From: Nitrospinia bacterium
Lineage (GTDB): Bacteria; Nitrospinota; Nitrospinia; Nitrospinales; JAJDAT01
NCBI GenBank assembly: GCA_029261715.1
Contig: JAJDAT010000049.1
Span: 186,001 to 250,000, forward strand
Length of the DNA: 64,000 nt
Direction: 5' to 3'
Shown here: piece after piece, positions 1 to 64,000 of the stretch
Layout of the letters: every line of letters begins with the position of its first letter
Numbering within the stretch: position 1 is the first letter of the stretch
Notes under the pieces: generated by a model
Databases searched by the model: none
The model's input: only the letters and a program-made list of their open reading frames with translations
Told to the model about the DNA's origin: nothing
Program-made: the position numbers and the translations under genes

Positions 1-1
1 A

Positions 2-73
2 GCCGTTAGAAACGATATAGATTCCGTCTTTTATGAGCGTTTAGTGGGTCTTTCAGATAACTTAAGCTGTTAA
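2..73 (+). CDS. 3' end of an unidentified gene entering from the left edge (partial)
   Basis: Frame 2 is open from the first bases to a TAA at 71-73 and gives 23 residues ending in ...LVGLSDNLSC. The piece is too short to assign to a family. Its composition looks protein-like and the other plus frames contain early stops, so a gene tail is plausible. No terminator follows it. Confidence 0.35.
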   Translation, partial: AVRNDIDSVFYERLVGLSDNLSC

Positions 74-88
74 TTTTATGAATTTTTC

Positions 89-94
89 TATAAT
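89..94 (+). promoter_or_regulatory. possible -10 element upstream of the DUF3179 gene
   Basis: A perfect TATAAT lies about 75 bases before the DUF3179 start, in a very AT-rich spacer. No good -35 hexamer sits 16-18 bases upstream (the best is a TTAAGC-like stretch near 62-67), so this is only a weak promoter call. Confidence 0.3.
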
Positions 95-167
95 ACTTCT
101 CTAATAAGTAAGGTCTCAGGTTTTCGTCCGACTAATCGCAAACAAAGCTTTTTTAAACCTAAATCGG

Positions 168-1094
168 ATGGAAACAATGAAAATCACGTTTTATTTTTTT
201 TTAGTTTTGATTGCGTGTTTTTTTCTAGTTGGATTTGATTTTTCAAAGCATTCAATACCGTTGGATGAGATATATAGCGGCGGTCCCCCAAAAGACGGTA
301 TCCCTTCGATTGATAATCCCAAATTTGTTACCGGTCCCAAAGCGGAAGAAGATTTTTTAAGCAACAAAGATAGAGTGCTTGGAATTTTTTCAAATGGTAA
401 AGCTAAAGCGTACCCAATTCGAATTTTGAATTGGCACGAGATAGTCAACGATCAAATAGGCGGTGAGCCCATTGTTGTGACATTCTGTCCATTATGTGGA
501 ACGGGAATGATTTTTGATTCTAATATCAATGGAAAGCCTACTAGTTTTGGCGTTTCAGGTTTGCTTTATCAGAGTGATATGTTGCTTTATGATCGTGAGA
601 CTGAAAGTTTGTGGTCGCAAATAAAGTCGTCTTCAGTAGCTGGAGACTTGACTGGAACGCGTTTGAAACTATTATCTTCAACTCAAACAACCTGGAAAGC
701 ATGGAAGAAAAAATATCCTGACACTCTAGTTTTATCAACAAAAACGGGATACAGACGAGATTATGATAAAGATCCTTATCAAGGGTATTACTCAAGTTCA
801 AATTTAATGTTTGAAGTTAATCAAAAGAAAAACTGGTATCACCCCAAAGAAAAAATTATAGGAATAGAAATTGGAGAATCGGCTAAAGTTTATCCGTTTT
901 CTGAGTTGTCTAAGGTGGATACTCCTTTTACGGATACTGTTGGAGAGATTAAGGTAAAAGTTTACTACGATTCTATTTCTAAAACTGCCAGCATATATGA
1001 TTTAAACGGGCGGCAATATCCGACGGTGGTGGGCTTTTGGTTTGCTTGGTATACCTTTCATCCTGATACAGAAGTTTATAAAGGAAAACTTTGA
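168..1094 (+). CDS. DUF3179 domain-containing exported protein
   Basis: This is a 308-residue protein with a hydrophobic N-terminal segment (about residues 4-24), most likely a signal peptide or membrane anchor. The body matches the DUF3179 family: the conserved NWHEIVND segment near residue 88, the FCPLCGTG cysteine pair near 106, a GLLYQSDMLLYDR block and a C-terminal GFWFAWYTFHPDT block. The family function is unknown; the FCPLCG motif could bind metal or form a disulfide in the periplasm. A second ATG at 177 has a better upstream purine stretch (CGGA), so MKITF... may be the true N-terminus. The stop overlaps the start of the next gene by one base, so the two are probably translationally coupled. 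Confidence 0.85.
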   Translation: METMKITFYFFLVLIACFFLVGFDFSKHSIPLDEIYSGGPPKDGIPSIDNPKFVTGPKAEEDFLSNKDRVLGIFSNGKAKAYPIRILNWHEIVNDQIGGEPIVVTFCPLCGTGMIFDSNINGKPTSFGVSGLLYQSDMLLYDRETESLWSQIKSSSVAGDLTGTRLKLLSSTQTTWKAWKKKYPDTLVLSTKTGYRRDYDKDPYQGYYSSSNLMFEVNQKKNWYHPKEKIIGIEIGESAKVYPFSELSKVDTPFTDTVGEIKVKVYYDSISKTASIYDLNGRQYPTVVGFWFAWYTFHPDTEVYKGKL

Positions 1095-1780
1095 TGAATA
1101 AAAAAATTCTTCTCTTAGTTGTTGCGATTTTGGGAATCGCTTCGTTTTTTTATTTTGACTTAGGGCAATATTTGTCCCTTGAAAGCCTAAAAGAGAACAA
1201 AGAAAAGCTCAACGCTTTTTATGAAGATAACGCTACCATGATGATTTTAGGATTCATTGGAGTTTACGTGGCGGCGACAGCTTTTTCATTGCCTGGGGCA
1301 ACTATTTTGACATTAGCGGGTGGGGCGATTTTTGGGCCTTGGGTCGGAACGTTAGCGGTCAATGTCGGCGCGACTTTGGGAGCTACGCTTGCTTTTTTAG
1401 CCGCTCGTTTTTTGTTGCGAGATTGGGTCGAACAAAAATTTGGAGACCGACTAAAGCCATTTAATGAGGGTTTTTCTAATAATGCGGTTAATTATATTCT
1501 CTTCTTGAGACTGGTTCCCTTGTTTCCTTTTTTCTTAGTAAATTTGGTTTCGGGTTTGACTCAAGTGCCAATCAGAATTTATTTTTTTGGAACTATGTTT
1601 GGGACCTTGCCAGGAACATTTGTTTATACAAACGCAGGGAGTAATTTAGCTTCTATTGAATCGCTAGGCGATATCGCTTCTCCAGGCGTTATTGGAGCTT
1701 TTATTCTATTGGGAGTATTTGCTCTAATACCGACTATTTATAATAAGTTTAAAAGTAAAAAAACTGCGGCAAACGTCTAA
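1094..1780 (+). CDS. TVP38/TMEM64 (VTT/DedA-like) inner-membrane protein
   Basis: This polytopic membrane protein of about 228 residues belongs to the SNARE-associated/VTT family. It has an N-terminal transmembrane helix, then the typical glycine-rich re-entrant region (SLPGATILTLAGGAIFG near residues 60-76), a FLRLVPLFPFFLVN block and the GTLPGTFVYTNAGS block. Relatives are membrane proteins implicated in lipid or ion handling; the substrate here is unknown. I chose the ATG at 1094, which overlaps the preceding TGA (TGATG) and follows AAGGAAAA, over the in-frame TTG at 1091. It ends 14 bases from the convergent glycosyltransferase gene with no obvious terminator between them. Confidence 0.88.
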   Translation: MNKKILLLVVAILGIASFFYFDLGQYLSLESLKENKEKLNAFYEDNATMMILGFIGVYVAATAFSLPGATILTLAGGAIFGPWVGTLAVNVGATLGATLAFLAARFLLRDWVEQKFGDRLKPFNEGFSNNAVNYILFLRLVPLFPFFLVNLVSGLTQVPIRIYFFGTMFGTLPGTFVYTNAGSNLASIESLGDIASPGVIGAFILLGVFALIPTIYNKFKSKKTAANV

Positions 1781-1794
1781 ATTTAAGAGACGAG

Positions 1795-2808
1795 CTAAAT
1801 CCAACGGCGAATTATTTTCCAATAACAGTTTAGAATTGGATTTAGCGCTAGATCTAATAAATTACTTTGGATTCCGGAAATCTTTAAGTTTCCTTCATAC
1901 AGTCGAGAAATTTCTTGGTCAGAAGTATTTCTTTGCCGTTGAAGTTTTCGGCGTTTAACTAATATTCTAGGAAGGATATCTACGATTTCTGGATAACTTT
2001 TTATCTTTAAAAAAAACCAGCCATTAGTTATTGCGTGAGCTAATTGCGCTATTTCTATGATGAATAAAGCTGGAGAAATTAAAAATAAAGTTTTAAATTC
2101 GAGGTTCTTTAATAAAAGGAAAAGTCGGTTTTTTTCCGAAGAATAATATTTAAAAACTCCTTTGTTGAAATGATAATGATGGTAAATTTCCGCTTTAGGA
2201 GTAGTTCGCATTTTCCAACCAAATAAACGTATTCTCCAAGAGAGGTCGTGATCCTCGTGGTAAAGGAATAGATCGGGATCAAATGCGCCTACCTTTTCAT
2301 AGATCTCTCGCCTGAACATAAAAATACCGCCACATGCGGTTTCTGTGGGTTCTAAATTATTTGGATCTGTTTCATCGACGAGATTAGGGCAGCAGATAGA
2401 CGTGTAATGAACTAAGACTCCATAAGAATTAATTATGTCTCTTTTTTCATAGTAAAGAATTTTTGGGATTGCCGCGCCCGTATCAGGTTCTAAGTCCAAC
2501 ATTCCAGCAAGCTCTTTAAGGCTGTCTGGTTGGAGGTATAGATCATTATTAAGGAAAATAAAATAATCGCCTGATGCGATTTCTAAACCTTTGTTTACGG
2601 CCGGCCCAAAGCCTAGGTTTCCTCCATTTTCTAAAAGTAGAACGTTTGGATATTTTTCCTGAACCGCTTCAATAGACCCATCTTCGGAACCGTTATCGGA
2701 AACTATAATTTCTAGGTTTGAGTAATTTTGTTTGCTTAAAGATTCTAAACAATCAAGTAAAACTTCTTTCCCATTCCAGTTGACGACGATTGCTGATATT
2801 TTTTTCAT
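1795..2808 (-). CDS. family 2 glycosyltransferase (rhamnosyltransferase-like)
   Basis: This 337-residue inverting GT-A glycosyltransferase opens with the family signature (AIVVNWNGKEVLLDCLESL), followed by a SDNGSEDGS nucleotide-binding loop and the FLNNDLYL DxD-like metal site. An acceptor region with YHEDHDLSWRIRLFGW, an ED.D.. catalytic-base motif, comes next. A hydrophobic stretch near residues 230-260 suggests peripheral or single-pass attachment at the inner membrane, as in O-antigen and capsule rhamnosyltransferases. The sugar donor cannot be read from sequence. It lies downstream of a beta-helix protein and a phosphohexomutase on the same strand, a plausible surface-polysaccharide group. 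Confidence 0.88.
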   Translation of the reverse strand: MKKISAIVVNWNGKEVLLDCLESLSKQNYSNLEIIVSDNGSEDGSIEAVQEKYPNVLLLENGGNLGFGPAVNKGLEIASGDYFIFLNNDLYLQPDSLKELAGMLDLEPDTGAAIPKILYYEKRDIINSYGVLVHYTSICCPNLVDETDPNNLEPTETACGGIFMFRREIYEKVGAFDPDLFLYHEDHDLSWRIRLFGWKMRTTPKAEIYHHYHFNKGVFKYYSSEKNRLFLLLKNLEFKTLFLISPALFIIEIAQLAHAITNGWFFLKIKSYPEIVDILPRILVKRRKLQRQRNTSDQEISRLYEGNLKISGIQSNLLDLALNPILNCYWKIIRRWI

Positions 2809-2882
2809 CGTTTTATTTTTTTGGGAGAATTTAGTTTGCGGTTAATTCAATTAGAATGAAGCTTGAAAAATTCTTAGTTCGA

Positions 2883-3677
2883 TTAAGTTTTAAGAGTTTT
2901 TCCAAAAATAGTTTCCGGGGGATAGTAACCTTTGGGTAAGCTAGAGTTTGGATATATTATGCTCCCTCTACCCACTAGGCTCCCGGGAGAAATAACGGCA
3001 TTACACCCCAACTCGACACTATCGCCTAAAATGGCTCCTAACTTTGACCTTTTAGTATCAACAACTTTTCCATCGTGTTTTATTATAATGGGACGAATAA
3101 AATTTTCTTTTTTTTCTTCTAAGCTACGGAATTGCAAGTTAGCTAATTTAGATCCTGCGCCCATATTAACGTAACTACCGATTACGCTATCTCCAATGTA
3201 ATTAAAATGCCCTGATTCAGAATGGTTCATTAGTAGACTGTTTTTTACTTCTGTGGCATGACCAATTACGCATCGGTCCCCAGTAAGAACATTCCCTCTT
3301 ATGTATGCGCCTTGTCTTATTTCGCAAAACTCTCCGATTATTGCGGGGCCTTTAATTATGGCTGTTGGTTCCAAAATTGTTCCACTGCCAATCCAAATTC
3401 CAAGTGTTGGGAAAAAGAGGGGGGTCTTAACTTCGAACCAATCTTCAATTATCAGACAAGATTCTTTATATTTTCCTTCTCTAGCTTGGAAAAGTTTTTT
3501 TCTAACGCCTGTTGAAGGTTCTTCCCAAGAGTTTTCTGAGTTAAGTTGTGCTAAAAGTTGAGGTAAGTAAGTTCCTAAACGGTTTAGCGGTTCCCACAAA
3601 ACTTCAGAATTTTGGAATAAATCCTTATGACCAAAGTCGTCTAAATAGCTAAAGAAGTTTTGAAATAGTTTTGACAT
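2883..3677 (-). CDS. left-handed beta-helix (hexapeptide) nucleotidyl/acyltransferase-like protein
   Basis: In this 264-residue protein, residues 100-250 carry hexapeptide repeats of the LbH fold (for example PAIIGEFCEIRQGAYIRGNV, VIGHATEVKNS). They resemble the C-terminal domain of GlmU and sugar-1-phosphate nucleotidyltransferases, including the GAGSKLANLQ and KLGAILGDSVELGCNAVISPG segments. The first 90 residues are helical and contain no nucleotidyltransferase G-x-G-T-R motif, so this is not a full GlmU. It could be an acetyltransferase or a stand-alone regulatory domain for sugar nucleotides. It sits between a phosphohexomutase and a GT2 gene, which supports a role in sugar activation or modification. 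Confidence 0.75.
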   Translation of the reverse strand: MSKLFQNFFSYLDDFGHKDLFQNSEVLWEPLNRLGTYLPQLLAQLNSENSWEEPSTGVRKKLFQAREGKYKESCLIIEDWFEVKTPLFFPTLGIWIGSGTILEPTAIIKGPAIIGEFCEIRQGAYIRGNVLTGDRCVIGHATEVKNSLLMNHSESGHFNYIGDSVIGSYVNMGAGSKLANLQFRSLEEKKENFIRPIIIKHDGKVVDTKRSKLGAILGDSVELGCNAVISPGSLVGRGSIIYPNSSLPKGYYPPETIFGKTLKT

Positions 3678-3807
3678 TAACTGATGAGAAGATTTAGCTT
3701 TTCAAATTCAAGGTTTAATCAAAATGTGGAAGTTTATTTTGATTTTTTACTAAACCTAAAGGAAGGATAAAATATAAATTATTTTTTCGATGTTTGATAT
3801 GTTTTTT

Positions 3808-5946
3808 TTATTTTGTGTGTTTTTCTACGTACCATTTGCCTCTTTGAGTTAAGCCATAACCTCTTCCAGTTAATTCAATAAACAGCTGTTTCTTCATTTC
3901 TGTAAGCAAGCGAGAACGTTTGTCTGGGGCAACCATAATTTCTTCTTCGGGGATTTTTTGTCCATAAAGGTTGTTTATAGTTTCCCACTCCATTTTACAA
4001 AACTCATTGTTGCTATCTTTCATTTCAGACATTAACTGGCGGGTAATGGTTTCTCCTAGAAGACCAAGATGTTTTTTTAGTCTTTTTGCGCCTCTAATAT
4101 TAACGCCTATTTTATTTTCGGTACCTGAGTTTCGGATGAAAATAGACGCTTGATCTAATTTCCCTGTGGGAGAAATGACTGATAAGTTTAGATAAAGCAT
4201 ATCATGGTCCTCAGAAAACTCAGTTTGTGTGCAATCCCATCCCAATTCTTTTACTGTTGATTCGACAAGTGTTTTAACTTGTTGCCAAACTTTAGAGCTC
4301 TTGAAAAATAGATTTTTGTCGACGTAATAAGCATAGTTTGTTTGTTTATATCCTGGCTTAAAAGGATTTTCCATGCGGTTATACCAGGCTCTTAGAGTCA
4401 GTCCAATGTGTTTAGAGGCGACAAAAGTATTAAGAGCATTTTTTACACCGTTGCCACAATAAATAGGAATTGATTCATCGCTTTTACCAGGAATATGGCC
4501 TTTTGTAATAACATGTCCCGTAACCTCTGCGCCAATAGCGAAGGTTTCGTGAGCATCAGGGCGATAAACCTCATTAACATCTATTTTTTGTGAACTTATT
4601 AGTTCGTCAACACTCTTCTCAAGTTTTTCTAGTTGCTCTATCTCAGAAACTCCTGAGTTTTCAAATTCTTCAAGTTGTTTTTTAGTTTGTTCGAATTTAT
4701 TTGAAGTTTTTTCGGATGTGGTTTTCCAGTTTTCTCCAATATAATCTAGTCGACTTTTGAGGTCAGATATCGTTGAACGGGATAAAATCCATTTATCCCC
4801 AACTGGAGCAACTTGGGTCTTAAACCCTTGTTCTTGGAGATCGTTAAATGAGTTTAAGTCGCTTTCTACAGTATTTATAATTTGAGACCCTTTAAAACGA
4901 TTTGATTTTCTTTTCATTAGAAAATGGGCTTGTAACCAGGAAGTATCGTCTCCACTTTGAACTATTACCGCATCTTTCAGAGGTTGGTACTCTAATCTGA
5001 AAAAACGATCTCCATCTGCGTCGAAAACGGCTCCAGAGATTTTCGTTTTTCCATCCATTGTTTGTTTGGTGTTTTTTCTTCCTAATTCAAACATGGCTAG
5101 GATGGCAGAATGTTTACTAAAAATTCCAATTTCGTCTCGAATCATAGAGGAGGTAATAAGTGAATAGCCTTCTAAGTCTGCAACGCCGCTATTTAGATTT
5201 ACGTCTCCATCAAGCTTAGCGTTAACTTCAAAAATTTCCCCAAAGCCAGCTTCTTTAAATATTTCTGCGGCAATTCCAGAAAGTGATCCGTTTGCACAAT
5301 CAACTACTAAAATGATGTCTCGGAAGGAAATTCTCTCAGCCCAAGAGTTTTTGGGGTCAAGGCAAAACTTAGAAAATAGCTTTAGAGCTTGGTTTCTATG
5401 ATCAACTTTTTGACCCTGAAGTTTTATTTTGGATATTTCTTGGAAATTGAGAGAATATACAGATTGAGATAGTTCAATGTCATTTTGAGGGAGTGGTTTC
5501 ATTCCTCGGTAGCTAGAAAATAACTTAATTCCATTTTGATCTTTAGGATTATGAGAAGCCGTAATCATTATGCCGCCTTGGGCTTGGCAATGTAGAAGAT
5601 ATATGGGAATTAAAGGAGTGGGAACTATTCCTAATGAAATTGCGTTTGCTCCTGCTTTTCGTATTCCTTTAATAACCGCTTCGGAAAATTTTGCATCTTT
5701 ATCTCTTGGGTCCCAACCTACGACTATGGCTGGGTTTTTTACTTTAGGCTTTTTACTTACAATTGACTTAACCCAAGCGTAGGTGTACAACTCCATAAAT
5801 TCAGGAGTAATAATTTTTTGCTCTAAAAAGACTTTTAGTGGCTCTTTTCTCTCATCTGGAGTAGCTAATCGAGCGTCGCTACGGATTCCATCCGTCCCCT
5901 GTAATCTAAAATTGGTTTTTTTAGGCAAATTAGAGTTTTTTTTCAT
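3808..5946 (-). CDS. phosphoglucomutase/phosphomannomutase family protein, unusually long
   Basis: This 712-residue alpha-D-phosphohexomutase interconverts hexose-1- and hexose-6-phosphates. Landmarks in order: GTDGIR near residue 17, the phosphoserine loop TASHNP (Ser131), the magnesium loop DADGDR, the sugar loop GAEVTGH (relaxed from GExSGH) and the phosphate loop RNSGTENKIG. Typical members have about 450-550 residues. The extra length is a Lys/Glu-rich coiled-coil insertion of about 60 residues just before the sugar loop (EKTSNKFEQTKKQLEEF...) and a C-terminal extension of about 60 residues. The hexose specificity is not clear. It is the first gene of a minus-strand group with the beta-helix and GT2 genes and diverges from the TonB receptor gene. 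Confidence 0.88.
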   Translation of the reverse strand: MKKNSNLPKKTNFRLQGTDGIRSDARLATPDERKEPLKVFLEQKIITPEFMELYTYAWVKSIVSKKPKVKNPAIVVGWDPRDKDAKFSEAVIKGIRKAGANAISLGIVPTPLIPIYLLHCQAQGGIMITASHNPKDQNGIKLFSSYRGMKPLPQNDIELSQSVYSLNFQEISKIKLQGQKVDHRNQALKLFSKFCLDPKNSWAERISFRDIILVVDCANGSLSGIAAEIFKEAGFGEIFEVNAKLDGDVNLNSGVADLEGYSLITSSMIRDEIGIFSKHSAILAMFELGRKNTKQTMDGKTKISGAVFDADGDRFFRLEYQPLKDAVIVQSGDDTSWLQAHFLMKRKSNRFKGSQIINTVESDLNSFNDLQEQGFKTQVAPVGDKWILSRSTISDLKSRLDYIGENWKTTSEKTSNKFEQTKKQLEEFENSGVSEIEQLEKLEKSVDELISSQKIDVNEVYRPDAHETFAIGAEVTGHVITKGHIPGKSDESIPIYCGNGVKNALNTFVASKHIGLTLRAWYNRMENPFKPGYKQTNYAYYVDKNLFFKSSKVWQQVKTLVESTVKELGWDCTQTEFSEDHDMLYLNLSVISPTGKLDQASIFIRNSGTENKIGVNIRGAKRLKKHLGLLGETITRQLMSEMKDSNNEFCKMEWETINNLYGQKIPEEEIMVAPDKRSRLLTEMKKQLFIELTGRGYGLTQRGKWYVEKHTK

Positions 5947-6176
5947 TTTTGTTTGTTATTTATTGGAAACTTATAGATGAATATTCTGCTAAATCTTCAA
6001 TTATGGTTTGAATTTTAGCACAATTAAAGAGATTTTATTGCGCTATAAGTAAATGTGTATATAAATATTGTAACCTTGCCGAAAACTCTGAACAATTAGA
6101 TAAAGCATCGTTAAACTGTTGGTTTTTTAATCCACTTTTTTCATAATATCAACCTTTTTTAGTTTTTGATAGCCCA

Positions 6177-8216
6177 ATGTTGGTCTCTAATAAGTCGATT
6201 TTCTTAATAATTTTTTTATTTTTCTTTCCTTCCACTGTTATTGGTTACGATATTGACCAATTAAAGAAAAGTCCGAAAGATTTACGGAAACTGAGCTTAG
6301 AAAGCTTAATGGATATACCAATTTTTTCAGTTTCTAAACGGGAAGAAAGTTCGTTTGAGGCAGCCGCCGCTATTTTTGTTATTTCTAGGGAGGATATTCG
6401 TCGATCAGGAGCTCAAAATATTCCTGAAGCATTGCGTATGGTGCCTGGTCTTGAAGTAGCTTCTATTGATTCAAATAAATGGGCTATAACTTCTCGTGGT
6501 TTTCAGGAAAGATTTTCAAATAAATTATTGGTTCTTATTGATGGTCGATCTGTGTATACGCCTCTTTTTTCTGGGGTTTATTGGGATGTCCAGGATACTT
6601 TACTAGAGGATATTGATAGGATTGAGGTTATAAGGGGGCCTGGAGGGACTCTTTGGGGCGCAAATGCAGCCAATGGAGTTATCAATATAATTACAAAAAA
6701 AGCTTCTGAAACCCAAGGAACCTATGTAGAGGGTGGAGGAGGTTCAGTTGAAAAAGGCTTTGGAGCTTTGAGGTATGGAGGAAAATTAGAATCCGGGGGA
6801 AACTATAGAGGATATTTAAAGTATTTTAATCGGGATAACTTTGACGACCTTGATGGTATGAAAGGCGCAGATGGATGGGATGCTGCCCGAGGTGGATTTC
6901 GAATGGATTCTGAAATAACTGAGAAGAATTCGGTTACTGTTCAAGGCGATTATTACCAAGGCGATTCTGGAACCAGGAGTACTTTGGTAGAGTCCGTGAC
7001 TGCTCCTTTTAGTCAAACTGCCGACGAAGATGTTCAAGTTAGCGGAGGTAATTTATTAGCTCGCTTGGAGAGGAATTCTTCCCCCGATTCGAATATGAGG
7101 TTTCAGTTTTATCATGATGTGGCAAAGCGAAAAGAGCGAGTACTCCGGCAAACTATCCAAACGACAGATTTAGATTTCCAGCATTCGACAAAACTCTTTC
7201 AAAACCAACACATTGTCTGGGGATTGGGGCAAAGGTTTATAGTCGATAAATTAAATGGAGGAGTTGCTACTTCTTTTCCTAATGAAGATAGATTAAGCCT
7301 GATATCGAGTAGTTTTATCCAAGACGAGATCAGTTTGGCAGAAGATAAACTGCGACTTATTATTGGTTCAAAGTTTTCTTGGAATAATTACTCTGGAGTT
7401 GAAGTTCAACCAAACTTTAAATTTTTATTGACGCCTAAGGATAATCACACGATTTGGGGATCTATTTCAAGAGCCGTTCGGACTCCATCTAGGTCGGAAG
7501 ATGGAATAAATATCACTGGTACTGTGATTCCTTCCGAAAGCGGATCAATTTTTTTAAAAAACTTAGGAAACCACAATTTTGATACAGAGAATTTAATAGC
7601 TTATGAGCTTGGTTATCGATTTAGAGTTAAATCAAGCTTTTTGATAGATATAACCGGTTTTTATAACGATTACGATAATTTAATAACTGCGGAGCCTTCA
7701 AGTATTTTTATTGAAACCTCTCCTCAGCCAACAAAATTAATATTCCCAATTACATTTGAGAATAAAGGATTTGGCGAAACTTTTGGAGCTGAAGTAAGTG
7801 GAAAGTGGGATATGACGGATTGGTGGAGATTGAACGCGTCTTTTACCTGGCTAGAAGTTCAATTACATGTTGATAGTTCTAGCTCTGACACCTTTTTACA
7901 GCCTTTAGAGGGTACAAGTCCAGAATTCCAATTTCATCTTCGATCTTATATAGACTTACCCAAAAACTTTGAATTGGATTCGTCGCTTTATTTTGTGAAT
8001 AGATTAGATGGGGATAGTTCTAATGTAGGAAGCGATATTCCTAGCTATGCGCGACTTGATGTTCGTTTGGGTTGGAAGCCAGTTGATGATATAGAATTTA
8101 GCCTTGGAATTTTTAATATTCTGGATCCTGATCATCCTGAGTTTGGGCCAGATAGGGGAGGTTTTTCCACTCAGGTTCCTCGAAGCGCTTTAGGTAAATT
8201 TAGCTATAGATTCTAA
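6177..8216 (+). CDS. TonB-dependent outer-membrane receptor
   Basis: This 679-residue protein has an N-terminal signal peptide (about residues 1-23), a plug domain near 55-165 (SRGFQERFSNKLLVLIDGRSV..., IEVIRGPGGTLWGANAANGVINIITKK) and a C-terminal beta-barrel ending in an aromatic residue (KFSYRF), as expected for BAM-assembled barrels. It should import a scarce ligand using TonB energy. The plug resembles receptors commonly encoded next to YfiR/DUF4154 proteins, and such a gene follows here. No Fur-box or riboswitch was recognised upstream, so the ligand (siderophore, corrinoid or other) is unknown. Confidence 0.92.
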   Translation: MLVSNKSIFLIIFLFFFPSTVIGYDIDQLKKSPKDLRKLSLESLMDIPIFSVSKREESSFEAAAAIFVISREDIRRSGAQNIPEALRMVPGLEVASIDSNKWAITSRGFQERFSNKLLVLIDGRSVYTPLFSGVYWDVQDTLLEDIDRIEVIRGPGGTLWGANAANGVINIITKKASETQGTYVEGGGGSVEKGFGALRYGGKLESGGNYRGYLKYFNRDNFDDLDGMKGADGWDAARGGFRMDSEITEKNSVTVQGDYYQGDSGTRSTLVESVTAPFSQTADEDVQVSGGNLLARLERNSSPDSNMRFQFYHDVAKRKERVLRQTIQTTDLDFQHSTKLFQNQHIVWGLGQRFIVDKLNGGVATSFPNEDRLSLISSSFIQDEISLAEDKLRLIIGSKFSWNNYSGVEVQPNFKFLLTPKDNHTIWGSISRAVRTPSRSEDGINITGTVIPSESGSIFLKNLGNHNFDTENLIAYELGYRFRVKSSFLIDITGFYNDYDNLITAEPSSIFIETSPQPTKLIFPITFENKGFGETFGAEVSGKWDMTDWWRLNASFTWLEVQLHVDSSSSDTFLQPLEGTSPEFQFHLRSYIDLPKNFELDSSLYFVNRLDGDSSNVGSDIPSYARLDVRLGWKPVDDIEFSLGIFNILDPDHPEFGPDRGGFSTQVPRSALGKFSYRF

Positions 8217-8271
8217 TTTCTATATTGAAATTTTTTGTTATCAATATTTTGAATAATGTTAGCGAGCATCG

Positions 8272-8820
8272 TTGTTTTTGTTAAAGTTTAAAAATAGTTT
8301 TTTTGGCGTATTTTTAGTTGGCGCTTTGTTGTTTCAATGGTTTTTTGCTGTTTCTACCATTTACGCCGATACTTTTGCTTCTCAGGTTAAAGCGGCATTT
8401 ACATTAAAAATAATTGATTTCGTTGAGTGGCCAAATAAAGAAAATACGACGTTTTTGGTTTCGGTGTTGGGAGATGAAGAACTATTTGAAAGTTTTAAAG
8501 GCTTAGGAGAGATTGAAACAAAAGGACGAAACTTAGTTTTAAAAAAGTACAACGTTAATGATAAAAATAAGGAAAAATGTCACGTCATTTTCATTTCTAA
8601 ATCTAGAAGAGAAATGTTGCCTGATATCTTAAAAGAGTTTGAGGATAGATCTGTTTTACTAATAGGAGATGTTCCTGGTTTTGCTCAAATGGGTGGAATG
8701 GTTAACCTGGTTGAATCGGAAGGGAAACTAGGTATGGAAGTTAATTTGAGAAATGTTAAAAAAGCTGGGTTGAGTATTAGTTCTCGTTTATTGAGATTAG
8801 CTAAAATTATTGGCAATTAA
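8272..8820 (+). CDS. YfiR/HmsC-like periplasmic protein (DUF4154)
   Basis: This 182-residue protein begins with a signal-anchor stretch (about residues 8-32) and then carries the DUF4154 domain (QVKAAFTLKIIDFVEWP..., VIFISKS, VLLIGDVPGFAQMGGMVNLVE, GLSISSRLLRLAKII). Family members such as Pseudomonas YfiR are periplasmic sensors that repress a membrane diguanylate cyclase or kinase. The start is a TTG at 8272; no ATG is available in this frame before the signal sequence. It directly follows the TonB receptor. The usual third partner, a membrane histidine kinase or GGDEF protein, is absent; a small unrelated gene and a terminator come next. Confidence 0.85.
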   Translation: MFLLKFKNSFFGVFLVGALLFQWFFAVSTIYADTFASQVKAAFTLKIIDFVEWPNKENTTFLVSVLGDEELFESFKGLGEIETKGRNLVLKKYNVNDKNKEKCHVIFISKSRREMLPDILKEFEDRSVLLIGDVPGFAQMGGMVNLVESEGKLGMEVNLRNVKKAGLSISSRLLRLAKIIGN

Positions 8821-8902
8821 GCGTAAGCTAAGCGGTTTTTAAGGGAAACTAAAAAAGTTTCATTTGAAACCTCTAGACTGGTTGCACCTAGGAGCAATTT
8901 AT

Positions 8903-9172
8903 ATGGTTTATAAGGCTCATCTAAAAAAAGATCGGCTGGAAGTTATTATTAGAACTAACAGCGAAAAAATTGAGGGTGAAATTCAAATTTTACCTGGGAC
9001 TCGCTTGCTAGACGCTTTAAATCGAGAAGAAGAGTTATATATTGCTCTAGGCGAAGCAAAGGTTTATTCAATCGCAACTGAAAAATTACTTTTTCAATCT
9101 AACTTTTTGGCTCTGAACAAAGACCAGATTGTTATGATTGCAGAATCGTATACTTTGCCTTCAGGCGTTTGA
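8903..9172 (+). CDS. small conserved-type protein, possibly DUF6812-like
   Basis: This soluble protein of about 89 residues is predicted to be mainly beta (HLKKDRLEVIIRTN..., ILPGTRLLDALNRE, LYIALGEAKVY, FLALNKDQIVMIAES). It resembles small DUF6812-type proteins, but I am not certain of the family. I chose the ATG at 8903 because AGGAG lies eight bases upstream; the in-frame TTG at 8864 has no such site. It is the third and last gene of the TonB receptor/YfiR unit and is followed by a strong terminator. Confidence 0.65.
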   Translation: MVYKAHLKKDRLEVIIRTNSEKIEGEIQILPGTRLLDALNREEELYIALGEAKVYSIATEKLLFQSNFLALNKDQIVMIAESYTLPSGV

Positions 9173-9207
9173 TTTTCTTAGAGTATGATCTAGTTTATTT
9201 CACATTA

Positions 9208-9242
9208 AAAAAGCCATTCCTTAATAAAAGGAATGGCTTTTT
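9208..9242. terminator. bidirectional intrinsic terminator
   Basis: A 15-bp perfect inverted repeat (arms 9208-9222 and 9228-9242, core AAGCCATTCCTT) has a five-base loop and flanking A and T runs. It lies between the convergent TonB/YfiR unit and the pilin gene and can serve both strands. Confidence 0.9.
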
Positions 9243-9292
9243 ATATAAAGCAATTTTGACTACATTTGATTTTTACGCACTATAAAAACTTA

Positions 9293-9664
9293 TCAAGTAA
9301 TATTTCCAGCGCTATCAATTGTATAGAGAACGTCGCCACTTGTATGCTGGGAAGTTGCTGCAAAAGTGGTTTCTGCAGTTGCAGTAATTGCTACTGATAT
9401 ATCTGTGCCTTGGGTATATCCATAAGAGGCGCCAGTGATGGCAGCTACAGAGCAGGCTGTTGATGAAGTATTGTCTGCCCAATATGCTTTACAGGCTAAA
9501 TAAATATTATGTAAGTCTGCTTTTGAATTCGAATTATAAGCTCTTGCCTTGTATGCAGAGAACTGAGGGATAGCGATCGCCGCTAAAATTCCAATAATCG
9601 CAATAACGATTAGCAATTCAATAAGGGTAAACCCTTTTTCATTTTTCATTACTCTTGATACCAT
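9293..9664 (-). CDS. type IV pilin / pseudopilin major subunit
   Basis: This prepilin of about 123 residues has an 11-residue leader (MVSRVMKNEKG) cleaved before Phe in the signature GFTLIELLIVIAIIGILAAI. Glu5 of the mature protein is present, and the hydrophobic helix continues into a short Ser/Thr/Ala-rich C-terminal domain with two cysteines that could form a loop disulfide. It should be cleaved by PilD and assembled into a pilus or a type II secretion pseudopilus. GGGAGG at 9670-9675 supports the start at 9664 (or ATG 9667). The longer in-frame ORF back to 9715 would run through the sigma-54 promoter, so I rejected it. No other pilus genes lie nearby. Confidence 0.93.
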   Translation of the reverse strand: MVSRVMKNEKGFTLIELLIVIAIIGILAAIAIPQFSAYKARAYNSNSKADLHNIYLACKAYWADNTSSTACSVAAITGASYGYTQGTDISVAITATAETTFAATSQHTSGDVLYTIDSAGNIT

Positions 9665-9698
9665 CATATCCTCCCATTTTAATAATTTTATATTTACA

Positions 9699-9715
9699 TG
9701 CAATAACAGTACCAA
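9699..9715 (-). promoter_or_regulatory. sigma-54 (RpoN) promoter of the pilin gene
   Basis: Read on the minus strand, 9715-9699 is TTGGTACTGTTATTGCA. This matches the YTGGCAC-N5-TTGCW consensus with GG and GC exactly 12 bases apart. The predicted start of transcription is near 9688, leaving a 24-base leader that contains the GGGAGG ribosome site. RpoN control of pilins through PilS/PilR is established in Pseudomonas and Geobacter. Confidence 0.8.
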
Positions 9716-9802
9716 TGTGTAGATATTTTTTTCGTTGTAATATATGGTGTTATTCGACTTTAAAAGCAGAATTCACTCTATTTTCCTTATAATTTTTGTA
9801 GG

Positions 9803-9823
9803 AAGTGACAATTTTTGTCACTT
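9803..9823. promoter_or_regulatory. dyad upstream of the sigma-54 pilin promoter, candidate activator site
   Basis: A perfect inverted repeat with 9-bp arms (AAGTGACAA / TTGTCACTT) and a 3-base centre lies about 125 bases upstream of the predicted pilin transcription start. That is the usual distance for an NtrC-family enhancer site. PilR sites are built on TGTC motifs, which both arms contain. The binding protein is inferred. Confidence 0.6.
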
Positions 9824-9876
9824 ATTTGCTAGGGGAAAACTTTGGGTATTTTTCAGATCTACAATGAAAAGTTGAG

Positions 9877-11016
9877 CTAATTTGATGGAGTTAATTCTAG
9901 ATTTTTATATAACCTGACCATTTTCTCAATATTTTTTTCTTGAGAATATTCTTCCGCTAACCTTCTCGCCTGACGTCCCATCGAATCTCTGATGGATTTA
10001 TCATTTAAGTAATTCAGATGAGCGGCAATTTCGCGACGGTCTCCTGGGTTTTGAACTACCATGCCATTAAGTTTATGAGTAATAAGTTCGGCTGCTCCAC
10101 TATTTTTACTTGTAACGACTGGTAGACCTGAAGCTAAAGCTTCTAAATTTGCATTGCCAAATGGCTCGTAAAGGGATGGTAAGGCAAAGATATCAGCTGC
10201 GGCATAATATTGTTCTATTTCTTCCACGGGTGGAGGAATATGAATTAATTTGTTTCTGTTTTTCCATGAAGCGTACCTTCGATATTTTTTCCAATTACCT
10301 CTTCCTATTACGATTAGCCGCCAATCTTTGGCTTCTAAATATTTCAAAGATTTAATTAGGAATTTGAGTCCTTTTCTCTCAAACCCAGATCCTACGGTCA
10401 AAATAGAAATTGCATTTGGTGGGATATCCAATTTTTGACGAATGTACCTATAATGCTCAGAACGATTACTCGGGTGAAAGCGTTTTAAAGCAACCCCATT
10501 ATGAATTACGGAGATGTCTTTATCTGGTAATTTATAATGGTACTGAATATCTTTTTTTACCATTTGGGAAATTGCCACAATCCTTTTATAGTTTTCCGGA
10601 GTAAATATTTCCCGTTCGATTTTGAGGACTGCCCAGTGGAAGGGGTTTAAAAAAGATAGCCAGCCTTTGATTGGATAATACTTTTTTCTTTGGGCTAACC
10701 ATTCTTTATGGCATCCATCTCCTGCCCTGTAGATATCTTGAGATGTCGTTCTCTCGTGACTTTGAATTAAGTCAAAAGAATGTTTTGAGAGCTCTCGTTC
10801 GATTTCTTGATTAAACTCTAGCAGCCTTAAAGTCGAAGATCTGGATTTAACAGATACTTGATGCAAATGAACGTTTGGGTGACCTGAAGTTTTCCACTCT
10901 CTAGCAAATATATGGACCTCGTAGCCTAACTGAGCTAAACGATCAATATACTGAGCGGAAAATTTCTCAGCTCCGCCGTAAGAAGCGTATTTTTGTCGGA
11001 TGATTGCTATTTTCAT
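9877..11016 (-). CDS. GT4 glycosyltransferase, WaaG (RfaG)-like
   Basis: This 379-residue retaining GT-B glycosyltransferase starts with the nucleotide-sugar fold (MKIAIIRQKYASYGGAEKF). It contains the ERTTSQDIYRAGDGCHKEW segment typical of LPS core glucosyltransferase WaaG relatives, a GSGFERKGL phosphate-binding turn and the E-x7-E catalytic block EPFGNANLEALASGLPVV. It likely adds a hexose to the LPS inner core at the cytoplasmic face of the inner membrane. Its start overlaps the end of the next upstream gene by four bases (ATGA), so it is the third gene of a coupled set with 11013-12089 and 12086-13288. Confidence 0.88.
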   Translation of the reverse strand: MKIAIIRQKYASYGGAEKFSAQYIDRLAQLGYEVHIFAREWKTSGHPNVHLHQVSVKSRSSTLRLLEFNQEIERELSKHSFDLIQSHERTTSQDIYRAGDGCHKEWLAQRKKYYPIKGWLSFLNPFHWAVLKIEREIFTPENYKRIVAISQMVKKDIQYHYKLPDKDISVIHNGVALKRFHPSNRSEHYRYIRQKLDIPPNAISILTVGSGFERKGLKFLIKSLKYLEAKDWRLIVIGRGNWKKYRRYASWKNRNKLIHIPPPVEEIEQYYAAADIFALPSLYEPFGNANLEALASGLPVVTSKNSGAAELITHKLNGMVVQNPGDRREIAAHLNYLNDKSIRDSMGRQARRLAEEYSQEKNIEKMVRLYKNLELTPSN

Positions 11017-12089
11017 TTGTTCTCAGGGGATTTTTCAAAAACTTCCATTAACTGTCGACAATTATTATCCCAATTAAATTCTTTAATTTTATTGAATCCA
11101 TTTGCCGAAAGCTTTTTTCGTAGTTCGAGATTTTCAATTAAATTACTTAGGTTTTTTGATAAAGCCTTTGTGTCTTTGGGGGCAGAGACCAGAGCGGTTT
11201 GGTCGTGAATGGCATAATTGCGAGATCCTCCTGTATCGGTGGTGACTAATCCGCAACGGGATGCCATTGCTTCCATAGCGGGCATACCTAGTCCTTCATA
11301 CCAGCTTGGACAAAGATAAATATCACAATTAAAGAATAGGTCTCTAATAGCGTTACCTGTCGGGCGGTAAAAATATTCAAAATCAAAACCGGCATTTTGA
11401 AGTAAAGAGCTAGGGTCTTTTATTTTTTCTCCAAAAACTGTTAGTTGAAAGTTTGGATTTTGATCAAAAGATTGGCGAACGGATTCAATACCGTCATTAT
11501 ATCCTTTCCAATCGTAGTCGTGGTGCATTAAACAAACTTTTGGGGTAGAGTTCCAACTTTTTTCTGTTTGAATAAATTGTTTGTCGTCTACAGGAGTGAC
11601 TAATACTTTGGATTGTTGTGAAAATTTCTCAAGCAGTATGGATTGTAGCCAGTCAGAAATAGCTATTTTTTCAAAATCCATTTGATAGGTTTTTTCGGCT
11701 TCTTTTTTTTTCCGAGTCCAGAGCGTTTCATAGTGTTGAACAAAATAAAATTTACGTCCTTTTTTAGGAGATAATTTTTCCGCCATATGAACCGTTTCCC
11801 ATGATGATGCAATTAGTACATCTGAATTGGGAATAGTGGAGTCTTTGACTGCTGGAATTCTAAGAATTGGAACTTTATTTGGAAACCAATCTATTGATTC
11901 TGGATCAATTGAAATGGGTCCCTTTCTGGACCTAGAAATGGATTCTAAAACGCGATACCATTTAAGTCCTTTTTCGGGAATTACAATTAGTGTTTCTGCT
12001 CCTAGCAAAGTTAGACGGTTAGCATATTCCAATAAAGCTTTTACCCCGCCGCTTATCCTTAAATGGGGTAAGATAAAGGTGATTTTCAC
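11013..12089 (-). CDS. GT4 glycosyltransferase
   Basis: This 358-residue GT-B glycosyltransferase has an N-terminal MKITFILPHLRISGGVKALLEYA fold, a linker near residue 170 and the C-terminal donor site with CPSWYEGLGMPAMEAMASRCGLVTTDTGG (E-x7-E). Donor and acceptor are unknown; the context of GT4 and GT9 genes points to LPS core or O-chain assembly. Both ends overlap neighbours by four bases, a sign of translational coupling within a three-gene operon. Confidence 0.88.
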   Translation of the reverse strand: MKITFILPHLRISGGVKALLEYANRLTLLGAETLIVIPEKGLKWYRVLESISRSRKGPISIDPESIDWFPNKVPILRIPAVKDSTIPNSDVLIASSWETVHMAEKLSPKKGRKFYFVQHYETLWTRKKKEAEKTYQMDFEKIAISDWLQSILLEKFSQQSKVLVTPVDDKQFIQTEKSWNSTPKVCLMHHDYDWKGYNDGIESVRQSFDQNPNFQLTVFGEKIKDPSSLLQNAGFDFEYFYRPTGNAIRDLFFNCDIYLCPSWYEGLGMPAMEAMASRCGLVTTDTGGSRNYAIHDQTALVSAPKDTKALSKNLSNLIENLELRKKLSANGFNKIKEFNWDNNCRQLMEVFEKSPENK

Positions 12090-13288
12090 GGCGATACCTG
12101 TTTTTTAAGCGTATCAGTGTACACAGATATTGTTTTATCCATGTGAGTTTCAAAAGTAAGTTCTTGCAAGCAATACTCGTATGCTTTGTCTGATAGATTT
12201 TTCCCTTTCGTTGGATTTTCTAATAGAGAAAGAATTTTATCTGCTAAATCAGACCCGTTTTTAGGTTCCGCGATCACTCCTCGTTCTTCATCGCCCAAAA
12301 TTTCTGGGATGCCACCTGCTCGCGTTCCTACAACAGGTGTTTTCATTGCAAAAGCTTGAGGGATAACTTGAGATGTCGCTTCCCCGCCTGTGGATGCCAA
12401 AACTAATATATTTAGCGCCGCTATAATTTCTGGAATATCTTCTCGGTGTCCTAACATGAAAACCGCTTTCTCTAGCCCTTTAGCAATAACTTTTCTGGAT
12501 ATTTCATCAAATCCTGGGCCAGAACCGGCTATAACAAACTTTGCATTTGGAACCTTTTTTAAAATGATCGTTGCAGCTTCTAAAAAATAATCATGACCTT
12601 TCCAGCCTCTTATAACCCCTATTTTTCCAATCAATGGCTGATCTAGACCTATCTGAATTTCTTCTCGAAATTTTTTAGGTGAGATATTGAAATCGAAGCG
12701 TTTCATGTCGACACCAGCGGGTATTGAGTATGTATCGGCGCTTTTAACCCCTGAAATATCTGCCATCATTAACCTGATGGTTTCTCCACTTGCGATGATT
12801 TTGTCTGGAAAGTAAGAATAAATAGCATTTTTTGGAAAATAGTTTTTTATGGGAATTGAGACATGTCTACTTCTCACTATAGGTATCTTCAATGCTTTTC
12901 CACACATTGAAAAAAGCCAACTATCTATAGAACTGTGAGTATGAAGAATGTCTGGTCGAATTCTTTTGACCATTCGATAAATGGACCATAAATCAAACAA
13001 ATTCCAAGATGCGGACATTGATATAGGATAAACAGTGAATTTGGAGTGTCGAAAGTCTCTGCATTTTTTAGCGAGAGGGCTATCTGGCTGCGTAATGACA
13101 GAGACTTGGTGTCCTTTTTCAACCAAGGCCTGACTTTCTTGGAAAATTCGAATTTCTTGGCCACCCCAACCGGTAGCGGCTTCGGAATGGAGCAGATGAA
13201 ATGAGTCCAAAATATCTCTTCCTAAATCGTTCAGTTGAACGGGATGGGAAAATAATCTAGCATATCCTTCACGCTGTGTCGATTGCAT
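12086..13288 (-). CDS. GT4 glycosyltransferase
   Basis: This is a 400-residue GT-B glycosyltransferase. The recognisable fold begins at HLLHSEAATGWGGQEIRI (residue 31), followed by DILHTHSSIDSWL, the VGVIRGWKGHDY-type donor turn and a C-terminal EATSQVIPQAFAMKTPVVGTRAGGIPE block. The ATG at 13288 lacks a ribosome site. An in-frame TTG at 13210 preceded by AGGA gives a start nearer the conserved fold, so the first 26 residues may not be translated. It heads the three-gene GT4 operon and diverges from the GT9 gene 62 bases away. Confidence 0.86.
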   Translation of the reverse strand: MQSTQREGYARLFSHPVQLNDLGRDILDSFHLLHSEAATGWGGQEIRIFQESQALVEKGHQVSVITQPDSPLAKKCRDFRHSKFTVYPISMSASWNLFDLWSIYRMVKRIRPDILHTHSSIDSWLFSMCGKALKIPIVRSRHVSIPIKNYFPKNAIYSYFPDKIIASGETIRLMMADISGVKSADTYSIPAGVDMKRFDFNISPKKFREEIQIGLDQPLIGKIGVIRGWKGHDYFLEAATIILKKVPNAKFVIAGSGPGFDEISRKVIAKGLEKAVFMLGHREDIPEIIAALNILVLASTGGEATSQVIPQAFAMKTPVVGTRAGGIPEILGDEERGVIAEPKNGSDLADKILSLLENPTKGKNLSDKAYEYCLQELTFETHMDKTISVYTDTLKKQVSP

Positions 13289-13350
13289 CTCTTATTTGGT
13301 ATGATACTTTGACAAATATAATTTAAGCTTTTATTTTTTAGACTTGGTAA

Positions 13351-14415
13351 ATGAAATTTAAACCAGAATATCTTCCTGAAAAAGCCCGAATATTACTGAT
13401 TCGGTTAAAATCTATTGGAGATGTTACTTTAAATACTGCTGTTTTTCCTTTAATTAAAGAAAATTTTCCTGGATGTACGCTCGATTATTTAGCCATGGTC
13501 CCATGTGATCAAATCGTTTCGCACGATCCAAATATTAACCAAGTCTTAAAGTTTTCTAAGTCTTCTGGTTGGAAGGGAGCCGTGCAATGGCTTGATTTGA
13601 TAAAACGCATTCGCAAAGCTCGCTATCACATGGTTATTGACATGCATGGCGGTCCTAGAAGCGCAATGATTGCTTCAATGTCTGGAGCAAAGTATAAAGT
13701 TGGATTAGCTCGAAGTCGACGAGCTCGGTTTTATAATGTACGAGTAGACCCAATATTTGATCATTCTGTTCTGGCAGTCGAATTTCAATCAAAAATGCTT
13801 GAATTACTTGGTCTTCAAACACGCTGCCAATCTCCAAAAATACATTTATTAGAAAAAGAACTACAAGATATTAGAGAAAAAATGAGATTAGTTGGTATAA
13901 ATCCTGAAGAGCCTTTTGCCGTGATTCATCCTGGTGTCGAATCGGTTCATAATCAGTGGCAGCCCGAAAAGTTTGCCGAGGTTGCAGATGTGATGCAGTC
14001 AAAATTTAAAATTCAAGCGTTATTTGATTTTGCTCCTAGCGAAGCTCCTCAAGTGAGACAAGTTTTAGAACTTATGAAAACTCCTGCAAGAGCGATTCAA
14101 ACGACTTTACGAGAATTTGCGGCTATGACTAAGCAGGCAGAATTTTTACTAACTCACAATAGCGGACCGATGCATATGGGAGCCGCTGTTGGGACCCCCG
14201 TGTTTGCATTATTTGGTCCCGTTTCTCCAGATCGTTGGACACCTCAAGTCAATCCCAACCTTGTATTTTATAAAAGGCTTGAATGCTCGCCATGCAATGT
14301 CTCCTCTCGAAAAGAAGAATGTTTTCAGGGGAATTCAGAATGTAAGCGATTAATTTTAACCGATGAAGTGATTGATGGAATTGTGAAGACTTTAGAATTG
14401 GTTCCGGTTAGTTGA
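13351..14415 (+). CDS. GT9 family glycosyltransferase (heptosyltransferase-like)
   Basis: This 354-residue member of the ADP-heptose:LPS heptosyltransferase family shows the N-terminal RILLIRLKSIGDVTLNTAVFPLI signature, DMHGGPRSAMIA, the AVIHPGVES donor loop and the C-terminal LTHNSGPMHMGAAVGTPVFALFGP block. The last 50 residues contain several cysteines (CSPCNVSSRKEEC...C), as is common in this family. It likely transfers heptose to Kdo or to heptose in the LPS inner core. A second GT9 gene follows 42 bases downstream. Confidence 0.9.
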   Translation: MKFKPEYLPEKARILLIRLKSIGDVTLNTAVFPLIKENFPGCTLDYLAMVPCDQIVSHDPNINQVLKFSKSSGWKGAVQWLDLIKRIRKARYHMVIDMHGGPRSAMIASMSGAKYKVGLARSRRARFYNVRVDPIFDHSVLAVEFQSKMLELLGLQTRCQSPKIHLLEKELQDIREKMRLVGINPEEPFAVIHPGVESVHNQWQPEKFAEVADVMQSKFKIQALFDFAPSEAPQVRQVLELMKTPARAIQTTLREFAAMTKQAEFLLTHNSGPMHMGAAVGTPVFALFGPVSPDRWTPQVNPNLVFYKRLECSPCNVSSRKEECFQGNSECKRLILTDEVIDGIVKTLELVPVS

Positions 14416-14457
14416 AGTCAAACTTTATATAAGCAGCTTAAATATTCCTAAATCGCT

Positions 14458-15483
14458 ATGAAATCTTTGTTAATTGTTAGTGTTACTGGTATGGGAGATT
14501 CGCTTTGGGCAACTCCCGCTATCCGCTCCATAAAAAAAACGTTTCCTGACGTTTCGATCGATCTTTTGATTAATGAACCTTGGATTCCTCTGTTTGAAAA
14601 TAATCCAAATGTAAATGCTGTTTTTAGCTATCAAAAAAAATGGTATTTACAGTGGAAAACTATATTTAAGTTGAGAGGTCGCAAGTTTGATTATGTTTTA
14701 GTCTTTCATGCAAATAAAGACTTTGCCAGGGTGCAACGTTATATCGACTATGGAGAAATTTGGGGACTTCAGAATTTTTCTTGGATTCCTGTGGATTGTC
14801 AGGTTCTTATTGATGGTCCCGTTCATGCCATTCAAAAAAGATTACAGCTGGTAGACAAAATTGGAGGAAAAGCTGATGGTTCCCATATGGATCTTATTTT
14901 GGGAGAAGAGGCAAAAAAAGAGGGCCTCTGTTTTCTTGAAAAGATAGGGTTTGTGCAGAATGAATATGTTTATGTCAATGTTGGAGCGTCGTCAAATATT
15001 AGAAGATGGCCTTCCGAACGATTTATGGGAATCATTGAACGTTTTTTAGATGAAACTTCATTTAATATTGTTTTAGGGGCAGGTCCTACAGAAGGAGATT
15101 GGGTAGATTTTTTAGTCAAAAAATTTAATACACGCCGGGTTATTTCGACACGAAAGTTATCGCTTGCGGCAGACGCTTTTATTATTGGCCAGTCTTTACT
15201 TACTATTACTTCCGATACAGGTCCTATGCATTTGGCTTTTGCGCAACGCGTTCCTACTATAGCTTTATTTGGGGCCACACACCCTGATTACAGTGGGCCT
15301 CCGAATCCAAAAGATAAAAATTGTTTTTTAATTCTTTCGCAAGATTATCAAGGTCATTTGAAATTTAATCAAAATGACCGACCGAATCCGTTTTTGGCAA
15401 TTACCGAAGAGATGGTCTGGGAGAAAGTTAAGCTAGCGCTTGATTATGTAAAAAAAAACTTTGACGGAAATCATCGAAGTTAA
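14458..15483 (+). CDS. GT9 family glycosyltransferase (heptosyltransferase-like)
   Basis: This 341-residue GT9 protein, related to its upstream neighbour, starts MKSLLIVSVTGMGDSLWATPAIRSI and has YVNVGASSNIRRWP at the donor loop and ITSDTGPMHLAFAQRVPTIALFG at the C-terminal sugar-nucleotide site. With the preceding gene it could supply the two consecutive heptose additions of an LPS inner core, but the order of action cannot be told from sequence. It ends ten bases from the convergent GT4 gene. Confidence 0.9.
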   Translation: MKSLLIVSVTGMGDSLWATPAIRSIKKTFPDVSIDLLINEPWIPLFENNPNVNAVFSYQKKWYLQWKTIFKLRGRKFDYVLVFHANKDFARVQRYIDYGEIWGLQNFSWIPVDCQVLIDGPVHAIQKRLQLVDKIGGKADGSHMDLILGEEAKKEGLCFLEKIGFVQNEYVYVNVGASSNIRRWPSERFMGIIERFLDETSFNIVLGAGPTEGDWVDFLVKKFNTRRVISTRKLSLAADAFIIGQSLLTITSDTGPMHLAFAQRVPTIALFGATHPDYSGPPNPKDKNCFLILSQDYQGHLKFNQNDRPNPFLAITEEMVWEKVKLALDYVKKNFDGNHRS

Positions 15484-15492
15484 GATATTTTT

Positions 15493-16620
15493 TTATTTTT
15501 TTGCAGTTGCTTTCTCAATAAGGCTGAGCAAGGTATTTTTAAGGTTCTTAATATCGTAAAACTCTTTACATCGCGCTCGAGCTTTTTGTCCCATTTCTCT
15601 CGATTTTTCTGGATTGGAAAAAATGACGTCCACCGCTTGGGCCAATTGTTCAACATTTCCTGGTTCTACTAAATAACCACAATCCCCAAGAGTTTCGGGA
15701 ATGTCGGAAACATTGGTGGATACAATCGGTTTTGCCATTGCCATTGCGTCATAAATTTTTGCGGGCATTTGACCCACAGTGGCCATTGAATGGCGTTGAG
15801 GTATGATAATGGCGTCTGCTGCAGAAAGGTAAACTCCTAACTCGGAAAAAGGAATCTTAGGAAGAAAAGTTACTCTTTCTTCTAAAGCATTAGGTGTTTC
15901 AGTTTTTCCAAAAGGGAAATTTGGGGTTCCTATTACCGCTAATTGAACATTTGGCGTTTGGATTTTATCCAAAAGAGAAAATAAGTCTTCTATTCCCTTA
16001 TGAGCTCTCGGCGTTCCTAAAAACATTAAAGTTTTTTTCCCTTCAAGACCCAGTTTTTTTTTATTTTCTAAATCATCGAATTTTTCTGGATTTAATTTTG
16101 AGACGTCACGGCAATGAGGCGCTAGCGTTCCACCAAAACGGTTTTGTAAAAACCGGTTACTAACTGTGATTCCGTCTGCGAAACCAGTTAAATATTCCAT
16201 TAACCAGGTATATGGCATTCCGTTAGGATTTGAAAAGTTTAAGGAACGACCTACTTTTCCCCAAAAATTGGCTTGATTAAAGAACCCTAACTCCCAATCG
16301 TCTATATCCAACAAAACAGGGGTTTTACGTTTAGCTAATAAAGAAATGCCAAAACTAGTGGGTCTTAACTTACAGGCGAAGATTAAATTTCCATTTGCGG
16401 CATTTACAATTTTAGGTATTACGTTTAAGAAGCTTGGATATCTTTTCCATGGAAATAATCTAACAGGATGAGAACAATCTTTTAACGGTTCCCAAATTTT
16501 ATTTTGTTTTGCTGGTCCTATGAGTTCGACTTCGTGCTCAGAGGATATAGCGTCTGCTAGTAGAGCGGCTCTTGCAAACGAGTTATCTGAAATGTCAAAG
16601 CATAGAAAGGAAATTTTCAT
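15493..16620 (-). CDS. GT4 glycosyltransferase
   Basis: This 375-residue GT-B glycosyltransferase starts MKISFLCFDISDNSFARAALLA, has LLDIDDWELGFF in the acceptor half, GTPRAHKGIEDL at the donor turn and a C-terminal AKIYDAMAMAKPIVSTNVSDIPETLGD. The E-x7-E motif is degenerate: the first position is in IIIPQRHS...PAKIYDAMAM. It is a further envelope-glycan enzyme on the opposite strand from the GT9 pair. Confidence 0.86.
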   Translation of the reverse strand: MKISFLCFDISDNSFARAALLADAISSEHEVELIGPAKQNKIWEPLKDCSHPVRLFPWKRYPSFLNVIPKIVNAANGNLIFACKLRPTSFGISLLAKRKTPVLLDIDDWELGFFNQANFWGKVGRSLNFSNPNGMPYTWLMEYLTGFADGITVSNRFLQNRFGGTLAPHCRDVSKLNPEKFDDLENKKKLGLEGKKTLMFLGTPRAHKGIEDLFSLLDKIQTPNVQLAVIGTPNFPFGKTETPNALEERVTFLPKIPFSELGVYLSAADAIIIPQRHSMATVGQMPAKIYDAMAMAKPIVSTNVSDIPETLGDCGYLVEPGNVEQLAQAVDVIFSNPEKSREMGQKARARCKEFYDIKNLKNTLLSLIEKATAKK

Positions 16621-16656
16621 TAAATCTAAATAGGAAGAGAAGAAGGAGGGTGAAAA

Positions 16657-16857
16657 TTATTTATGAGATTTAGTGCCTACATAAAGGCCGTAAATAATAG
16701 TGCCGATTACTCCAAAAATTAAAGCATCGTCGATCATATTTTGTTTCCAATTGACGAAGCCACGGCCCATTAGCCAGGGAAATACAATAAATAAAACGCC
16801 AATGCATCCAGTGCCAAGCAATCCAATTAAAATAAGCGCTAATCTTTTTTCGTTCAT
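16657..16857 (-). CDS. small two-helix membrane protein, unknown function
   Basis: This 66-residue protein has two predicted transmembrane helices (about residues 7-30 and 45-61) separated by a short polar loop (RGFVNWKQNMID), with basic ends. I recognise no family. It sits 36 bases upstream of the GT4 gene on the same strand and may be co-transcribed with it. No clear ribosome site precedes the ATG, which lowers confidence. Confidence 0.5.
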   Translation of the reverse strand: MNEKRLALILIGLLGTGCIGVLFIVFPWLMGRGFVNWKQNMIDDALIFGVIGTIIYGLYVGTKSHK

Positions 16858-17003
16858 GTTTTTAAAACGCTAAAAGTTTGGTCCCATTGAATCTTCAATA
16901 GAGCCTTTCAAAATATTAATCATGATATTACACTATTTTCCTTAAAGTAATCCAAAATGGCCTTATTTGTCGAAGTTCGTTTTTTAACAGTTTAGGAGAA
17001 GGT

Positions 17004-17987
17004 ATGGAAGAGCAGCAAAATAGAATTCCCGTAACATTATTAACTGGTTGTTTAGGCGCTGGAAAAACGACCCTATTAAATTATATTTTGACACAAGCTC
17101 ATGGAAAACGAATTGCGGTTATTGAAAACGAGTTCGGGGAAATTAGTGTGGACCATGACTTAATTGTTGGAGCGGATAAAGACATATTTGAGATGAGTAA
17201 TGGTTGTGTTTGCTGTTCAATTAAGGGTGATTTGATTAAGACCTTAAATAAGCTATTTGAACGGAAAGACCGTTTTGATTCTATTTTAATCGAATGTACC
17301 GGGTTGGCGTCTCCTGGCCCTTTAGCGCAGGCTTTTATTATGGAGGATGAAATAGAAAGCGGGTTGAGATTAGATAGCTCTGCCAATGTTGTCGACGCTA
17401 AACATTTTTGGAAACATTTAGAAGATATTGAAGTTTCCTGGGAGCAGATTGCAGTTTCGAATGTGATTTTAATCAATAAAGTTGATCTAATTTCTAATGA
17501 CGAATTAATCGCAATCGAAAATAAAATAACAGAAATTAATCCATCCGCTAATATTTATCGTACACAGAATTCTCAAATTGATTTGGATAAAATATTTAAT
17601 TTAAAAGGTTTTGAATTAAAAAATGCAGAGGAATTAAGTCGTCTGATGGATCATGGTAGCCATGATGAAACCCACGCATCTCATGATCACCCTGGAGCTG
17701 TCTCATCAGTTGGAATTACCCTAAAGGGAGATGTCGACATAGATAAATTCTTAATGTGGCTTCGTATGTTAGGAATAATGGAAGGAATGGATGTGTTTCG
17801 TTCGAAGGGTATATTATCTGTCTCCAACAACAACAATCGAGTCATTTTTCATGGCGTTTATATGATGTTTGAAAGTCGTGAAGACCGAGCCTGGGGCGAC
17901 GACCTCAGGGAAAATAGAATGATTTTTATTGGTCGTAACTTGGACAGAGATAGGTTGGAAGTTGGCGTACGCTCTTGTTTAATTTAG
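17004..17987 (+). CDS. CobW/COG0523 family G3E GTPase (metallochaperone)
   Basis: This 327-residue G3E GTPase has Walker A GCLGAGKT (15-22), a Walker B-like [10 protein letters not shown] block, the metal-binding GCVCC motif (67-71), an NKVDL guanine-specificity motif and a C-terminal CobW domain (about 230-327). A histidine-rich linker near 213-225 ([13 protein letters not shown]) fits binding of zinc, cobalt or nickel. Relatives deliver metal to target enzymes. A good ribosome site (AGGAGAAGG) precedes the ATG. No Zur box or cobalamin riboswitch was recognised upstream, so the metal is unassigned. Confidence 0.92.
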
Positions 17988-18181
17988 ATAATTTCCAATT
18001 AATAAATGTGTCATAAAAAACAATGATTGAACGGATAGGAAACCGATGGGTTGACTTTATAAGATAAAAAATTAACAATATAATGCGGATTCTAGCGCGA
18101 TCAAAAAAGTTATAAACTTTAGTCAGTTTAAAGTTTATTTTTCTAGTTATTTTCAACTCTCAATTAGTTGGATTTCATTAA

Positions 18182-19477
<1,296 letters not shown>

Positions 19478-19642
19478 AAGTTTGTTTAGAAAGCTTTGCT
19501 TTCACTTTTCTAGTTTCAAAGAAATCTGACGAATTTGCGATTTAATCATAACGTTAAAATAATTCTTTTGAAGTTTGGACCTTTCAAAAATTTAGAATTG
19601 ATTGCACTTAAATTGATTTAGTAATGCAAAGGGATTCATTTA

Positions 19643-21349
19643 ATGTTGGTCTTTTGTATTCTGACATTTTCCTGCCTTTATTTTTACTTCATAGGTTATA
19701 GATTTTACGGCGGACTTCTGGATAAGGATGTCATTCAACCAGATGATTCTAAAGCTCCTCCTGCTATAGAGCAAAATGACGGAGTAGATTATGTGCCAAG
19801 TAAACCGTTAGTTTTATTTGGGCATAATTTCGCTTCGATAGCTGGAGCCGGACCTGTTATTGGTCCTATAGTCGCTATGCACCATTTTGGATGGGCCGTA
19901 ACCATTTGTTGGATCTTATTGGGTAATGTTTTTATTGGCGCTGTTCACGACTATGTAACTTTAATGGTCTCCGTCCGCAATCGTGGTAGTTCTATCGCCG
20001 ATATTGCAGAAGGTTCAATGGGGATGCATGCCAAAACTGTCTTTTCGGCGTTTTTATTGCTCGCAATGCTTTTAGTGATCGCAGTTTTTGGAGTTGTAGC
20101 CGCAAAAACTTTGATTGCTCAACCACAAACGGTTTTTCCTACCTTTGCAATTATTCCTATTTCGATTGTTATGGGATGGGCAATCTATAAAAAGTCGGCA
20201 AATTTAACCGTCGCTTCGATCATTGCGGTTTTATGTTTGCTGTTAAGTATTTATGTTGGTTTTAAATATCCAATTGAATTACCTCCAGAAATATTAGGTC
20301 TTTCTTCGTTTAAAATTTGGTTTGTTGTTTTATTAGCGTATGCGGCAATCGCTTCGGTAACGCCAGTTCAAGTTTTACTTCAGCCTAGAGATTACTTATC
20401 GACATATATTTTGTTTGGTTCAATGTCTTTAGGAATCATTGGTTTGTTATGGGTTCGACCGGAATTAAATACTCCTGCTTTTCTTGGCGGATACTCGGAA
20501 GGCCAGGGACCTGTTTGGCCAATGTTGTTTGTTTTGGTTGCTTGCGGGGCAGTATCTGGGTTTCATTCGCTAGTGGCTGGAGGTACGACTTCTAAACAGT
20601 TAGCAAAAGAGAGTGAAGGCCGTTTTATAAGTTATGGCGGCATGCTGACAGAAGGTGTTGTTGCAATCGTTACCGTTTTATTAGTTGGAAGCGGTTTGTA
20701 CTGGGTTGCTCCTGCTGGCGGTGTTGTCGATATGCAAACCTTAGGGTTTCGAGAGACTTTAAAAAGCGGTGGGTGGATTCTTGCTTTTGGCAACGGTTAT
20801 GGCAATGTGGTAAGCCAAATGTTGCCAATATTAGGATTCTCTATTTCTTCAATGATAGCTGTTTTGGCCCTAAATACTTTTGTGTTAACAACATTAGATT
20901 CTGGAGTTAGAATTACTCGTTTTATCACTCAAGAATCTATAGGAAAAAAATTACCTTTTCTTTATGATAAATATCTGGCCACTGGTATTGTTATTTTCTT
21001 AGCTTATTTAATTGGAGCTACCGATGGATGGCAAAAGATATGGCCTATTTTTGGAGCTACAAATCAGCTAATTGCCGCAGTGGCTTTGTTTGTTATTTCA
21101 TCTTATCTAATTGGAATTAGAAAGCCTGCAAAGTATACTTTATACCCCGCCGTGTTTATGATAGTTACAACTATTGGCGCTCTAGCTTGGCAAGGCTTTA
21201 AGTTTCTTTCCTCTCCTCAGCCAAATTACTTTCTTGGAGTGACATCCTTAATTCTTATTGGACTTGCAGTCTTTGTTGGAATTGAAGGATGGCGATCCAT
21301 TCGAACCAACCGCGTTGAAAACCTTCAGACAAGTCCATCTAAAGCCTAA
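19643..21349 (+). CDS. cstA: carbon starvation protein CstA-type transporter
   Basis: This 568-residue multi-pass inner-membrane protein of the CstA family (peptide or pyruvate uptake in E. coli) has the hallmark FGHNFASIAGAGPVIGP near residue 58, VFIGAVHDYVTLM, PVQVLLQPRDYLS, HSLVAGGTTSKQL and IFGATNQLIAAVAL. It is shorter than E. coli CstA (about 700 residues), lacking the C-terminal extension, as in many other phyla. The stop codon overlaps that of the convergent membrane protein gene by four bases. Confidence 0.93.
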   Translation: MLVFCILTFSCLYFYFIGYRFYGGLLDKDVIQPDDSKAPPAIEQNDGVDYVPSKPLVLFGHNFASIAGAGPVIGPIVAMHHFGWAVTICWILLGNVFIGAVHDYVTLMVSVRNRGSSIADIAEGSMGMHAKTVFSAFLLLAMLLVIAVFGVVAAKTLIAQPQTVFPTFAIIPISIVMGWAIYKKSANLTVASIIAVLCLLLSIYVGFKYPIELPPEILGLSSFKIWFVVLLAYAAIASVTPVQVLLQPRDYLSTYILFGSMSLGIIGLLWVRPELNTPAFLGGYSEGQGPVWPMLFVLVACGAVSGFHSLVAGGTTSKQLAKESEGRFISYGGMLTEGVVAIVTVLLVGSGLYWVAPAGGVVDMQTLGFRETLKSGGWILAFGNGYGNVVSQMLPILGFSISSMIAVLALNTFVLTTLDSGVRITRFITQESIGKKLPFLYDKYLATGIVIFLAYLIGATDGWQKIWPIFGATNQLIAAVALFVISSYLIGIRKPAKYTLYPAVFMIVTTIGALAWQGFKFLSSPQPNYFLGVTSLILIGLAVFVGIEGWRSIRTNRVENLQTSPSKA

Positions 21350-23046
21350 TTATTTAAAACTTGGGTTTGGGATTTTTGAATTTGAAAAGCTTGACGAATT
21401 CCTAACGCTGAAAACAATAGAAATATTATAAAAAGAACGCCCGCTTTTACTAGGATAGTGTTTGCATTTTCTGGATTATTAACCCATGTGTGCATCCACC
21501 AAACGTTGTAACGAAAATTCTTAGGTTCAATATTTTTTAATCTCCAGAGTTCATTCATACTAGCCCAAGGAGGATTAGAAAATATTTCAGAATATTCGGG
21601 GCTGTCTCTATAAAAAATCATTTTAGACATCCAAAGGTGCCCTGCAATTGGTGAAAATTCTGGGAAAAAGTGCAGTTGAAGCGAATCGTCGCGGATCGGC
21701 CATTTTGCATTAAAGAACTTTCCCTGGAATACCTCCACTTGGGATGCTGTTAAAATATAATGATTACTTTTTATGAGCACTCCCATTATTTGCACAAAGA
21801 TGGAAAGAATTATAATTGAGCTAACCAAAACTGTAGATTGCCAGCAATCTAAAATTCGCCTCCGAATATTAATAATTAATTGATCTATAAAAGGACCAGC
21901 TAGGAGTAAAAAAAACGGAGGCATACATGACCAATACCTCAAGCCCCAACACCAGTCTCCATGCCAGCCATACCAAGAGCTGTATATAGCTAGTGAACCT
22001 AAGATGATTGAAGACAGCATTAGAGTTTCTGGTTTGTTGTTTTCAAAACTTTTTTTCAACCCTGGGAAGGCCAGTAAACAAGCGGGGTTGTAAAAGAAAA
22101 ACCCTTTTCCAGAACTAAAAAGTTGCGCATATAGACCGGAAAGAAATGGCACATTAAATCCAAAGTAAGTATCTCTAAGATCATATGTACGGCTGTCTGT
22201 ATAACCTAGAGAAAGCCAGCTTCCGTATCGGATGTAGTTGTAATAAAGAATGCTGTATAGAGCCACGGCCAAAGGGACCCCAAACCAAATACTGGGAATA
22301 ATAGAAGCTTTGGAGAATATAGCGTTTTTATTTTCCGGTGTTTTTGAACAATATTTTAATAGATATAAAAAATACGCTCCAAAAATAGGGGCGGTATAAG
22401 CGGCGACGATTTTATCTAATATGGCAAACCCAATTCCGATTCCGGCAATTCCCAACCAAAAACTTTTTTGTGTATCTCGATAAGACAAAAAAGAAAATAT
22501 TGCTAGTAACCAACAAGTTGCTAAAGTTGGATCGGAAAAAAGTGTTTGGGAATAAGGCCAAATCATTGTGGCCAATCCGAGAATGAAAGTTAATAGAAAT
22601 GCGGTGTCGGTCCTTCTACCCAGTTTTATACAGATTAAAAAAAAGAGAGCGTTAGTCGAGGCTCCTGTCACCGCAGAAAGTGAAAATAAACGAAGCATCG
22701 CGTTTGTATATACTTCCCAGTGTTCAGTTTCCTTAGCCTCAAGAAAAGATTCAATAAGTGGGATTGCTAGCAATGATTGACCTAGTCCATATTTACTGAA
22801 CCCAGAAGCGAAAAAACCGTAAGAACTATAACGATCGTTATGATTCGCGTTTGGAGGGAGCCAGGAAAAACCGTAGTGAGATACTCGATCTGCTACGCCT
22901 AGTATTATTGCCTCGTCTCCTTCCGGCAATTCAGAGGGAACCGTTAATAAATAAAAACTAAAGAAAGCTAGCCAGATTAAGCTAGCTAACAAAATAATTT
23001 TATTATTTTTAGTAAACGGTTTTATTGATGAAAGTGAATTGGACAT
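21346..23046 (-). CDS. GT-C-like polytopic membrane protein (tandem paralogue B)
   Basis: This 566-residue protein has about ten transmembrane helices. An acidic pair in the first external loop (GDEAIILG, D44/E45) and the loop motif WYGWHGDWCWGLRYWSCMPP near residue 360 resemble lipid-carrier-dependent glycosyltransferases of the GT-C superfamily (GT39/ArnT-like). The substrate is unknown. It is clearly paralogous along its full length to the adjacent upstream gene, from which it is separated by 23-26 bases, so it arose by tandem duplication. Confidence 0.75.
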   Translation of the reverse strand: MSNSLSSIKPFTKNNKIILLASLIWLAFFSFYLLTVPSELPEGDEAIILGVADRVSHYGFSWLPPNANHNDRYSSYGFFASGFSKYGLGQSLLAIPLIESFLEAKETEHWEVYTNAMLRLFSLSAVTGASTNALFFLICIKLGRRTDTAFLLTFILGLATMIWPYSQTLFSDPTLATCWLLAIFSFLSYRDTQKSFWLGIAGIGIGFAILDKIVAAYTAPIFGAYFLYLLKYCSKTPENKNAIFSKASIIPSIWFGVPLAVALYSILYYNYIRYGSWLSLGYTDSRTYDLRDTYFGFNVPFLSGLYAQLFSSGKGFFFYNPACLLAFPGLKKSFENNKPETLMLSSIILGSLAIYSSWYGWHGDWCWGLRYWSCMPPFFLLLAGPFIDQLIINIRRRILDCWQSTVLVSSIIILSIFVQIMGVLIKSNHYILTASQVEVFQGKFFNAKWPIRDDSLQLHFFPEFSPIAGHLWMSKMIFYRDSPEYSEIFSNPPWASMNELWRLKNIEPKNFRYNVWWMHTWVNNPENANTILVKAGVLFIIFLLFSALGIRQAFQIQKSQTQVLNN

Positions 23047-23069
23047 TGCTCTAATAAGAAACTCGCGTT

Positions 23070-24743
23070 TTACTTTTTACGGTCGATTAAATTTTGCTGG
23101 CGAAAAGCCTGTGTTATTCCGATACCTAATAGCGTAAAAAATAATGCGAAAAGCGTTCCTACTTTGATTGTTATAAGAGAACTTTTTGGTGGCGTTACTT
23201 TTGATGAATTTAACCACCAAATATTAAGTTTGAACTTTTCGTCTCGGACATCTTCAGGTTTCCAAAGAGAATTGAGACTGATCCAGGGTGGATTTTCGTA
23301 AGTTTTTTGGTGCTCAGGAGTATCTCGATAATATATTGTCTTCATCATCCAAAAATGGCCGGCAATTGGCGAAAACTCTGGAATGAAATGGAGCTGGAGA
23401 GAATCGTCTCGAATAGGCCAATCCAAGTCAAAAAACTTTCCCTTAAAAACTTTCGCATTTGATGCCGTTAAAATGTAGTCGTTACTTTTTATTGAAGTCC
23501 CCAATATTTGAACTCCGAAAGATATTACAACTAATATCGAAGCTAAGCTTACTGTAGGCAAAAAAACTGAACTTTTCGATTTAATTTTTATTATTAAATT
23601 ATCCAGAAAAGGGCCAGCTATGAGTAGGAAAAACGGCGGCATGCAAGATAGAAAGCGTAATCCCCAGCACCAATCTCCATGCCATGCAAACCAAGAGCTA
23701 TAAATTGCGAGAGATCCGCCTATCAGAAAAGCTATTAAGATAGTTTCCGCTTTATTTTTCAGAAAGCTATTTTTCCAACCTAAGAAGATTAATAGGCAGG
23801 ATGGATTGTAGAAGAAAAATCCTTTTCCAGAACTTAAAAGTTGTCCATGCAAACCGGCTAAAAACGGGACGTTAAACCCAAAAATGGTATCTCTTGCATC
23901 GTAGCTATTAAAGTTGGAGTATCCGAATGAAAACCCCTGACCAAAACGGACATAGTTGTAATAAAGAAACAAACCTATCATAAGAAATAGGGGAGTCAGG
24001 AAACAGAATATAGGGAATGCAATATATTTGGAGAGGAAAGGAGTTCCGGAGTTACTTTTTAAATGTTGTTTCCAAAGAAGGTGTAGGAAATATAAAGTAA
24101 ATAAAGGGATAGCGTAAGCAGCGACAACTTTATCTAAAAAAGCAAAACCGATCGCCGCTCCAGCGACTCCTAAGAAAACTTTTTGATTCGTGTCTCGAAA
24201 ATGTAAGAGCGAATAAATAGCCAAAAGCCAACAAGTAGCTAAAGTGGGATCAGAAAACAAGGTTTGAGTATAAGGCCAAACCATAGTAGTTGTTCCCAAG
24301 ATCAAAACTAAAATAAATGCCGAATCTAGACGTCTTCCAAGTTTTAAGCAAATGAGAAAAAAAAGCATGTTAGTTGTAGCCCCTATTGAGGCGGGGAGTG
24401 AATACAATCTTAACATTGCGGATTTGAATTCTTCTGGATCTTTCGCTTTTTTTGCGTCAAGGAACGCTTTTGTTACTGGAATATCAAGTAAGGATTGTCC
24501 TATTCCATATTTACTGAAACCAGATTTAAAAAAACCATAAGAACTAAAGCTCTCTAATTCTCCGACATCTTGAGGTAGTTCTGAAAAACCAAAATTAGCG
24601 ATCCGATGTCCAACTCCTAGTAAAATAGCTTCGTCGCCTTCTGGCAATGAGGCTGGCGCGGTAAGTAAATAAAGACAAAAATAAGCCGTCCAAATTGTAA
24701 CCGCGAGAAAAGGAACTTGAAATTTTTTTAGGATGGAGATCAT
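23070..24743 (-). CDS. GT-C-like polytopic membrane protein (tandem paralogue A)
   Basis: This 557-residue paralogue of the next gene shares the GDEAILLG loop, the SGKGFFFYNPSCLL block and the WFAWHGDWCWGLRFLSCMPP motif. About ten transmembrane helices fit a GT-C glycosyltransferase or related membrane enzyme acting on a periplasmic acceptor. I use the ATG at 24743 rather than the in-frame TTG at 24752; neither has a strong ribosome site. It follows the spermidine-synthase-like gene by about 90 bases on the same strand. Confidence 0.74.
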   Translation of the reverse strand: MISILKKFQVPFLAVTIWTAYFCLYLLTAPASLPEGDEAILLGVGHRIANFGFSELPQDVGELESFSSYGFFKSGFSKYGIGQSLLDIPVTKAFLDAKKAKDPEEFKSAMLRLYSLPASIGATTNMLFFLICLKLGRRLDSAFILVLILGTTTMVWPYTQTLFSDPTLATCWLLAIYSLLHFRDTNQKVFLGVAGAAIGFAFLDKVVAAYAIPLFTLYFLHLLWKQHLKSNSGTPFLSKYIAFPIFCFLTPLFLMIGLFLYYNYVRFGQGFSFGYSNFNSYDARDTIFGFNVPFLAGLHGQLLSSGKGFFFYNPSCLLIFLGWKNSFLKNKAETILIAFLIGGSLAIYSSWFAWHGDWCWGLRFLSCMPPFFLLIAGPFLDNLIIKIKSKSSVFLPTVSLASILVVISFGVQILGTSIKSNDYILTASNAKVFKGKFFDLDWPIRDDSLQLHFIPEFSPIAGHFWMMKTIYYRDTPEHQKTYENPPWISLNSLWKPEDVRDEKFKLNIWWLNSSKVTPPKSSLITIKVGTLFALFFTLLGIGITQAFRQQNLIDRKK

Positions 24744-24835
24744 CGGGGTCAAGAATAAAAAATATCGATAGGATATTAGGAGAAGATTGGAAAGTTAACT
24801 ATATAATGGAGCGGCACTTTATAGCTATTTTTTAA

Positions 24836-25738
24836 TTAATCTGGGTTGTGATTTACGATTGCATAGGGACGGGGTTCCCCATTATCAAGATTATTCTTTT
24901 TAGCCGCTTCCTTGAGTTGGTTTTTTTGAAAATTATCTTTAAATATAAATGCCATTCTTTCTAAAGCCTCGTTTGGAACAAACATTTCAGCAATAGCTTC
25001 TAATGACGTTGAAAATGAATGTGTTTCCATCAGTTTTATTGATCTAGCCTTGAACTCATTTTCTTGGACCCTTTTGTCGGATTGTGTTGCAAATAAAAGA
25101 GTAGATATTTTGCCAGGGTCTTCAAAAAGATAAATTTGCTGGAATATTTCTGAAAAAGTCTTCAAATCATTTGGTTTTAAAGCGTTGCTTTGCCCGTATA
25201 AATTAGAGGCGACAACACCTCCTGGAGCAAGAATTGATTTGATTTCTTCGTAAAATTGAAGCGTTTTAAGGTGGAAAGGCACAGAACCGCTTTTAAAAGC
25301 GTCTAAAATAATGAAGTCGTATTTTGTCTTTCCTATTTGATTTTGGATAAAAAGTCGACCATCAGCTTCATGAGTTTTTATCTGTTCTGTTTCTTTTAGA
25401 AAGAAAAACTTTTTTGAGACTTGAATGACCCCTTTATCAACATCAACGGCGTCAATTTTTGCATTGGGAAAATAATGCGAAAAGTAATGCGGTACAAGTC
25501 CGCCGCCAACTCCAATGACTAAAATTTGTTTAGGAGAAGGCGTAAAAAACAGTCCAGCCAATAATAACTGCGAATAGGTCATTCGAGGAGTTATTAAATT
25601 TTTTGTGGAAATTCTACTTTGCAAGAAATAATCGTTAGGACCTTTGAACCATAGTTCGCGGATATCATCATATTCAATTACAACAATATAATTGAAAGGC
25701 GTTTTGTCGGTGTAGATGATCTTTTTTTTTGAACTCAT
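24836..25738 (-). CDS. spermidine synthase-like (SpeE-fold) protein
   Basis: This 300-residue Rossmann-fold protein of the aminopropyltransferase/methyltransferase class has a nucleoside-binding loop VIGVGGGLVPHYF near residue 95, an acidic residue at the end of beta-2 (IDAVDVDKG), ADGRLFI and DFIILDAF. The substrate segment lacks some features of true polyamine synthases, and many such proteins are uncharacterised. It could make a polyamine or act on another small acceptor. Two GT-C-like genes lie downstream on the same strand. Confidence 0.75.
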   Translation of the reverse strand: MSSKKKIIYTDKTPFNYIVVIEYDDIRELWFKGPNDYFLQSRISTKNLITPRMTYSQLLLAGLFFTPSPKQILVIGVGGGLVPHYFSHYFPNAKIDAVDVDKGVIQVSKKFFFLKETEQIKTHEADGRLFIQNQIGKTKYDFIILDAFKSGSVPFHLKTLQFYEEIKSILAPGGVVASNLYGQSNALKPNDLKTFSEIFQQIYLFEDPGKISTLLFATQSDKRVQENEFKARSIKLMETHSFSTSLEAIAEMFVPNEALERMAFIFKDNFQKNQLKEAAKKNNLDNGEPRPYAIVNHNPD

Positions 25739-26416
25739 TCGAGAAAATGACCAGAATCTTATTAGAGGTATTAAAACCTAAATCCATGATTGGGAAAAGG
25801 ATAAAAGGAAATACCACAATTAGTGCGATAGAGGGCCTACCATTTGCCTTGTTGAAATAGCGTGATTAATCGTAGGTTTGTGAGGTGTTAATCGCGATAA
25901 GTGCGAATCGTGAAAAACGAACTTTTCCCGAAAATTATAACACTTACCTGCGATAAATTAGAAATAAGCTACTTCTTTAAATCGTTTAAAAAAAGTTAAT
26001 TCAAAAATGAGAATCTAAAAATTAAGAAATATCTCAGAATTGGAGCGGCAACTTAATTCAAAATATTGAATCAAGCCTAGTTTATCAAAGGTATTAGTTT
26101 TTTGCTGAAGCCAAAAAGGTTTGGCGCCGAATCTGCCTCTTAAAGTATGATTTGCTAATAAAAATTGAGATTGGAGAGATTTTTGGAAGGCCGTTTCTAA
26201 TTTTTCAAAACTCGTTTTAAACCATTTGAATATATGTTAAATTGATAAACACGGATTTTTCGATTTTGGGACCATTAAATTTGAAGATCTCTTTCAAATT
26301 CAACAGCAAATGATAAAGCAACCTCTCTATTTCTTGATAAACTTGGGTTTGCTGGGCATAAAGACAAATAAAACAAATAACTAAAGATTGTAAGCCGCTT
26401 GTCGGGAGGGAAGTAG
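25739..26416. other. 678-base spacer upstream of pckA with no intact gene
   Basis: Between the divergent spermidine-synthase-like gene and pckA there is no intact gene. The part nearest 25740-26010 is AT-rich and must hold both promoters, but no convincing -35/-10 pair or operator stands out. The part from 26015 to the pckA start holds two overlapping open frames on the minus strand, described separately. A strong ribosome site (GGGAGGG) lies at its right edge. Confidence 0.5.
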
Positions 26417-26432
26417 ATGAAAGGGAAAGCAA
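26015..26432 (-). pseudogene. possible frameshifted remnant of a small gene (two overlapping minus-strand frames)
   Basis: One minus frame is open 26432-26217 and ends ...INLTYIQMV. A second frame, shifted relative to the first, is open 26236-26015 for 73 codons. It has no start codon of its own but a protein-like composition (FEKLETAFQKSLQSQFLL, RGRFGAKPFWLQQK). One frameshift near 26217-26236 would join them into a protein of about 140 residues. No family is recognised. Chance open frames in AT-rich spacer DNA are the main alternative. Confidence 0.25.
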
Positions 26433-28081
26433 AGAAACACAAGGTAGGATTGGGCCACCACGGTATTAAAAACGTAAAGGAAATTTTCTGGAATTTAACT
26501 ACACCAGAGCTTTACGAACACATTATCAAAAATGAGGAAGGCCATTTATCCCATTTAGGTCCAATTGTTGTAAGTACTGGGGAACATACCGGTAGAGCCG
26601 CAAATGATAAGTTTTTTGTACAAGAGCCTTCCAGTCAAGAAAATATAGCCTGGGGCAAAGTAAATAAAGGGTTTACGCCAGAAAAGTTTGACGCTTTATA
26701 TTCCCGGGTTTTAGCTTATATACAAGGTAGAAACTTATATGTCCAAGATTGTTACGCAGGAGCTGATAACAGCCATCGTCTTCATATAAGAGTTATTACC
26801 GAAACGGCATGGCATAGTTTATTTTCTCGAAACCTTTTCATTCAAATTAAAGACGAAGAGAAACTACAATCTCACAATCCTGGGTTTACCATAATCAATG
26901 TCCCGGGATTTCATGCGGTTCCTGCCATTGATGGAACGAATTCAGAGGTTTTTGTTATTGTAGATTTTGGCAAGCAATTGGTTCTTATTGGAGGAACCAG
27001 CTATGCGGGAGAAATCAAAAAATCTGTATTTACGATTTTGAACTATCTGTTACCAAGCCGCGACAAAGTATTATCAATGCATTGTTCCGCAAATATGGAT
27101 GACGATGATAATACAGCTATATTTTTTGGTTTGTCTGGAACCGGCAAGACAACTCTTTCCACTGACCCGAATCGAAAGTTGATCGGCGACGATGAACATG
27201 GATGGAGCGATAATGGTGTTTTTAATTTTGAAGGCGGTTGTTACGCAAAAGCAATTCGGTTATCGGCAGAAGCGGAGCCAGATATTCATCAGTGTACCCG
27301 TAGATTTGGAACCGTTTTAGAAAATGTGGTTATGAGTGAAACCCGTCGTTTAGATTTAAACGACGCAAGTTTGACGGAAAATACTAGAGCGGGATATCCA
27401 ATTTCGCATATTCCTAACGCTGAATTATCAGGATTGGGAAAACATCCGAAACAAGTTCTGATGTTAACATGCGACGCTTTCGGAATTATGGCGCCAGTGT
27501 CAAAGTTAACTCCTGATCAAGCTATGTACCATTTTCTTTCAGGTTATACGGCAAAAGTGGCGGGAACGGAAAAAGGTTTGAGCCGAGAACCTTCGGCAAC
27601 CTTCAGTACTTGTTTTGGTGCTCCTTTCATGGTTTTGCATCCTACTGTTTACGCTAACCTCTTAGGAGAAAAAATCGCAGAGCACGGTGTTGACTGCTGG
27701 TTAGTAAACACTGGTTGGACTGGAGGACCTTATGGGGTTGGCAAAAGAATGGAAATTGCGCATACCAGAGTTATGGTTAATGCGATATTAGACGGTAGTC
27801 TAAATGAAGTAGAAACATTTACTGATCCTATTTTTGGATTGGATATTCCAGTTTCTTGTCCGGGAGTTCCGGATGAAGTGTTGAATCCAAGAAATACCTG
27901 GAAGCGTCCTGAAGATTACGATCAAAAAGCTCGTGAATTAGCCGGCTTATTTATTGAAAATTTTAAAGAATATGAAAATTTCGTAAGTAAAGAGGTTAAA
28001 AGCTCAGGTCCTAAAATGTTATCTTCAGCTTCAGGTAAAACGTCTACAGGTAAAATTAAAAAATTAAGACGTAATTCTTAG
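26417..28081 (+). CDS. pckA: phosphoenolpyruvate carboxykinase (ATP)
   Basis: This 554-residue enzyme converts oxaloacetate + ATP to PEP + CO2, the gluconeogenic entry step. Seen here are the STGEHTGRAANDKFFV block, CSANMD, the kinase-1a P-loop GLSGTGKTTLS (near 238-248), the metal loop LIGDDEHGW, the GGCYAK segment and NTGWTGGPYG. A Lys/Ser-rich tail (KTSTGKIKKLRR) extends slightly past the usual end. GGGAGGG upstream supports the ATG at 26417. A hairpin with a T run follows directly and ends the transcript. Confidence 0.97.
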   Translation: MKGKAKKHKVGLGHHGIKNVKEIFWNLTTPELYEHIIKNEEGHLSHLGPIVVSTGEHTGRAANDKFFVQEPSSQENIAWGKVNKGFTPEKFDALYSRVLAYIQGRNLYVQDCYAGADNSHRLHIRVITETAWHSLFSRNLFIQIKDEEKLQSHNPGFTIINVPGFHAVPAIDGTNSEVFVIVDFGKQLVLIGGTSYAGEIKKSVFTILNYLLPSRDKVLSMHCSANMDDDDNTAIFFGLSGTGKTTLSTDPNRKLIGDDEHGWSDNGVFNFEGGCYAKAIRLSAEAEPDIHQCTRRFGTVLENVVMSETRRLDLNDASLTENTRAGYPISHIPNAELSGLGKHPKQVLMLTCDAFGIMAPVSKLTPDQAMYHFLSGYTAKVAGTEKGLSREPSATFSTCFGAPFMVLHPTVYANLLGEKIAEHGVDCWLVNTGWTGGPYGVGKRMEIAHTRVMVNAILDGSLNEVETFTDPIFGLDIPVSCPGVPDEVLNPRNTWKRPEDYDQKARELAGLFIENFKEYENFVSKEVKSSGPKMLSSASGKTSTGKIKKLRRNS

Positions 28082-28090
28082 GACAATAAT

Positions 28091-28115
28091 AAAAGAGAAG
28101 TCTTTTCTCTTTTTT
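28091..28115 (+). terminator. intrinsic terminator of pckA, overlapping the pdxA start region
   Basis: A perfect 9-bp A/G-rich stem (AAAAGAGAA, 28091-28099, with TTCTCTTTT, 28105-28113) has a five-base loop and ends in a T run. The stem is AT-rich, so termination may be partial. It reaches into the proposed TTG start of pdxA at 28114, so read-through or an internal start seems needed for pdxA. Confidence 0.6.
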
Positions 28116-29148
28116 GATCAAAGCTTTGGAAACAAATAGCATACTCACCGAAAATAGACCGCTTGTAGCGGTGACAATGGGCGATCCTGCAGGGGTTGGG
28201 CCTGAAACGATTATTAAAGCGTTTCAAGGAAATGAATTTGAAAAAATATGCCGAGTATTGGTTATTGGGGATGCTCGGTTTTTAATTTCTGCAGCTTCAA
28301 AAATTGGCATTTCCCTTCCTATAAACTCTATTCAACAAGTAGATGAAGCTAAGTACCAGTCCGACGCTCTTGATGTCTTAGATTTAAAGAACGTTCCAGA
28401 GAATTTGTTAATGGGGGAAGCCAGTCGAGAAGGTGGGCAAGCTTGCCTAGACTATATTCGCATTGCCGTCAAGTTGGCGATGGAAGGCAAGGCGGACGCT
28501 ATAACTACAGGTCCTATTAATAAAAAAGGCATACGTCTAGCGGGGTATTCTTATCCTGGCCATACTGAATTTTTAGCGGAGCTAACTCACTCGGATGATT
28601 TTGCCCTCATGATGGTTGGGGAAAAACTTCGCGTTGCTTTAGCGACCTTGCATATTTCTCTTCAAGACGTTCCTGAAGCCCTTAATCAGTCTTTAATTGA
28701 AAAAACCATCCGATTGACCCACAATTGGTTAGTCCGATACGTTAAACCTGAGCCAAAGATTGCCGTAACAGGGTTGAATCCTCATTGTGGAGATTCAGAA
28801 ATATTTGGAAAAGAGGAAAAACAAGTTATTGAACCCGCTATTGAATGCGCCCGGAACCAAGGAATAGATGTTGAAGGTCCTTTTCCCGCAGATTCTCTTT
28901 TTGTTCCCAAAAGGCATTCGAAATATGACGCAGTGGTTGCTATGTATCACGATCAAGGATTGATTCCCGTGAAGATGGAATCCGAAGGCTGTGCAGTAAA
29001 TCTGACATTAGGCTTGCCAATCATTCGAACGTCTGTTGATCATGGCACGGCCTATGATATTGCGGGTAAGGGCATTGCTTCAACAGATTCTTTAATAAAC
29101 GCGATTCAAACCGCTGCCAAACTATCGAATTCGTTACCGGTTTCTTAA
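28114..29148 (+). CDS. pdxA: 4-hydroxythreonine-4-phosphate dehydrogenase
   Basis: This 344-residue NAD-dependent dehydrogenase of pyridoxal-5'-phosphate synthesis shows MGDPAGVGPETI, GPINKKGI, GHTEFLAELT with a metal-binding His, TGLNPHCGDSEIFGKEE, MYHDQGLIPVKM and the C-terminal RTSVDHGTAYDIAGKG. The start is uncertain: the TTG at 28114 lies in the pckA terminator tail, a second TTG is at 28126, and the conserved fold begins near PLVAVTMGDP. The stop overlaps the rsmA ATG by one base (TAATG). Confidence 0.96.
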   Translation: MIKALETNSILTENRPLVAVTMGDPAGVGPETIIKAFQGNEFEKICRVLVIGDARFLISAASKIGISLPINSIQQVDEAKYQSDALDVLDLKNVPENLLMGEASREGGQACLDYIRIAVKLAMEGKADAITTGPINKKGIRLAGYSYPGHTEFLAELTHSDDFALMMVGEKLRVALATLHISLQDVPEALNQSLIEKTIRLTHNWLVRYVKPEPKIAVTGLNPHCGDSEIFGKEEKQVIEPAIECARNQGIDVEGPFPADSLFVPKRHSKYDAVVAMYHDQGLIPVKMESEGCAVNLTLGLPIIRTSVDHGTAYDIAGKGIASTDSLINAIQTAAKLSNSLPVS

Positions 29149-29942
29149 TGAAAAAAAGACAAAAGTGGGGGCAAAATTTTTTAATCGACGAATCCTTATC
29201 AGCCGAAATTGTCGACTCCGCAGAAATCGAAGAAGATGACCTTGTTTTAGAAATTGGTCCAGGCGCTGGAGTTCTTACGCAACTGTTGCTTGAAAGAGCG
29301 GGAAAAGTTGTGGCTCTTGAAATTGATCCCGATCTTTGTAGGCCCCTTGAAAAAAAATTTGGTGAGTTTTCGAATTTTCAGCTTATTCAAGGCGATGCAC
29401 TAAAATTTGATTTTGGTCAAATTGGTTCGCGTTTTAAAACTGTTTCAAATTTACCTTATTACGCTGCGACTCATATTTTAAAGCGTCTTATTCGGTATGG
29501 TTCCCGTATTGAATCCATGACAGTCATGCTGCAAAAAGAGGTTGTGGACCGGTTGGTTGCGGAACCAGGCAAGAAGGAATACTCTTCTTTAAGCGTTTTT
29601 ATCCAATATCATTGTGATGTAGAACGAATTTTAGAAGTTCCAAAAACTTCATTTTCTCCAGTTCCTAAAATTGATTCTTCGGTTATTTGTTTGAAACCCT
29701 TGGAGGCTCCTAAAGTCCAGGTTTCAGATGAAAAAACATTTTTTAAGATTGTTCACGCCGCTTTTTTACACAAAAGAAAAATGCTTAAAAATAATTTAAA
29801 AGAGTGGGAACACTTTTTCAAAAATGAAAAAGAAGTAATTCATGTTGAAGGAATAGATCTAAATCGACGTGGAGAAACTCTTTCTTTAAGTGATTTTGCC
29901 CTTATTTCAAATTATATCCATAAAGCCGAGGAAACGCAGTGA
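29148..29942 (+). CDS. rsmA: 16S rRNA (adenine1518-N6/adenine1519-N6)-dimethyltransferase
   Basis: This 264-residue SAM-dependent methyltransferase (KsgA) dimethylates two adenines in the 3' hairpin of 16S rRNA. Landmarks are KKRQKWGQNFLIDE at the N-terminus, the SAM loop VLEIGPGAGVLTQLL, VVALEIDPDL, the catalytic NLPYYAATHIL motif and VPKTSFSPVPKIDS. The pdxA-rsmA order is widespread in Gram-negative bacteria. The gene overlaps both neighbours by one and four bases. Confidence 0.97.
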   Translation: MKKRQKWGQNFLIDESLSAEIVDSAEIEEDDLVLEIGPGAGVLTQLLLERAGKVVALEIDPDLCRPLEKKFGEFSNFQLIQGDALKFDFGQIGSRFKTVSNLPYYAATHILKRLIRYGSRIESMTVMLQKEVVDRLVAEPGKKEYSSLSVFIQYHCDVERILEVPKTSFSPVPKIDSSVICLKPLEAPKVQVSDEKTFFKIVHAAFLHKRKMLKNNLKEWEHFFKNEKEVIHVEGIDLNRRGETLSLSDFALISNYIHKAEETQ

Positions 29943-31459
29943 ATATTGGTAAGGTGATATTGGTGGGGGCGGGGCCAGGCGATGAAGGATTACTGACAAT
30001 TAAAGGTAAGCGCTGGCTAGAAAGAGCCGATGTGGTGATTTACGACCATTTAGCGAACTCGCAATTGGTTCGCTTTGCAAGATCAGAAGCGGAGTTGATT
30101 TATGTTGGAAAAAAATCAGGGTCGTTTGTTTTATCGCAAGATGAAATTAATAAACTTTTGATTGAAAAAGCCCAAGAAGGGAAAACTGTAGTTCGTTTAA
30201 AAGGCGGCGACCCTTTCATATTCGGTCGCGGAGGAGAAGAAGTTCAAGAATTGAGCGCCGCTAAGATTCCTTTTTCGATAGTGCCGGGTGTTACTTCCCC
30301 TGTTGGCGTTTCTGCCTACGCAGGTATTCCTTTGACGCATAGAGACCGAGCTTCCACAATTTCTATTGTGACCGGTTCTGTTGGAAATTCTCCAGATAGT
30401 TTACCCATTGATTGGGAAGAATTGGCTAAATGGCCAGGTACCTTGGTTTTTTTGATGGGAGCTAGAAAACTAAAAAGCATCGCTGAAAATTTAATTCGAT
30501 ATGGAAAGAAACCGGAAACCCCTATTGCCGTTATTCAATGGGGTACTTTACCCAAACAAAAAACCTGGACCAGCGTTTTGGGCGATATCGTCGAAACGGT
30601 AGATCAACAAACGATCAAACCTCCAGCGTTAACGATTGTAGGAGATGTTGTCGCATTAAAAGATACTTTGGATTGGTATGAGACGCTTCCTTTATTTGGG
30701 AGAAATGTTGTTATTACCCGCCCCGAAGAACAGGCGGAAGGATTTCGCGAGCTATTATTGGAGCAAGGAGCAAACCCTATTCAATTTCCCGTCATCAAGA
30801 CGTATCCCCCAGAAATTTGGGATTTGTTAGACACGGCGATTGGCCGATTAGATAGCTATCACGGATTGATTTTTACGAGCGTTAATGGCGTGCGTTATTT
30901 TATCGAACGCCTGCACTTTTTGGATAAAGATATTAGAGAATTAAAAGGTGTTCGTTTATACGCAATAGGGCCTAAGACAGAGAAAGCGGTTCGAGACCTT
31001 GGAATAAAAGTAGATGTCGTTCCAGAAAACTATGTGGCCGAGTCTTTGTTAGAAAGTATTGAGAAAGAGTCTCTAAATGGAAAACGATTTTTATTGCCGC
31101 GCGCAACAGTGGCTCGCGAGACATTGCCCGATGAATTGAGAAACAAGGGCGCCGAAATTGATGTGGCTCCCGCGTATCAAACTTTACCGCCGAAAGAGGT
31201 TGATTCTGAAATATTAGCAAAGATTAAAGCGGGAGAAATCGATGTAATTACTTTTACGGCTTCTTCGACAGTGGATAACTTTGTTAACCTCGTTGGAAAG
31301 AATTCCTTGTCCGCGCTTAAAGACGTAGTTATAGCCTGCATCGGACCTATTACAGCTAAAACGGCAGAAAGACACGGTTTAACTCCAACAGTAATTCCGG
31401 AGAAATACACTGTCGAGTCGTTAGTTTTAGCCTTAGAAAACTATTATTCCTCAAAATAG
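29939..31459 (+). CDS. cobA-hemD: uroporphyrinogen-III C-methyltransferase / uroporphyrinogen-III synthase fusion
   Basis: This 506-residue bifunctional protein carries a SUMT methyltransferase at residues 1-240 (GAGPGDEGLLTIKG, VVRLKGGDPFIFGRGGEE, VPGVTSPVGVSAYAGIPLTHR) and a HemD synthase at residues 250-500 (VVITRPEEQAEGFRELL, GLIFTSVNGVRYF, DVITFTASSTVDNF). HemD cyclises hydroxymethylbilane to uroporphyrinogen III, and SUMT methylates it to precorrin-2 for siroheme, heme d1 or cobalamin. This fusion is common in Desulfobacterota, Firmicutes and others. The GTG start overlaps the rsmA stop by four bases. No other tetrapyrrole genes are adjacent. Confidence 0.96.
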   Translation: MNIGKVILVGAGPGDEGLLTIKGKRWLERADVVIYDHLANSQLVRFARSEAELIYVGKKSGSFVLSQDEINKLLIEKAQEGKTVVRLKGGDPFIFGRGGEEVQELSAAKIPFSIVPGVTSPVGVSAYAGIPLTHRDRASTISIVTGSVGNSPDSLPIDWEELAKWPGTLVFLMGARKLKSIAENLIRYGKKPETPIAVIQWGTLPKQKTWTSVLGDIVETVDQQTIKPPALTIVGDVVALKDTLDWYETLPLFGRNVVITRPEEQAEGFRELLLEQGANPIQFPVIKTYPPEIWDLLDTAIGRLDSYHGLIFTSVNGVRYFIERLHFLDKDIRELKGVRLYAIGPKTEKAVRDLGIKVDVVPENYVAESLLESIEKESLNGKRFLLPRATVARETLPDELRNKGAEIDVAPAYQTLPPKEVDSEILAKIKAGEIDVITFTASSTVDNFVNLVGKNSLSALKDVVIACIGPITAKTAERHGLTPTVIPEKYTVESLVLALENYYSSK

Positions 31460-31479
31460 CTTAAGGAGATCTCTAATTA

Positions 31480-33489
31480 TTAGGAGGCTTTCTTAAGTTT
31501 TTTTTCTTTCCTTGGTTCCAAGTCGTCATTTTGTATAGCATGACGATAGCGCGCTAAAGCCATCAATGGAAAGTAGTGTTGATACATATGATATTTGATA
31601 TAAAAATGTTCGGGAAACCCAGTTCCAGTAAATTGAGGTTCGTACCACGTTCCCGATTCGTTTTGATTTGTAATTAAGAATTGAACGCCTTTAGCCGCTT
31701 GTTCGCTATCAGCCTCTCCGGCTACCGTTAAGCCAAGCAGAGCCCAAGCCGTTTGAGAAGCTGTACTTTCCCCAATACCGGCAAGTTTTTGATCTCCATA
31801 GCTAGCGCAAGTTTCTCCCCAACCGCCATCCGGATTTTGTTTACTTTTTAACCATTGTGCGGCCTTAACAATGTTTCCTTTTGTCATGTCTTCTCCAATG
31901 GAGTGAAGACCGTTTAATGCCAGGAATGTTCCATAAATATAATTTACTCCCCATCGGCCAAACCAACTTCCATCATTTTCTTGCTCGCCAATTATGTAGG
32001 CGATAGCTTCTTTGACTTGAGGGTGCTCGCGACTATATCCAAGAATTCCTAATAGCCAAATAATACGGGAAGTAACGTCGGCGGTAGGAGGGTCCAACAT
32101 CGCATTATGATCAGCAAAGGGGATGGCGTTGAAAAGTTCCTGGTCGTTGTCTTGATCAAAGGCTCCCCATCCGCCATTTTTACTTTGCATGCTCAAAAGC
32201 CAGCTTAAAGCTCGTTGGCTTTCTTTAAGTTTATGTCGGAGATCGGGATACTCTATGCAATGAATAGCCATTAAAATTTCAGCTGTGTCGTCGTTATCGG
32301 GATACAGTTCATTATAAAATTCAAATGCCCAGCCTCCAGGCTGGGCGTTTGGATTTTTGACTTGCCAGTCGCCACGTTTGACCACCTGTTTTCTGAAGAA
32401 AAATTCTGTCGCTTTGATCAAGGCAGGGTGATCTTTAGGCAACCCAGCGTCCATCAAAGCGTTGCAAGCAATTCCAGTATCCCATAAAGGGGAGATACAA
32501 GATTGCATGACAAGGCTATCTTCCTTAACGATACAAAATCGCTCGATGGCTTCCCAGGCTTTGATCACAATAGGATCATTGTTCGAGTAATTTAAAAGTT
32601 TGAGAGCCAAAACAGAATTGAACATTGCCGGTTGAATGCCCGCCCAGTCGCCTTGGTCTTCTTGATGATTGAGAACCCATTTTATGGCTGTTTTCATAGC
32701 TTTTTTGCGAAAAGGCTTGAATGGGAGTTTTCCTAATAACTTGATAACCTTATCTAAAAATATAAAAGCGTTATGAAGGTTTAAGCCGCCGTCGGCCCAG
32801 GAAACGGAAAAATCTTCATTAGGATTTGGTATAAGTTCTGAGACGCCTTTTTCGTTTGGAACTTCATGAACGGGGCGGTGTGCATAAACAATTAATAGAG
32901 GAACAATGACGCCTCTTGACCAACTGGACATTTCATAAATATTTAAAGGAAACCAGTTAGGCATTAGGACTAACTCTATAGGCATTGCCGGAATATGTTT
33001 CCAAGAAATTTGACCAAACATTGCTAGGAAAATTTTAGTGAAAACGCGAGCTTTTTTTATTCCTCCGTTATTTAAGACAAACTCCTTAGCTTTTTCCATT
33101 TGAGGATGGTCAGGGGAAATTTCAGCCATCTTCATAGCCATATAAGACTCGATAGTAGTGCTGATGCAACCAGGGGCGCCATAATAAATAGCCCAACTAC
33201 CGTCTTCTCTTTGCTCGTTTAAAAGGTATTGAACGCATTTTTTTTGAGTATCCTCGTTAATTTTTCCTACAAAATGCATCAAGAAAATTAATTCAGCAGT
33301 TATGGTAGCGTTCGACTCCAGTTCGTCTATCCAAAAACCCTCCGGGTCTTGACATGAAAGAAGATAATCTCTAGAGCGTTCAATCGCTTTATTTAACGTA
33401 TCGATGTTTAAATTTTTTGTGTGGTTATCGTTGGATTCGGAAGTTTTTGGATTAGGCGTATCCGAATTAACTGAAACTGATTGATTCAT
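31480..33489 (-). CDS. shc: squalene-hopene cyclase
   Basis: This 669-residue terpene cyclase converts squalene to hopene at the inner-membrane surface. It has several QW repeats (QDPEGFWIDEL, EQREDGSWAIYYG, MQSKNGGWGAFDQ, EQENDGSWFGRWG, KQNPDGGWGE) and the catalytic acid motif DNDDTA (a DxDDTA form) near residue 396. The length is normal. Hopanoids stiffen the outer membrane. None of the usual hpn neighbours (hpnC/D/E, hpnH) lies in this window, so squalene synthesis genes must be elsewhere. It converges with cobA-hemD 20 bases away. Confidence 0.96.
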   Translation of the reverse strand: MNQSVSVNSDTPNPKTSESNDNHTKNLNIDTLNKAIERSRDYLLSCQDPEGFWIDELESNATITAELIFLMHFVGKINEDTQKKCVQYLLNEQREDGSWAIYYGAPGCISTTIESYMAMKMAEISPDHPQMEKAKEFVLNNGGIKKARVFTKIFLAMFGQISWKHIPAMPIELVLMPNWFPLNIYEMSSWSRGVIVPLLIVYAHRPVHEVPNEKGVSELIPNPNEDFSVSWADGGLNLHNAFIFLDKVIKLLGKLPFKPFRKKAMKTAIKWVLNHQEDQGDWAGIQPAMFNSVLALKLLNYSNNDPIVIKAWEAIERFCIVKEDSLVMQSCISPLWDTGIACNALMDAGLPKDHPALIKATEFFFRKQVVKRGDWQVKNPNAQPGGWAFEFYNELYPDNDDTAEILMAIHCIEYPDLRHKLKESQRALSWLLSMQSKNGGWGAFDQDNDQELFNAIPFADHNAMLDPPTADVTSRIIWLLGILGYSREHPQVKEAIAYIIGEQENDGSWFGRWGVNYIYGTFLALNGLHSIGEDMTKGNIVKAAQWLKSKQNPDGGWGETCASYGDQKLAGIGESTASQTAWALLGLTVAGEADSEQAAKGVQFLITNQNESGTWYEPQFTGTGFPEHFYIKYHMYQHYFPLMALARYRHAIQNDDLEPRKEKKLKKAS

Positions 33490-33719
33490 AAAGTTGTTAG
33501 AAAAGGTAGGTTTTTCAAATGAGCCATAATGATTTGCATGGTATTAAAATACAAGAATTTAGATTAAAGATAAAGAGATATTGAACGACCGTGGTGATAG
33601 AGTGTTTAGGACACATGATTAGATTGTTTTTGAAATAAAAACTTAACATCCGTTTTGCTTATTATGAAATCAAAGTCATGTTACATTAACGATCTTAAGT
33701 TTTTTTAGGTTTTGAATCT

Positions 33720-34703
33720 ATGATTGAACAATGGAAGAAATATATTTGGATTGGCGTTGCGGGTTTTATTTTTGCTGTGACTCTTGGTTCCTATGTAGTC
33801 ATAAATTATGCATATCCATTTATTCCAGAGGTTTTAGTTGATCTAGTTCGAAAACCAGAATTGCTTAAGAACGCAAAAGCAAAAGATTGCGCCGATTGCC
33901 ATGAGGAAATTTTTGAGGCTTGGGAAAAAAGTCGCCATTTTCAAGCATGGACAAGTTCTGTTTTTATTGAGGATTCCGAAAATCGTTCAAAAGAAAAATG
34001 CCTTTCTTGTCACGCTCCAGATGTAGTGACGCCAGGCGAAAAGCCATCCCTAAGATTGGACCACCGTGATGACGGTGTATTTTGCATTTCTTGTCACGTT
34101 CGTGATGGAGCGATGGAAGGTCCCTTTGAATTGTTTTCACCGCCACATCCAACAAGAAAAAACCAGGATTATAGAAAGTCGAAGTTTTGTTCTTCCTGCC
34201 ATCCTAAAACTTTTAAAGAGTGGAAAGCGATTGGTAAAGACGCAATTTGTCAGGATTGTCATATGCGCCGCAAGCCAGGACGCTTGACTCAAAAGTTTCC
34301 GCTTTCTTTTTTTCATTCCTCTAAACAAGTAGCAAATCATTCATTCCCCGCAGGGATCGTGGAAGACGAGGATATTGCCGTGGATTATAAGTGGAAAGGA
34401 ACTGCGATTACAGTCAAATTGACAAATAAATTTGCGTTACATAACCTGCCGACAGCGGATAATGGAGATCCAAGGTTTTATTTATACTTAACTCTATTTG
34501 ACGCGAATGGCGAAGAACTTGACCGCGCTAAGGAAATTCTTGCCCCCCAGCAGGAAACCGCTTTAGTTTACGGCCAACCAACGCCCTTTCTTTTTTTAGC
34601 TCCTAAAGGGGCTGTCCGTGCCGAGATCGAAATAATGCGTAAACCCGCCTGGACTAAAGAAAAACAGTCTATAAAAAAACTAGAAATACTTCCTTCCAAC
34701 TGA
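33720..34703 (+). CDS. membrane-anchored pentaheme c-type cytochrome
   Basis: This 327-residue protein has an uncleaved-looking N-terminal transmembrane helix (about residues 8-35) and five CxxCH heme sites at residues 57-61, 94-98, 122-126, 157-161 and 177-181. The heme part resembles cytochrome c554-type and other small multiheme proteins (CADCHEEIFEAWEKSRHFQAW). Distal histidines such as His73 and those in FHSSKQVANHSF could be sixth ligands. Residues 205-327 form a heme-free beta-rich domain. It should carry electrons in the periplasm, but the partner is unknown: no oxidase, quinol dehydrogenase or nitrogen-cycle enzyme is adjacent. Confidence 0.9.
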   Translation: MIEQWKKYIWIGVAGFIFAVTLGSYVVINYAYPFIPEVLVDLVRKPELLKNAKAKDCADCHEEIFEAWEKSRHFQAWTSSVFIEDSENRSKEKCLSCHAPDVVTPGEKPSLRLDHRDDGVFCISCHVRDGAMEGPFELFSPPHPTRKNQDYRKSKFCSSCHPKTFKEWKAIGKDAICQDCHMRRKPGRLTQKFPLSFFHSSKQVANHSFPAGIVEDEDIAVDYKWKGTAITVKLTNKFALHNLPTADNGDPRFYLYLTLFDANGEELDRAKEILAPQQETALVYGQPTPFLFLAPKGAVRAEIEIMRKPAWTKEKQSIKKLEILPSN

Positions 34704-34723
34704 AAAATTTTAAATTAAGAGCT

Positions 34724-34767
34724 TTTAAAACAGTAACTTCAGTGTGTTGAATTTATTTAAAACAGTA
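34724..34767 (+). repeat. 12-bp direct repeat upstream of the lipoprotein cluster
   Basis: TTTAAAACAGTA occurs at 34724-34735 and again at 34756-34767, 32 bases apart (about three helical turns), in the spacer before the first of the three paralogous lipoprotein genes. Two copies on the same helical face could be a regulator site. The base composition is low complexity, so chance is possible. Confidence 0.35.
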
Positions 34768-34860
34768 TTAAACTTATTGAAATTTATATAAATTAATATA
34801 AAATAGAGGCTTATAGGAATAAAAGTCATTTAATTCTTTTTTTAATTTGGCCTGAAGGTA

Positions 34861-35313
34861 ATGAAGAAAAACGGAAAATTAAATTATTTGTTATTTTGCG
34901 CGTTTGTTGCGGTGTTTGCGCTGAACAATATAAATTGCAATCCAATTGAAGCCATTACAGATACTTATGGCGATATTGTAGACGAGATTCTGCCAGAAGA
35001 CGAAAATAAAGAAGAGAATGTTGGACAAGTGATTATCAATGTTCCAGCTACTGGAACAGGAAATACAATTGCAACTACCGTAACCGTCTTAAATCAACTT
35101 GGAAATTTGATGCCTAGGATAGTAGGGGTAAATTGTACTTTTACCGATGTTGCTACGAACCTCGTTATTACCCAAACTTCTGGAGCCACGACCGATGGCG
35201 TTGCTCAATGTAATGCTGTGAATGGAAGCTCTTTAGGAGTAACTGTTAGTCAAGTGGCGGTTTCCGAAGGAGTATCTTCCCAGGCGCAGGTTTTTTTCAT
35301 TGGCGTAACTTGA
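34861..35313 (+). CDS. small secreted/lipoprotein, tandem paralogue 1 of 3
   Basis: This 150-residue protein has an N-terminal signal peptide ending at Cys26 (ALNNINC, a poor lipobox). It then carries the shared motif C-N-P-I-E-A-I-T-D-T-Y-G-D-I-V-D-E, an acidic linker (residues 42-52) and a beta-rich Ig-like domain of about 90 residues with a conserved cysteine pair (VNCTFTD and AQCNAVNGSS). It is probably exported and perhaps lipid-anchored. I know no family for it. It starts a cluster of three similar genes with the same order of elements. Confidence 0.7.
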   Translation: MKKNGKLNYLLFCAFVAVFALNNINCNPIEAITDTYGDIVDEILPEDENKEENVGQVIINVPATGTGNTIATTVTVLNQLGNLMPRIVGVNCTFTDVATNLVITQTSGATTDGVAQCNAVNGSSLGVTVSQVAVSEGVSSQAQVFFIGVT

Positions 35314-35349
35314 TTTATCTATTTAAAAGATTTAGATGATATTTGGAGT

Positions 35350-35805
35350 ATGAAAAAAAAGAAAGCTTATAGTCTGATTTATGGCCTATTTTTTTTAGCC
35401 TTGTTGATTGGCAATACGGGTTGCGAGCCTCTTGAAGCAATAACAGATGCTTATGCGGATATTGTAGATGATATTGGCCCTGATGATGATAATAATGAGG
35501 AAACTGTTGGCACCGTGTCTATGACGCTTATTTCATCTTTTACAAACGTCGATGATTTTACGATAACAGTTTTAAATTTAAATGGAGATCGTTTAACGCG
35601 ACCCGTCGCGGTGACTTGTATTTTTACGGATAAAAATACTCAGGAAATAGTTTCAACGACTACTGCTTCTACAGTCGATAGTCAAGCTACTTGTTCATTC
35701 ATTAATGGTAGTACGAGTTTTATTTCTTATATTGCAGTTGCCACTGCAGAGGGTGTTACGTCGGACTCCTCAAATTTATTTGTAGAACCTGTTGGTTCAA
35801 CTTAA
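35350..35805 (+). CDS. small lipoprotein, tandem paralogue 2 of 3
   Basis: This 151-residue protein has a basic N-terminus (MKKKKAY), a hydrophobic stretch and Cys25 in IGNTGC, a plausible but non-canonical lipobox. The shared CEPLEAITDAYADIVDD motif follows, then an Asp/Glu/Asn linker and an Ig-like beta domain (FTITVLNLNGDRLTRPVAVTCIFTD, then ATCSFINGS). It lies 36 bases after the first copy and nine before the third. The divergent C-terminal domains and conserved N-terminal motif suggest gene duplication followed by diversification. Confidence 0.72.
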   Translation: MKKKKAYSLIYGLFFLALLIGNTGCEPLEAITDAYADIVDDIGPDDDNNEETVGTVSMTLISSFTNVDDFTITVLNLNGDRLTRPVAVTCIFTDKNTQEIVSTTTASTVDSQATCSFINGSTSFISYIAVATAEGVTSDSSNLFVEPVGST

Positions 35806-35813
35806 AAAATTTA

Positions 35814-36305
35814 ATGAAGATGGAAGTTAATATTCATAATGTTAACAGAGTTTCTAAATGCTTTATTTTGAGAAAATGGATATTTTTAAGCATTTTTATT
35901 TTGTTATTTCAAGGTTGCGAACCTCTTGAGGCTATAACTGATACTTACAGTGATATTATTGATGAAGTATCGTCTGATGGGAATGATGATAATTTAGCTG
36001 TAGGTCAGGTAATAGTTGAACCATCTTTTACAAGCGGAACAGCAGTTACTATGACAGTGACCGTTTTGAATAAAGAGGGAAATTTTATAAGAGACGATAC
36101 GGAAGTTAAATGTATTTTTACCAATAGCGAAGTTCCTGAATTTTTTTTCGATTTTATTGAACGGACAATTTCTGGAACAGTAGTATGTAACACAAATAAT
36201 ACTGCAGGTACTTCTCCTTTTCCTATTTCCTTTGTTGCGACGTCTGAAGGAGTTTCTAGTGATCCCATTGCAATCACATTGCCTCCAGGAGCTACAACCG
36301 GATAA
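35814..36305 (+). CDS. small lipoprotein, tandem paralogue 3 of 3
   Basis: This 163-residue protein has a longer, more basic N-terminus, a hydrophobic stretch (WIFLSIFILLF) and Cys35 in LLFQGC. The shared CEPLEAITDTYSDIIDE motif follows, then an acidic/Asn linker and the Ig-like domain (MTVTVLNKEGNFIRDDTEVKCIFTN, then GTVVCNTNN). With copies 1 and 2 it forms one probable transcription unit. The function is unknown; a surface-exposed or cell-envelope role is inferred from the signal and fold. Confidence 0.72.
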   Translation: MKMEVNIHNVNRVSKCFILRKWIFLSIFILLFQGCEPLEAITDTYSDIIDEVSSDGNDDNLAVGQVIVEPSFTSGTAVTMTVTVLNKEGNFIRDDTEVKCIFTNSEVPEFFFDFIERTISGTVVCNTNNTAGTSPFPISFVATSEGVSSDPIAITLPPGATTG

Positions 36306-36353
36306 TTCTCTAAATTAATTTATTTTCCAAATAGAGCTAATTTAATGGATAGT

Positions 36354-36382
36354 CTATAATAGGTTCTTTAACACTATTATAG
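36354..36382. promoter_or_regulatory. perfect dyad upstream of the GT2 gene
   Basis: Two 9-bp arms (CTATAATAG 36354-36362, CTATTATAG 36374-36382) flank an 11-base loop. They lie between the third lipoprotein gene and the GT2 start at 36404. There is no T run, so it is not a standard terminator. An operator, attenuator or mRNA-end structure is possible. Confidence 0.4.
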
Positions 36383-36403
36383 AGCCAAGGTTTTCCATTA
36401 AGA

Positions 36404-37357
36404 ATGTCTTCAATCTTTCCCTCCTCTCTTGATTTATCGGTTGTAATTGTTAATTACAAATCCGTTGATTTTCTGCGTTCTTGTATTCGATCAATTAAAG
36501 AAACGGCAGAAGGAATTTCCTATGAAATTATCGTCGTTGATAACGATTCTCAAGATGGAAGCGACAAAGAAATTCGTTTTGGGTTTCCAGATATCAAGTT
36601 AATTGTTAATCGAAATAACTTGGGGTTTTCCAGCGCTAATAATCAAGGAATCAAGATTTCTAAAGGAAGGTATATTCTTTTATTAAACAACGATGCTACT
36701 GTCACGCCAGGAGCGCTCAATTGCTTAATAGATAGTATGGAACGGCATCCTGGAGTGGGGTTGATGGGGGGGAAGCTAACGAATACAGACGGCACTGTTC
36801 AACAATCTTTTGGTAATTTAATTCCATATATTAGCGAGTTTATCCAAACTAAGTTGTTTTGGAATTTTTACGAAATTAACAAAAATCGAATTGTTGGTTT
36901 GTTGATGGAAAAACTTCACTGTCAACCAAGATATGTGGATTGGGTCAAAGGCGCTTGTATGATGTTGCGTCGCGAAGCCATTTTCGATGTTGATTTTTTA
37001 GACGATAAGTTTTTTATGTATTTTGAGGAAGCGGATCTCTCCATCAGATTAAAGAAAATAGGATGGAAAGTGTACTTCGAACCTGGAGCTGAAATTGTTC
37101 ACCATGGAGGCATTAGCGTTTCAAAGAACCGTTTTCGGGTTTTTTTAGAGCGTCGCCGGAGTCAGTTATACTTTTATAAAAAACATTATGGCGACCTTGG
37201 TCTTTGGTGGATTAAAAACTACCTTCTTTTGAAGTTGAATAAAAATAAGTGGGTATCACAGTTTAAGCGACGTAAAAAACTGACTTTATCCACAGAAGAT
37301 AAAGAACAAGATAGACTTTTAGCGGAAACATTTAAATTAGTTCGTGAATTTAAATAG
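36404..37357 (+). CDS. family 2 glycosyltransferase
   Basis: This 317-residue inverting GT2 starts with DLSVVIVNYKSVDFLRSCI, then has the VVDNDSQDGSDKEI loop, LLLNNDATVTPG (DxD-like) and a C-terminal MYFEEADLSIRLKKIGWKVYFEPGAEIVHHGG acceptor block. It is the same broad class as the GT2 at 1795-2808 but without its hydrophobic C-terminal stretch. It stands alone on the plus strand downstream of the lipoprotein cluster; the product is unknown, probably a surface glycan. Confidence 0.87.
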   Translation: MSSIFPSSLDLSVVIVNYKSVDFLRSCIRSIKETAEGISYEIIVVDNDSQDGSDKEIRFGFPDIKLIVNRNNLGFSSANNQGIKISKGRYILLLNNDATVTPGALNCLIDSMERHPGVGLMGGKLTNTDGTVQQSFGNLIPYISEFIQTKLFWNFYEINKNRIVGLLMEKLHCQPRYVDWVKGACMMLRREAIFDVDFLDDKFFMYFEEADLSIRLKKIGWKVYFEPGAEIVHHGGISVSKNRFRVFLERRRSQLYFYKKHYGDLGLWWIKNYLLLKLNKNKWVSQFKRRKKLTLSTEDKEQDRLLAETFKLVREFK

Positions 37358-37519
37358 TTTGCGGTTATGCATAGATTTTAACGAAGTATTTAGCGAAGCT
37401 TTTCTTATCCTATTTTTTTAACGGGTTATGCTAAAATTTAAAAATTCTTACATTGGATTTTGCTGAAAATCCAAAATCGTTTAAAAAACGGTAATTGAAC
37501 CCTATTTTTTGAGTCGTGT

Positions 37520-38512
37520 ATGCGGAAAGATAAAATTGATTCTATAATATCAACCGCTCTATCTGGAGAAGGTATAGGTCGGGAACAAGCGCTTTTAGTA
37601 GGAACCCTGGATAGAGAAGAGTTGGAATATCTTTTTGAAGGGACTACTAAGATCCGAGAAACGTTTAAAGATAAAGACGTTAAAATTTGCTCTATCGTAA
37701 ATGCTAAGTCGGGTAAATGTCCTGAGGATTGTGGTTTTTGCGCCCAATCGTCGAAATTTGAGACCGATTCTCCGGAATATGGCTTGATGGATCCTCAACA
37801 AATTCTAAAAGCGGCCAAAGAAGCCGAAGCGTTTGGCTCTAACGAATTTTCTATCGTGGCTTCTGGAACGGCTATTGAAGATCGCAAGGAGTTAGATACT
37901 TTAATTGAAGCCATAAAGCTGATAAAAGCTGAAACTAAATTAGAAACCTGCTGCTCCTTAGGTCTGATGAACGTAGCCGATCTCAAGGAACTTAAGGAAG
38001 CTGGTCTTGATCGCTTACACCATAATCTGGAAACTGCTCAAAGCCATTTTGAAAAAATTGTTTCTACCCATACATATGAACAGGAAGTCACGGCAGTCCG
38101 AAATGCCCAAGAAGTGGGACTACAGGTTTGTGTCGGCGGAATTTTTGGAATGGGCGAAACCTATGATCAAAGAGTCGAAATGGCGTTTGATATCCGTGAT
38201 TTGAAGACCCAATCCTTTCCAATAAACTTTTTAAAGCCCGTTGAAGGGACTGACTTGGAAGATTTGGATTACATAGATACTTACGAAGCCCTTCGGACGA
38301 TAGCGCTTTTAAGGCTGGTTTTGCCAAAAATGGATTTGTTTGTTTGTGGAGGTAGAGAAGAGGTTCTACAAAACGACCAAGAGAAATTGTTTGCGGCAGG
38401 GGCTAATGGGATATTGGGAGGAAACTACCTCACAACAAAAGGCCAAGACCCATCTCGGGATATCGAAATGATAGAGGGTCTTGGATTAAAACCCGTTTAC
38501 GAATCTGTTTGA
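37520..38512 (+). CDS. bioB: biotin synthase
   Basis: This 330-residue radical SAM enzyme inserts sulfur into dethiobiotin. The [4Fe-4S] cluster cysteines are C67, C71 and C74 (KCPEDCGFC), followed by AQSSKFETDSPEYGLM. The second-cluster cysteines lie in the CSSLGLMN and GLQVCVGGIFGMGET blocks, and the C-terminal ...EVLQNDQEKLFAAGANGILGGNYLTT block is typical. The length is normal. No other bio genes or a BirA operator were seen. Confidence 0.97.
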   Translation: MRKDKIDSIISTALSGEGIGREQALLVGTLDREELEYLFEGTTKIRETFKDKDVKICSIVNAKSGKCPEDCGFCAQSSKFETDSPEYGLMDPQQILKAAKEAEAFGSNEFSIVASGTAIEDRKELDTLIEAIKLIKAETKLETCCSLGLMNVADLKELKEAGLDRLHHNLETAQSHFEKIVSTHTYEQEVTAVRNAQEVGLQVCVGGIFGMGETYDQRVEMAFDIRDLKTQSFPINFLKPVEGTDLEDLDYIDTYEALRTIALLRLVLPKMDLFVCGGREEVLQNDQEKLFAAGANGILGGNYLTTKGQDPSRDIEMIEGLGLKPVYESV

Positions 38513-38691
38513 GTGATCTAATAAGTATTTTTTGTTTAAAATCGGATGCTTGTAGGGTTTTTTGGCGTTCGGAGTAGACTTGTTTATTAATTCGTCATCG
38601 TATTTTTTCTTATGAAACCGCTTAAGGCGCTAAGTTCAATAAGCTAGATTTTCGCAGCTTTGAGTTTTTTTGAAATTACCTTAAGAATATT

Positions 38692-38721
38692 TTGAAAAAA
38701 GTTAAGTTTTTTCGGTTTTAT
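38692..38721 (+). promoter_or_regulatory. candidate sigma-70 promoter for a small RNA
   Basis: TTGAAA (38692-38697) and TTTTAT (38716-38721) are separated by 18 bases, so transcription would start near 38728. The -10 is imperfect. The call rests mainly on the strong terminator about 100 bases downstream with no ORF between. Confidence 0.35.
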
Positions 38722-38727
38722 CCGTAA

Positions 38728-38826
38728 AGAAAATACGCGCTGACGAATGACTTTTCCCACGAACCCTCAATGCTGGGTTAAGTGATTCGCACTCTCGATG
38801 GGCAGCTTGGGCTGCCCATTTTTTTT
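38728..38826 (+). ncRNA. candidate small RNA of about 95-100 nt
   Basis: In the 324-base spacer after bioB the only structured stretch is a short hairpin (AACCC 38762-38766 with GGGTT 38775-38779) followed by a strong terminator. A possible promoter lies at 38692-38721, and no ribosome site or ORF fills the interval. It does not match tmRNA, SRP RNA or RNase P that I can recognise. It might instead be a long 3' UTR of bioB. Confidence 0.4.
38798..38826 (+). terminator. strong intrinsic terminator
   Basis: A GC-rich 9-bp stem (ATGGGCAGC 38798-38806, GCTGCCCAT 38811-38819) with a TTGG loop is followed by eight T residues. It is 286 bases past the bioB stop and 11 bases before the end of the convergent CPXCG gene. 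Confidence 0.88.
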
Positions 38827-38836
38827 GTCTAAATCT

Positions 38837-39022
38837 TCATTGGACTCTATTTGCCGAAAAATTTTCTACTTCTCCAGCGGCAACTTGAAAAGTTATCTCG
38901 ATAGGGTTACAACAAACCTCGCAATCTTCAATGTATGATTGTCCACCTTGCGAGCAATCCAAAAGCATAGAAATTTCTTCGTAGCAATAGGGGCAGGTAA
39001 AAAAACGTTCGATTTCTTCCAT
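38837..39022 (-). CDS. CPXCG-motif cysteine-rich small protein
   Basis: This 61-residue protein has two zinc-ribbon-like knuckles, CPYC near residue 10 and EDCEVCCNPIEI near residue 33, plus a further cysteine (LLDCSQGG). It matches the family of CPXCG cysteine-rich proteins, short conserved proteins of unknown role that probably bind zinc. It lies 22 bases downstream of the YajQ gene on the same strand, so the two are likely co-transcribed. Confidence 0.8.
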   Translation of the reverse strand: MEEIERFFTCPYCYEEISMLLDCSQGGQSYIEDCEVCCNPIEITFQVAAGEVENFSANRVQ

Positions 39023-39043
39023 AGAAAAGAAACTTTTTTATTT

Positions 39044-39541
39044 CTATCTGTAATTGCCAAAATCCATGGCAATCCCAAAGTCTTTTGCCTTCAACTCCGC
39101 CATAGCCGATTGTAAATCGTCTTTACTTTTTCCAGTCACCCGGACTTGGTCGTCTATGACTTGGCCTTGAACTTTAATTTTAAGCCCCTTAACAAACTTA
39201 ACTATCTCTTTTGATTTTTCTTGAGGGATTCCCTGTTGAATGGTAATTACTTGCCGGACTGTATTACTTGCGGCGTCTTCCACCTTGCCATAGTCAAGAG
39301 CTTTTAAAGGAATACTTCTTTTAACGAGCTTGCTTTGTAGGATATCGATTACAGCTTTTAATTTTACGTCGTCGTCTGAAATTAAAGTTAATTGGTTTGC
39401 TTTCTCGTCTAGGGAAATTTCGCTTTTGCTATTTTTAAAATCAAATCGTTGTTTGATTTCCATCGTAGACTGATTCATTGCGTTTTTTACTTCAGCTAAA
39501 TCGACGATAGACATAATGTCAAATGAACAACTTTTTGCCAT
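39044..39541 (-). CDS. yajQ: YajQ family nucleotide-binding protein
   Basis: This 165-residue protein has the family start [20 protein letters not shown], an [11 protein letters not shown] block, and [21 protein letters not shown] with [22 protein letters not shown] in the C-terminal half. YajQ proteins have two RNA-binding-like subdomains and bind cyclic di-GMP or nucleic acid; some act as c-di-GMP effectors. GGAG ten bases upstream supports the ATG at 39541 over the in-frame TTG at 39550. Confidence 0.94.
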
Positions 39542-39702
39542 ATTTACCAATCTCCAAAATTCATGAATAACTATTATTTGAAAATCAAATAACTTATATA
39601 AAAATTCTAATATGCCTAGAGTTTATGTAAAAACTTTCTTGGGTGAATAAATTCTCATAAAAAATTAAATCGTTCAACCTTCGGTTTATTAAAGCGGGGT
39701 TT

Positions 39703-40479
39703 TTATTCCAGGTTTGTAAAAGCAATTCGAAATCCCATTATATGATGTTTATGGTTCGGACGTCCGCGATATCGTGAAGCTGACCTGATATATTTGGTGA
39801 AATTGGCCCAAGATCCTCCCCGGCGAACTCTAAATTTTCCTGATTCTGGGCCTCTTGGGTTATTTTTTTCGCTTTTTTTATAGTAGTCCTTGTGGAACCA
39901 ATCGTTTACCCATTCCCAAACATTGCCTGACATATCGTATAGACCAAAAGCGTTTGGTTTTTTCCCTCCAACAGGGTGTGTGTGAAAACTTGCCGTTCCA
40001 TAATACCAGGCGTAATCATTGTCGATTGTTGGTCCCCAATAGTATTCGGTTTGTGTTCCCGCGCGCGCCCCATATTCCCATTCGGCTTCCGTTGCAAACC
40101 GGTATCGATCTGTATTTTCGAATTTATTTAAACGATCAATAAACTCTTTTGAATCAAGCCAAGACACGTTGTCAACGGGGTTATTTTCCCCTGAAAACTT
40201 GGAAGGATTTGAATCCATTAACTGATTCCATTGTTTTTGAGTGATTTCATATTTCCCAATGTAAAAACTATCCACGCAAACTTCGTGTACAGGATGTTCG
40301 AAATCCTTTAAAAAATCTGATCCCATTTGAAAACAACCTTTTGGAATTGAAACAAATTCAATTCCCAGCTCTGATGTGTAAGACGGTCTTTTTTGTTCGG
40401 AGGACTTTGCTCCTAATTGAGTCAGTAGGAGAATGGATATTATGATAAGTCGGAATGTTGTAATAAAAAAAATCATCAA
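39703..40479 (-). CDS. exported FGE-sulfatase (SUMF1) fold protein, non-catalytic
   Basis: This 258-residue protein has an N-terminal signal peptide (about residues 1-24) and an FGE-like fold: FVSIPKGCFQMGS, the EITQKQW motif, NPVDNVSW, FATEAEWEYGARAG, GLYDMSGNVWEWVNDW and FRVRRGGSW near the C-terminus. In true formylglycine-generating enzymes an active cysteine pair follows RGGSW; here that stretch is ANFTKYIRSASR with no cysteine. It is therefore probably a binding or structural domain rather than a sulfatase-maturing enzyme. Its genomic partner is unclear; an aldo/keto reductase gene lies just upstream on the same strand. Confidence 0.87.
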   Translation of the reverse strand: MMIFFITTFRLIIISILLLTQLGAKSSEQKRPSYTSELGIEFVSIPKGCFQMGSDFLKDFEHPVHEVCVDSFYIGKYEITQKQWNQLMDSNPSKFSGENNPVDNVSWLDSKEFIDRLNKFENTDRYRFATEAEWEYGARAGTQTEYYWGPTIDNDYAWYYGTASFHTHPVGGKKPNAFGLYDMSGNVWEWVNDWFHKDYYKKSEKNNPRGPESGKFRVRRGGSWANFTKYIRSASRYRGRPNHKHHIMGFRIAFTNLE

Positions 40480-40558
40480 GAGTTATGGTAGAAATGTTGC
40501 CGCCTAGTGATTGAGGATGATTTTAAATCATTAATTGGGAGTATTCTTATTTGTTTTT

Positions 40559-41503
40559 CTAATTTACTGAGAATATTTCGTCAATTGTAGAAAGTCGATC
40601 AGAATCGAGTTTCCACTCTGCAGACTTTAAATTTTCTTCTATTTGTTTTTCGTTTTTTACTCCCACTAGAGCCGTTGTGATTCCAGGTTGATGAATCGCC
40701 CAGTTGATCGCTAATTCTCCACAAGTTTTTCCTAGCTCATTAGCGATATTGCGAAGCTTATCTACTTTAGCAATGTTGTCGATAAAACCTTGTCCCGTAA
40801 ACTGTCCAATGATTCCTTTGCTTCTCCAATCAGAAAATTTGGTGTTTTTGTCATATTTTCCTGTCAATACTCCAGAGGCCAATGGGCTATAGGCAATAAT
40901 TCCTATTTTATTTTCTACACAAAACGGCGTTGTTTCGGCTTCAATTGTTCTTTGGACTAAACTATATTCTGGTTGTAAAGAAACAATAGTTCCCTTTTTT
41001 AAACAATCTTTCATCTGGTTGACTGAGTAATTGCTCACTCCGATGTGACGGATTTTTCCCTGCTCTTGTAATTTCAATAGCGCTTCCATTGTTTCTTCTT
41101 GAGGAGTTTCCACGTCAGGCCAATGAACTTGGTATAAATCAATCCAATCGGTTTGTAGGCGGCGAAGGCTGTCTTCCGCTTCTTGGAAAATAGAATCTTT
41201 TGTAGCATTTTTCTTTATCGATCCAAGGGCTTTTTTATCCCATTTTAAACCGCATTTTGTCGCTAAAATAATTTTGTCACGCACTGGTTTTAAAGCTTTA
41301 CCAATAAGTTCTTCGGATACTCCAAAACCATAAACAGGAGCGGTATCGAAAAAATTAATCCCTAAATCGTGGGCTTTTTGAATAGACCTTGTGGATGCGC
41401 GTTCTCCTTCTGTCTCCCAAAAAGGAAAACCACCAATACCCCATGCTCCAAAACCAATCGCGGATATTTTTAAATCGCTTTGTCCTAGTTGTCTATACTC
41501 CAT
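40559..41503 (-). CDS. aldo/keto reductase
   Basis: This 314-residue NADPH-dependent oxidoreductase has a TIM-barrel fold. It shows MEYRQLGQSDLKISAIGFG, the catalytic Asp/Tyr/Lys/His set (FDTAPVYGFGVSEELIG, KIILATKCG, DLYQVHWPD), SNYSVNQMK, YSPLASGVLTGKY and the C-terminal cofactor segment TALVGVKNEKQIEENL. The substrate is unknown. It diverges from the ABC transporter gene with a 127-base spacer. Confidence 0.93.
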   Translation of the reverse strand: MEYRQLGQSDLKISAIGFGAWGIGGFPFWETEGERASTRSIQKAHDLGINFFDTAPVYGFGVSEELIGKALKPVRDKIILATKCGLKWDKKALGSIKKNATKDSIFQEAEDSLRRLQTDWIDLYQVHWPDVETPQEETMEALLKLQEQGKIRHIGVSNYSVNQMKDCLKKGTIVSLQPEYSLVQRTIEAETTPFCVENKIGIIAYSPLASGVLTGKYDKNTKFSDWRSKGIIGQFTGQGFIDNIAKVDKLRNIANELGKTCGELAINWAIHQPGITTALVGVKNEKQIEENLKSAEWKLDSDRLSTIDEIFSVN

Positions 41504-41630
41504 AAATTTTTCCTCGCTTAACTTGCGTTATTTTTTCTTTTATAAGGTCACGTTAGTTGACTTTGACTTTATCCCCGGAATAACATATTTTATCAATTCT
41601 GATCAAATCTTTTACCCTGCCAGTTATTCT

Positions 41631-43355
41631 ATGAATTCATTACCTCGCGTATTTAGTTATTTAAAACCTTACAAATCACTTGTTGCGCTTAGCTTATTCT
41701 TCGCAATAATGACCACCTTAATGGATTTAATTCCGCCTTGGCTCATCAAAATCGTTATCGATATGTTGGTCGAAGATACTCCCGATTCAACAGTTTATTG
41801 GGTAGCCGGTAGTTTAGGATTTTCCTATCTCGCTCGGAATTTATTCAACTATAAACGAATCATGCTCAATAATAAAGTAGAGCAAAAAGTAGTTTACGAT
41901 ATTCGTTCTCATGTATTTCAGTCTCTGCAGAAGATGTCTCTCAATTATTTTGAGAATAGGTCGACTGGCGAGATTATGTCACGCGTAAACGACGACGTCA
42001 CTCATGTAGAGCGGATTTTTATAGATGGAATCGAGCAAGCCTCCACGGCCATACTCACCCTTATTGGAATCACTGGAATTTTGTTCTACATGCATTGGAA
42101 ATTGGCGTTAGCCGCTCTGATACCGATACCTCTATTAGCGTATGGAGCTTGGATGTATACACACCAGGCGCGAGGTTTATACTATCAGCAAAGAGAAAGA
42201 GCGGCGGGTCTAAACGCTATTTTGCAAGATATCGTTTCAGGAATAAAGGAAACACTCGCGTACAATCGCCAAGACCGGGAGACCGGTCGTTTTAATGAAA
42301 AAAGTCAAGCCTATTGCGATGGAACTTTGACCGTTATGCGACTTTGGGCCATATATTCGCCAGCCATGATGTTTTTAGGTTCGCTTGGGACAGTTTTTAT
42401 TTTGTTCTATGGTATTTCTGCGGTTCAAGCTGGGGAATTGACTTTAGGATCACTTGTGGCTTTTTTAAGTTATTTAGCGTTGTTTTATACGCCAATAAAT
42501 CAACTTCATTCTTTGAATAATATGTTGCAACAAGCTTTGGCTTCTAGCAAGCGATTGTTTGAAATTATAGATTTTAAACCGGATGTGGTCGAATCAGCTA
42601 ATGCTATTCTCCCTTCAGCACGATCCCAAGGTTCCATTGTTTTTGAAAACGTTTGTTTTTCTTACTTAAAAGAAAAAGCAGTATTAAAAAATGTTTCTTT
42701 TGAAATTGGATCGGGAAAAACAGTAGCTTTAGTAGGACATACGGGAAGCGGTAAATCGACAGCGGTAAAGCTTTTAATGCGGTTTTATGACGCAAATTCT
42801 GGAAAAATCTTAATTGATAGTCAGCCCATTCAAGACTTGAAGATTTCTTATTTAAGAGATCAAATTGGCTTGGTTTCTCAAGAACCGTTTTTGTTTAACG
42901 GAACCGTTTTAGATAATATCCTTTATGGAAATTTAGCCGCGACTCGTGAAGAAGCGGTCGAAGCGGCAAAAGCAGCTTTTGCAGACGAATTTGTGCAAAG
43001 TTTACCGTCCGGATATGAGACGGTTGTTGGAGAAAGAGGAGTGAAATTGTCTGGAGGAGAAAGGCATCGAATCGCAATAGCGAGAGCCATTTTAAAAGAC
43101 CCGCCTATATTAATATTGGACGAGGCTACCGCAAGCGTTGATACAGAAACTGAAGTAAAGATTCAAACCGCTTTAGAACGATTAGCGGATAAGAGAACGA
43201 CTTTGATTATAGCGCATAGACTATCCACTTTAGAAAATGCGGATAGTTTATTGGTTTTACAAGACGGTCAATTGGTAGAAACGGGCAATCATGACGAATT
43301 GATGGAGCAGAATTCAATTTATTCACGACTATTCCAAAGCCAGGTGAGACTTTAG
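41631..43355 (+). CDS. ABC transporter half-molecule (MsbA/exporter type)
   Basis: This 574-residue type IV exporter half-transporter has an N-terminal six-helix transmembrane domain (about residues 15-305) and a C-terminal ATPase with Walker A GHTGSGKST (369-377), Q-loop SQEPFLF, signature LSGGERHRIAIARA and Walker B ILILDEATASVD. It should function as a homodimer moving a hydrophobic substrate such as a lipid or drug. The longer in-frame reading back to 41391 overlaps the divergent reductase gene and lacks family similarity, so the ATG at 41631 is used. Confidence 0.93.
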   Translation: MNSLPRVFSYLKPYKSLVALSLFFAIMTTLMDLIPPWLIKIVIDMLVEDTPDSTVYWVAGSLGFSYLARNLFNYKRIMLNNKVEQKVVYDIRSHVFQSLQKMSLNYFENRSTGEIMSRVNDDVTHVERIFIDGIEQASTAILTLIGITGILFYMHWKLALAALIPIPLLAYGAWMYTHQARGLYYQQRERAAGLNAILQDIVSGIKETLAYNRQDRETGRFNEKSQAYCDGTLTVMRLWAIYSPAMMFLGSLGTVFILFYGISAVQAGELTLGSLVAFLSYLALFYTPINQLHSLNNMLQQALASSKRLFEIIDFKPDVVESANAILPSARSQGSIVFENVCFSYLKEKAVLKNVSFEIGSGKTVALVGHTGSGKSTAVKLLMRFYDANSGKILIDSQPIQDLKISYLRDQIGLVSQEPFLFNGTVLDNILYGNLAATREEAVEAAKAAFADEFVQSLPSGYETVVGERGVKLSGGERHRIAIARAILKDPPILILDEATASVDTETEVKIQTALERLADKRTTLIIAHRLSTLENADSLLVLQDGQLVETGNHDELMEQNSIYSRLFQSQVRL

Positions 43356-43425
43356 GAACTTGGAAAAAGGTTGTGCTTTTATTATTTTTAACAGTTCAAT
43401 GACAATTTGAAATTTTTAGGAGTCT

Positions 43426-44388
43426 TTAACTTTCCTGCAAAAATTCTCCCATATTTCGAAACTTTTCTTGTCGGTTTTGTATCAATTCTTCTGTTGATAA
43501 TTGAGTTAACTCATCAAGCGATTTTTTCAAAACCTTTTTTAATTGAATGGCCGCTTGCTTCGGATGGCGGTGGGCGCCGCCGATAGGTTCTCTAACTACC
43601 ATATCAATGACTTTAAGCTTTATGAGTTCTTCAGCTGTCATGCATAAAGCTTTTGCAGCGTGTTCTACTTTACTTTTGTCTCCCCACAATATGGAAGCGC
43701 ATCCTTCTGGAGAAATTACTGAGTAAACCGAGTTTTCTAGCATTAAAACCCGATTTCCCATTCCAATGGCTAGCGCTCCGCCACTTCCTCCCTCTCCAAC
43801 AATGACTGAAATTATAGGGACACGAAGGTCGGCCATGCAAAATAAATTATAGGCGATAGCTTCTGATTGTCCTTTTTCTTCTGCATCTACTCCTGGATAA
43901 GCGCCTGGTGTGTCGATTAACGCAATAACAGGAATTCCAAACTTTTCGGCAAACTTCATATGTCGTAAGGCTTTTCGATAGCCTCCTGGTTGAGACATAC
44001 CAAAATTTCTTCGTATTTTCTCTTCCATCTCACGGCCTTTTTGATGACCGATTACCATAACTGAGCGACCGTCTAATTTTGCCAAACCGCCAACAATAGA
44101 AGGACCATAGCCGCCTCGTCGGTCTCCATGCAATTCAAAAAAATCCGTAAAAATGAATTTAATATAATCTAAGGTATAAGGGCGATCAGGATGTCTAGCC
44201 ACCAATGTTTTTTGCCAACCGTTTAATCCCGCAAAAATATCCCTCTTCATATGGCGGAGTTTTTTCTTAAGTTTTCCAATTTCGTGGGAAACGTCGCCTA
44301 CGCTGTCTATCATATGCGTTTGTAAGGTCAAATCTTTAATCTGTTTTTCTACCTTAAAAATCTCTTTTTCAAAATCTAGTATTTGCAC
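43426..44388 (-). CDS. accA: acetyl-CoA carboxylase carboxyltransferase subunit alpha
   Basis: This 320-residue subunit transfers CO2 from carboxybiotin to acetyl-CoA in fatty acid synthesis. Conserved blocks are an N-terminal coiled coil (FEKEIFKVEKQIKDL), ARHPDRPYTLDYI, the GHQKGRE segment, VIALIDTPGAYPGVDAEE, VIVGEGGSGGALAIG and SVISPEGCASILW. The start is a GTG. accD is not nearby, so the complex must be assembled with a distant partner. It is the last gene of a minus-strand run with lpxD and an LRR protein. Confidence 0.97.
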   Translation of the reverse strand: MQILDFEKEIFKVEKQIKDLTLQTHMIDSVGDVSHEIGKLKKKLRHMKRDIFAGLNGWQKTLVARHPDRPYTLDYIKFIFTDFFELHGDRRGGYGPSIVGGLAKLDGRSVMVIGHQKGREMEEKIRRNFGMSQPGGYRKALRHMKFAEKFGIPVIALIDTPGAYPGVDAEEKGQSEAIAYNLFCMADLRVPIISVIVGEGGSGGALAIGMGNRVLMLENSVYSVISPEGCASILWGDKSKVEHAAKALCMTAEELIKLKVIDMVVREPIGGAHRHPKQAAIQLKKVLKKSLDELTQLSTEELIQNRQEKFRNMGEFLQES

Positions 44389-44410
44389 GGCAAGTCTTTA
44401 TTTAACAAAA

Positions 44411-45481
44411 TTAATAAAATCCAAAAATGGGGTAAATTAGGTTTGCCAGAGTCTTTGACTCTTTCAGTTCTTTTGCTCCAACTGTTCCTATTTTGTTTTG
44501 TCCTAACTTTAAAGCTTCTAGATTAGCGAAAACCTGAGCTCTTGCTAGGGCGATAGCGCCTTGGTTTTCGATTTGATTGAAATTCAAATCTAGTTCTTTT
44601 AAATTAACTAATGTTTTCGAATTAGCTAATGCCAAAGCGCCAACATCCGTTATTTGATTGCGCGCCAATGTTAACATCTCAAGCTTGTTAAGCTTAGGAG
44701 ATTTGGCAATAGCGATTACCGATTCGTCTGTCAAATTGTTCTCTTCAAGGTGTAATTCCTTTAATTCTTCCACATAAGGAGAATTTAATAAAGCGATTAC
44801 TCCCGCATTACCAATAAATTGGTTATTTAATTGGCTTATTTTTCCAGATCGATAGATGGCTTCTAATTTTCTTTTCAAATTGAATTCAAAAAGCTCATTT
44901 TGACCTAATTTATTTAGAGGATTAAAAGCCAAATTTAAATTTTTTAATTGTTTTAATCGTTTTGAATTTTTAAGCCAAGCGACTCCTTTATTTCGAATAA
45001 GATTAAAGTTCAAGTTTAGTTCTTGTAAATTAGCAAAGGTTGACTCTTCAGCTAATTTTTTAGCCCCCATGTCGGTAATCTTATTTCTGTATAGGTTTAG
45101 ATATTCTAAATTTCTCAAAGACTTGGAATTGGCTAAATATCCCATGCTTTTATCTGTAATCTGATTATGCTCTAGGCTTAGGCTTTTTAAATTTTTCAGG
45201 TGAGCGGAATTGGCAATAGCTTTTACTCCTTCGTCGCCAACTTGACCTTTATAGATAATCAATGTTTGGACAGAATTCATGAGGGAATAATTTGATAAAA
45301 ATTTAGCGCCTCTATTGCCAATAGGTTTTTCGTTGAGCCTTAAAGAAGAGGAATTTCTTCGAAGTTTTTTCTTCACATATTTTTCTAATTTTTCCAAGCT
45401 CATTAGAGGTTGTGAATATGCTGTAGAAGAAATTAAGCAAAAAATCAATGTTGCTGGAATTAACCAACCGAAGAATCGCAT
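44411..45481 (-). CDS. secreted leucine-rich repeat protein (RI-like)
   Basis: This 356-residue protein has a signal peptide (residues 1-23, cleavage after AYS) and about ten leucine-rich repeats of about 24 residues with the pattern LxxLxLxxNxIxDxGAxxLAxS (for example LKSLSLEHNQITDKSMGYLANS), in two blocks split by a less regular stretch near residues 185-215. The repeats resemble the ribonuclease-inhibitor/GALA type. It probably mediates protein binding in the periplasm or at the surface. It lies between lpxD (42 bases away) and accA (22 bases) on the same strand, an unusual place for such a protein. Confidence 0.85.
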   Translation of the reverse strand: MRFFGWLIPATLIFCLISSTAYSQPLMSLEKLEKYVKKKLRRNSSSLRLNEKPIGNRGAKFLSNYSLMNSVQTLIIYKGQVGDEGVKAIANSAHLKNLKSLSLEHNQITDKSMGYLANSKSLRNLEYLNLYRNKITDMGAKKLAEESTFANLQELNLNFNLIRNKGVAWLKNSKRLKQLKNLNLAFNPLNKLGQNELFEFNLKRKLEAIYRSGKISQLNNQFIGNAGVIALLNSPYVEELKELHLEENNLTDESVIAIAKSPKLNKLEMLTLARNQITDVGALALANSKTLVNLKELDLNFNQIENQGAIALARAQVFANLEALKLGQNKIGTVGAKELKESKTLANLIYPIFGFY

Positions 45482-45523
45482 AGAAAAACTTTAGGGCAAT
45501 TTATTTATTTTAATACTACTATT

Positions 45524-46552
45524 TTAGCCTTGGTTATTTTTATTTTCAATGTCGGTGAGACGTTTTTCGATTTTTTTGATTTTGTGGATGTAGTCGGTCA
45601 ATTTAGATAAATGAGTCACGTAACGCCTCCATTTGCTAGCGGGAACGGCGGGAATACCGGCATAAACTTCGCCAGATTCGATGTTTCGAAATGCTCCAGA
45701 TTGGGCCGCAAGTGTAACTTTGTCGCCCAAAGTCACGTGATCGGCTACACCCGATTGACCGGCTAATACGTTGTATTTTCCTAGAGTGGAACTTCCTGCA
45801 ATACCGGCTTGAGAAACAATTATGGAGTGCTCTCCAACTGTACAATTGTGAGCAATTTGGACTAAATTATCGATTTTGGTTCCTTCTTTAATTAGAGTGG
45901 AACCCATACCAGCTCGATCAATACAGGCATTAGCTCCGATTTCTACGCGATCTTCAATAATAACATTTCCAACTTGGTTGATTTTAAAATGTTTTCCCTG
46001 CTCATCAAGAATGTAACCAAAACCATCGGCGCCAATGACGGCTCCTGCATGGATAATGACTTCGTTTCTTAATTCGGTTTTGCGGTACAAGGTTACGTTT
46101 GGAAAAACAATGCAAGAGCTTCCAATTTTACAATCGATGCCGATTGCAACTCCGGAGTGGATGACAGTATTTTTTCCAATTTTTGTCCCATCGCCAATAG
46201 CGGCGAAAGGACCGATAGAAACGCTTTCGTCGATTTGTACGTTTTTTCCGATAGAAGCTTGAGGTGAAATTCCGGACGCCAGATTAGGTTCAGGGCAAAA
46301 CGCCGCTAAGATTTTGGCGAAAGCTAGTTTTGGATTGGTTGTTATAATTTGAGTTTTTTCAGTTTCGATTTTTTGAATCGTTAAAATTGCCGAAGCTGAA
46401 GATTTTTTAGCGGCGTCTTCATATTTATTTTTATCTAAAAAGATGATATCGCCGGTTTTTGCATTGTCTAGCATTCCGAGGCCTGTAATATCTAGCGCCT
46501 CGTCGCCGACAATTTGGCCGCCAACCATTTGGGCGATTTGTTGTATTTTCAT
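45524..46552 (-). CDS. lpxD: UDP-3-O-(3-hydroxymyristoyl)glucosamine N-acyltransferase
   Basis: This 342-residue enzyme adds the N-linked acyl chain in lipid A synthesis. An N-terminal uridine-binding domain ([24 protein letters not shown]) is followed by a long hexapeptide left-handed beta-helix, including GADGFGYI, the catalytic-His segment [17 protein letters not shown] and [17 protein letters not shown]-terminal helix with WRRYV...[13 protein letters not shown] ends the protein. Its presence, with the heptosyltransferase-like genes, shows a lipid A-based outer membrane. The other lpx genes are elsewhere. Confidence 0.96.
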
Positions 46553-46646
46553 AATGATTCCTGAAATTGGTAAGTATTAAAAATTTGAACGTTTTCGAAA
46601 ACTCTTTAATTAGAAGCGAAGATAGAAAATAAGTTAGAAAAAAGTT

Positions 46647-47309
46647 TTATCGCGCGCAACGAAATCCGACATCAACCATGCGAATTTGCGGTTCGCTTGC
46701 CGATCTACCTGCAACTCCTAAATCTATAGCGGAAATAAACGTAGATCCACCGCGTAAGACGCGAGCGGATTCCCCTTCTTCAAAAAAACTTGAGGTCCAT
46801 TCCCAGACATTGCCCATCATATCGTAGCATCCATAAGGGCTTTGACTATTAGAATATTTTGAAACTGGAGTGGTTTGCTCGATTCCAGATTCGGAGGAAT
46901 TGCATTTATCCTCTTCAAATTCATTGCCCCAAGGGTACGCTTGCCAATCGGTTCCCCTGGCGGCTTTTTCCCATTCCCTTTCATTGGGGAGTCGTTTCCC
47001 TTCCCATTTTGCAAAAGCTTGGGCCTCATACCAATTGACTCCAACGACAGGAAGTTCGGGAGTGTTCCATCTAGAGTCTTCCCAAAAATCAGGTTGGGTA
47101 GCTCCTGATTTTTCTTTCCATTGCCAACCCTCTTTCGACCAAAAGGTTGGGTTTGAATATCCTCCCGATTCAATGAATTTCCCAAAGCGTTTGTTGGTTG
47201 TTAAGAAAGGGTCAATTTCAAAGTCGTGATTTAAATCGACATTGGTTGGCGACTCGCCAAATACAAAAGGACCTTTAGGAATGGTAACCATCAATAAGTT
47301 ATCACTCAT
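46647..47309 (-). CDS. FGE-sulfatase (SUMF1) fold protein, cytoplasmic, non-catalytic
   Basis: This 220-residue protein has the FGE-like fold without a signal peptide: MVTIPKGPFVFGES, PVVGVNWYEAQAFAKWEGKRLPNEREWEKAARG, YDMMGNVWEWTSSFF and RVLRGGSTF. As in the homologue at 39703-40479, the catalytic cysteine pair after RGGS is missing; one cysteine occurs only at the extreme end (GFRCAR). It is unlikely to make formylglycine. The gene begins six bases after the stop of the His-rich protein gene at 47316-48413, so they are coupled and may work together. Confidence 0.87.
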   Translation of the reverse strand: MSDNLLMVTIPKGPFVFGESPTNVDLNHDFEIDPFLTTNKRFGKFIESGGYSNPTFWSKEGWQWKEKSGATQPDFWEDSRWNTPELPVVGVNWYEAQAFAKWEGKRLPNEREWEKAARGTDWQAYPWGNEFEEDKCNSSESGIEQTTPVSKYSNSQSPYGCYDMMGNVWEWTSSFFEEGESARVLRGGSTFISAIDLGVAGRSASEPQIRMVDVGFRCAR

Positions 47310-47315
47310 AAACGT

Positions 47316-48413
47316 TTAGAAAAATCCCGACGAAAGATTTGGTTTTTTAAATTCTTTATCTTCTATATATAAAAACATGACAGACATGACTGTTTGGTTT
47401 TGGCCAGAAAGATTGTTATATACCGTGATCAAGTCGTATTGATGATATTGATGCAAGGGAGTTCCTTTTTTATCGGAGTAGGAGTTAACTCGAGTTAACC
47501 CAATACCCTCGTTTCTATTTTCCGCTAGAATTTTTAAAACCGATTTGTTTTCAGTTCGGTCCCAAAGCTCTACAGACTCAGCAAATGGATGTAAATGCGC
47601 TGCCGCATAATGGAGAGTTGTGTCATAAGGTAGTCTCATGAATTGTGTTACTAAAGATCGGTATTCATGTTTCCCTGGAGGAACAACCCAATGTGCTGAA
47701 AACTTCCTGCCAAAATGATCTTTAACATAATGTTCGGAAAAGTTTACAGCCTTGCCTTTATCAGAACCATGTCCATGTATTTTGGGATCGGGAGTTCCAA
47801 TATCAAAAACTCCGTCTTTCCCATCCACCAAAACTAAGCCTGTGGCTGCGCTCATAGTTAGAGGGTGGATAGGTTTTTTTAAATCTTTATCTCGGACATA
47901 TTGAACCGAGCTTTTTACTCTTACTTCAATATCGGGGTTTTCGATATTGTGGTTGAGAGCTTGAGTATTCAGAGTTAGAGCTTTTCCAGAAACGATTGGA
48001 ACCCCATAGCCCTCTGGGAACTTAACGTCCAATCTACCCTGTGAAAGAGTAAACAATCTTGGACTTGGGTATTGTTTCCAACCAAACAGAAGCTTGTGTT
48101 TTTTTACGTCGTAATCCAAATTGCTATGGCACATAAAATCGGGAGGCATAGAAGTTTTTTTCTCGGCGTCCACAATTTCAGCTTGATAGCCAGTGATCCA
48201 TAACAGTTCTTGCTTTTCGGGATCTTCTAAATAGATTTTTTGAGTTTTATAAGGTCCCATCATCGATTTAAATTTTTTATCGATTTTATAAGGGGGTGAA
48301 AAGAAAGATTGGAGGCGGACAATATCTCCGCTAACGGGCTGATCTTTGGGAATTAAATTAAAGACTATCCCAAGAACGCCAATGATCACTAATGTAATAA
48401 AATATTTTTTCAT
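47316..48413 (-). CDS. exported His-rich protein, possibly copper monooxygenase-like (PHM/SURNod19) fold
   Basis: This 365-residue protein has an N-terminal signal-anchor (about residues 4-22). I do not recognise it firmly. Candidate metal ligands cluster as in copper type II monooxygenases: MCHSN (His96), HGHG (213-215), HYAAAHLHPF (His268, 273, 275), HQYHQYD (321-327) and a late TVMSVMF methionine pair (343/346). The beta-rich pattern and the HLH-plus-later-Met arrangement recall peptidylglycine monooxygenase or SURNod19-type proteins. That link is inference. It heads a two-gene unit with a degenerate FGE protein and diverges from the porin gene. Confidence 0.5.
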   Translation of the reverse strand: MKKYFITLVIIGVLGIVFNLIPKDQPVSGDIVRLQSFFSPPYKIDKKFKSMMGPYKTQKIYLEDPEKQELLWITGYQAEIVDAEKKTSMPPDFMCHSNLDYDVKKHKLLFGWKQYPSPRLFTLSQGRLDVKFPEGYGVPIVSGKALTLNTQALNHNIENPDIEVRVKSSVQYVRDKDLKKPIHPLTMSAATGLVLVDGKDGVFDIGTPDPKIHGHGSDKGKAVNFSEHYVKDHFGRKFSAHWVVPPGKHEYRSLVTQFMRLPYDTTLHYAAAHLHPFAESVELWDRTENKSVLKILAENRNEGIGLTRVNSYSDKKGTPLHQYHQYDLITVYNNLSGQNQTVMSVMFLYIEDKEFKKPNLSSGFF

Positions 48414-48573
48414 TTCTTAATTTGAAATTAAAAATTGTAAATTTAAAAAAAAATAAAAACAGATATTCTCGCTTATATGTTTAATGAATTTTTTATATTT
48501 GCAATTATACCTTGTTGGCAGGAGATTTTCTAATGCTGCTTTTTTTACACTACTGAAAACAAAAGAGTTTTAT

Positions 48574-48602
48574 TCTAACAAAATCCTAATAGTTCTCTAA
48601 TC
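48574..48602 (+). promoter_or_regulatory. PHO box-like tandem repeats upstream of the porin gene
   Basis: Three 7-bp units, TCTAACA (48574), CCTAATA (48585) and TCTAATC (48596), are spaced exactly 11 bases apart. PhoB/PhoP sites consist of such 7-bp direct repeats at an 11-bp period. The same TCTAACA pair occurs upstream of pstS. Confidence 0.6.
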
Positions 48603-48697
48603 TAAGTACAATACGCTACCCCTAAATTATGCATATTAATATTTATCAGATATGTCACATTTGTTTTTATAGCTCAATTTATTTTTCGAGGAGATTT

Positions 48698-50047
48698 ATG
48701 AACACGTTAATTAAGAGGATGAGCCAAGCGATAGCGGTTTTTGTTGTGTCTGGGCTTATGGGGGGAACATCGGTTTGGGCTATGTCTGAAACCGAATTGC
48801 GTTTGCGGGCTATGGAAGAGAGATTGGAAGCTCTTACCGCTAAAAAAGGCGTCGATGTAAAAGAAGCATTCAATAGCCATGGTGTCAAAAAGCAGAGCAA
48901 TATTCAAATTGGATACGGAAAAAAAGGGTTTGGGTTTAAAACCTCCGACGGTTTGTTCTCAACTAATCTGCAATGGAGAGCTCAAATGAGATTCGCTAAT
49001 CCTGGTGATGGCGATCCTAGATCGGAATCAAATTTTACTTCGGATGAATCAAATAATTTTGAACTCAGACGGGTTCGAATGAAGATTGGCGGTCACGGGT
49101 ATAAGAAATATATTAAATATTATTTTGAAGTGGATTTACAACCGTCAAGATCCGTTACTTCATCTTCCGCTAATTCTTCCTCAAGGCTTATCGACTGGAG
49201 AATTTCTGTTCAACCTTGGGATGAATTCGGCTTTGAAGTAGGACAAAGAAAAATACAATATAATCGGGAACGGGTAGACTCTTCGGGGCGTCAACAGTTT
49301 GTTGAACGATCGATTGTGAATCGAATTTTTACTATTGATCGTCAAGTTGGGGTAACTCTTCGAGGCCGATTCAACAAAGGAACAATTGCAGATGTTCGAT
49401 ATTATGCCGGTGTTTATAATGGCGAAGGCCGTTCTGTTGATAATCCAGATGAAAAAATGATGTGGATGGGGCGAGTTCAATGGAATATGTTTGGGCGCGA
49501 CTTAAAGTGGAGACAGTCCGACGTTAAGTACCACAAAAAACCAGCTGGTAGTTTGTCTTTTTCAGCGGCATCGCACCAAGGCGTATGTACAAGATGGAGT
49601 TCTTCAGGTTGTGGTTCTTTGTCAGGATTTTCTACATCTGACCAAAATAAAGTTCAACAGTGGGCGCAGGGAGCTGCTTTTAAATATAAAGGTTTTTCTT
49701 TCCAGCAAGAATATCATGAGAAGGGCATAGAAGTTAACAACTCAGGAATTGATCGTGAATTTGAAGGTTTATACGCTCAAGCGGGATATTTTTTTCACGA
49801 TATAATTCCAGCTATCCCGGAAGGTCTTGAATTGGCATTTCGCTATGCATATGTAGATGAACCTGATAGCAACGACCTTACTTTAACAAGTGAAAGAGAT
49901 GAGTATACTTTAGCTCTGAACTACTTTATTGCCGGTCATAACAATAAAGTTACTCTCGATGCTTCTGTCTTAGAATTGCAAGATGGTTCTTCTGGAGCGG
50001 ACTTAGATGATTTTAGAGTTAGACTTCAATGGGATATTTCTTTCTAA
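48698..50047 (+). CDS. phosphate-selective porin (OprO/OprP-like)
   Basis: This 449-residue outer-membrane protein has a signal peptide (MNTLIKRMSQAIAVFVVSG..., cleavage near residue 28), a short coiled coil (LRLRAMEERLEALTAKK) that may mediate trimerisation, and a porin O/P barrel (FKTSDGLFSTNLQWRAQMR, FELRRVRMKIGGHGY, EVGQRKIQYNRERVDSSG...) ending in an aromatic residue (QWDISF). I chose the ATG at 48698 with GAGGAG just upstream over the in-frame ATG at 48629, which would add 23 unlikely residues. PHO box-like repeats upstream and the nearby phoBR-pst genes fit induction under phosphate limitation. Confidence 0.9.
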   Translation: MNTLIKRMSQAIAVFVVSGLMGGTSVWAMSETELRLRAMEERLEALTAKKGVDVKEAFNSHGVKKQSNIQIGYGKKGFGFKTSDGLFSTNLQWRAQMRFANPGDGDPRSESNFTSDESNNFELRRVRMKIGGHGYKKYIKYYFEVDLQPSRSVTSSSANSSSRLIDWRISVQPWDEFGFEVGQRKIQYNRERVDSSGRQQFVERSIVNRIFTIDRQVGVTLRGRFNKGTIADVRYYAGVYNGEGRSVDNPDEKMMWMGRVQWNMFGRDLKWRQSDVKYHKKPAGSLSFSAASHQGVCTRWSSSGCGSLSGFSTSDQNKVQQWAQGAAFKYKGFSFQQEYHEKGIEVNNSGIDREFEGLYAQAGYFFHDIIPAIPEGLELAFRYAYVDEPDSNDLTLTSERDEYTLALNYFIAGHNNKVTLDASVLELQDGSSGADLDDFRVRLQWDISF

Positions 50048-50077
50048 ATAAAACTTTAGAAAGAATAAAAAATCCAA

Positions 50078-50147
50078 AGGTCGTATAGGGCGACCTCCTC
50101 CAAGATCCTGTTTGGCCGAGATTAGGCTTAATGGGATCTTTTTTTTT
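50078..50147 (+). terminator. hairpin plus intrinsic terminator after the porin gene
   Basis: A 6-bp hairpin (AGGTCG 50078-50083, CGACCT 50091-50096) is followed by a longer stem-loop (AAGATCC 50102-50108, GGATCTT 50134-50140) and a run of nine T residues at 50139-50147. It ends the porin transcript. Confidence 0.75.
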
Positions 50148-50221
50148 GCTCAGTTTGTTAATTTAATTTTGAAAAAATTAAATGAGGGATTGGAAAGTGG
50201 TGTTGATTAAGTGATGAAGAT

Positions 50222-51016
50222 TTAAAAAAACTGATCTACGATTTGCCCGCTTGCAGAAGCGCTATCAGGTTCAAATTGTTTGATTAATCTTGAATTGCGC
50301 TTGTTTTCTTGGCCAAATTCGCTGTTATTATCATTGGCGCTTCCGTTTGTTTCGCTAGCATTTTCTCCAGAAACCGATGATGAAGAGCTTTCAGAGGTTT
50401 TGGATGTTTCTTCAGTTTTTTCTTGAGTTTCCTCGCGTCGTTCTTTAGCTAGTTCTTGGCGAGCGCGATTTTCGATTGCTCTAGCTTGGGAGGCTACCTT
50501 TTGATCTTGACCAGACGGTTCCGCTGGCGCTAATGCCGCTCGACGAATAACTTGGGCTTTGCGGATAGTTGCTTCAGGGTCATTAGGCACTTCTGAGGTG
50601 TCGATTTGAACTTCGCCGCCGATAGCGTATCGTTTACCGTCTGGGCCGGTTTGATAAGTATATGTTGGTCCGCCTGTGGCGTAACCTCCTGCTGCGGCTT
50701 TATGAGCGTTTTCATGAGCTCTGACTTCTTGATCGCGGGCTCTTAATTCTTGTACTACCTTTTTTTCTTCTTCGTTTAACTCTTTATTAAAGCTTTTCTC
50801 GACCGCTCCTGGTTTTGTTGAATCTTCTTCTTCATCGGATTCTTTTAGCGCAGCTCTTCCTTCTTCGCTGATTTTGACTGTTTCTTCAGTGAGAGCTTGC
50901 TGAAGCCCCTTCTTCTCTTGAAGTTTTTCAAGTTCTTCCTTTTCGCAATCTTCGCATTCACCTGCTGAAAGTGGAGCGGCAGCGACTATTTTTAGCCCGG
51001 AACCTTGAATTTCCAT
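50222..51016 (-). CDS. SprA-related family putative metalloprotease
   Basis: This 264-residue protein has an acidic, Glu/Lys-rich N-terminal half with a CEDCEKEE cysteine pair near residue 21. The family core lies at about residues 85-185 (ELRARDQEVRAHENAHKAAAGGYATGG..., GGEVQIDTSEVP, AALAPAEPSGQDQKVASQARAIE), with HENAH (101-105) as the possible metal-binding motif. The tail is Ser/Asn-rich and disordered. Relatives are a conserved family of putative catalytic domains with no settled function. It lies between the porin and phoB, on the opposite strand. Confidence 0.83.
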   Translation of the reverse strand: MEIQGSGLKIVAAAPLSAGECEDCEKEELEKLQEKKGLQQALTEETVKISEEGRAALKESDEEEDSTKPGAVEKSFNKELNEEEKKVVQELRARDQEVRAHENAHKAAAGGYATGGPTYTYQTGPDGKRYAIGGEVQIDTSEVPNDPEATIRKAQVIRRAALAPAEPSGQDQKVASQARAIENRARQELAKERREETQEKTEETSKTSESSSSSVSGENASETNGSANDNNSEFGQENKRNSRLIKQFEPDSASASGQIVDQFF

Positions 51017-51304
51017 ACATTTAAGCTTTAATTCTAATAATTAAGAACAAGGATGAATCTCAGCGCTGATTTGGGATAAAAAATTCCTGGTTTCGTATCG
51101 GACAAAAAGAGGTAAACTTGAGGGAAGAAAAAAAATAGGGAAATGTTAGGAAAATTGACGGAAAACTATTGAAAGTCTAATACTCTAATTCATGGCAAAC
51201 TTATAAAATGGTATTCAATGATTTTACTGAACGATTCATTTGAATATTGAGTAAGGAATTTTAGTTCCTAACTCATAAACACTTATTTTTTGAGGTTTTT
51301 AAGC

Positions 51305-51985
51305 GTGCCAAACGAACGTATTCTGATCGTCGAAGACGAAGAAGCTATTCGAGAGCTAATTCAGTACAACTTAGAGAGAGAAGGTTTTCGTTCTTCATCA
51401 GTGGGTACTGGAGAAGAAGCAATAAAACTAGCTAAGTCAGATCAACCAGATTTAATGCTTTTGGATTTGATGTTACCAGGCGTGGATGGGCTTGAAGTCT
51501 GCCGCGCGGTAAAAAGAGAATCGGAAGATATTCCGATTATTATGCTCACCGCTAAGGACGATGAGTCAGATATTGTGACAGGATTAGAATTAGGGGCAGA
51601 CGATTATATTACCAAGCCTTTTAGTCCCAAAGTACTGGTTTCAAGGGTTAAAACTGTTTTAAGGAGAAAGAAATCTGCGCCATCGCCAGATATTTCGGTG
51701 TTGGACTTTAAATACTTGCAAATTTTTCCCGCTCGGCGAGAAGTTTTTGTTAGTGGAGAACCTGCCGATTTAACTTTTACCGAATTTGGTATTTTGAAGT
51801 TTTTAGCTGAAAGACCAGGATGGGTTTTTACCAGGAGCCAGATAGTGGATGCTGTTCGCGGAGATAATTACGCGGTTACAGATAGATCTGTAGATTTTCA
51901 AATCGTTGGTTTGAGGAAAAAGTTGGGTTTTTGTTCCAGTTATATTCAAACTGTACGTGGTGTTGGTTATAAGTTTAACGAATAG
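51305..51985 (+). CDS. phoB: PhoB-type response regulator
   Basis: This OmpR/PhoB-class regulator of about 226 residues has a receiver domain (ILIVEDEEAIRELIQ, phosphoacceptor Asp54 in LMLLDLMLPG, KPFSPK with the conserved Lys) and a C-terminal winged helix (LTFTEFGILKFLAERPGWVFTR..., SVDFQIVGLRKKLG...YIQTVRGVGYKF). It pairs with the downstream PhoR and should bind the repeats upstream of the porin and pstS. The GTG at 51305 has GAGG upstream; the in-frame TTG at 51290 lies within that region and is less likely. Confidence 0.93.
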   Translation: MPNERILIVEDEEAIRELIQYNLEREGFRSSSVGTGEEAIKLAKSDQPDLMLLDLMLPGVDGLEVCRAVKRESEDIPIIMLTAKDDESDIVTGLELGADDYITKPFSPKVLVSRVKTVLRRKKSAPSPDISVLDFKYLQIFPARREVFVSGEPADLTFTEFGILKFLAERPGWVFTRSQIVDAVRGDNYAVTDRSVDFQIVGLRKKLGFCSSYIQTVRGVGYKFNE

Positions 51986-52094
51986 GTTATGGGCGACGTT
52001 TTGGTTTTAAGTCAAATTGACATTTTAATGAAATATTTGATCCTTTCTTGGTTCACCTTCCAAATCAGGTCCTTTATAGGGCATTTAATTTTTT

Positions 52095-53864
52095 ATGTTC
52101 GCTAAAAGGCTTTTTGGGCAAATCTATTTTGCTTGTTTATTAGCGTCTTTAACTGCCCTGGCTATTGGCGCTTGGTATAAAGCAGATATTCAACAAGAAA
52201 AGTTTATCTCCGGAGTTGTAGCAGATTTAAGCGTTCGGGCAGAACGAGTTGCAGTATCAGCGAGACCCTTATTTATTAAGAGTAAAAATGATTTGTCAAA
52301 GGCTCCATGCCTTGTTCTTGGTCAAAATGAATCTGCAATAATTACATTAGTAAAACCTTCGGGCAAAGTGTTTTGCGACTCTAAGGAAGACCCGGCGAGA
52401 TTGGGTAATTATTCCAATAAACCTGAAATTCAAGAAGCCCATTTGGGAAAAGTTGGATTTTCTTTTAGAAAAGAAAAATTGCAGAATGAACCTCAGTTGT
52501 TTGTCTCTGCCCCAGTTTTGGAAGCGGATAAAGTTATTGGCGTTGTGCGTCTAGCCGTTCCGGGCGGATATATTGAGCTGGCTCAGGAAGAAGCTACAAA
52601 AGGATTTCTTTATTCTGGTTTGTTGGTTTTTGTTGTTTCGGGGGCAATCGCTTTTTTAGTTTCTAAACGTATTAATCGCCCTTTAATGGATATACAAAAT
52701 GCGGCTACTCAGTTTGCTAACGAGTTATTAAAAAATAAATTTGAGAGCGCTGATTCTATTGAAATTGATCAGGTTGCCGGAACATTAAATAAAATGGCCC
52801 GTCAGTTAGGCGATCAAATAAATGTAATTACCGCAGAGAAGAACGAAAAAGAAGCAATTCTTTCCAGTATGTCAGAAGGCGTGATTGCTGTGAACACTCG
52901 TGAGCAAATCATTGGAATGAATAAAGAAGCCTCGCGCATTTTTGGCGTTAGCGTTGAGGATTGTCGTGGAAAATTTTTACACGAATCTATTCGTAATGCG
53001 CCTTTGCAAGAATTTACAGCTAAAGCTTTGAAAAGCTCAACCGCTATCGACGGAGATTTTACTCTTAACTATGGAACTGAACTGCATGTGCGGGCTTTGG
53101 GAACTATACTTCGCGATGCGAAGGAAAACCCTATTGGAGCTCTTGTAGTTTTAAACGACGTGACTAGGTTACGGCGTTTGGAAAATACTCGTAAAGATTT
53201 TGTAGCTAATGTTTCTCACGAATTAAAAACTCCTATAACTTCTATAAAAGGTTTTGTGGAAACCTTGCGAGAAGGAGCAATAGACGACGCTGAAAACGCT
53301 CATCGGTTTTTGGATATTATCGCTAAACAAACGGATCATTTGAATTCAATTGTAGAAGATTTATTGGCATTATCTCGAATTGAACAATATTCAAGTCAAA
53401 CCCAAATTACTTTAAACTTTGCTCATATTTATGACTTGTTGAAAAACTCAATCGATCAATGTTTCACTGAGTTAGGAAATCAAAATGTCCCAATCAATTT
53501 GGTTTGCGATTTAGATTTGAAAATAAAAATGAATTCACATTTGTTAGAACAAGCGGTTGTCAATTTATTACAAAACGCGTTGAAGTACGGAAAAACCGAA
53601 AAAGGAATTGAAGTCAGAAGCGGGGTCAAAGATAAAGAAGTATTTATTTGCGTGCAAGATTGGGGACGGGGTATTCCTCAAGAACATCTTCCCAGGTTAT
53701 TTGAGCGTTTTTATAGAGTTGAAAAATCGCGAAACCGAGATTCTGGAGGAACTGGACTTGGGCTAGCGATTGTTAAACATATTGCACAGGCTCATGGTGG
53801 TCGGGTGATTGTTGAAAGTTCCCCTAATAAAGGGAGCTCGTTTTATATTTTTCTTCCAAATTAG
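52095..53864 (+). CDS. phoR: PhoR-type sensor histidine kinase
   Basis: This 589-residue kinase has a first transmembrane helix near residues 10-27, a periplasmic sensor region of about 135 residues, a second helix near 172-190, a HAMP-like linker, a PAS domain (about 245-350; AILSSMSEGVIAVNTREQIIGMNKEA), HisKA with His375 (ANVSHELKTPITSIKGF) and HATPase with N, G1 and G2 boxes (LLQNALKYGK, DWGRGIPQEHLPRLFERFYR, GGTGLGLAIVK). The sizeable periplasmic sensor domain is larger than in E. coli PhoR, as in many non-enteric homologues. It lies downstream of phoB and upstream of pst. Confidence 0.92.
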   Translation: MFAKRLFGQIYFACLLASLTALAIGAWYKADIQQEKFISGVVADLSVRAERVAVSARPLFIKSKNDLSKAPCLVLGQNESAIITLVKPSGKVFCDSKEDPARLGNYSNKPEIQEAHLGKVGFSFRKEKLQNEPQLFVSAPVLEADKVIGVVRLAVPGGYIELAQEEATKGFLYSGLLVFVVSGAIAFLVSKRINRPLMDIQNAATQFANELLKNKFESADSIEIDQVAGTLNKMARQLGDQINVITAEKNEKEAILSSMSEGVIAVNTREQIIGMNKEASRIFGVSVEDCRGKFLHESIRNAPLQEFTAKALKSSTAIDGDFTLNYGTELHVRALGTILRDAKENPIGALVVLNDVTRLRRLENTRKDFVANVSHELKTPITSIKGFVETLREGAIDDAENAHRFLDIIAKQTDHLNSIVEDLLALSRIEQYSSQTQITLNFAHIYDLLKNSIDQCFTELGNQNVPINLVCDLDLKIKMNSHLLEQAVVNLLQNALKYGKTEKGIEVRSGVKDKEVFICVQDWGRGIPQEHLPRLFERFYRVEKSRNRDSGGTGLGLAIVKHIAQAHGGRVIVESSPNKGSSFYIFLPN

Positions 53865-54169
53865 TAAGATCTTTCCTAGGTCTTTCAAAATAGCAAAACT
53901 TGTATCCTTTAAGCGTGCTTAAGTAACTCTTTTATTTATAGAAGGTTATGTGGCCTTGTCTTGCGATCGGTAAATTCGTTAGGGTTCTATTAGGAATCAA
54001 ATTCTAATCTAACAGAAATCTAACATTTAACGACTAACTTAGCCTTAAGTTAAATTTATCGCCTTTCCCATTAAGTAGTTTCAAATATAAATCTAACGAT
54101 CCTCTCATAGATTCCCAAAACTGAATTTATAGAATGATTGCGAACAATAAACTATCCAAGGAGGATTTT
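53865..54169 (+). other. 305-base spacer between phoR and pstS
   Basis: No gene is visible. It holds the PHO box-like repeats at 54008-54025 and, at its right edge, the AAGGAGG ribosome site of pstS. The rest is AT-rich with no clear terminator after phoR. Confidence 0.6.
54008..54025 (+). promoter_or_regulatory. PHO box-like direct repeat upstream of pstS
   Basis: Two identical 7-bp units, TCTAACA, at 54008-54014 and 54019-54025 are separated by four bases (11-bp period). This is the architecture of the PHO box; on the opposite strand it reads TGTTAGA-N4-TGTTAGA, close to CTGTCAT-type units. It lies about 145 bases before the pstS ATG. Confidence 0.7.
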
Positions 54170-55165
54170 ATGAAAATAAAGAAGTTTTTAGCTTTTTTGT
54201 TGGTCGCAATTGCATTTACAGTTTTTTCTCAGTCTACCGTTTTGGCTGGTCCGATTGAAGTAGATCCAGATTTACCGAATTATAAAAAAAATTCTGGAGT
54301 TAGCGGTAATATCTCAAGTATTGGTTCCGACACACTCAATAACTTAATGGCCTTATGGAGTGAGAAATTCAAAGAAATCTACCCAAATGTAAATGTTCAA
54401 ATTGAAGGTAAAGGGTCCTCAACAGCTCCACCAGCATTGATTTCGTCCACAGCTCAATTGGGACCAATGTCTCGCGGTATGAAAAATAAAGAAGTGGACG
54501 CTTTTGAAGCAAAATATGGTTATAAGCCGACTCCTGTGAGAGTTGCCGTTGACGCTTTGGCGGTTTTTGTTAATAAGGACAATCCTATAAAAGGTCTTTC
54601 TTTGAAACAGATTGACGCAATTTTTTCGAAAAATCGCCGAAGAGGAATGGACGACGATATAAAGTCTTGGGGACAACTTGGTTTGACTGGAAATTGGGCA
54701 AATCGACCTATAGGTATTTATGGTCGAAACTCTGCTTCTGGAACTTATGGTTTCTTCAAGAAAGTTGCTCTGAAAAAAGGCGATTATAAAGATACGGTTA
54801 AAGAACAACCGGGTTCCGCTTCTGTGGTTCAAAGTATTAGTGTTGACCTGTACTCAACAGGTTATAGCGGAATTGGTTATAAGACCGCAAGCGTGCGAGC
54901 TATTCCAATCGCCGAAAGTGGCACAGATTATGTCGAGCCTACGGCCGAAAACGCGTTGGAAGGCGAGTATCCTTTAGCGCGTTTTTTGTATGTCTATGTT
55001 AATAAAGTTCCAGGTAAAGCGTTAGACCCTTTGACCTATGAATTTTTGAAGATGATCCTTTCAAAAAAAGGTCAGCAAGTTGTTGTCAAAGATGGTTACT
55101 TCCCAATTGCTAATGCCATTGCTCAACAAGATTTGAGTATATTGAGTGGATCAATGAAAAATTAA
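54170..55165 (+). CDS. pstS: phosphate ABC transporter periplasmic binding protein
   Basis: This 331-residue PstS-family protein has a signal peptide ([16 protein letters not shown]..., cleavage after VLA near residue 27), phosphate-binding motifs at the N-terminus ([34 protein letters not shown]) and [11 protein letters not shown], and the second-domain [14 protein letters not shown] near-perfect AAGGAGG lies seven bases before the ATG at 54170, so the upstream ATG at 54134 is rejected. The TAA overlaps the pstC ATG by one base. Confidence 0.96.
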
Positions 55166-57441
55166 TGGAAGTTAAAAAAGCTACGAAAAATTTGGAAGAT
55201 ATTCCTTCAAGTTCAAGTGAAGCTGGATCTCGATCGGCGAACGTTGTTCGCCGTCTTCGGGTTGATGGCTGGGTAAAAAAACTTGTTTCGTTTGGAGGAA
55301 TATCTATTATCTTCTCCATTTTAGCCATTCTTTTTGTCATCCTAGCTGTTGCCTATCCTTTATTTAAAAGTCCTGAGCTTACCTTAACTAGCGTCGTTGA
55401 ACCTTTAGAAAAAAACGGTAATGTTTTTCTTGTTGGCGTTGATGAGTATAGGGAAGTAGCTTACGAAATCCATCCTAAAGGTTTTTCCTTCTATTCTTTA
55501 GTCGAAAATCAGCCTCTACCCGAGATACCAATTTCCAGTTTAAATAACGCTTCAATTGAATCTGCCGTGAAATTTGGAAAATCAGATTTCGCATTGGGTT
55601 TATCTGATGGGCGGATCGTTTTAACGCGTTTGAGTTTTGATGTTTCGTTCGAAAATAACATTAGAAAGATAGTTCCCAGATTAAAAATAGAATCTCCAAT
55701 TAAAGCTAATTCGGATGGTTCCTCAATCAAACAAATGGCTTTTTTTAAAGGCAAAAAAGGCTATTGGGTCGCTGTTCCATCAACTTCTAAAGTTCTCTGG
55801 ATAGCGGTAAAAGAGCGTCGAACTATGATGGGAACGGTAAAGAAAAAAAAATATACCAAACAAATTTCAGTTCCTGAAAAAGGTGGTATTACCGCTTTAA
55901 TATCTGATGCTGATGGAGAAACTTTGTTGATTGGCACCGGTTCGGGACAATTGATAAGGGTGTTTCTAGGTAATCCCAAGGCGGATGAGGTGGTCGTTGA
56001 GACTTTGGGAACGACCTCAAGAGATGGTATAGGGGTTTCTAAGCTAGCATTTCTATTAGGCGGTCAAACCTTGATTGTTGGAGGTGAAGAGGGTGGAGTA
56101 AATTCCTACCAGCTTATTAGAGAAAAAGGAGGGGCCAGGCGATTAATGCCAATGTACGCATTTGAGCCTCATCAAAAAGAAGTTTCTGTCATCCAGGTTT
56201 CATCAAGAAATAAGGGGTTTATAACAGGGGATTCTACTGGCACGGTTAGATATCATTATGGCACTTCGGGAAGTACTCAATTTAATATCCCTTTAAATGA
56301 TAGAGATGGAATTTCAACAGGTTCCATTGCCCCCAAAAATAATGGACTTTTATTGGCCGGTTCTGACGGGACTCTTTTTAATTGGAAAATGCATCATCCG
56401 CACCCAGAAGTAAGTTGGAAAACTCTTTTTGGTCAAGTTGTTTATGAAGGATATAAAGACGCGGATTATGTGTGGCAGTCGACAGGTGGTTCCGATGAAT
56501 TTGAACCTAAGTTTAGTTTGATGCCTTTAATTCAGGGCTCATTAAAAGGAACTTTTTACGCAATATTATTTGCCGTTCCAATAGCCTTATTTGGCGCGTT
56601 TTATACTTCCGAGTTTATGCATCCGAAGTATAAAGCTTTGATTAAACCCATTATTGAAATTATGGCGGCTCTTCCGAGCGTTGTTTTAGGTTTTTTTGCG
56701 GCTCTTTGGTTGGCTCCTAATATTGAAAAATTACTTCCGGGTTTAATTTTATCGCCTCTAATAGTGATGGTTCTGATTTTTGCCTATTTGGTTGCCAAAG
56801 AAAAGTATCCAAATGTTTTAACTTTTGGACGAAAAGCCGGTTCGGAAATATGGCCTGTAACGATACTAGTAATTATTGGATCATTAATAGGTCTTGGGCT
56901 TACTGGTCAAATTGAAGCTATAGCGTTAGGCGGTGATTATAGATTGTGGCTTAACGAGTCTTTGGGACTGGACTTCGATCAAAGAAATTCTTTAGTTGTT
57001 GGTTTAGCTATGGGTTTTGCTGTTACGCCTATTATTTATACGATTGCAGAAGATTCTCTTTCTAATATCCCAAGTCATTTGAAAGCTGGTTCTTTGGCTC
57101 TTGGAGCCACCCCGTGGCAGACAGGAATAAAGGTTGTTTTGCCGACTGCAAGCCCGGGAATTTTTTCAGCGATAATGATTGGGTTTGGCCGCGCGGTTGG
57201 CGAAACAATGATAGTTCTAATGGCGACAGGAAATACCCCAATTATGGATTGGAATATTTTTTCTGGTTTTCGCGCCATCTCGGCAAATATTGCTGTGGAA
57301 TTACCCGAAGCTCCTGAAGGTGGAACTTTATTTCGGTTGCTTTTTTTGGCCGCTTTGCTTCTTTTCATTTTTACTTTTGTCGCGAATACTTTGGCTGAAT
57401 GGGTACGGCTTCGACTAAGGGAAAGGTATAAAGTCTTGTGA
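55165..57441 (+). CDS. pstC: phosphate ABC transporter permease PstC with a large periplasmic insertion
   Basis: This 758-residue permease is much longer than E. coli PstC (about 320 residues). Residues 1-68 contain the N-terminal cytoplasmic part and first helix (LVSFGGISIIFSILAILFVI). Residues about 75-430 are a beta-rich, WD40-like insertion (ALISDADGETLLIGTGSGQL, LAFLLGGQTLIVGGEEGG) in the first periplasmic loop. Residues about 450-758 hold the transport domain (GSLKGTFYAILFAVPIALF, LPSVVLGFFAALW, the EAA-like KAGSLALGATPWQTGIKVVLPTA). Long PstC forms also occur in Pseudomonas. The pstA GTG overlaps its stop. Confidence 0.94.
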   Translation: MEVKKATKNLEDIPSSSSEAGSRSANVVRRLRVDGWVKKLVSFGGISIIFSILAILFVILAVAYPLFKSPELTLTSVVEPLEKNGNVFLVGVDEYREVAYEIHPKGFSFYSLVENQPLPEIPISSLNNASIESAVKFGKSDFALGLSDGRIVLTRLSFDVSFENNIRKIVPRLKIESPIKANSDGSSIKQMAFFKGKKGYWVAVPSTSKVLWIAVKERRTMMGTVKKKKYTKQISVPEKGGITALISDADGETLLIGTGSGQLIRVFLGNPKADEVVVETLGTTSRDGIGVSKLAFLLGGQTLIVGGEEGGVNSYQLIREKGGARRLMPMYAFEPHQKEVSVIQVSSRNKGFITGDSTGTVRYHYGTSGSTQFNIPLNDRDGISTGSIAPKNNGLLLAGSDGTLFNWKMHHPHPEVSWKTLFGQVVYEGYKDADYVWQSTGGSDEFEPKFSLMPLIQGSLKGTFYAILFAVPIALFGAFYTSEFMHPKYKALIKPIIEIMAALPSVVLGFFAALWLAPNIEKLLPGLILSPLIVMVLIFAYLVAKEKYPNVLTFGRKAGSEIWPVTILVIIGSLIGLGLTGQIEAIALGGDYRLWLNESLGLDFDQRNSLVVGLAMGFAVTPIIYTIAEDSLSNIPSHLKAGSLALGATPWQTGIKVVLPTASPGIFSAIMIGFGRAVGETMIVLMATGNTPIMDWNIFSGFRAISANIAVELPEAPEGGTLFRLLFLAALLLFIFTFVANTLAEWVRLRLRERYKVL

Positions 57442-59054
57442 AAGCAGTTTGGGATCGTGGAGATTTTTTCATTTGGCTTACAGGCGCCGCGCTTGCGCTT
57501 TCTTTAATAATGGTTACCGGATTACTCGGAATTGTTTTAAAAAATGGTTTGGGGTATTTTTTGCCTGAAAAAGTCTACCAATATAATTTAAACGATGGCC
57601 GGTCGCTTTTTGTTCAAGAGAAAGAGACTGAAGCAATACCGGATTCTAGTAAAAAAAGTTCTGAAGAGCGATTACGAATAAAAGTTAAAAAGGGTAATCG
57701 CGATATAGATGGCACTGATTATATATGGATTGATAAAGATTCGATTAAATCAAAAAAAGATATTCTGACTGTGGTTGTTATTGAACGATTAGAGTGGGGT
57801 AACTTTCATGGACAAGTTCAAGAAGTTAATTTTGGCGATAAGTCTCCGGTAGTTGGAGAAGAAAAAGCATGGAGTTATTTAAATGAGTTAATGCCATTTA
57901 TTCTTGGAAAGAGAAAAGAAATTCATGAAATTGAAAAATCGGACATTGGAAAAATCAGCCACAAGATAGAAAGTATTCGTCTTCATTTAAAGAAATTAAA
58001 ATTAAATAAGAATTTAACTAAAAAAGATCAAGATGAAGCTGATAAAAGTTTAGTTGAGTTAAGGCTAAAAAACGACAAATTTGAAGAAGATTTGACCAGC
58101 CTTAGGGAACAACTTAAAGGTTATGTTTTAGTAAAAGTATCCGACAAGGTTGAACAAAAAATTCAACTGTCTCAGCTGGTTCGGGTTTATAGGCCGAATA
58201 CCTTTGGGTTCTTAGATCAAATGTTATTTTCTCTTTCTAAAGCGAGAGAATTTATTTTTGACGATCCACGAGAATCTAATACCGAGGGGGGAGTTTTTCC
58301 TGCAATTTTTGGGACTGTAATGATGGTAGTGGTGATGAGTTTATTTGCCGCGCCATTAGGTGTTTTAGCCGCTTTTTATTTGAGAGAATACGCTAAGCCT
58401 GGGCCTTTTGTAAGTATAGTACGAATTGCCGTTAATAATTTGGCAGGTGTGCCTTCCATTGTGTTCGGGGTTTTTGGAGTTGGTTTTTTTATTTACATAC
58501 TAGGCGGTTCTATTGATCAGTTATTTTTTCCAGAACGATTACCGACTCCAACTTTTGGAACAGGCGGTATATTGTGGGCTTCTTTAACTTTGGCCCTTTT
58601 AACGGTGCCAGTCGTCATTGTTTCCACTGAAGAAGGTTTGGCGGCTGTTCCCCCAGGGATTCGCGAAGCGTCATTAGCTCTTGGTTGTACTAAAGCGGAA
58701 ACTATTTTCAAAGCTGTATTTCCTGCGGTTATGCCGTCGATTTTGACTGGTTTGATTTTAGCTATGGCCAGAGCCGCTGGCGAGGTCGCCCCCCTAATGA
58801 TTACGGGGGTTGTAAAAATAGCTCCTTCCTTGCCAGTAGACGCAGTATGGCCTTTGGTTCATTTGGAAAGAAAGTTTATGCACTTAGGATTTCATATTTA
58901 TGATGTAGGTTTTCAATCTCCTAATGTGGATGCCTCAAGACCAATGGTTTTTACCACCACGCTATTATTAATTGGTATTGTTATTTTGTTAAATATTGTC
59001 GCAGTAGTTATGCGTAACCGTCTCCGTAAGAAATTGTCTGCGGGAGGATTTTAA
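57438..59054 (+). CDS. pstA: phosphate ABC transporter permease PstA with an extracytoplasmic insertion
   Basis: This 538-residue permease, longer than the usual 280-300, has an N-terminal helix (LTGAALALSLIMVTGLLGIVL). A DUF3333-like extracytoplasmic region of about 250 residues follows, with a Lys/Glu-rich coiled coil (SHKIESIRLHLKKLKLNKN..., DEADKSLVELRLKNDKFEE). The permease domain from about residue 285 has LPS-type FGTVMMVVVMSLFAAPLGVL, LAGVPSIVFGVFGVGFF and the EAA loop REASLALGCTKAETIFKAVFPAVMPSIL. The insert pairs with that of PstC and may form a joint extramembrane assembly. Confidence 0.93.
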   Translation: MKAVWDRGDFFIWLTGAALALSLIMVTGLLGIVLKNGLGYFLPEKVYQYNLNDGRSLFVQEKETEAIPDSSKKSSEERLRIKVKKGNRDIDGTDYIWIDKDSIKSKKDILTVVVIERLEWGNFHGQVQEVNFGDKSPVVGEEKAWSYLNELMPFILGKRKEIHEIEKSDIGKISHKIESIRLHLKKLKLNKNLTKKDQDEADKSLVELRLKNDKFEEDLTSLREQLKGYVLVKVSDKVEQKIQLSQLVRVYRPNTFGFLDQMLFSLSKAREFIFDDPRESNTEGGVFPAIFGTVMMVVVMSLFAAPLGVLAAFYLREYAKPGPFVSIVRIAVNNLAGVPSIVFGVFGVGFFIYILGGSIDQLFFPERLPTPTFGTGGILWASLTLALLTVPVVIVSTEEGLAAVPPGIREASLALGCTKAETIFKAVFPAVMPSILTGLILAMARAAGEVAPLMITGVVKIAPSLPVDAVWPLVHLERKFMHLGFHIYDVGFQSPNVDASRPMVFTTTLLLIGIVILLNIVAVVMRNRLRKKLSAGGF

Positions 59055-59081
59055 AGTAATTGAACGATAGGATTTGAAATC

Positions 59082-59942
59082 ATGAACAAGGATAAGACGG
59101 AAACTAAAGACAGAGCCATTAATATTTCAATTAAAGCTAAACCCAGCAGTCAAGAATCTTCTAAGAATGCTGAGTCAAGTAACGGCAACAATGTTGCGGT
59201 GAACATAAGAAATGTTATGTTTTATTATGGCGATAACTTGGCTCTTAAGGGCATTGATATGGCGATTGCCAGGCATAAGGCGACCGCTTTGATTGGACCT
59301 TCTGGTTGCGGTAAATCGACCTTATTGCGATGCATAAATAGAATGAATGATTTGGTAGACGGCTGCCGGATGGAAGGAGCCATTGAAATTGAAGGTCGAA
59401 ATATTAACGACCCAAACTGGGCGGTTAACGAATTAAGAAAAACGATAGGGATGGTATTTCAAAAGTCTAATCCATTTCCTAAGAGTATTTGGGAAAACGT
59501 TGCTTATGGTCCCCAAATTCATGGTGTGAAAAACAAAACGGAACTGGATAATTTGGTAGAAGAAAAGTTAAAAGATGTAGCTCTTTGGGATGAAGTTAAA
59601 GATAGACTTGATTCTAGCGCACTAAGGCTCTCTGGTGGGCAACAGCAACGGCTGTGTATCGCTAGAGCGCTGGCAGTTGATCCTGAAGTTATTTTAATGG
59701 ATGAACCTTGTTCCGCTTTAGATCCAATTGCCACTACACGTATTGAAGAATTAGTCGTATCATTAAAAGAAAGATATACAATATTAATTGTTACTCATAA
59801 TATGCAACAGGCGGCGCGTGTTGCCGATGATACTGGATTTATGCTTATGGGCGAGTTGATTGAATGTGGTCCAACGGACTATATCTTTACAAACCCGTCC
59901 CAAAAGCAAACTGAAGATTACATTACCGGGAAATTTGGGTAA
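59082..59942 (+). CDS. pstB: phosphate ABC transporter ATP-binding protein
   Basis: This 286-residue ATPase powers PstCA. It has a 40-residue polar N-terminal extension, Walker [10 protein letters not shown], the Q-loop [19 protein letters not shown] (typical of PstB), signature [14 protein letters not shown], Walker [14 protein letters not shown], the switch His ([13 protein letters not shown]) and the C-terminal [19 protein letters not shown]. The 5' end of the gene follows pstA by 27 bases. Confidence 0.97.
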
Positions 59943-59967
59943 TTCACTTTTTTCTTGCGAGTAAATT

Positions 59968-60657
59968 ATGTCAAGACATTCTCATCATTTTGAAAATCAG
60001 TTAGAAACTTTAAGAAAGATGCTTCTTTCTATAGGAGCATTGGCTGAACAGAGCGTCGATAAATCTTTAAAATCTATTAGTGAAAGAGATTTTGATTTGG
60101 CGATGGAAGTGATTAAGTCAGATGAGCGGATTGATCAAGCCGAAGTGGAGTTGGAAGAAGAATGTCTCAAAACGCTTGCTCTTTATCAGCCTGTGGCTAT
60201 TGATCTCCGATTGATTGTCGCTATCCTGAAAATGAATAACGATTTGGAGAGAATTGCCGATATGGCGGTGAATTTGGCCGAAAGATCGATTGACTTGCAA
60301 AAACACGGCAAGTTTGAGTTGCCTGCTGTTTTTAAGGATATGGCTAAAAAAGCCCTTTGGATGCTTAAGGCAAGTTTAGATACTTTTGTAGGGCAAGATT
60401 CAAAACTAGCTAGAGAGATTTGCGCTACCGATGAAGACGTAGACGATGGACTTAAAGAAATGTATAAAATAGTTCAGGAAGAAATTCGTAAAAATCCTGA
60501 CGATATCCAAAAGATGCTTTTTGTATTGAGCGCTTCTCGATATTTGGAGAGAATTGCCGATTTAGCAACCAATATTGCAGAAGATGTTGTTTATATCGTA
60601 GAAGGAAATATTATTCGACATCGCACGGAAATTGATAAGCCTTCTTCTAAAGAATAA
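59968..60657 (+). CDS. phoU: phosphate transport regulator PhoU
   Basis: This 229-residue protein has two three-helix PhoU repeats, each with the metal-binding motif (NDLERIADMAVNLAERS near residue 92 and YLERIADLATNIAEDV near 192). PhoU links the Pst transporter to PhoR, silencing PhoB when phosphate is plentiful. It ends the pst operon; the terminator stem overlaps its stop codon. Confidence 0.96.
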   Translation: MSRHSHHFENQLETLRKMLLSIGALAEQSVDKSLKSISERDFDLAMEVIKSDERIDQAEVELEEECLKTLALYQPVAIDLRLIVAILKMNNDLERIADMAVNLAERSIDLQKHGKFELPAVFKDMAKKALWMLKASLDTFVGQDSKLAREICATDEDVDDGLKEMYKIVQEEIRKNPDDIQKMLFVLSASRYLERIADLATNIAEDVVYIVEGNIIRHRTEIDKPSSKE

Positions 60658-60673
60658 AAAATTTATTCTTTTT
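60649..60673. terminator. AT-rich terminator hairpin overlapping the phoU stop codon
   Basis: Perfect 10-bp arms (AAAGAATAAA 60649-60658, TTTATTCTTT 60662-60671) with a three-base loop are followed by T residues. The stem includes the phoU TAA (60655-60657) and ends 10 bases from the stop of the convergent TPR gene, so it can serve both. Confidence 0.55.
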
Positions 60674-60682
60674 CTATTGTGA

Positions 60683-62443
60683 CTATAAGTTTTTTTCCAA
60701 TAGAATCATGGCCTCTAATTCAATAGCTCTATTTGGATTCAGCCGAATACTTTTTCTAATATGAAAATTAGCTTGGTTCTCCTCTTTTCGAACTTTCAGA
60801 TAAAATAATCCCAATTGATATTGAAACTTTGTGTTGTCGGGAGCAAGTTTGGTTGCCAATTGAAACTCTTGAAAAGCTTCGTTTTGATCGCCAAGTTTAT
60901 ATAGAAATACGGCGCGGTTGTAATGAGCTAACGCAAAATCTGGTTTTTCTTGAATAGCTATTGCAAGGTGCTTAAGCGCGTCATCCGTTCTTCCCATAGC
61001 TCCGTATAAAACTCCAAGGTGGTTATTAGTTGTCGCTCTTTTAGGGTGTTTTTTAAGGATTTCTAGGTAAACAGACTCAGCTTCAGAAAATTTTCCTAAG
61101 CTCTCTAAGATAAGCCCCTGATATTCTTCCGAGACAATATTTTTCGAATTTAATGATTTAGCCTTCTTTAGTTGCGCTAAAGCCTGGTCAAATTCTTTCC
61201 TTCCCCAATGTGTTAGACCAAGATACATGACCGATATAGAATGATTGGGGTTTTGTCGTACGCTGTCTTTCCATAAATCAAAATCGTTTTTAAAAATGGG
61301 CAATCGATAAAGACAAAGGCACGAAAAAATAATCAGATTGATGTAAATAAAAATATCGAAGTTAATATTGCGCGTGTTTTTAGCGCTAAAAAATTTCGCT
61401 AGGTAGTTAATTAGATAAGAGAATATAAGGAATGCTCCAATACTCGGTATATATAGAAAGCGATCCGCTTGCATTTGAGGAAGGGGAACGATGTGGGAGA
61501 CGGGTAGTAAAGAAATACAGAACCAAGATAGACCAAAGAAAATCGTTGTATTGGATTTCCGAATCTTTAATAGAAGGTAAAAAAATCCAACTGCAAAAAT
61601 TAAAGATCCTGCAATATCTGTAACCGACTTATAAATCAGATTTTGGTACCAGACATTAAGGTTTATTGGGAACGCAATTTTCAGCCAATATTCTTTAAAT
61701 ACAGGGATCATGCTATATAGGGAGAATAAAGGATTATTATCTGGGTGGGTTCTTAATGTTTGTCCTTGTGAGTGAGATAAGACGGTGATGCCTGCTAGGC
61801 AAAATGAAATTAGCGCATAGGCCAATTTATCAAAAATAATTTTTCTAAATTCTCTGGGTTTAAAACAAGAATCGTAGAGAATAAGTAAAATGGGTAAAAT
61901 GATGGCTGTGGATTTAGATAGGCAGGCAAGAATAAAACAGAATATTGAAAAAGTTCTTTTATTTTGAATGTATTTAATAAATGAAAGCAATAAGAAGGTT
62001 AGAGATAAAACGTTTTTCCTTTCAGATATCCAAGCTACGCTTTCTACGTTAACTGGGTGAACAAGAAATAATAAGCCTGTCCATAGCGCAATTTTTTTAT
62101 TTCCTAGAACTAATAGAATTAACTGATACGTTAGAAAAGCATTAACGATGTGTAGTGAAATATTTGTGATTCGATATCCCATTGGATTTAACCCGAATAG
62201 GAAATAATCGACGCTTAACGATATATGGGTAAGAGGCAGGTAATCCCATTTGTAAAAGGAAGAAAAAATTTCTTTCAGCGCTAGGATGTCCAAGTTTTTG
62301 ATCAAATGGTTTTGAGTAACGTAATGATTGTCATCAAATACAAAACCGTTTCCTAGCGAGTTGAAATATATGAGAATTCCTAGTCCAGCAAATAGAAAAA
62401 AAGCTTTTTCTGTTTCTGGCTTTGATTTTATGGGAGTTTTCAA
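60683..62443 (-). CDS. TMTC-like polytopic membrane protein with TPR domain
   Basis: This 586-residue protein has about ten transmembrane helices in residues 1-370, with the GT-C-like first loop FVFDDNHYVTQN (acidic pair) and the ALWTGLLFLVHPVNVESVAWISERKN block. A C-terminal set of five or six TPR repeats (about residues 390-570; for example AESVYLEILKKHPKRATTNNHLG) follows. This matches the TMTC/DUF1736-type architecture of putative O-mannosyl or other GT-C transferases. The substrate is unknown. It converges with phoU. Confidence 0.82.
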   Translation of the reverse strand: MKTPIKSKPETEKAFFLFAGLGILIYFNSLGNGFVFDDNHYVTQNHLIKNLDILALKEIFSSFYKWDYLPLTHISLSVDYFLFGLNPMGYRITNISLHIVNAFLTYQLILLVLGNKKIALWTGLLFLVHPVNVESVAWISERKNVLSLTFLLLSFIKYIQNKRTFSIFCFILACLSKSTAIILPILLILYDSCFKPREFRKIIFDKLAYALISFCLAGITVLSHSQGQTLRTHPDNNPLFSLYSMIPVFKEYWLKIAFPINLNVWYQNLIYKSVTDIAGSLIFAVGFFYLLLKIRKSNTTIFFGLSWFCISLLPVSHIVPLPQMQADRFLYIPSIGAFLIFSYLINYLAKFFSAKNTRNINFDIFIYINLIIFSCLCLYRLPIFKNDFDLWKDSVRQNPNHSISVMYLGLTHWGRKEFDQALAQLKKAKSLNSKNIVSEEYQGLILESLGKFSEAESVYLEILKKHPKRATTNNHLGVLYGAMGRTDDALKHLAIAIQEKPDFALAHYNRAVFLYKLGDQNEAFQEFQLATKLAPDNTKFQYQLGLFYLKVRKEENQANFHIRKSIRLNPNRAIELEAMILLEKNL

Positions 62444-62749
62444 TGAGGAACGTCTCCGAATACAAAAAAATCTGAAGACATTAATAAAAGATTAATACTA
62501 CTGATTTCTTATTTATTAGGCTTAATTGCGAATAAATATATTATTGCTAATTGCTTTATTTATAGATGTTTTTTTTAAACTTAAAGGGTTTAATTTTTTT
62601 GTGCTAAAATTTTTTTCGATTTTAGTTTGCATAAGCGTTTTCAAAGAAATTTACGTCGCAAAAAATAACTAAAGTATAATTTACGCAATACAATTCTGAT
62701 AACTTTAAATTTGTTCAAGTAGTTTAATCAGTAAAAGATTCCGAAAAAA
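62444..62749 (+). other. 306-base spacer between two divergent genes
   Basis: Very AT-rich and without an ORF. The only clear element is the promoter at 62651-62680. Promoters for the TPR gene on the other strand must lie at its left side but cannot be picked out. Confidence 0.5.
62651..62680 (+). promoter_or_regulatory. candidate sigma-70 promoter of the radical SAM gene
   Basis: TATAAT (62675-62680) has TTACGT (62651-62656) 18 bases upstream. The -10 is perfect and the -35 is weak. It lies about 70 bases before the ATG at 62750. Confidence 0.45.
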
Positions 62750-63745
62750 ATGTTAAAGCAAGCGGATCAGTTTCGAGTTGATTCAAATTCTTTCGAACCA
62801 GCTTATATGGAGCTTCATCGTGATGGGGAGTTGTGGAGACGTTCGCTTGAGGCGACCCGGGCTTTAGAATCTTGCGTTGTTTGCCCGAGAGATTGTGAAG
62901 TAGATCGTTTAAGAGATGAAAAGGCGGTTTGTAAATCGGGACGTTTTGCAACTGTTTCAAGTTATTTTCCTCATTTTGGAGAGGAAGATTGCTTGCGTGG
63001 TTGGAAGGGGAGCGGCACGATTTTTTTTTCCATGTGTAACCTGCGATGCGTGTTTTGCCAAAATCATGATATCAGTCACGTTCCAAATGGAACTGAGACT
63101 CGCCCGATGATATTGGCAAAAATTATGTTAGACCTGCAAGCCAGAGGTTGTCATAACATAAATTTTGTAACTCCCGAGCATGTTGTTCCTCAAATTATAG
63201 AAGCTTTACCCCACGCAGTTGAAATGGGACTAAAAGTACCGTTGGTTTATAATACAGGGGCTTATGATTCGCTTGAGAGTTTGAAGGCGATGGAAGGAAT
63301 AGTTGATATTTATATGCCCGATTTAAAGTTTTTAGATTCGGAGCTTTCTAAAAAATATTTAAAGGCTAAAGATTATCCGCAAACGGCAAAAGCAGGAATC
63401 AAAGAAATGTTTTCTCAGGTTGGAAACCTCCGGTTTGATGAAAATGGATTGGCAAAAAGAGGCGTTTTAGTGCGTCATTTGGTTATGCCTGGTTTTTTGG
63501 ATGAAACGCAGAAAACAATGCAATTTTTAGCTAGTGAAGTATCGAGTCATACTTATGTAAATATTATGGATCAGTATCGACCATCGGGAAAAGTTAGTAA
63601 TAATAGATATATCGAGATAAACCGTCCAATTTCTAAAGAAGAATACGATTTAGCGATTCAGTTCGCGAAAGAAACTGGTCTTTACCGAATTGATGAAAAA
63701 AATCCAAGTATCCAAATTTCAATGGAAAACGATTTTGAAAATTGA
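62750..63745 (+). CDS. radical SAM protein, pyruvate formate-lyase activating enzyme-like (COG1313)
   Basis: This 331-residue protein has the radical SAM cluster CNLRCVFC (C96, C100, C103) preceded by a cysteine set in the N-terminal region (CVVCPRDC near residues 42-49 and C61). That gives the architecture of putative PflA-related activases of COG1313. Further blocks are MLDLQARGCHNINFVTPEH, VYNTGAYDSLESL, GIVDIYMPDLKFLD and VLVRHLVMPGFLDET. It should generate a 5'-deoxyadenosyl radical to modify a protein or small molecule. The target is unknown; no glycyl-radical enzyme or AmmeMemo partner is visible in this window. Confidence 0.88.
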   Translation: MLKQADQFRVDSNSFEPAYMELHRDGELWRRSLEATRALESCVVCPRDCEVDRLRDEKAVCKSGRFATVSSYFPHFGEEDCLRGWKGSGTIFFSMCNLRCVFCQNHDISHVPNGTETRPMILAKIMLDLQARGCHNINFVTPEHVVPQIIEALPHAVEMGLKVPLVYNTGAYDSLESLKAMEGIVDIYMPDLKFLDSELSKKYLKAKDYPQTAKAGIKEMFSQVGNLRFDENGLAKRGVLVRHLVMPGFLDETQKTMQFLASEVSSHTYVNIMDQYRPSGKVSNNRYIEINRPISKEEYDLAIQFAKETGLYRIDEKNPSIQISMENDFEN

Positions 63746-63844
63746 AGTCTAGGGTAATTGAGCCACAAAACTTTGTAGGTTTCAAAAGTAAGAATTGAAG
63801 AATTATTTGAATTAGTTTTTATTAACGATTTTTGGTGAGTTCTT

Positions 63845-64000
63845 ATGTCGAGCACAGACGTTTCATCTTTTGAAGATGACAATCAATGCGCAAAGTGTCT
63901 TCCTTCTAAGTGTTGTACTTATTTTGCATTTGAAGTTGACGAACCTGTTACCCGAAAAGATTTTGAAGCCCTGTTATGGCAAATAGCCCATGAAAAAGTC
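63845..64000 (+). CDS. YkgJ-like cysteine-cluster protein (partial, runs off the right edge)
   Basis: The first 52 codons of a gene that continues beyond the window. After an acidic N-terminus, the peptide carries CAKCLPSKCCTYFAFEVDEP, matching the N-terminal C-x2-C-x4-CC of the YkgJ/Fe-Zn chelating family. It follows the radical SAM gene by 99 bases on the same strand. The frame stays open to base 64000. Confidence 0.72.
   Translation, partial: MSSTDVSSFEDDNQCAKCLPSKCCTYFAFEVDEPVTRKDFEALLWQIAHEKV

Follow-up and report, generated by a model that had tools for sequence, protein, structure and literature searches.

The window, a stretch of 64,000 nucleotides, comes from a Nitrospinales genome of 5.3 Mb, the only representative of its family among the genomes compared; in line with this placement, its biotin synthase matches records of named Nitrospinaceae and Nitrospinota at 75-80%. 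The window contains three adjacent forward-strand genes encoding small exported proteins (Table 1). The preliminary description had recognised them as paralogs, and their open reading frames have exactly the limits that it gave them. For copy 3, an alternative in-frame TTG start at 35874 would produce a shorter signal peptide. The intergenic gaps measure only 36 bp (copies 1 and 2) and 8 bp (copies 2 and 3), so that the trio is probably co-transcribed as a single unit. A promoter-like site in the AT-rich gap upstream of copy 1, the top site of our scan and recognised by consensus match only (10 of 12 positions), is a possible single promoter for the three genes; the total number of sites in the scan did not exceed that in shuffled sequence. 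The sole terminator-like site detected lies inside copy 2 and is at chance level. A multihaem cytochrome gene and a family 2 glycosyltransferase gene flank the trio, and neither flank is conserved around it in relatives. GC and GC3 are typical of the window in copy 1 and lower in copies 2 and 3; as there is no composition break, we rejected an origin as a foreign island. Elsewhere in the window, an unusually AT-rich gene beside an accA-like gene encodes a leucine-rich repeat protein, and another gene on the same contig, directly downstream of pilQ-aroB, encodes a Ser/Thr-rich lipoprotein that has no Pfam family above cut-off.

Table 1 Features of the trio locus and of the other loci mentioned in the text (window positions unless a contig or locus is given)
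Feature	Position	Strand	Description
Copy 1	34861-35313	+	150 aa; signal peptide, ...NNINC, Cys at residue 26, motif CNPIEAITDTYGDIVDE, acidic linker, predicted beta-sandwich domain, Cys92/Cys117
Copy 2	35350-35805	+	151 aa; lipobox NTGC (Cys25), motif CEPLEAITDAYADIVDD, acidic linker, domain with Cys90/Cys115
Copy 3	35814-36305	+	163 aa from ATG; lipobox FQGC (Cys35), motif CEPLEAITDTYSDIIDE, domain with Cys100/Cys125
Post-Cys motif, copy 1	34936-34989	+	18 codons
Post-Cys motif, copy 2	35422-35475	+	18 codons
Post-Cys motif, copy 3	35916-35969	+	18 codons
Promoter-like site	34777-34804	+	TTGAAA-16-TAAAAT
Multihaem cytochrome gene	33720-34703		Five CXXCH motifs
Family 2 glycosyltransferase gene	36404-37357
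Leucine-rich repeat protein gene	44414-45484		356 aa, signal peptide-like start, GC 33%
Ser/Thr-rich lipoprotein gene	C49:55491-56099 (L059:15491-16099)		202 aa, two Cys
PilW-like minor pilin gene	L060:586-2391 (contig C49)		601 aa
flgH-flgI lipoprotein pair, source genome	C17 (L109:3344-6579)		Big_1 gene at C17:4082-4528
flgH-flgI loci read, Nitrospinales	L078, L079, L080, L083-L086, L088, L093, L094, L097-L100, L104, L106

Judged by their sequences, the three proteins are true paralogs with a similarity well beyond chance. They are about 31-41% identical (33-41% in the alignment), and a search of the whole genome with copy 2 retrieved copy 1 (E 2.4e-27) and copy 3 (E 8.7e-18) and no fourth copy in the 5.3 Mb. 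A profile of the trio had no match at E <= 0.01 in 61 relatives, and across 77 Nitrospinota genomes only chance-level matches appeared at E <= 1; the best of the weak phylum matches (E 0.05-0.3) sits inside a PilQ-like secretin, and we dismissed them as chance. The copy number is thus three here and none in the relatives searched. The plasmids and phages searched contained no relative of the trio, nor did GTDB contigs or viral contigs when scanned with narrow motif patterns, which could miss distant relatives. Sequence searches of Pfam, NCBIfam, PHROGs, and the PDB yielded sub-threshold chance matches only, which bears out the initial impression that no known family has this signature: profile and pattern searches match the trio alone and no described family. 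As far as these sequence comparisons go, the trio is a lineage-restricted orphan family, carried by one genome only among those searched.

The most conserved part of the proteins is the segment that begins at the cysteine following the signal peptide, C-[EN]-P-[LI]-E-A-I-T-D-x-Y-x-D-I-[VI]-D in all three copies, with EPLEAITD or NPIEAITD as the first residues after the Cys. Invariant columns number 11 of the 18 counted from the Cys but 23 of the 105 in the remaining mature protein (Fisher p = 0.0013, a rough test given that the 18-column window was picked by eye). Synonymous codons are mixed in this segment and the residues remain unchanged: fourfold sites differ between copy pairs at 2 of 4, 2 of 4, and 3 of 4 positions. 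The differing third-position bases exclude recent gene conversion or copying as the source of the identity and indicate that the motif residues are under selection at the protein level, so that the near-identical stretch noted earlier is a constrained feature of the family. With up to 3 mismatches allowed, the motif pattern occurs at only these three sites in the genome (reversed control, 0), and it is absent from all other lipoprotein candidates across 0.84 Mb of sampled genome. The motif is therefore a family mark rather than a general sorting signal. A one-mismatch match in one relative (genome G014) runs antisense to an infC-like gene and was discarded as chance.

All three proteins carry a signal peptide and a Cys followed by polar acidic residues. 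To place their lipoboxes in context we applied a simple filter to the same 0.84 Mb, which gives a list including some clear non-lipoproteins; the plausible lipoproteins in it have G, A, or S at position -1, and at -3 F or L is frequent. The lipobox had been described as non-canonical in all three copies. This holds for NINC in copy 1, whose N at -1 and N at -3 set it apart from all other plausible lipoproteins sampled and which breaks the usual -1 rule; it holds in part for NTGC in copy 2, odd at -3 only, but not for FQGC in copy 3, an ordinary lipobox in this genome. The features of a type II signal peptide (K/R in the n-region, a hydrophobic core, and an accepted lipobox) are present in copy 3 and, but for its -3 residue, in copy 2. 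Lipidation on the Cys is accordingly likely for copies 2 and 3, to judge from these signals, and doubtful for copy 1.

Between the motif and the C-terminal domain lies a linker that is acidic and variable in sequence, as had been proposed, and each of the mature proteins has a pI of 4.05. The domains themselves are 31-37% identical between copies, keep a core pattern (TVTVLN..GN, V.C.FT, and VA.SEGVSS), and contain one conserved Cys pair each. In AlphaFold2 models, built from the three sequences only, copy 3 is confidently predicted to form a sandwich of seven strands (block pLDDT about 73-92 over residues 41-140) preceded by 34 disordered residues, and strands 3 and 5 bear the Cys pair. For copy 2 the model is weaker, with six strands, a mean pLDDT of 57, and a low-confidence helix across the motif. 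Foldseek matches of copy 3 in the PDB were mostly FN3/Ig-type chains or proteins containing such domains (E about 1e-3, best E 4e-4), at low TM-scores of 0.3-0.5 and about 10-20% sequence identity, so that the likeness is at the level of fold only. Among viral models, the matches were of FN3 type together with one Big-1 annotated protein. Model and structural matches for copy 3 thus agree with the Ig-like domain with one Cys pair suggested from sequence, and support an Ig/FN3-type beta-sandwich as a predicted fold class without pointing to any particular family. The trio resembles Pfam Big_1 (PF02369) in this predicted sandwich and in a strand order, aligned by eye, ending in VxAtxEGVSSd, but differs from it by the added buried Cys pair; no copy matches Big_1 at E <= 1, and a genome search with the Pfam model did not recover the trio. 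As for Big_1 domains elsewhere, a PilW-like minor pilin encoded on the same contig has a sub-threshold one, and relatives commonly have matches in open reading frames of some 580-615 aa.

Searching the relatives with Pfam Big_1 also revealed short lipoproteins of about 126-148 aa that have one Big_1 domain and the post-Cys motif C....D.(T/V)GPS. They are encoded next to a second gene, for a Big_2/BiPBP_C-like lipoprotein of about 120-310 aa with the motif C....NP.GPS, and in 16 of the 16 Nitrospinales loci read (flanks called from open reading frame translations) the pair lies between flgH and flgI, encoding the L-ring and P-ring proteins. The source genome has this pair on contig C17, with flanks named FlgH and FlgI by Pfam, whereas the trio is on contig C49 and so is not located between these genes. 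Our literature search found no publication on Ig-like lipoproteins at flgH/flgI; the pair may encode accessory components of the outer rings of the flagellum. These proteins resemble the trio in their lipoprotein signal, conserved post-Cys segment, single Ig-like domain, and neighbouring second Ig-like lipoprotein gene. They differ in their motif sequence, the absence of the Cys pair, the flagellar operon, and the Pfam Big_1 match. We consider it quite unlikely that the trio arose from the flagellar Big_1 lipoprotein by duplication, relocation and divergence. Size, order of parts, and strand pattern are similar, and a full-length hhalign comparison gave P = 1.7e-4 over 126 columns, but this score came largely from the signal peptide and was lost after signal peptide removal and shuffling: the mature-protein profiles scored 13.6-13.7, inside the column-shuffled controls, and 8 to 22 of 150 shuffles did as well as the mature or domain-only profiles. 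Moreover, none of the three copies matches Big_1, and the source genome still has a flgH-flgI pair of its own. At the sequence level, descent of the trio from this family is unproven.

Other explanations differ in what they make of the motif and the neighbourhood. The preliminary description had seen in the trio diversifying surface proteins or adaptors, with copies on the outer face binding different targets and the shared motif docking to one surface machine. The tandem arrangement and the much stronger conservation of the motif than of the domain favour this view, which we nevertheless hold to be unlikely, since a domain identity of 31-37% is also typical of old duplicates under weak constraint and the core pattern of the domain has been retained in every copy. 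In Bacteroidetes, surface export depends on a signal (LES) of the type K-(D/E)2 or Q-A-(D/E)2 near positions +2 to +6, common to many unrelated lipoproteins (PMC5080379). The trio resembles these lipoproteins in that a conserved segment with acidic residues directly follows the lipidated or putatively lipidated Cys; however, LES spans many lipoproteins whereas C[EN]P[LI]EAITD is confined to its own family, and no LES-type signal follows the Cys in any copy, which speaks against the proposed surface location. Docking through a common motif fares no better, as no machine gene adjoins the trio and no partner or pathway gene linked to it was found at the locus. A bolder version, in which the motif segment would be the membrane-proximal docking or sorting element of an undescribed lipoprotein machine and the three domains interchangeable cargo, seems to us very improbable.

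The upstream cytochrome offers a different connection. Of the Nitrospinales genomes searched, at least half share it at about 50% conservation, and in these another small haem protein (Cytochrom_C_2 or C7-like) usually comes next; here this partner is absent, and the trio stands in its place. The trio lies on the same strand directly downstream, in the slot that a second haem protein has in relatives, and might thus encode accessory proteins of the cytochrome. Against this, 158 bp of AT-rich sequence with the promoter-like site separate the two, the trio lacks any haem motif, the cytochrome surroundings of relatives are not conserved with the window, and relatives without the trio still conserve the cytochrome, all of which makes the connection very doubtful. 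Least probable, in our estimation, is that the trio are not lipoproteins at all, and are instead secreted or retained by an uncleaved signal anchor. Such a fate would fit the NINC of copy 1 and the N at -3 of copy 2; yet the Cys occupies the same place after the hydrophobic stretch in all three copies, FQGC is normal for the genome, and no signal peptidase I site was seen nearby.

We therefore favour, with slightly better than even confidence, the reading of the trio as a lineage-restricted tandem family of envelope lipoproteins, each presenting a single Ig-like domain by means of an acidic tether. Each protein would be exported by Sec and lipidated on its Cys via the usual Lgt/LspA route, steps that we derive from the general lipoprotein pathway, and would then presumably be transported to the outer membrane. 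Its initial 18 or so residues would form a short conserved segment beside the membrane, and the acidic, flexible tether would keep the Ig/FN3-like beta-sandwich away from it. Most probably the domain serves in structure or binding, envelope-facing or adhesive, and not as an enzyme. The conserved segment, selected as protein, may contact a partner common to the three copies or may position or sort the lipoprotein.

Nitrospinota include major marine nitrite oxidisers, and with the trio the envelope of this phylum, which is poorly known, gains an orphan family. Its novelty is diluted because small lipoproteins with a single Ig-like domain and a post-Cys motif of their own recur in this genome and in the order; going by the sequences, this is a recurrent design in Nitrospinales and the architecture of the trio is in itself ordinary. 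The finding points to a wider habit of the order, the placing of small Ig-like lipoproteins at envelope loci, which include the conserved flgH-flgI pair, a more testable lead than the trio itself.
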